A stretch of 20,699 bases of DNA from a virus. The stretch covers positions 1 to 20,699 of the IMG/VR virus record IMGVR_UViG_3300006332_000122; one strand, 5' to 3'. Both the position numbers and the translations under genes were made by a program. The stretch's first letter is position 1; every line of letters begins with the position of its first letter. Below the pieces are notes generated by a model that was not told where the DNA came from, ran no database searches, and worked only from the letters and a program-made list of their open reading frames with translations. Below are positions 1 to 20,699 of the stretch, piece after piece.

Positions 1-149
1 ACTTTGCGGATTCTGGTTACTTCTTCACTTCAAGTGGATCTGTAATCCAATATGCATCTAAAACTGCTAATACTTTTGACGGATGCACTCTAATAAGGGG
101 TAATAACTCCATATCAAACGGGGATGAGTTGATTCCGTTCGCAATTTAA
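1..149 (+). CDS. C-terminal end of an upstream virion structural protein (5' partial)
   Basis: The reading frame that begins at base 3 is open from the window edge to the TAA at 147-149 and gives 48 residues ending in L-I-P-F-A-I. The other two forward frames stop within the first 60 bases. The fragment reads G-Y-F-F-T-S-S-G-S-V-I-Q-Y, then K-T-A-N-T-F-D-G-C-T. This resembles the small beta module of phage structural proteins with the pattern G-Y-x-x-x-x-x-x-x-I-x-Y-x-x-K-T-x-x-x-F-x-G-C-T (known from memory, not searched). It lies directly before gp8, where T4 has the baseplate wedge genes 6 and 7, so a baseplate wedge or fibre-like protein is likely. Which one cannot be said from 48 residues. 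Confidence 0.7.
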   Translation, partial: FADSGYFFTSSGSVIQYASKTANTFDGCTLIRGNNSISNGDELIPFAI

Positions 150-173
150 TAAATATTGCTATAAATATAAATA
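148..173 (+). promoter_or_regulatory. Cluster of T4-type late promoter boxes upstream of gp8
   Basis: Three matches to the T4-like late promoter box NATAAATA lie in 26 bases: AATAAATA at 148-155, TATAAATA at 160-167 and TATAAATA at 166-173. The last two overlap by two bases and are exact matches to the T4 late consensus. In T4 this box is read by the sigma-like gp55 with gp33 and the gp45 clamp, and needs no -35 element. The cluster is 38-63 bases before the gp8 start, and its first box overlaps the upstream stop codon. It probably drives late transcription of gp8 and the genes behind it. Which box is used cannot be told. Confidence 0.75.
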
Positions 174-210
174 ACTCAAGGCACATACACTACGTCGGAA
201 CAGAAAAACA

Positions 211-2025
211 ATGGCTGCTATTATCTCTGATAAGTTTAGGATATTCAATGCTAAACAATTTTTAGAATCTCTCACTGAAGGTCCCAATGATACTAGTGCG
301 GAACGCTCTAGGATGTACTTCTTTGTGGGTCGTCCACAACCATGGAAAGGGTACTTAGAGGTTCACACGCAAAATTCCACGGCGTTTGTAGTTGGTAACG
401 AAGTGTACATTGGAACGTATGGTTCCACCGCTTTCCGTGCCACAGTTGCTGCAGTTTATGATAGTGCCCTTCTTTTGACCGACGTTTTTGGTAGCAACGG
501 TGTTAACTCTGCTCCTCCTCTTGGTTCTGCTTTAAAAGGTAGAAGCGGCGGTGCTGGAGGATCTGACACAGGTGCCACAGCAGTTTCTGGTGTATATCGC
601 TACGCTACTGAAGATGTTCCACCTCTTCCTCTTGATAACCAAACAGAGAAGTATGGTCTTTACGACGAAATGATTGCTGCAAAGCGTATCACAGATTCAT
701 TTGCAAGAACAGTTATCCGTCGTTACAACTGGGATTTGGTAGCTAACCCTAAGTTCGATATGTGGAAACCTGACTACTCTGCTACACCAGGTGGCGGTGG
801 TCAAATTGGTAAGCAAACTGCAACAGGTGCTTCAAGCATTGCAGATGCTAAGTTCTATGTAATGAACTCATCTTACGAAGTATTTAAGTGTCTTTATAAC
901 GGAGAGAATCCTTCTAACACTACTGGTCAGAACGCAACTGAAGAACCATCTACAGCAGGTGGTAACTATGCTTCTGCTACAGGTCTTTATACAGAAAGCA
1001 CTGGTGCTGGATACATTTGGAAGTATATGTATACCATCCCAACTGATGATGTTCTGAAGTTCCTATCTTCTGACTTCATGCCAATCGTTCTTTCTAACAA
1101 CACTTCTAGACAAGCAGTTGTAGCTCTTGCTGTTGCTGGTGCTGCTGATGTTGCTTTAATAGAGAACGCTGGTTCTGGTCTTCCTGCATCACAGACTCTA
1201 TACACATCTATTAAGGGTGATGGATCTAATGGAATTGTTAAGTTTGTAACAAACGGTTCTGGTGCAATTACATCTGCTGAGATTCAAGCTCGTGGATCAG
1301 GTTACACTTATGCTAATGTTTTATTTGCTAATGGTAACCTCTTCTCTGATGCTGGTTTAAGCAGTGCAGTTGCAACTGGTGGATCTGCTGTTGGTGCTAT
1401 CGAAATTGTTCTTCCTTCTGCTGGTGGACATGGTTCCGATCACGAGACAGAATTAAATGGTAAGCGTGTTATGACAAACATTCGCTTAACCTATTCTGAA
1501 GGTCAAGGTGACTTCCCTGTAGACAACGATTTCCGTAGAATTGGTATTGTTTCTGATCCTTATAACTACGGCACAACAACTTTCGCAACTGCTGACACAT
1601 TATCTGGATTGAAAGCAGTTAAGATTACTGGTGCTTCTGCAGACTTCTCTGTTGATGAGAAGATTACTCAGACTGTAACTGGTGGTACTGCAGAAGGTAC
1701 AGTTGTTTCTTGGACACTTGATAGTGGTTCTACAACTGCTGGAGTTCTTAAGTATATCCAAACCTCTGATGCACACACCGATCAAGGTGTTGTAAGAGCA
1801 TTTGAGTCTAATGGTTCTAATGCTATTAGTGGAGAGACTTCTACTGCTTCTGGTAACGTTGATACTTCTTATGCTTCTGCACTATTAGGTGTCACTTTCG
1901 CAAGTGGTCTAGCTAACCCAGAAATCGAAAATAACTCTGGAAACGTGATTTATGTTGAGAACAGAAGACTAATTACTCGTGCTCCAGACCAAATTGAAGA
2001 TATCAAACTAGTTATTGAGTTCTAA
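211..2025 (+). CDS. 8: Baseplate wedge subunit, gp8-like
   Basis: This 604-residue protein matches T4 gp8 at several fixed points. These are the N-terminal S-D-K-F-R and the segment M-Y-F-F-V-G-R-P-Q-P-W (residues 35-45; T4 has I-F-I-T-F-G-R-S-E-P-W), G-A-G-Y-I-W-K-Y-M-Y-T-I-P near 264-277 (T4: G-Y-V-W-E-Y-L-F-E-I-P), and the C-terminus from residue 580, I-Y-V-E-N-R-R then D-Q-I-E-D-I-K-L (T4: I-Y-M-E-N-R-P then D-Q-T-E-E-I-N-I). In T4, gp8 is a dimer in each of the six baseplate wedges and binds gp7, gp10 and gp6. At 604 aa it is far longer than T4 gp8 (334 aa). The extra length is low-complexity beta sequence, including a G-S-G-Y module near residues 345-395 and a Gly/Thr/Ser-rich stretch near 485-552. 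A GGAA at 197-200 can serve as a weak ribosome binding site. Confidence 0.9.
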   Translation: MAAIISDKFRIFNAKQFLESLTEGPNDTSAERSRMYFFVGRPQPWKGYLEVHTQNSTAFVVGNEVYIGTYGSTAFRATVAAVYDSALLLTDVFGSNGVNSAPPLGSALKGRSGGAGGSDTGATAVSGVYRYATEDVPPLPLDNQTEKYGLYDEMIAAKRITDSFARTVIRRYNWDLVANPKFDMWKPDYSATPGGGGQIGKQTATGASSIADAKFYVMNSSYEVFKCLYNGENPSNTTGQNATEEPSTAGGNYASATGLYTESTGAGYIWKYMYTIPTDDVLKFLSSDFMPIVLSNNTSRQAVVALAVAGAADVALIENAGSGLPASQTLYTSIKGDGSNGIVKFVTNGSGAITSAEIQARGSGYTYANVLFANGNLFSDAGLSSAVATGGSAVGAIEIVLPSAGGHGSDHETELNGKRVMTNIRLTYSEGQGDFPVDNDFRRIGIVSDPYNYGTTTFATADTLSGLKAVKITGASADFSVDEKITQTVTGGTAEGTVVSWTLDSGSTTAGVLKYIQTSDAHTDQGVVRAFESNGSNAISGETSTASGNVDTSYASALLGVTFASGLANPEIENNSGNVIYVENRRLITRAPDQIEDIKLVIEF

Positions 2026-2041
2026 CATCCTCGGATCTCTG

Positions 2042-2048
2042 CTAAATA
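2042..2048 (+). promoter_or_regulatory. Possible weak late promoter box, CTAAATA
   Basis: The 59-base gap between gp8 and the 2710-aa gene contains GCTAAATA (2041-2048), a degenerate form of the late box TATAAATA. The same eight bases recur at 16327-16334, in the only other sizeable gap before a giant gene. The recurrence in two short intergenic gaps is the main support. The match to the consensus is imperfect. Confidence 0.4.
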
Positions 2049-2058
2049 CTTTAACGAG

Positions 2059-2070
2059 AATACTAGTATT
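2059..2070. repeat. 12-bp perfect palindrome
   Basis: AATACTAGTATT reads the same on both strands and lies 15 bases before the start of the 2710-aa gene, just before its GGGA (2077-2080) ribosome binding site. It has no loop and is AT-rich, so it is a poor terminator. It could be a protein-binding site or chance. Confidence 0.35.
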
Positions 2071-2084
2071 ATTGGCGGGAAACG

Positions 2085-5000
2085 ATGCCTCAGAAGACTA
2101 ACTTAAATGTAAGCCCTTACTACGAGGACTTTGATGCGAACAAGAATTTCTATAAAATTCTTTTCCGTCCTGGTTACTCCATTCAAGGCAGAGAATTAAC
2201 ACAGGTTCAATCTATTCTACAGAATCAGGTTGAATCTTTTGGTAAGTATGCCTTTAAACAAGGTGAACTTGTCATACCTGGTGAGGTAGGTCTCAATACA
2301 AAATTAGATTACGTAAAATTATCGTCTGTTTCTGAGGTTGCTATCTCGGAAGGAGACGATATTGTTTATAAGAAATATGATATTTCACAACTAATCGGTC
2401 AACAACTGGTTGGTTTAACTTCTGGTGTCAAAGCTACTATTCTCGCAACAACTTTAGCAACAGATTCTACTGCTGATACATTGTATGTTAATTACATCAA
2501 TAGTGGTAGTTCAAATACAGAACCAACCTTCCGTCAAGGTGAAACTCTAGAAGTTGTTGATGGTGTTAATACACCACTTCTAGTTGTTGGTACAGATGGT
2601 AGTGTTCTTCCTACAAGTATTAAAGTAACAAATCCTGATACAGGTGAGGTAACTTCATTAGAAAGTTCTGCTATGGGATTTGGTTCTGCTATTAAAGTAG
2701 AAGAAGGTATTTACTTTGTCAATGGTTATTTTGTTCGTTGTAATCAAGAGCTATTAGTTATTGACGAGTATTATGATAAACCATCTGCAAAGATTGGTTT
2801 TACAATTAAAGAAGAAATTGTCACTCCAGAGGAGGATCCATCATTATATGATAATGCAATAGGATCATCTAACTATACTGCACCTGGTGGACATAGATTA
2901 AAAATCTCTTTATCTTTAAAAGAGTTTCCTTTAAATGCAATAACTGATAAAAACTTTATTCAACTTCTTACTGTTTCTAGAGGACAAGTACAAAGTAAGA
3001 TTTCTACTACAGACTTTAGTGTTTTAGAACAAACTCTAGCACGTAGAACATTTGATGAATCTGGTAATTACGTTGTTGATAACTTTTCAATTGATATTAG
3101 AGAATGGGCACAAAAAGATAACAACAAAGGTTTATATGCTGTAGATGAATTTGGTTTTTATAATGGACAAAGTGCTTCTGACGCAGCTAAGAAAATGGTT
3201 GCAAGTATTGGTCCTGGTAAAGCATATATTAAGGGTTATGAGATTGTTAATAAAGAAACCAAGTATCTAGAAATTAACAAAGCTAGAGAAAGTCTTTCTT
3301 CTGATAATGTAACTCTCAAATCAAGAGGTCTTCCTTCCTACAGCATTACCAATGTATATGGTAGTATACCTTTAAACAAAGAAGGAGCAGAACTTACTGC
3401 ATATCCTGATGTATTTTTATATTCATCATTTAATGATGGATCTATTGGTCTAAACAATACAGAACTATCAACTGATCATAGACAGACAATTAGTAGAAGA
3501 GGAAAATTCTTCTCTGCGAATGATGCTATTAAAACTATTACTATACAAGTTACACATCCAACTGCTCAAATTGGAACTGTAACAGATGCATCATTCCAAA
3601 CTACATACGGTGAATTATACTATATTAAAAAATATACTGATGCTGTTCCTAATGCAGGAGAGTCTTATGCAGCAGAGAGTGTAATTTCTTTTAAAACTCT
3701 TTCATATGCTACTACAAATAAACCACTTATCAATCCATCTGAATCTGTTCAATTCTTGGAGCTAACTGTATATGGTAATAAGGATGAACTTGATACATTA
3801 TTAATTGATTATGATGTTAAAAATGGTGGTTATAAAAGAGAAATTTACTTAACAGAATCTGATGCTGCTTCAGGTGCAACTCCATTTGGACATATTAAAG
3901 ATTATCAAAATGTAATTACTCCTATTATTGGTAAGGTAAAACCTAATAACTTTTTCTTAAAGCAAAGAGGTTCTGGTTTTAATTCAGACTCAGATATAGT
4001 TCTTTCTAGAGGTCGCCTAGCTGCAGGAACCGATGCATATAATGCGACATTTGGATTGTCCTATTTTGATCCTCAATTCTTCACTAAACTTATCTTAGAA
4101 AAGACTCCTAGTAAAGATATTGATGATAAAGCATTTGATGAGGGTAAATATGTCTTTGGTGTAGAAAGTGGAGCATATGGTGTTGTAGAAGGAACTGCAT
4201 CTGGTGTATACAGTACAGGAAATATTTTATTTATTACAACATTATCTGGTAAATTCTTATCTGGAGAAACAATAAGAGATGAAGGTGGTACTACTGTAAG
4301 AATAGCTAAAGACAATACCATCTCTCATTTTGTTATACCATATAGAGGACAGGGATATTCAACTACTGCTCCTGTTACACTTTTAATTAATGGATTGGAA
4401 TATGATAACTCTAAAATTGAATTAGAAATTCCAGAAGCAGGTTACATTTATAAAGCATCGATTATTAATAGATCTTCTGTTAATGTAGAATATGCACAAC
4501 CACCTGCTGTAACAGCTAAAAATCCAGATGGAGCTGGAGCTCCTAGTGCTGCTGCATCTATTGTTCCTGTTTTGTTTAGAAACACAGTTACTACTTACAC
4601 TCCACAGAATGTCAAGTCTCTTGCTTGTTCTTATGGATCTGCTAATGCTAATGCTTTTTCTGCAGATGTTGTTGTAGATAGTCAAAAGTATTCAGAAATT
4701 AAAGCAGTAACAAATTATACATTTATTGGTAGCCAAGGTTCTACATTTATTGAGTCAACAAGTTTCAGTGCTGATGCATCAAATGCTGTACAGCAAGGTG
4801 ATCTTATACAATTATCAGATGATAATAACAATATTGTTAGAGCATTTGTACAATATGCTACACAGCAAGAAGGATCATACAAATCTAGAATTTACTTAGA
4901 TACAGCTCTACCAGGCACAGTTACTAATGCTAGTATTGTAAGATTACGTCCTAAGGTGGACAATTCTACAAGTGGCACATTACTATTCTCTACTGGTAGT

Positions 5001-8000
5001 AAGCAAGTATCACAAATTTCTGCTGGTGGAGATGATACAAAGATTAAGTATTTCTTCCGTAAAGATTTTGTAACTACTGCATCTGCTGGTGGTGGTATTA
5101 TTACGTTTGCTGCACAGTTACCATTTGGTACACAAAGGTTTGCTACGTATAGCGAAGAAAATGTTATGGTCACTGTTATCGATCCAGGTGATGCACCTGA
5201 TATTCTTGAAGGTGATATTGTCTACTTAACAGCAGACAATGTAGAGATTAGTTCTTCTACTGACACTGCTAGTGGATTAACATCTGGTAGTATTAGTTTG
5301 CAGCTACCATCAACATATTTTGGTACTATTCCTAATAATGGAACATATCCAAAACTTAAATTGACTGCAACTCTAGAAGTTGAAAATGCAAAACCAAGAC
5401 TTAAAACTGTAGTAAAAAATAAGAGAATTACAGTTACATCTGCTGGTGACCGTGTTGTACCTCTTAGAGGAACAGATTATGATAGTGATGCAGTAGAAAT
5501 ACTATCATACTCTGATGCATATAAACTTAGATATGTTTATGAAGGAACTTCTTCTCAAGCACCTGAAATTGATACTGCTGGTAATCTAATTTCTGGTACT
5601 GATGTAACATCGAGATATACATTTGATGATGGTCAAAGAGATACTATATACGATGTTTCTCGTATAGTTCTAAAACCAGGATTTGAAGAAACAACTGGTC
5701 AACTTGTAATTGCTTTTGATTATTTTGAGCATTCACAGGGTGATTTCTGTACAATTGATAGCTACTTACACGAAGCAGGTGTTCCTGAAAATGAAATTCC
5801 TACATTCAATTCTTCTGTTCTTGGTATTACAGAACTCAAGGATGTAATTGACTTTAGACCAAAGGTAGATAGCACTGCTATTATACCAGGTTTCCTTGAT
5901 ACATCTGTATTAGAAAGAACTCAAGGATCGTTTGCTGGTTCTGGTGCTATTATTGCAAGTAGTCCTGCTCCTGATTTAAACTTAGAGTATACTTTCTCAT
6001 TTAGTCAAAAGCAATATCTTGATCGTATAGATGGTATCTTCTTGGATCAAAAAGGAAACTTTGTTGTTAAAGAAGGTAATTCATCTCTCAACCCAACAAA
6101 ACCAGATCCAATTGAAGATGCAGTTCCATTATTCTATGCATTTATTCCTGCATTTACAAAGACAAGTAAAGATGTACGTATAACACCAGTTGATAATCGT
6201 CGTTATACGATGAAGGATATTGGTAAGTTAGAAAAACGTATTGAACGTCTTGAATACTATACAACTCTTAGCATCCTAGAACAGCAAGCTCTTAACATGC
6301 AGGTTAAGGATGAAATTGGATTAGATAGATTCAAATCAGGATTCTTTGTTGATAATTTTGAAGCACATAGAGTTGGTAGTCTTAAGTCTCTTGATTATCG
6401 TTGTGGTATTGATTCTCAACAATCTGTATTACGTCCACAGTCTAAAGAAGATTCTGTTAATCTTGTAGAGGTTAATAATAGAGAAGATCAAAGAGCAGTT
6501 TCTGGTTATAAGAAAACTAATAATATGGTAACGTTACCATATTCTCCACTATCTTTATTGGGAAATAGTTTTGCTTCTTCAAAATTAAATCCAAACCCAT
6601 TTGTTGTTTTACAATATGTTGGTGATAGTGATCTTTCTCCTGCTATTGATCAATGGTATGATCAAAATGAAGAACCTGTAGTTGTTGACACAAACACAGA
6701 TCTTTTCAATATTTTCTTAGCTAAGGAAAATGTAAAAGAAAGTTTCTCAAGTCTTTATAATTCTTTTGTAATTAACTGGGTTGGAACATCCTCTTCCTTT
6801 ACTTCAATCAATTCTTTAGGTGGAGTCAATTCTCAAATTGCATCAACTTCTGTAACGTCAGCATCTGTTGGTAGTTCTTCTAATATCAGTCCTCAAAATA
6901 ATGAGGTTGGTAAAGGTGTACAGACTAAAACTGTTGGAGATAATATTGTTTCTACATCATTAGCTTTCTATGCTAGAAGTCTTCCTGTCAAATTTAAAAT
7001 TGGTAGAATGAAACCCAATACTAAGATCTATGTTTTCTTGGAAGGCAGAGATGTTTCTAGATGGGTTAATCCAGACTTGAGATTTACTGGTATTGCTGGT
7101 AATTCACTGTCTGCATTTAATGGTGAAATTAATACGGATGAATATGGTAATGCATCTGGTTTAATTATTATTCCTGCTGGTAAACCACCAACAGAAAATA
7201 CTACATGGAATGGAGATATTGATACCGTATCATATGATCCAGATGGACAAGAATTAAACTTTACTACTGGTGAATTAACATTCAGATTTACTTCTAGTGC
7301 AACTAATGAATCAAAATTGGGTGTAGATTCTTATACAGAAGTTAAGTATTATGCTACTGGTATTTTACCAGAGAATCCTTCTAGTATTGTATCTACAAAA
7401 CCATCAATATTCAAATCTAACGAGGGTGTACAGTTTATTTCAAGTAATACTGATAATCCTATTAGACCAAATCCACTAGCTCAAACATTTAAGGTAGAAA
7501 ATCTAGAGGGTGGATGTTTTGTAACTGGTGTTGATTTATACTTTAATAAAAAGAGTACAAATGTACCAGTAAAGACATACATTACCAATGTAGATGCAGA
7601 AAAACCTGCTAAGAACATTGTTCCTGGTTCTGAAAAGACTTTAGCTCCAAATAGTTTCCTTAAGTGTGCTGCTAGTGGAAACATGGCAGTATATAAAGGA
7701 GAAAGTGTAACTGGTGCATCTTCTGCTGCATCTGGTCCTATACTTAAAATATTTGATAAGAATAATGTAGAACTAGTAGCTACTGCTTCTGGTAAGTATA
7801 GTCTTACTAATGAGCAAGTTTATACTGTAGTTCTAAGTAACCATAATGGTAAATCATTCTTAGCAAACGAAGATTTAATTGTTCCATCTGTAACTCTTGC
7901 TAATGCAACAGATGGTACAGATTTTGTTCTTTCTATTGTAAAAGATAGTGGTAAGTTATCTGATATCAGAATCACTAATCCTGGTCAAAATTATGACAGT

Positions 8001-10217
8001 GCAATTTTAACTATTGAAAGTCCACAACTTCCTGGAGGTTCTACTGCCACTGCGAGAATTGAAGTATCTGGTGGTAAGATTTACAATACTGAAATTTCAT
8101 TATCTGGTTTTGGATATACCGAAGCACCTTCAGTTGTTGTTAAAGGTGTTGGTAATGGTGCTAGTGGATGTGAAATTCAGACATTTATTGATATTGACAC
8201 TCCTGCAGTAAGAATGGGTGTAGCTATTGATCAAGTTGGTGTTACAGAATCTACTACTCCTACACACTTTGCATTTGATTATCCTGTATATCTACAGAAT
8301 GATACAGAGTATGCACTTGTAATTGAAACTGATTCTATTGATTATGAGTTATGGTCTTCCAAGTTAGGGGAAACCGATATTGCTACAAGTACGGTCATCA
8401 CCACTCAACCATCTCTAGGTTCGGTATACCGTTCCCAGAATACCGAAAGTTGGACTGAAGATAATTTTGAAGATCTTAAGTTCACTATGTATCGTGCTGA
8501 GTTTGATACAGCTAGACCAGCAGAACTTCTAGTTAAGAATGCAAGTCTTGGTTATGAACTTCTAGATGAACATCCATTTGAAACAAATGCAAATGCAAAT
8601 ACTAACTCTACTTCTAAGCTATTCAAGAACAATAACTCTATTGTTAAAGTAAATCATAGAGATCATGGATTTGAGACTGCTGGAAATTCTTATGTGTTCT
8701 ATAGAACTGCATTAGAAACTGGTGGTATTACATCAGCAATTTTAAATAACACACTATTCCAAGTAAGTAATTCTGGTATTGATTCATATAATATTGTTTC
8801 TAGCTCTCAAGCTGCTGGTAATTCTATTGGTGGTGGAAGTGTAGTATATGCATCTACAAATAGAAAGTATGAAACTCTATATCCACAAGTTTCATATCTC
8901 TCATTTACTGGTACGAATTTATCAACAGAAGTTAAAACAACTAATGTTGTTCCAGTAGATTCTACTACAACTAATTTCACTTCATATTCACAACCAGATT
9001 ATGAAAAGACTTTCTTAAATGAACCACATTACTTCACAAATCAGAAGTTTATTGCATCTGATATTAATGAAACTCTAAACGGTTTATCTCAGTCACTTAC
9101 ATATAAGATGACTCTATCGTCTACTGTGTCTCATTTGAGTCCAATTATTGATCTTTCTAATGCTACTGTAAAAACAGTATCAAATAGAATTGAAAATGCT
9201 ACTGGACAAGAAGATAGATTTGGTAGAAGAGATCAAGTAATTGAATTCTATCCAGTTTATCAATTTAATCTTGCTGGTAACAGTGGTACAGATATACAAG
9301 AGGATCAAATAATCAATGGTAATACTACTAAGACAACAGGAACTATTGCTAGAGTTGTAGGTCAAGTTGTATACGTTAGAGTTAAGACGAGTCAATTCTT
9401 CCAGAAAGGAGAAACCGTAACTCTAGGAAAACAGTTGGGTCTTACAAATGTTACTGTAGATTCAAATCCATCTTTAGTTTCAGCAAATATTGCAGATGCT
9501 GCAACTATTGTTGCTCGTAACCCATCTACACGTACTGAAACATACGACAATATTATTACTGGTAAAGCTACTATTTGGAATAGTGAAACACAAAAGTTAA
9601 CTTTAAGAGTTGATGTTAATCCTATTAATGATAACTACACTGATAGAATTGTTGATAGTGCTTTGTATAACAGAAATGCTGTTGTTGGAGATCAAATTGC
9701 TGATATCTTCCGTGTAGGTGATTTTGTTAAGTATCCAAATCAACCAGATGATGAAGCTAGTTATTTGGAAGTTGGTAAAGTAACTTATACAGATGGTGTT
9801 GACTTTGTTGGTGAAGATACATCCAAAAATGGATCTTCTGTTGCTACGTATGTAACTAAAGAAGTTTCTATTACAAGTCCAGCTACTGCAATTGATGTAC
9901 ATCTACTTGCAAATGTCAAAGATATTTCTAACTTAGAAGTATTCTACAAGTTTAAGAAAGCATCAAGTCAAGAAAACTTTGATGATATTGATTGGGTTTA
10001 CTTCAATGAAAAAGGAGAACCAGATATATATCAAATTGCAACTAGTGAAAATACAATTTCTGGAATAGTAGAGAAGCAATCTGCATATCAAGATCTTAAA
10101 TATACGGTATCAAATTTACCAGAATATTCATCTTTCTCAATCAAAATTGTAATGAAAGGAGTGGATCCAGCGTATGTACCTAAGATTCAAGACATTCGTG
10201 CTGTAGCTGCATTCTAA
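2085..10217 (+). CDS. Giant virion structural protein, DUF4815-type (2710 aa)
   Basis: The N-terminus (residues 1-75) has the hallmark of the phage DUF4815 family: P-Y-Y-E-D-F-D, then L-F-R-P-G-Y-S-I-Q-G-R-E-L-T-Q-V-Q and G-E-L-V-I-P-G. These proteins are known as virion structural proteins of T4-like cyanophages, and their exact place in the particle is unclear. Further blocks seen: a G-Q-G-Y beta segment near residues 755-830; a short coiled coil near 1376-1410 (K-L-E-K-R-I-E-R-L-E-Y-Y); N-P-L-A-Q-T-F near 1796 followed by a beta domain; a G-F-G-Y repeat near 2010-2025; and E-L-W-S-S-K-L-G-E near 2087-2095. The C-terminal domain ends I-K-I-V-M-K-G then P-K-I-Q-D-I-R. No enzyme motif is visible. 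The start is set by GGGA at 2077-2080. It follows gp8 directly, where T4 has genes 9-12, so a baseplate or proximal fibre role is the best inference. Confidence 0.85.
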   Translation: MPQKTNLNVSPYYEDFDANKNFYKILFRPGYSIQGRELTQVQSILQNQVESFGKYAFKQGELVIPGEVGLNTKLDYVKLSSVSEVAISEGDDIVYKKYDISQLIGQQLVGLTSGVKATILATTLATDSTADTLYVNYINSGSSNTEPTFRQGETLEVVDGVNTPLLVVGTDGSVLPTSIKVTNPDTGEVTSLESSAMGFGSAIKVEEGIYFVNGYFVRCNQELLVIDEYYDKPSAKIGFTIKEEIVTPEEDPSLYDNAIGSSNYTAPGGHRLKISLSLKEFPLNAITDKNFIQLLTVSRGQVQSKISTTDFSVLEQTLARRTFDESGNYVVDNFSIDIREWAQKDNNKGLYAVDEFGFYNGQSASDAAKKMVASIGPGKAYIKGYEIVNKETKYLEINKARESLSSDNVTLKSRGLPSYSITNVYGSIPLNKEGAELTAYPDVFLYSSFNDGSIGLNNTELSTDHRQTISRRGKFFSANDAIKTITIQVTHPTAQIGTVTDASFQTTYGELYYIKKYTDAVPNAGESYAAESVISFKTLSYATTNKPLINPSESVQFLELTVYGNKDELDTLLIDYDVKNGGYKREIYLTESDAASGATPFGHIKDYQNVITPIIGKVKPNNFFLKQRGSGFNSDSDIVLSRGRLAAGTDAYNATFGLSYFDPQFFTKLILEKTPSKDIDDKAFDEGKYVFGVESGAYGVVEGTASGVYSTGNILFITTLSGKFLSGETIRDEGGTTVRIAKDNTISHFVIPYRGQGYSTTAPVTLLINGLEYDNSKIELEIPEAGYIYKASIINRSSVNVEYAQPPAVTAKNPDGAGAPSAAASIVPVLFRNTVTTYTPQNVKSLACSYGSANANAFSADVVVDSQKYSEIKAVTNYTFIGSQGSTFIESTSFSADASNAVQQGDLIQLSDDNNNIVRAFVQYATQQEGSYKSRIYLDTALPGTVTNASIVRLRPKVDNSTSGTLLFSTGSKQVSQISAGGDDTKIKYFFRKDFVTTASAGGGIITFAAQLPFGTQRFATYSEENVMVTVIDPGDAPDILEGDIVYLTADNVEISSSTDTASGLTSGSISLQLPSTYFGTIPNNGTYPKLKLTATLEVENAKPRLKTVVKNKRITVTSAGDRVVPLRGTDYDSDAVEILSYSDAYKLRYVYEGTSSQAPEIDTAGNLISGTDVTSRYTFDDGQRDTIYDVSRIVLKPGFEETTGQLVIAFDYFEHSQGDFCTIDSYLHEAGVPENEIPTFNSSVLGITELKDVIDFRPKVDSTAIIPGFLDTSVLERTQGSFAGSGAIIASSPAPDLNLEYTFSFSQKQYLDRIDGIFLDQKGNFVVKEGNSSLNPTKPDPIEDAVPLFYAFIPAFTKTSKDVRITPVDNRRYTMKDIGKLEKRIERLEYYTTLSILEQQALNMQVKDEIGLDRFKSGFFVDNFEAHRVGSLKSLDYRCGIDSQQSVLRPQSKEDSVNLVEVNNREDQRAVSGYKKTNNMVTLPYSPLSLLGNSFASSKLNPNPFVVLQYVGDSDLSPAIDQWYDQNEEPVVVDTNTDLFNIFLAKENVKESFSSLYNSFVINWVGTSSSFTSINSLGGVNSQIASTSVTSASVGSSSNISPQNNEVGKGVQTKTVGDNIVSTSLAFYARSLPVKFKIGRMKPNTKIYVFLEGRDVSRWVNPDLRFTGIAGNSLSAFNGEINTDEYGNASGLIIIPAGKPPTENTTWNGDIDTVSYDPDGQELNFTTGELTFRFTSSATNESKLGVDSYTEVKYYATGILPENPSSIVSTKPSIFKSNEGVQFISSNTDNPIRPNPLAQTFKVENLEGGCFVTGVDLYFNKKSTNVPVKTYITNVDAEKPAKNIVPGSEKTLAPNSFLKCAASGNMAVYKGESVTGASSAASGPILKIFDKNNVELVATASGKYSLTNEQVYTVVLSNHNGKSFLANEDLIVPSVTLANATDGTDFVLSIVKDSGKLSDIRITNPGQNYDSAILTIESPQLPGGSTATARIEVSGGKIYNTEISLSGFGYTEAPSVVVKGVGNGASGCEIQTFIDIDTPAVRMGVAIDQVGVTESTTPTHFAFDYPVYLQNDTEYALVIETDSIDYELWSSKLGETDIATSTVITTQPSLGSVYRSQNTESWTEDNFEDLKFTMYRAEFDTARPAELLVKNASLGYELLDEHPFETNANANTNSTSKLFKNNNSIVKVNHRDHGFETAGNSYVFYRTALETGGITSAILNNTLFQVSNSGIDSYNIVSSSQAAGNSIGGGSVVYASTNRKYETLYPQVSYLSFTGTNLSTEVKTTNVVPVDSTTTNFTSYSQPDYEKTFLNEPHYFTNQKFIASDINETLNGLSQSLTYKMTLSSTVSHLSPIIDLSNATVKTVSNRIENATGQEDRFGRRDQVIEFYPVYQFNLAGNSGTDIQEDQIINGNTTKTTGTIARVVGQVVYVRVKTSQFFQKGETVTLGKQLGLTNVTVDSNPSLVSANIADAATIVARNPSTRTETYDNIITGKATIWNSETQKLTLRVDVNPINDNYTDRIVDSALYNRNAVVGDQIADIFRVGDFVKYPNQPDDEASYLEVGKVTYTDGVDFVGEDTSKNGSSVATYVTKEVSITSPATAIDVHLLANVKDISNLEVFYKFKKASSQENFDDIDWVYFNEKGEPDIYQIATSENTISGIVEKQSAYQDLKYTVSNLPEYSSFSIKIVMKGVDPAYVPKIQDIRAVAAF
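7640..8250 (+). other. G-x-G-Y beta insertion within the conserved C-terminal half of the 2710-aa protein
   Basis: About 200 residues (roughly 1852-2056) separate the conserved block N-P-L-A-Q-T-F...V-P-V-K-T-Y from the block T-H-F-A-F-D-Y-P-V-Y-L. In shorter family members, as remembered, these two lie close together. The inserted stretch is Ser/Gly/Ala-rich and contains two G-x-x-Y/G-F-G-Y type beta repeats. I read it as an accessory beta module hung on the conserved fold. Relatives may carry it too. Confidence 0.5.
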
Positions 10218-10226
10218 TTTCCGCAT

Positions 10227-10433
10227 ATGGACTTTGTGAAAGTTGATGGACATGATGGTCTCGTAAGAGACCAAAACACTGGTGCTATCTTGAATTTGGA
10301 CGATTCTGCTATAGCTGCAAGAAGGAAATCTATGCAGCTAAGTTCCGCATTGGATGACATAAATACATTGAAGAATGAAGTCTCTGAACTCAAGTCAATC
10401 CTGCGCGGAATAATAAAAAATGCCAGCAATTAA
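10227..10433 (+). CDS. Small coiled-coil protein (68 aa), conserved cyanophage hypothetical type
   Basis: The 68-residue protein begins M-D-F-V-K-V-D-G-H-D-G-L-V-R-D. I associate this start with short hypothetical proteins in the structural cluster of cyanomyoviruses, from memory. Residues 39-62 form a leucine-heptad helix with alternating charged residues (L-S-S-A-L-D-D-I-N-T-L-K-N-E-V-S-E-L), consistent with a small dimeric or trimeric coiled coil. It starts 9 bases after the 2710-aa gene stops and its last 14 bases overlap the start of the 1800-aa gene, so the three are probably translationally coupled. A small clamp, chaperone or minor virion part for the flanking fibre proteins is possible, but the sequence does not prove any function. 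Confidence 0.75.
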   Translation: MDFVKVDGHDGLVRDQNTGAILNLDDSAIAARRKSMQLSSALDDINTLKNEVSELKSILRGIIKNASN

Positions 10434-13400
10434 TGTAGCTAAGACCGATACCTTTGAGTCTCAAAGGACGAAGATCAATCAAATTAGCACAGCACTTTTC
10501 AACGTCACATCTGGTGGTAGTGACCTATCCACTGGTAACCTACAATTAGGAGATGGTCTAGTTGGAAACCCATCACTTAAATTTACTACTGACACCCAGT
10601 TAGGTCTCTACAAAGCTGGTGTAAAAACTATAGGGTTTGTTAATAGTGGTAAGAAAGTTATTGATTTTCAGTTATCAGAACTTACTTCTTATCAAGATAT
10701 TAATATCCAACAAAGAAAACTAGCACAATCTCTACTTACTATGGTTAGTGGTGGTAGTGGATATGATGCTGGTTCATATACATCAATTCCTCTAATTGGT
10801 GGTACAGGACAAAATGCTACTGCAGATTTTGAAGTATTAGCATTTGATGGTTCTGTTACAAATTCTGGTTCTGGTTATATCACTGGTCAGTATCTATCAG
10901 TTCCTCTTGTTGATGGTAATGGAACTGGAGCAGTTGGAAGCTTTGACGTTAGTGAACTTGAAGGTGCTATCACACAACCTGGTTCTGCTTATTTTCCTTC
11001 TACTTTTGAAAACGTTCCTCTTACAGGAGGAAATGGATCTGGAGCAGAAGCTACCATTGAAATTACTGGTACATCAACTCCTGCAGGAAGTATTACTAAT
11101 ACTGGTAGTGGATATACCGATGGTTCTTATTCACAGGTTCAAATATTTAACGAACCAGTTCAAACATTTGTTGTTACATCTGTAGCTAACCCTAATGCTG
11201 GTGGTTCAGGACAACCAAACTTCATCTATAACATTGACGGTGTAGATCAACCTCAGTTAACACTAGATGTTGGTAACACATATAGATTTGATCTTTCTGA
11301 TTCATCAATAGCAGGAGCTAATCCAGGAACACCAGGAAGTGATCATAGAATAACATTCCAACTTGCTAATGGAGGACCTGTTGATGCGACATTAATTGAA
11401 CCCTTCACTGCTGGTGTTTTCGGACAAGCAGGATGCTTTACTGATCTCGTATTAAAACCTGGTGCTCCCACAGGTAGTCTCAGTCTTCGTTATGATTGTG
11501 CAAACCATCCAGGAATGGGTCCTTCAGGTGGTAGTATTACCACACAAGACACAACAACATACACTAACTATGGTTGGCAAGGTTTCTTTGATGTTACTAT
11601 CTCAGGCGGTGCAGTTACTGATGTACAATGGACTAACACAGGTGTTGATTATGGCACTGGAGATGTAGTTAGCATTCCAAATAGTTTAGTTGGTGGTACA
11701 GGATCTGGATTCGAGTATACTATTTCTAGTGTAACTAATACAGGTATTGTTGATAGTGTAACAATTACTGATAGTGGTGTTAATTATCAAAATGGTGATG
11801 TACTTAGCGTAGCTGATGCTTCTGTAGGAGGTGGAGGTGGATCTGGTTTTCAATGGACAGTCTCAGCTATTCCTGGTGATCTTACTAACTTCGTTCTTAA
11901 TGAGAGAGGATCTGGATATCAAATTGGTGATGTACTAGGATTACCTAAACAAATTTCTAACGTATCTGTATATCTACCTGGTTCAATTGGACCATTCACT
12001 GCAACTTTAAGTACAGGTAGTACGCAGGTAGTTATTACAGATACATCCAGTCTTATAGCAGGTCTAAATGTAGATGGAAGTGCTGGAGATACTGGTGAAC
12101 TTGCTCAAGGAACCACTATTGCATCTGTTGATAGTGCAACACAAATAACACTGTCTGCAAATCCAACTGTATCTGGTTCAGCGAATTTAACATTCTCTAC
12201 AACATCTGCAAACGAACTTACTCTTGCAAACACAGCAGGACTTACTATTGGATTTAAAGTAGAGAAGGTAAGTGGTACAGGTGTACTAGCAGCAGATACA
12301 ACGATTGCTAACGTTGACAGTACCACCACCGTTACATTATCAGATACCCCAACTACACTAGGACCTGCTGTTGTTAACTTTGTTCCTGCATTTGGTGACC
12401 CTGCAGATGATTTTGCTTACACAATTGATACTCTTGGTGAGGTAGGAAGTTTTACTTTAGTAGAAGTAGGTAATGGTTATTCTCCACTTGATGAGTTTAC
12501 GGTAAATGCTGGTGATCTAACTCAACCTATCCCATATCCAGTAACGGTTAAAGACGTTCAAAGGATTACTTTAATTCAAACTGTTGCTGGTGGAACTATT
12601 ACAACTAGTGATACAATAGAAGAATTAGCTGGAGGTGTCACAAACATCACCTTTACAGGTGGTGACATTGCACAAACTACAACTGGTCCTCTTGCTTGTA
12701 GCTGTGTTCAAGGAGCATTTACAGCAACACTCGCAGATACAACTGGTATTAGTGTTGGAGACGCAGTAGCAGAAGATGGAAGTGGTAACCTTGCAGTTAA
12801 TGTTACTGTTGCATCTGTTGATAGTGCAACTCAAGTAACACTATCTGCTGCATTCCTTCAAACTGCTAGTATTAACCTAACATTTACATCAGACGAGGCT
12901 GGAACATTTAGTGCTGTTGCTTCTACAACTGCTGGAAATGGTAGTGGTGCAACATTTGATGTTGTTAGAAGCACAAACGGAGACATCGCAAGTGTTGATG
13001 TTAATGCTGCTGGTCTTGGATATGCTGATTCTGATACAATAACGATTGCTGGTAACTTAATTGGTGGAGCTACTCCTGCAAATGATATTACTGTTACTGT
13101 TGTTACTGTTACTACTGTTACAGCAGTTCCTGTTTTAAATGTTGATTTAGATGGTAGTGGCAATATTTCTACTATTCTAATTGAAGTAGATCAAGGTAGT
13201 GCATTTACTGCTGGACAGCAGTTTATTAAAACTGGTGCTCCTGGAACACAGTATACATCTGATACAGCAGGTAATCTTGAATTTAGATTCTTAATTGACG
13301 TTGGATCTGGTCCAACTCTTACTCCAGCATGGACAATTTATGTTGGTAATACTTATAGATTTGACTTAAGTGATAATAGCGTATCTGGTCACCAATTTGC

Positions 13401-15822
13401 TCTTAGTGAATTTAGAGATGGAACATACGCTCCAAGTTTAGTAGAGAATGTTAATACAACATTAAGTGTATCTAGTTATCAAATAACTGTAGCATCTACT
13501 ACAGGTATTCAGGTTGGAATGCTTGCTTCTGTGACTAGTGGCGATGGTTTATTAGCGTCCAATACAAGAGTTGAATCTATTGACAGTGCAACTCAACTAA
13601 CTCTTACTCTTTTACCAGAAACAGGCGGTGCTTCAGTTCTTACTTTTAGTGGTACTGAATACACTGACGGTGTAGAAAGAGGTGCTGATGCTGCTGGTAA
13701 TGCTTATCTAGATTTAACTGTTACTTCTGCAACTCCAAACCTTTACTACTATTGTGCTTCTGGTGCTGGTCACGAAGACGAAGGTGGTGAAGATAATAAC
13801 GAAGCATTAATAACTGTTGATCCTAACAACCCTAAGACATTTGGTACTGGATTAGTTTTAAGAGCTACAGATATTTCTTCTGTAAATATCGTCACAATGG
13901 AAGTTCTTACTGGTCAGGTAACTGTTTCTGACATCGTAGCTACAGAAGGAACCATTGATACTCTTAGTGCTCCTGATCTTTCATCTACTACTGTTGCAGC
14001 ATCTACTAGCGTTACAACTCCATTAGTTACCGCAGCTGGTTCTGCTCTTACTCTATCAGGAAGTTCTGTATCGTCTACTGCAAACTTCTCAGTTGGTGGA
14101 TTTTCTGTTACTCAATCAACCAGTGATGTTGTTACTACAGGTGAAGTTAAGACTACAAATAAACTTAATGTAAACGATAATATATTCATTGAGAATAATG
14201 TTATTTCTTCTGATTCTGGTAGTGACATAGTTATAACAGCTCCTACTGGTAAAATCACTCAATTTACTGGTTTTGGTTCTATTAATATTCCTGCTGGTAC
14301 AACTGCACAACGTCCTGGTGTTAGTGGTGCAGACAATGGATCTATCAGATTTAATACTGATAGTAATCAATATGAAGGTTATAGTGCTGCAACTTCTTCC
14401 TGGTCTTCTCTTGGTGGTGTAAGAGACTTGGATGGAAACACATACATCACTGCAGAACTTTCTATCGGTTCTAATGATAACACACTCTGGTTCTATAATG
14501 ATGGAGATAATACTGTTAAGTTTACTCCAAATGAATTAGAATTCAGAACTAATAAGACTATTAAGTCTGCAAATGTAACTGCTCCAGCATTTACTAATTG
14601 GATAGCTAACGCACCTGTATTAGTTGGTGCATATCTGAAGTGGAAGAATAATTTATATGAAGTAACTGTAGCTGGTACAACTGCTACAAGTGGTAACGAA
14701 CCAACACACACTTCTGGTGCAATACCAAATGGAACAGCAACTCTGTCCTTCTGGGGTCTTGCAGTTGCTCCTCTGACATTTGTTGACGTTGAGGAAATTA
14801 GATTAGATCCATTAGGTTCTTCTCCCTTCGTGATTAACGGAGATTTGAGACTTAGAGATAATATTATTTCTACAGATATTAGTGATCTAACTTTCCAACC
14901 TAATGCTGGTAAGAAAATTATATGTAATACAAATACTAGCATAGCAATTCCATCTGGTACTGACTCTGAAAGAGGTGCAGTAATCCAAGGTGGTATTAGA
15001 TTTAATACAACTGCTAGTCAGTTTGAAGGTTATGATGGATCTAACTGGGGTTCTCTTGGTGGAGTAAAAGACGTTGATCAAAATACTTACATTATTCCTG
15101 AGACTTCTCCTGGTGCAAACGAGAATATTTTATACTTCTACAATGATGGAACAAACACGATGCGTCTTACTGCATCTGCACTTGAATTTTATAGCGTAGA
15201 TACTATTATCTCTAGTACATCTAGTGAGTTTGAAATTACAGCAAGTTTGATGACATTCGATAATGCTGAAACAACTCTTGATAATACTCTTGCAGATAGA
15301 ACATTCTTACATACCAGTAAGCAATACTTTGACCTAGGTCTTTCTGGTGGTTTATCAGTTGACCCAGTTCTTAGACTTGATAATCAAGGTGATGTTTATT
15401 TCAATACTTCATTCGGTACAGGTAACTTTACTGGAGTCAAAGTTTTTGATGGAGATCTTAAAGAGTTTGAACTTGCAGACACTAAGATTTTAACAGAAAA
15501 AATAACTCTAACAAAGGGTTCTGCAAACACAGGTGGATCTGATATCTACGATGCTGTAGTTGCGGTAGGAGCTAAAACAGTTGTAGTTGCGGAAAACTTA
15601 AATAACAATGATAGAGAGTTTTTTGAGTTTGGTATTATAGATAATGGAACAGATATCTTCCATACAGAGTATGGTAATGTTAGAACTGGACAACAACTAG
15701 TTGTTCCTACGTTCGAGAGAACATCTGGTAACCTTGCTAGAATCAATTTTGAAGTTGGTGCAAACCTTCTTACTGGTCATCAAATCGAGATCACTATCGT
15801 ATCTACTATTACTAAAAAATAA
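10420..15822 (+). CDS. Mosaic fibre-like virion protein with cupredoxin-like domains (1800 aa)
   Basis: The order of modules is as follows. Residues 1-95 are a conserved head (D-T-F-E-S-Q-R-T-K-I-N, then L-G-D-G). Residues 106-241 are G-S-G-Y beta repeats. Residues 248-380 are cupredoxin-like domain 1. Residues 381-514 are Y-x-x-G-D-V repeats. Two V-D-S-A-T-Q repeats lie at 524-657, a third at 765-824 and a fourth at 1013-1078. Residues 953-1140 are a second, split cupredoxin-like domain. Two shaft-like repeats with I-R-F-N-T...E-G-Y...S-L-G-G-V lie near 1286-1375 and 1506-1595. A compact tail domain starts with S-D-I-Y-D-A-V-V-A-V near 1706-1715 and runs to the end. The shaft repeats and tail resemble phage tail-fibre and adhesin proteins, which suggests a surface-exposed fibre or baseplate-edge protein. 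There is no signal peptide or membrane segment. Copper binding is inferred from the motif only. The precise role is unknown. Confidence 0.8.
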   Translation: MPAINVAKTDTFESQRTKINQISTALFNVTSGGSDLSTGNLQLGDGLVGNPSLKFTTDTQLGLYKAGVKTIGFVNSGKKVIDFQLSELTSYQDINIQQRKLAQSLLTMVSGGSGYDAGSYTSIPLIGGTGQNATADFEVLAFDGSVTNSGSGYITGQYLSVPLVDGNGTGAVGSFDVSELEGAITQPGSAYFPSTFENVPLTGGNGSGAEATIEITGTSTPAGSITNTGSGYTDGSYSQVQIFNEPVQTFVVTSVANPNAGGSGQPNFIYNIDGVDQPQLTLDVGNTYRFDLSDSSIAGANPGTPGSDHRITFQLANGGPVDATLIEPFTAGVFGQAGCFTDLVLKPGAPTGSLSLRYDCANHPGMGPSGGSITTQDTTTYTNYGWQGFFDVTISGGAVTDVQWTNTGVDYGTGDVVSIPNSLVGGTGSGFEYTISSVTNTGIVDSVTITDSGVNYQNGDVLSVADASVGGGGGSGFQWTVSAIPGDLTNFVLNERGSGYQIGDVLGLPKQISNVSVYLPGSIGPFTATLSTGSTQVVITDTSSLIAGLNVDGSAGDTGELAQGTTIASVDSATQITLSANPTVSGSANLTFSTTSANELTLANTAGLTIGFKVEKVSGTGVLAADTTIANVDSTTTVTLSDTPTTLGPAVVNFVPAFGDPADDFAYTIDTLGEVGSFTLVEVGNGYSPLDEFTVNAGDLTQPIPYPVTVKDVQRITLIQTVAGGTITTSDTIEELAGGVTNITFTGGDIAQTTTGPLACSCVQGAFTATLADTTGISVGDAVAEDGSGNLAVNVTVASVDSATQVTLSAAFLQTASINLTFTSDEAGTFSAVASTTAGNGSGATFDVVRSTNGDIASVDVNAAGLGYADSDTITIAGNLIGGATPANDITVTVVTVTTVTAVPVLNVDLDGSGNISTILIEVDQGSAFTAGQQFIKTGAPGTQYTSDTAGNLEFRFLIDVGSGPTLTPAWTIYVGNTYRFDLSDNSVSGHQFALSEFRDGTYAPSLVENVNTTLSVSSYQITVASTTGIQVGMLASVTSGDGLLASNTRVESIDSATQLTLTLLPETGGASVLTFSGTEYTDGVERGADAAGNAYLDLTVTSATPNLYYYCASGAGHEDEGGEDNNEALITVDPNNPKTFGTGLVLRATDISSVNIVTMEVLTGQVTVSDIVATEGTIDTLSAPDLSSTTVAASTSVTTPLVTAAGSALTLSGSSVSSTANFSVGGFSVTQSTSDVVTTGEVKTTNKLNVNDNIFIENNVISSDSGSDIVITAPTGKITQFTGFGSINIPAGTTAQRPGVSGADNGSIRFNTDSNQYEGYSAATSSWSSLGGVRDLDGNTYITAELSIGSNDNTLWFYNDGDNTVKFTPNELEFRTNKTIKSANVTAPAFTNWIANAPVLVGAYLKWKNNLYEVTVAGTTATSGNEPTHTSGAIPNGTATLSFWGLAVAPLTFVDVEEIRLDPLGSSPFVINGDLRLRDNIISTDISDLTFQPNAGKKIICNTNTSIAIPSGTDSERGAVIQGGIRFNTTASQFEGYDGSNWGSLGGVKDVDQNTYIIPETSPGANENILYFYNDGTNTMRLTASALEFYSVDTIISSTSSEFEITASLMTFDNAETTLDNTLADRTFLHTSKQYFDLGLSGGLSVDPVLRLDNQGDVYFNTSFGTGNFTGVKVFDGDLKEFELADTKILTEKITLTKGSANTGGSDIYDAVVAVGAKTVVVAENLNNNDREFFEFGIIDNGTDIFHTEYGNVRTGQQLVVPTFERTSGNLARINFEVGANLLTGHQIEITIVSTITKK
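10735..11140 (+). repeat. G-S-G-Y beta repeats, about four copies
   Basis: Residues 106-241 of the 1800-aa protein repeat the pattern G-S-G-Y-x-x-G-x-Y-x-x-x-P-L-x-G-G-x-G-x-x-A roughly every 35-40 residues (G-G-S-G-Y-D-A-G-S-Y, N-S-G-S-G-Y-I-T-G-Q-Y, Q-P-G-S-A-Y, N-T-G-S-G-Y-T-D-G-S-Y). The regular Gly and Tyr spacing fits stacked beta strands. The third copy has A in place of the last G of the motif. Confidence 0.8.
11160..11560 (+). other. Cupredoxin-like domain 1 with full type-1 copper ligand pattern
   Basis: Within the 1800-aa protein, residues 248-380 show L-D-V-G-N-T-Y-R-F-D-L, then D-H-R-I-T-F (H309), then L-R-Y-D-C-A-N-H-P-G-M-G (C360, H363, M366). Plastocyanin-type proteins use the same order: a first His in an H-x-I-x-F strand, then Cys, His and Met in the last loop. 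The Cys-His spacing (C-x2-H) equals that of plastocyanin. Met is two residues closer to His than in plastocyanin. The beta-strand lead-in L-x-V-G-N-T-Y-R-F is typical of this fold. Confidence 0.7.
11641..11960 (+). repeat. Y-x-x-G-D-V beta repeats, three copies
   Basis: Residues about 408-514 of the 1800-aa protein repeat V-D-Y-G-T-G-D-V-V-S-I, V-N-Y-Q-N-G-D-V-L-S-V and S-G-Y-Q-I-G-D-V-L-G-L. The first two are followed by a Gly-rich G-S-G-F segment. This is a variant of the G-S-G-Y family found earlier in the same protein. Confidence 0.75.
11990..12390 (+). repeat. V-D-S-A-T-Q repeats A and B (tandem)
   Basis: These are two tandem copies, each about 60-70 residues, of a beta unit in the 1800-aa protein. 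Copy A has the core I-A-S-V-D-S-A-T-Q-I-T-L-S, and copy B has I-A-N-V-D-S-T-T-T-V-T-L-S. Both end in a strand of the type A-x-L-T-F or V-V-N-F. The units look Ig-like, but no family is assigned. Confidence 0.75.
12712..12890 (+). repeat. V-D-S-A-T-Q repeat C
   Basis: This is the third copy of the unit (V-A-S-V-D-S-A-T-Q-V-T-L-S). Twenty bases at 12811-12830 are identical to 12121-12140 in copy A, so the copies are related at DNA level and could recombine. Confidence 0.75.
13275..13840 (+). other. Cupredoxin-like domain 2, split by an inserted repeat
   Basis: Residues about 953-1140 repeat the scheme of domain 1: Y-V-G-N-T-Y-R-F-D-L, then G-H-Q-F (H991), and much later Y-Y-Y-C-A-S-G-A-G-H-E (C1112, H1118). 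The Cys-His spacing is C-x5-H instead of C-x2-H, and no Met follows. Acidic and Gly residues stand in its place. V-D-S-A-T-Q repeat D (residues 1013-1078) sits between H991 and C1112. The ligand set is incomplete, so copper binding is doubtful. Confidence 0.6.
13453..13652 (+). repeat. V-D-S-A-T-Q repeat D, inserted in cupredoxin-like domain 2
   Basis: This is the fourth copy of the unit (V-E-S-I-D-S-A-T-Q-L-T-L-T), ending S-V-L-T-F-S. The flanking segments D-G-T-Y-A-P-S-L and T-E-Y-T-D-G-V look like one continuous domain interrupted here. Confidence 0.65.
14272..14545 (+). repeat. Fibre shaft-like repeat, copy 1
   Basis: Residues about 1285-1375 of the 1800-aa protein show I-P-A-G-T-T-A-Q-R-P, I-R-F-N-T-D, Y-E-G-Y, S-L-G-G-V-R-D, Y-I-T-A-E and L-W-F-Y-N-D-G. 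This pattern occurs in phage tail-fibre proteins. Confidence 0.75.
14632..14757 (+). other. Y-x(5)-L-Y...P-x-H-x-x-G...N-G module, copy in the 1800-aa protein
   Basis: Residues about 1405-1446 read Y-L-K-W-K-N-N-L-Y-E-V, then E-P-T-H-T-S-G, N-G-T and W-G. A related copy occurs in the last gene at 16988-17106. It is inserted between the two shaft repeats. Confidence 0.6.
14935..15190 (+). repeat. Fibre shaft-like repeat, copy 2
   Basis: Residues about 1506-1595 repeat copy 1: I-P-S-G-T-D-S-E-R, I-R-F-N-T-T, F-E-G-Y, S-L-G-G-V-K-D, Y-I-I-P-E and L-Y-F-Y-N-D-G. The order and spacing match copy 1 closely. Confidence 0.75.
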
Positions 15823-15824
15823 AA

Positions 15825-16325
15825 ATGGCAACTACAACCGAAAAATTTGATTCTAAAGGTGGTTTTGCTGTCGGCAAAACTGTCATTATGGATGAACTCA
15901 GGAATGGAAAAGATTTCAATAGTCTAGAACTAAAGAATAGTCACTTTACTGATAGTCATACAACTCGTTATATTTTAAGAGGTCTTAATACCTCTACTCT
16001 TGACTTGGATGGATTAGGAACTAAAATTTCTATTGCAAATAATACTCTAAATTTCGTCACAGGAACTATCATTGCAGCTAATGAAGCAGGAACTATATAT
16101 GCTACTAAATTTGAGACTGCTGTCATGTGTGACGGATCAGGAAATGTAAATATTATGTCTAGTTTCCAAACAGTAATTAAAGATGATATTCCCGTAGGTG
16201 AAACTTGGAGTATCGTTCCTACTGGTGGAACAAATGTTTTTAGCTATAATAGCACAAGAGCTGGTACTACTTCAACTATTAAATGGGTTGCATCCACAGA
16301 AGTTATTAGTATCGAGTGGGCTTAG
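15825..16325 (+). CDS. Probable virion structural protein (166 aa), function unknown
   Basis: This 166-residue protein has no signal peptide, membrane segment or catalytic motif. It starts M-A-T-T-T-E-K-F-D-S-K-G-G-F-A-V-G and ends in beta-rich sequence (P-V-G-E-T-W-S-I-V-P, then T-I-K-W-V-A-S-T-E-V-I-S-I-E-W-A). I connect these with small conserved structural proteins of cyanomyoviruses, from memory only. The start follows the stop of the 1800-aa gene by two bases within an A-rich stretch, so translation is probably by re-initiation or coupling. Its place between two fibre-like genes suggests a small tip, cap or adaptor part of the same assembly. This is inference from position. Confidence 0.75.
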   Translation: MATTTEKFDSKGGFAVGKTVIMDELRNGKDFNSLELKNSHFTDSHTTRYILRGLNTSTLDLDGLGTKISIANNTLNFVTGTIIAANEAGTIYATKFETAVMCDGSGNVNIMSSFQTVIKDDIPVGETWSIVPTGGTNVFSYNSTRAGTTSTIKWVASTEVISIEWA

Positions 16326-16327
16326 TG

Positions 16328-16334
16328 CTAAATA
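16328..16334 (+). promoter_or_regulatory. Possible weak late promoter box, CTAAATA
   Basis: GCTAAATATA lies right after the stop of the 166-aa gene, in the 47-base gap before the last gene. It is the same GCTAAATA as at 2041-2048 and resembles the late box TATAAATA with two mismatches. It could give the last gene its own late start point. Confidence 0.4.
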
Positions 16335-16372
16335 TAGAATAGGAAAAAAGTCAAAAGCAGCACGGGAACACC

Positions 16373-19300
16373 ATGAGTTTTCATATTAATTCCGATAAAG
16401 AGAAAATTAGAGGCGTCAACTCTAAATTCATCGGTGATAATGAAGCAACGATAAGAATCGGCACAGGCGCAGACGAGAAAGAAGTCTTGCGAGCTGAGTT
16501 AGATTCTGCCACTCAATTACCCCGTATCGGTATTAACCGAACTGGGAATAGAGTTAATAACATTGTTCTTAACACTGCAGGTTCTGGATATACCGTAAAC
16601 CCGATTGTAACTATCGGACCTCCTAATGTTGAAGGTGGTATTCAAGCACTTGCTTCCGCGTTTATTTTTAACGGTAAAGTAACTACAATTGCCGTTAACA
16701 ACCCAGGTTCTGGATATACTATTGCTCCCCTTGTTACTGTTCAACCCGAAGGGAGTGGTTCTGGTGCTACTGCAACTGCAGAACTTGATACTGTTGATTA
16801 CGAACTTGACATCAACGGTGCTATTAGAACTTCTACATCTATCATTTCTGATACTGCTAGAATTCTAAACCTAGACATTGACAACTTTGTTACTCCCGAT
16901 CCTAACTTCAGGGGTCCTAACCTGAAGACTTACATGAATAACACAGGCACCTTGTGGGCTGCTAATGTTATTATACAAAAAGATCAATACAGATATTTTG
17001 GTGCTAATGTTTATCAATCATTAAACACTGGACAAACAGGATCTGAAGCTCCAGAACATGTTGATGGTATTATAAAAAATGGTGAAGTTGACTTCAAACA
17101 TATCGGTTTCCGCGTCAATGATCCAACAGAGTTTAGATATAATGATACTGGAGAAGCTGGTGTATTCCCAAGATCTATTACACCTCTACTAGGTGATAGA
17201 TCAGACAAAGTAGCTACTACAGAATACGTCCTTAATCTAGCAACGAATGACGTTGGTGGTCGTATTTACGTTTCAGCACAGATTGGTTCTGACCTTAACG
17301 ATGGTCGATCTGCTGTAAACCCAGTTAGAACTATTAAGAAAGCAGCACAAGAGGCATGGAAAACGCCTGGTGTTAAAGAAACTATTATCGTATCTGGTGG
17401 TGAATATGTAGAAGATAACCCAATATCACTACCTCCTGATGCATCAATCGTTGGTGATAACTTACGTTTGGTAATTATCAGACCAGCTAACCCTGGTAAA
17501 CACATGGTTAAGTTTGGTGATAAGAACTATGTTATTGGTGTTACTTATCGTGACCAAATTGATTCTAATGGCGACTCTGTTGCTACTTGGGATTATGCCA
17601 TGGTCTTTGACGATAAGCAAAGAATCATGGTTGACAAGGAAGCTAATGGTGACCTTGGTACATCATTCCCTGTCGGTCATCAGATATTTGGACCTCAACA
17701 GTTCCGTGTTACTTTCCAGAACAACACAGGTTTAGCTACATTAGTATCTGGTTTAATTGTAAAAGGTGTTAACACTGGTTCTAGAGCAAAAATATTTGAT
17801 GTTGTATTTGCAACTACAGTAGGTGCTAGTGCATACGTTAATGGTACTGTTGATGTTCAACTACAATCTGGTTCTTTTGTTGAAGGTGAGCAATTCAATT
17901 ATATCACATCTGCTGGTGCAGGTAGTGCTATTAACCTTGCTATCACTGGTCAACAAGGACCAAATACTTTAAGATTTTCACAAGATCCTACTGGAACTAT
18001 TCCAGGTGGTACAATTGTTCAATTAGTAGGAACACCATCAACAGGTGCTGCTTTCACAGGATACTATGAAGTTGCTTCAATTGATACTACACAATCTGCA
18101 AGTAATATTTGGGATGTAACATTCTTCCCAATTCTAGCTGCTCCTACATGGGATGCAACAGGTGTTGGTGGTACATATGCAATAAACCAAGCTACAGCAC
18201 AAACTGAAACTATTGACACTACTGCAATTAAGTCAATTAGAGCTGAGGGTGAGGTTGTATCAGTAGACGACGATTACACTACAACTCTACCTATTTCTAG
18301 AATTGACTTCTCTCTACAAGGAGATGCAAGTATTACTCAAGGTGGTTTCCAAGAATCTCAATTTGGTAATGCTGAAGATAGTGGTGGTATTGTATTCTAC
18401 ACAAACCAATTAGTTGGTAGAACAAATACACACGAGTTTAAAGAAGGTCAAGAAATTTTAATTGAAAATCTTCCTACTTCAAGTCCCGATTTATCAGAAT
18501 TAAATGGTAAGCAAAGAATTTATAAAGTATTAGAAGATGCTGATGGTCGTTGCAGAAGATTTGTAATTCCTAAGAAGATGCCAGCGATCACAGATGCTAA
18601 TCTTGATCCTGGTCAATTTGCAACTGTTAAGAGTTTTTCAAAAATAGTTACATTATCTCTACTCAACTCTCCAAACAGTTTTCCCTTATCATCTCCAATA
18701 AGCAGAAGATTCCAAGACGCATGTATTTTACTACGTAATAACAGAGAATTTATTGCTGATGAAGTATTAGGAAGAATTAATGAAGAATTTGCTAATGCAT
18801 ATTATCAGGTATATGATATTACTGGTGGTGGAACTACCTTTAAAGTAGTCTTAGGTCAAACTTCAATAGATCATACTTATGTTTCTGGTGGTACAGTTAA
18901 GTTTGAAAATACAACTGTAAACATCACAAATTTTGTTTATGATAATGCTGTAACAGGTTCTGCAACTATCACTGTAGATGCTGCACTTACAACTCTAGTA
19001 GAAGATGATACTGTAAAGCTAGCAGATATTTTATTATCATGTGCATCAGGTCAAAAGACTTATCCTTCTTATAGTGCTAGACCTAGCAGTAATGACAGTA
19101 CAAATAGTGATGGTGATGAGCAATGTAAGCAAGATGTTGTCCATTTTGTTAATGCTCTTGTAAGAGACTTAGAATTTGGTACTAACCATAATACTATTGA
19201 AGGTGCTAGTAAAGTCATTGTTGGTGGTGACATTGCATATATTAAAAATGAGATAGTTCAAAACTTCCGTGCTATTGAATATGCACGAGAGCTTTGCATC

Positions 19301-20699
19301 TATGCAATGAGAAATTGGAAAACTGGTAATGGTACTACAACAGAACCAACCTATACTCCAAAATATTCATCAATAACAAGATATTTTGATAGTACAATTA
19401 TTAACACAACTGCAGGAAATCCTGTTTGTGCTGATGTTAAATCTGCAATTGATACTTTAACATATCTTTGGGTCGATATTATTACAAAGAACCAAAGTGC
19501 AACATATCTAGATGCTGCATACTTAATTGAAAGGAATAAGTATCTAATTGCTGATCAAGCTCTACGTGATACATTAGGTCAGTTCCCATTATTTGCACTT
19601 AACAATACAGACGAAAGAAAATGTAAGAGAGATCTTCGTATTACTTTAAGCAATCTAGCAAAAGATTTAGTATTAGGTGGTAACGAAAATATTGTTATAG
19701 CTGCTGAAGAATATTTCACACAAACTGCTTTAACTGGTATTCCTGAAGCACAGAAAGCAGAAACAATTTATGCATATCAGAGAGCTAAAACATATGCTAT
19801 TGCAGCAATGCGTAACTGGACAGATGGAACATATGTCGATCTAACTCCAACTAACGCAACATACAATCCTTCTACTGGTGCATTAGAGGTACTTTTCCCT
19901 GATCCCACTATTGCTCCTAGTGTAGGAGATAGAATTGCATTCAAAGAAGATGCTTTAAATTGGGAGTGTACTTATAACAGTGTAACTGGTCAGCATCCTG
20001 GTCCTTCAAGAACTGATCCTACTTATGGAAAGAGTTTTGAAATTACACAAGTTGCATCTTCAGGTGGTACAACTACAGTTTCTACTAACGTTGGTTCTGC
20101 AGGTGTTGCTTCTGGTTCAGCTCATACATTTATAAGTGCAGTAACAGATGGAACGATTATTGTATATAATCCTACTGCATTAACTTCTCCTTATCCTAAA
20201 TTTGAAGATTGGAATATTCTTCCAGATTCAAATGCAGGAGCTCCTATAGCACAGCATACACCATCAGCAGTAAGCTACAACCCTGTTAATGGTGATCTTA
20301 CAATGACCGTAACTGGTCATAGTGTTACTACTAGTAACAGTGTTAAAGTTGCACCAGAGTCACTGGTGTTTACTTGTGGTATGGATGCAAATGCTACAGA
20401 GCATACCTATCCAAGAGCAACAGATCCTGTATACGGAATTAATCGTGCAGTTACATCAACAACTGCATCTTCATTTACAATTAACGTTGGTGCTGCAGGT
20501 GCTGATCAACAATGGACTCCATCAGATGCTACATACGATCCAGCTACAGGTGCATTAGTTTTAACAATTGGTAGTGGTCACGGACTTAGTGTTGGAGAAG
20601 GTGTTGTACTTGATGATGACAGTCTATCGTTCACATGTACGATGGATGGAAATAGCTCTACTAAAACATATCCAAGAGCAGGTCACGCGCCTCGTCATA
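16373..20699 (+). CDS. Large fibre-like virion protein, 3' partial (at least 1442 aa)
   Basis: The ATG at 16373 opens a frame with no stop up to the window edge, giving 1442 residues so far. The start (M-S-F-H-I-N-S-D-K-E-K-I) is the first ATG in frame after the previous gene. Modules in order: G-S-G-Y beta repeats (69-140); a Y-x-Y...P-x-H-x-x-G...N-G module (206-245); D-K-V-A-T-T-E-Y-V (near 281-289), close to the I-A-T-T-x-F-V motif of tail fibres; a beta-helix start with G-S-D-L-N-D-G, I-I-V-S-G-G-E-Y and I-V-G-D-N (294-380); a long beta region; helical repeats with Cys and G-G-N or G-T-N motifs (777-983 and 1019-1154); and a ~75-residue beta repeat with a conserved Cys (from 1160 to the edge). 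All this fits a cyanophage fibre or baseplate-periphery protein that may contact the host surface. The total length is unknown. Confidence 0.8.
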   Translation, partial: MSFHINSDKEKIRGVNSKFIGDNEATIRIGTGADEKEVLRAELDSATQLPRIGINRTGNRVNNIVLNTAGSGYTVNPIVTIGPPNVEGGIQALASAFIFNGKVTTIAVNNPGSGYTIAPLVTVQPEGSGSGATATAELDTVDYELDINGAIRTSTSIISDTARILNLDIDNFVTPDPNFRGPNLKTYMNNTGTLWAANVIIQKDQYRYFGANVYQSLNTGQTGSEAPEHVDGIIKNGEVDFKHIGFRVNDPTEFRYNDTGEAGVFPRSITPLLGDRSDKVATTEYVLNLATNDVGGRIYVSAQIGSDLNDGRSAVNPVRTIKKAAQEAWKTPGVKETIIVSGGEYVEDNPISLPPDASIVGDNLRLVIIRPANPGKHMVKFGDKNYVIGVTYRDQIDSNGDSVATWDYAMVFDDKQRIMVDKEANGDLGTSFPVGHQIFGPQQFRVTFQNNTGLATLVSGLIVKGVNTGSRAKIFDVVFATTVGASAYVNGTVDVQLQSGSFVEGEQFNYITSAGAGSAINLAITGQQGPNTLRFSQDPTGTIPGGTIVQLVGTPSTGAAFTGYYEVASIDTTQSASNIWDVTFFPILAAPTWDATGVGGTYAINQATAQTETIDTTAIKSIRAEGEVVSVDDDYTTTLPISRIDFSLQGDASITQGGFQESQFGNAEDSGGIVFYTNQLVGRTNTHEFKEGQEILIENLPTSSPDLSELNGKQRIYKVLEDADGRCRRFVIPKKMPAITDANLDPGQFATVKSFSKIVTLSLLNSPNSFPLSSPISRRFQDACILLRNNREFIADEVLGRINEEFANAYYQVYDITGGGTTFKVVLGQTSIDHTYVSGGTVKFENTTVNITNFVYDNAVTGSATITVDAALTTLVEDDTVKLADILLSCASGQKTYPSYSARPSSNDSTNSDGDEQCKQDVVHFVNALVRDLEFGTNHNTIEGASKVIVGGDIAYIKNEIVQNFRAIEYARELCIYAMRNWKTGNGTTTEPTYTPKYSSITRYFDSTIINTTAGNPVCADVKSAIDTLTYLWVDIITKNQSATYLDAAYLIERNKYLIADQALRDTLGQFPLFALNNTDERKCKRDLRITLSNLAKDLVLGGNENIVIAAEEYFTQTALTGIPEAQKAETIYAYQRAKTYAIAAMRNWTDGTYVDLTPTNATYNPSTGALEVLFPDPTIAPSVGDRIAFKEDALNWECTYNSVTGQHPGPSRTDPTYGKSFEITQVASSGGTTTVSTNVGSAGVASGSAHTFISAVTDGTIIVYNPTALTSPYPKFEDWNILPDSNAGAPIAQHTPSAVSYNPVNGDLTMTVTGHSVTTSNSVKVAPESLVFTCGMDANATEHTYPRATDPVYGINRAVTSTTASSFTINVGAAGADQQWTPSDATYDPATGALVLTIGSGHGLSVGEGVVLDDDSLSFTCTMDGNSSTKTYPRAGHAPRH
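16578..16790 (+). repeat. G-S-G-Y beta repeats, two copies in the last gene
   Basis: Residues about 69-140 repeat A-G-S-G-Y-T-V-N-P-I-V-T-I and P-G-S-G-Y-T-I-A-P-L-V-T-V, the second followed by G-S-G-S-G-A-T-A-T. This is the same family as in the 1800-aa protein, in a shorter form. Confidence 0.8.
16988..17106 (+). other. Y-x-Y...P-x-H-x-x-G...N-G module, copy in the last gene
   Basis: Residues about 206-245 read Y-R-Y-F-G-A-N-V-Y-Q-S, then G-Q-T-G-S-E-A-P-E-H-V-D-G, N-G-E and I-G. They align with the module at 14632-14757 in the 1800-aa gene. Confidence 0.6.
17252..17510 (+). other. Beta-helix entry module
   Basis: Residues about 294-380 read G-S-D-L-N-D-G, P-V-R-T-I-K-K-A-A, I-I-V-S-G-G-E-Y-V-E, P-I-S-L-P-P-D-A-S-I-V-G-D-N and I-I-R-P. 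This is the usual opening of pectate-lyase-like right-handed beta helices in phage fibres and spikes. No catalytic residues can be assigned. Confidence 0.7.
18700..19833 (+). repeat. Two helical repeat units with paired Cys and G-x-N motifs
   Basis: Unit 1 has F-Q-D-A-C-I-L-L-R-N-N-R-E-F-I-A-D-E-V (near 780), a beta insertion (about 811-910), then C-K-Q-D-V...R-D-L-E-F-G-T-N and A-M-R-N-W. Unit 2 has Y-L-D-A-A-Y-L-I-E-R-N-K-Y-L-I-A-D-Q-A, then C-K-R-D-L...K-D-L-V-L-G-G-N and A-M-R-N-W. The two are clear duplicates. Unit 2 lacks the beta insertion. Confidence 0.7.
19850..20699 (+). repeat. Beta repeat with one conserved Cys, three copies (third cut by window edge)
   Basis: Copies begin near 19850, 20261 and 20518. 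Each has Y-N/D-P-x-x-G-x-L, a strand of hydrophobic residues, then S/A-L-x-F/W-x-C-x-M/Y (C1199, C1335, C1422). Copies 2 and 3 continue to T-Y-P-R-A. Copy 1 has P-S-R and a longer connector. The array may continue past the window. Confidence 0.7.

Follow-up and report, generated by a model that had tools for sequence, protein, structure and literature searches.

Type-1 copper sites are known from electron carriers and enzymes. One of these proteins, amicyanin, holds its C-terminal ligands in the loop HCTPHPFM, i.e. with the spacing C-x2-H-x2-M. In tailed phages, beta sandwiches are known as Ig-like accessory domains, which are appended to various structural proteins. Metal has been described in phage tails as well, the presence of iron in tail fibres having been published together with the Trojan Horse hypothesis (PMC11705849), and for the region that follows VrlC in pelagimyophages the term host recognition cluster has been introduced (PMC7029224). 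In the literature searched, drawn mostly from outside the subscription journals, nothing was found that describes a cupredoxin within a tail or virion protein of a phage. Here, I describe a cupredoxin-like domain, present in two copies (D1 and D2) in a virion structural protein, which is most likely a metal-binding display module.

The window, i.e. the whole stretch of 20,699 nucleotides that was analysed, is an IMG/VR virus record containing five large genes and one small gene, all on the + strand. The protein carrying both D1 and D2 has 1800 residues and is encoded at 10420-15822 (+), with a VrlC-like gene on one side and a small structural gene on the other; its assignment to the virion is based on the ORF translation, PHROGs and gene order. 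As a whole it matches phrog_6005 (virion structural, E=0), and part of it corresponds to phrog_32294 (baseplate wedge, E 1.3e-77); the label "fibre-like", which an earlier reading of the sequence alone (hereafter the sequence-only reading) had attached to it, is therefore only partly right, PHROGs giving virion structural and baseplate wedge. A baseplate wedge gene (211-2025, +) is among its neighbours, and others encode a protein of 2710 aa, a virion protein of 166 aa and a tail fibre protein. The gene lies downstream of gp8 and VrlC, in an order that matches Syn1_096 to Syn1_101 of cyanophage Syn1, namely gp8, the virulence-associated (VrlC) protein, a small gene, the virion structural Syn1_099, another virion structural gene and a large protein. 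An ORF of 68 codons at 10227-10433 (+), which falls under the 80-aa limit applied to ORFs, shares 14 bases with the beginning of the 1800-aa gene and may be compared with Syn1_098, which precedes Syn1_099. Short G-S-G-Y-like repeat modules lie on either side of D1 (10729-11130 and 11610-11960 of the window), the motif recurring at residues 112, 150, 188, 229, 408 and 497 of the protein.

D1 comprises residues 244-384 (11149-11571, +), as delimited by alignment, AlphaFold2, Foldseek and profile comparison. Its candidate ligands are His309 (11344-11346), Cys360 (11497-11499), the second His, His363 (11506-11508), and, in the axial position, Met366 (11515-11517), all on the + strand. The ORF translation places the four residues where the sequence-only reading had seen them, in the same order and contexts, the H-x-I-x-F strand being HRITF and the ligand loop YDCANHPGMG, and their conservation exceeds what chance would give. 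In a first alignment of 40 relatives (A1), taken from IMG/VR, the columns F, H, Y, C, H and G are invariant, His309, Cys360 and His363 each being retained in 40/40, and the axial position is Met in 38/40 and Glu in 2/40; since two site-less copies (L057 and L078) were left out of A1, this alignment alone is no test of the site. An independent set of IMG/VR contigs, chosen on Y-C-x-N-H-x-G-M-G only and with at least 90 residues upstream, has the first His at the expected place in 75 of the 76 copies; the lone exception (L241) resembles the nested type of D2, in which the His would fall beyond the upstream stretch that was checked. In a broader alignment of 51 relatives H, C, H and M are all invariant, the independent test in this set, mostly picked on the C/H/M motif, being the His column only. 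D1 thus shows His, Cys, His and Met in the order of a type-1 copper site, with a short loop from Cys to His. A disulfide between C339 and C360 was considered as the reason for keeping Cys360 and was rejected, C339 being confined to close relatives. The H-x2-M spacing, which the sequence-only reading had taken as a ground for doubting copper, is identical in the copper site of amicyanin and is therefore no argument against this metal.

In direct searches, D1 has no match to Pfam PF00127 and nothing significant in Pfam, NCBIfam or PDB by sequence search, and, among the phage domains scanned, no member passes the Pfam Copper-bind cut-off (4/51 members, best E 8.4e-4). Phosphoglucomutases, the top matches of D1 in the PDB sequence search, are noise, and an MS_channel match at residues 397-424 (E 0.019, under the cut-off) is due to chance. 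A profile search of PDB brings up plastocyanin and pseudoazurin in the correct register, only at E 0.05-0.2. Direct comparison of the phage profile with bacterial PF00127 proteins by hhalign gives Prob 80-84 with a score of 34 (P ~1e-5), to be set against scores of 14.7 at most for 60 column-shuffled profiles; with the four ligand columns masked, the direct Prob drops to 1-5. The kinship is better settled through a family of Flavobacteriaceae proteins, since this family bridges both sides: the phage profile matches such proteins in 10 of 151 genomes, with E down to 1e-40, and the intermediates nearest to cupredoxins are linked to the phage family with Prob 99.5 (P 5e-23) and to PF00127 cupredoxins with Prob 96-97 (P 2e-10), one of them lying within half a bit of the Copper-bind cut-off. 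Homology of the phage domain to the cupredoxin superfamily is thus supported at the level of profiles, both directly and via bacterial intermediates. Three Flavobacteriaceae reading frames (L325, L326 and L327) of 5500-7500 residues, probably giant surface proteins, contain domains closely related to it (E 1e-28 to 1e-40).

AlphaFold2 predicts a confident beta sandwich for D1 (mean pLDDT 87.8, pTM 0.84) and models a compact relative with a mean pLDDT of 90.3. In the D1 model the first His stands right before a strand, the Cys is the end of the penultimate one, and the second His and the Met lie in the loop preceding the last one, pLDDT being only ~68 near Met366; this order of the four residues along the strands agrees with a type-1 copper site. 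Searched with Foldseek against solved structures, the D1 model matches rusticyanin, copper nitrite reductase and amicyanin (E 0.02-0.1), Ig domains of FLT3 being also among the top matches. The compact model does best with a multicopper oxidase (E 1.3e-3) and with rusticyanin (E 2.2e-3, prob 1.00, TMq 0.53-0.59), Ig domains reaching TMq 0.36-0.44 among the matches listed, below rusticyanin. For neither model does any solved structure score E < 1e-3, and Ig domains follow closely behind; cupredoxins are thus, weakly, the closest solved folds to the predicted D1. Fold prediction and profile comparison, the latter direct as well as via the intermediates, support the cupredoxin-like character proposed in the sequence-only reading. 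In BFVD, the compact model also matches three "Beta-sandwich proteins" of giant viruses (A0A481Z6J5, A0A481YVH3 and A0A481Z7Q7, from metagenome-derived Pithovirus and Marseillevirus genomes; E 4e-8 to 9e-6, TMq 0.65-0.75).

The second copy, overlooked by the sequence-only reading, which named D1 only, spans residues 976-1133 (D2, 13345-13818, +) and is recognised by its homology to D1 and by alignment to the compact members once its insert is removed. The insert is a module of 69 residues (1011-1079; 13450-13656, +); three free-standing copies of it, 38-51% identical, occur elsewhere in the protein, at residues 524-594 (11989-12201, +), 597-655 (12208-12384, +) and 765-825 (12712-12894, +), with pairwise E from 1e-11 to 8e-16. 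The first His of D2 is His991 (13390-13392, +), and its C-terminal ligand loop, C-x5-H-x2-E, comprises Cys1112, His1118 and Glu1121 (13753-13782, +). Loop length and axial residue go together among nested copies, C-x5/6-H being paired with Glu in 21/21 and C-x2-H with Met in 5/6. D2 is a second copy with a Cys/His/His/Glu variant of the site and another module inserted in a loop.

As to the distribution of the domain, a composite query assembled from family members retrieves no fewer than 351 records of phages that carry it; marine Synechococcus and Prochlorococcus phages account for almost all of these, and a few Pelagibacter and Methylophilales phages are also among them. As the query is composite, this figure applies to the family and not to D1 itself; D1 of the window, used alone as query, retrieves 36 records. 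A search of plasmids for the domain gave no match. The domain is found in gp9-like connectors, tail fibres and structural proteins, and also at the extreme end of proteins of 240-275 residues encoded beside adaptor-like genes. Examples of the latter, with a C-terminal cupredoxin-like domain, are L204:572-1402 (-), L246:5335-6159 (-) and L251:4544-5263 (-); in L204 and L246 the N-terminus resembles a zinc ribbon (CxxC ... CxxC), and the genes have adaptor-like neighbours in a T7-like structural region. The domain is contained in at least seven PHROG families (30742, 27200, 693, 677, 708, 6005 and 32294); they are unlabelled or tail families, and none of their listed descriptions mentions cupredoxin or metal binding.

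If the candidate ligands bind a metal, they should be kept or lost as a set. Among nested copies, His and Cys are both present in 27 and both absent in 15, His alone occurs in 1 and Cys alone in none (Fisher p 1e-10, without correction for kinship); the tree indicates at least three independent joint losses in D2, while a sign test would need more than the three independent pairs that it offers. The compact copies comprise 71 with an intact site and three (L057, L078 and L079) in which all the ligands are gone; Met is present in 67/74, and in a further copy (L081) it is shifted one residue on. The D2 of L043 (residue 950 on) is the sole copy seen with Ser in place of Cys and both His retained, which from its sequence makes it a natural candidate for an intermediate in site loss. 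It could be objected that the domain is simply a captured beta sandwich, free of metal, in which the ligand residues persist only because folding needs them. The direct profile similarity does lie mostly in the ligands themselves, Foldseek scores are weak with Ig domains near, and the fold signature seemingly persists in the ligand-less copies. Yet these very copies, in which the YRFD and YYY strands around the ligands persist, show that the residues are dispensable for the fold, and they are lost together and otherwise invariant, as a metal site predicts; I therefore give the metal-free sandwich very little chance.

The reading I favour, with a confidence somewhat above even, is that D1 has the cupredoxin fold and an intact, copper-filled mononuclear metal site, and that it serves as a rigid, exposed module for recognition or spacing and not as an electron carrier. 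His309, Cys360, His363 and Met366 would form the site, C-x2-H-x2-M as in amicyanin; it would be occupied by Cu(I) or Cu(II), probably gained at lysis or from seawater. By fixing the loop at one end of the beta sandwich, the metal would make the module rigid and exposed, fit for recognition or spacing in the host-recognition part of the virion, and the domain itself would be a mobile accessory module that has become fused to marine-phage structural proteins. I infer exposure and a receptor role from gene position and annotation; as for the metal, the ligand set suggests that it is probably copper. Copper loading is uncertain, because virion assembly takes place in the cytosol, a compartment poor in copper.

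The same circumstance favours zinc, and the cupredoxin fold could carry a genuine metal site in which zinc or another metal acts as a purely structural staple. Conservation and joint loss point to a metal and not specifically to copper, and the change of the axial Met to Glu in some compact and nearly all nested copies would suit a harder metal; on the other hand, His, Cys, His and Met with exactly the spacing of amicyanin is the classical copper set, and the Met is retained in most compact copies (see above), which makes this alternative rather unlikely. A more speculative reading retains copper and would make of it a decoy: a host-surface protein for the uptake or handling of copper would recognise the loaded domain, much as has been proposed for iron in phage tails. 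The domain does lie in the host-recognition part of the genome; I know of no such copper receptor in Prochlorococcus, Synechococcus or SAR11, and the domain also ends small proteins of T7-like regions near adaptor-like genes, which are not obvious receptor binders. The iron of tail fibres and the Trojan Horse hypothesis (PMC11705849) nevertheless offer a precedent, and OprC, a copper transporter, is reported as a possible partner of azurin (PMC11836926); on balance a decoy role seems very unlikely. Hardly probable at all is an exchange of electrons with periplasmic proteins of the host upon infection: electron-transfer cupredoxins have this same set of ligands, plastocyanin is in use in some of the hosts, and a separate petE gene is carried by cyanophages (PMC3037559), but the domain is fused into large structural proteins, which makes electron transfer unlikely, no partner is seen, it also occurs in Pelagibacter and Methylophilales phages, and in many lineages the Met is swapped for Glu or the site is lost.

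With the full set of ligands retained across hundreds of marine phages in their structural proteins, a widespread group of marine viruses may harbour a bound transition metal, which would bear on host recognition and on the metal accounting of the viral fraction of seawater. A bolder extension, which I regard as quite unlikely, is that marine phages as a class carry copper in type-1-like virion sites and use it in adsorption, for instance by being taken for a source of copper by the host, and that the long-loop Cys-x5/6-His-x2-Glu arrangement of D2 represents a new type of cupredoxin site in a split domain. Several isolates carrying the domain can be grown, so that the metal content of their virions is directly measurable, and the PHROG families in question, at least seven in number, gain a testable name for one of their domains.

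To sum up, the comparison with known systems is as follows. With the HxH iron tail fibres (T4 gp37 and that of alterophage R22Y) the D1 family has in common that a metal is proposed in a marine phage tail; the fibres carry HxH pairs along the trimer, whereas the D1 family has one site per domain, and no HxH motif was found on reading the sequence of the 1800-aa protein by eye. From the Ig-like domains of phages it is set apart by TM-scores that favour cupredoxins and by its conserved candidate metal ligands. The nearest cellular relatives found are the C-terminal domains of secreted Flavobacteriaceae proteins (L328-L333), which retain HPF and C-x2-H-x2-M; they differ in standing outside virions, several of them C-terminal to Lipoprotein_15 or CHRD domains, and in being without the long insert ahead of the first His. 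Amicyanin (PDB 1aac) and the other type-1 cupredoxins of PF00127 share with D1 the ligand order His, Cys, His, Met, a beta sandwich, predicted in the case of D1, with its ligand loop before the last strand, and profile similarity. Unlike these proteins, D1 resides in a virion structural protein and not in a free periplasmic carrier, scores below the Pfam cut-off and has a long loop ahead of the first His, D2 adding the Glu variant and the inserted domain; and, while amicyanin belongs to the mau cluster with methylamine dehydrogenase as its partner, the gene for D1 sits among phage baseplate and tail genes. The fold and the site are of known kinds, and the virion setting, the wide spread and the long-loop Glu variant are, as far as checked, new.
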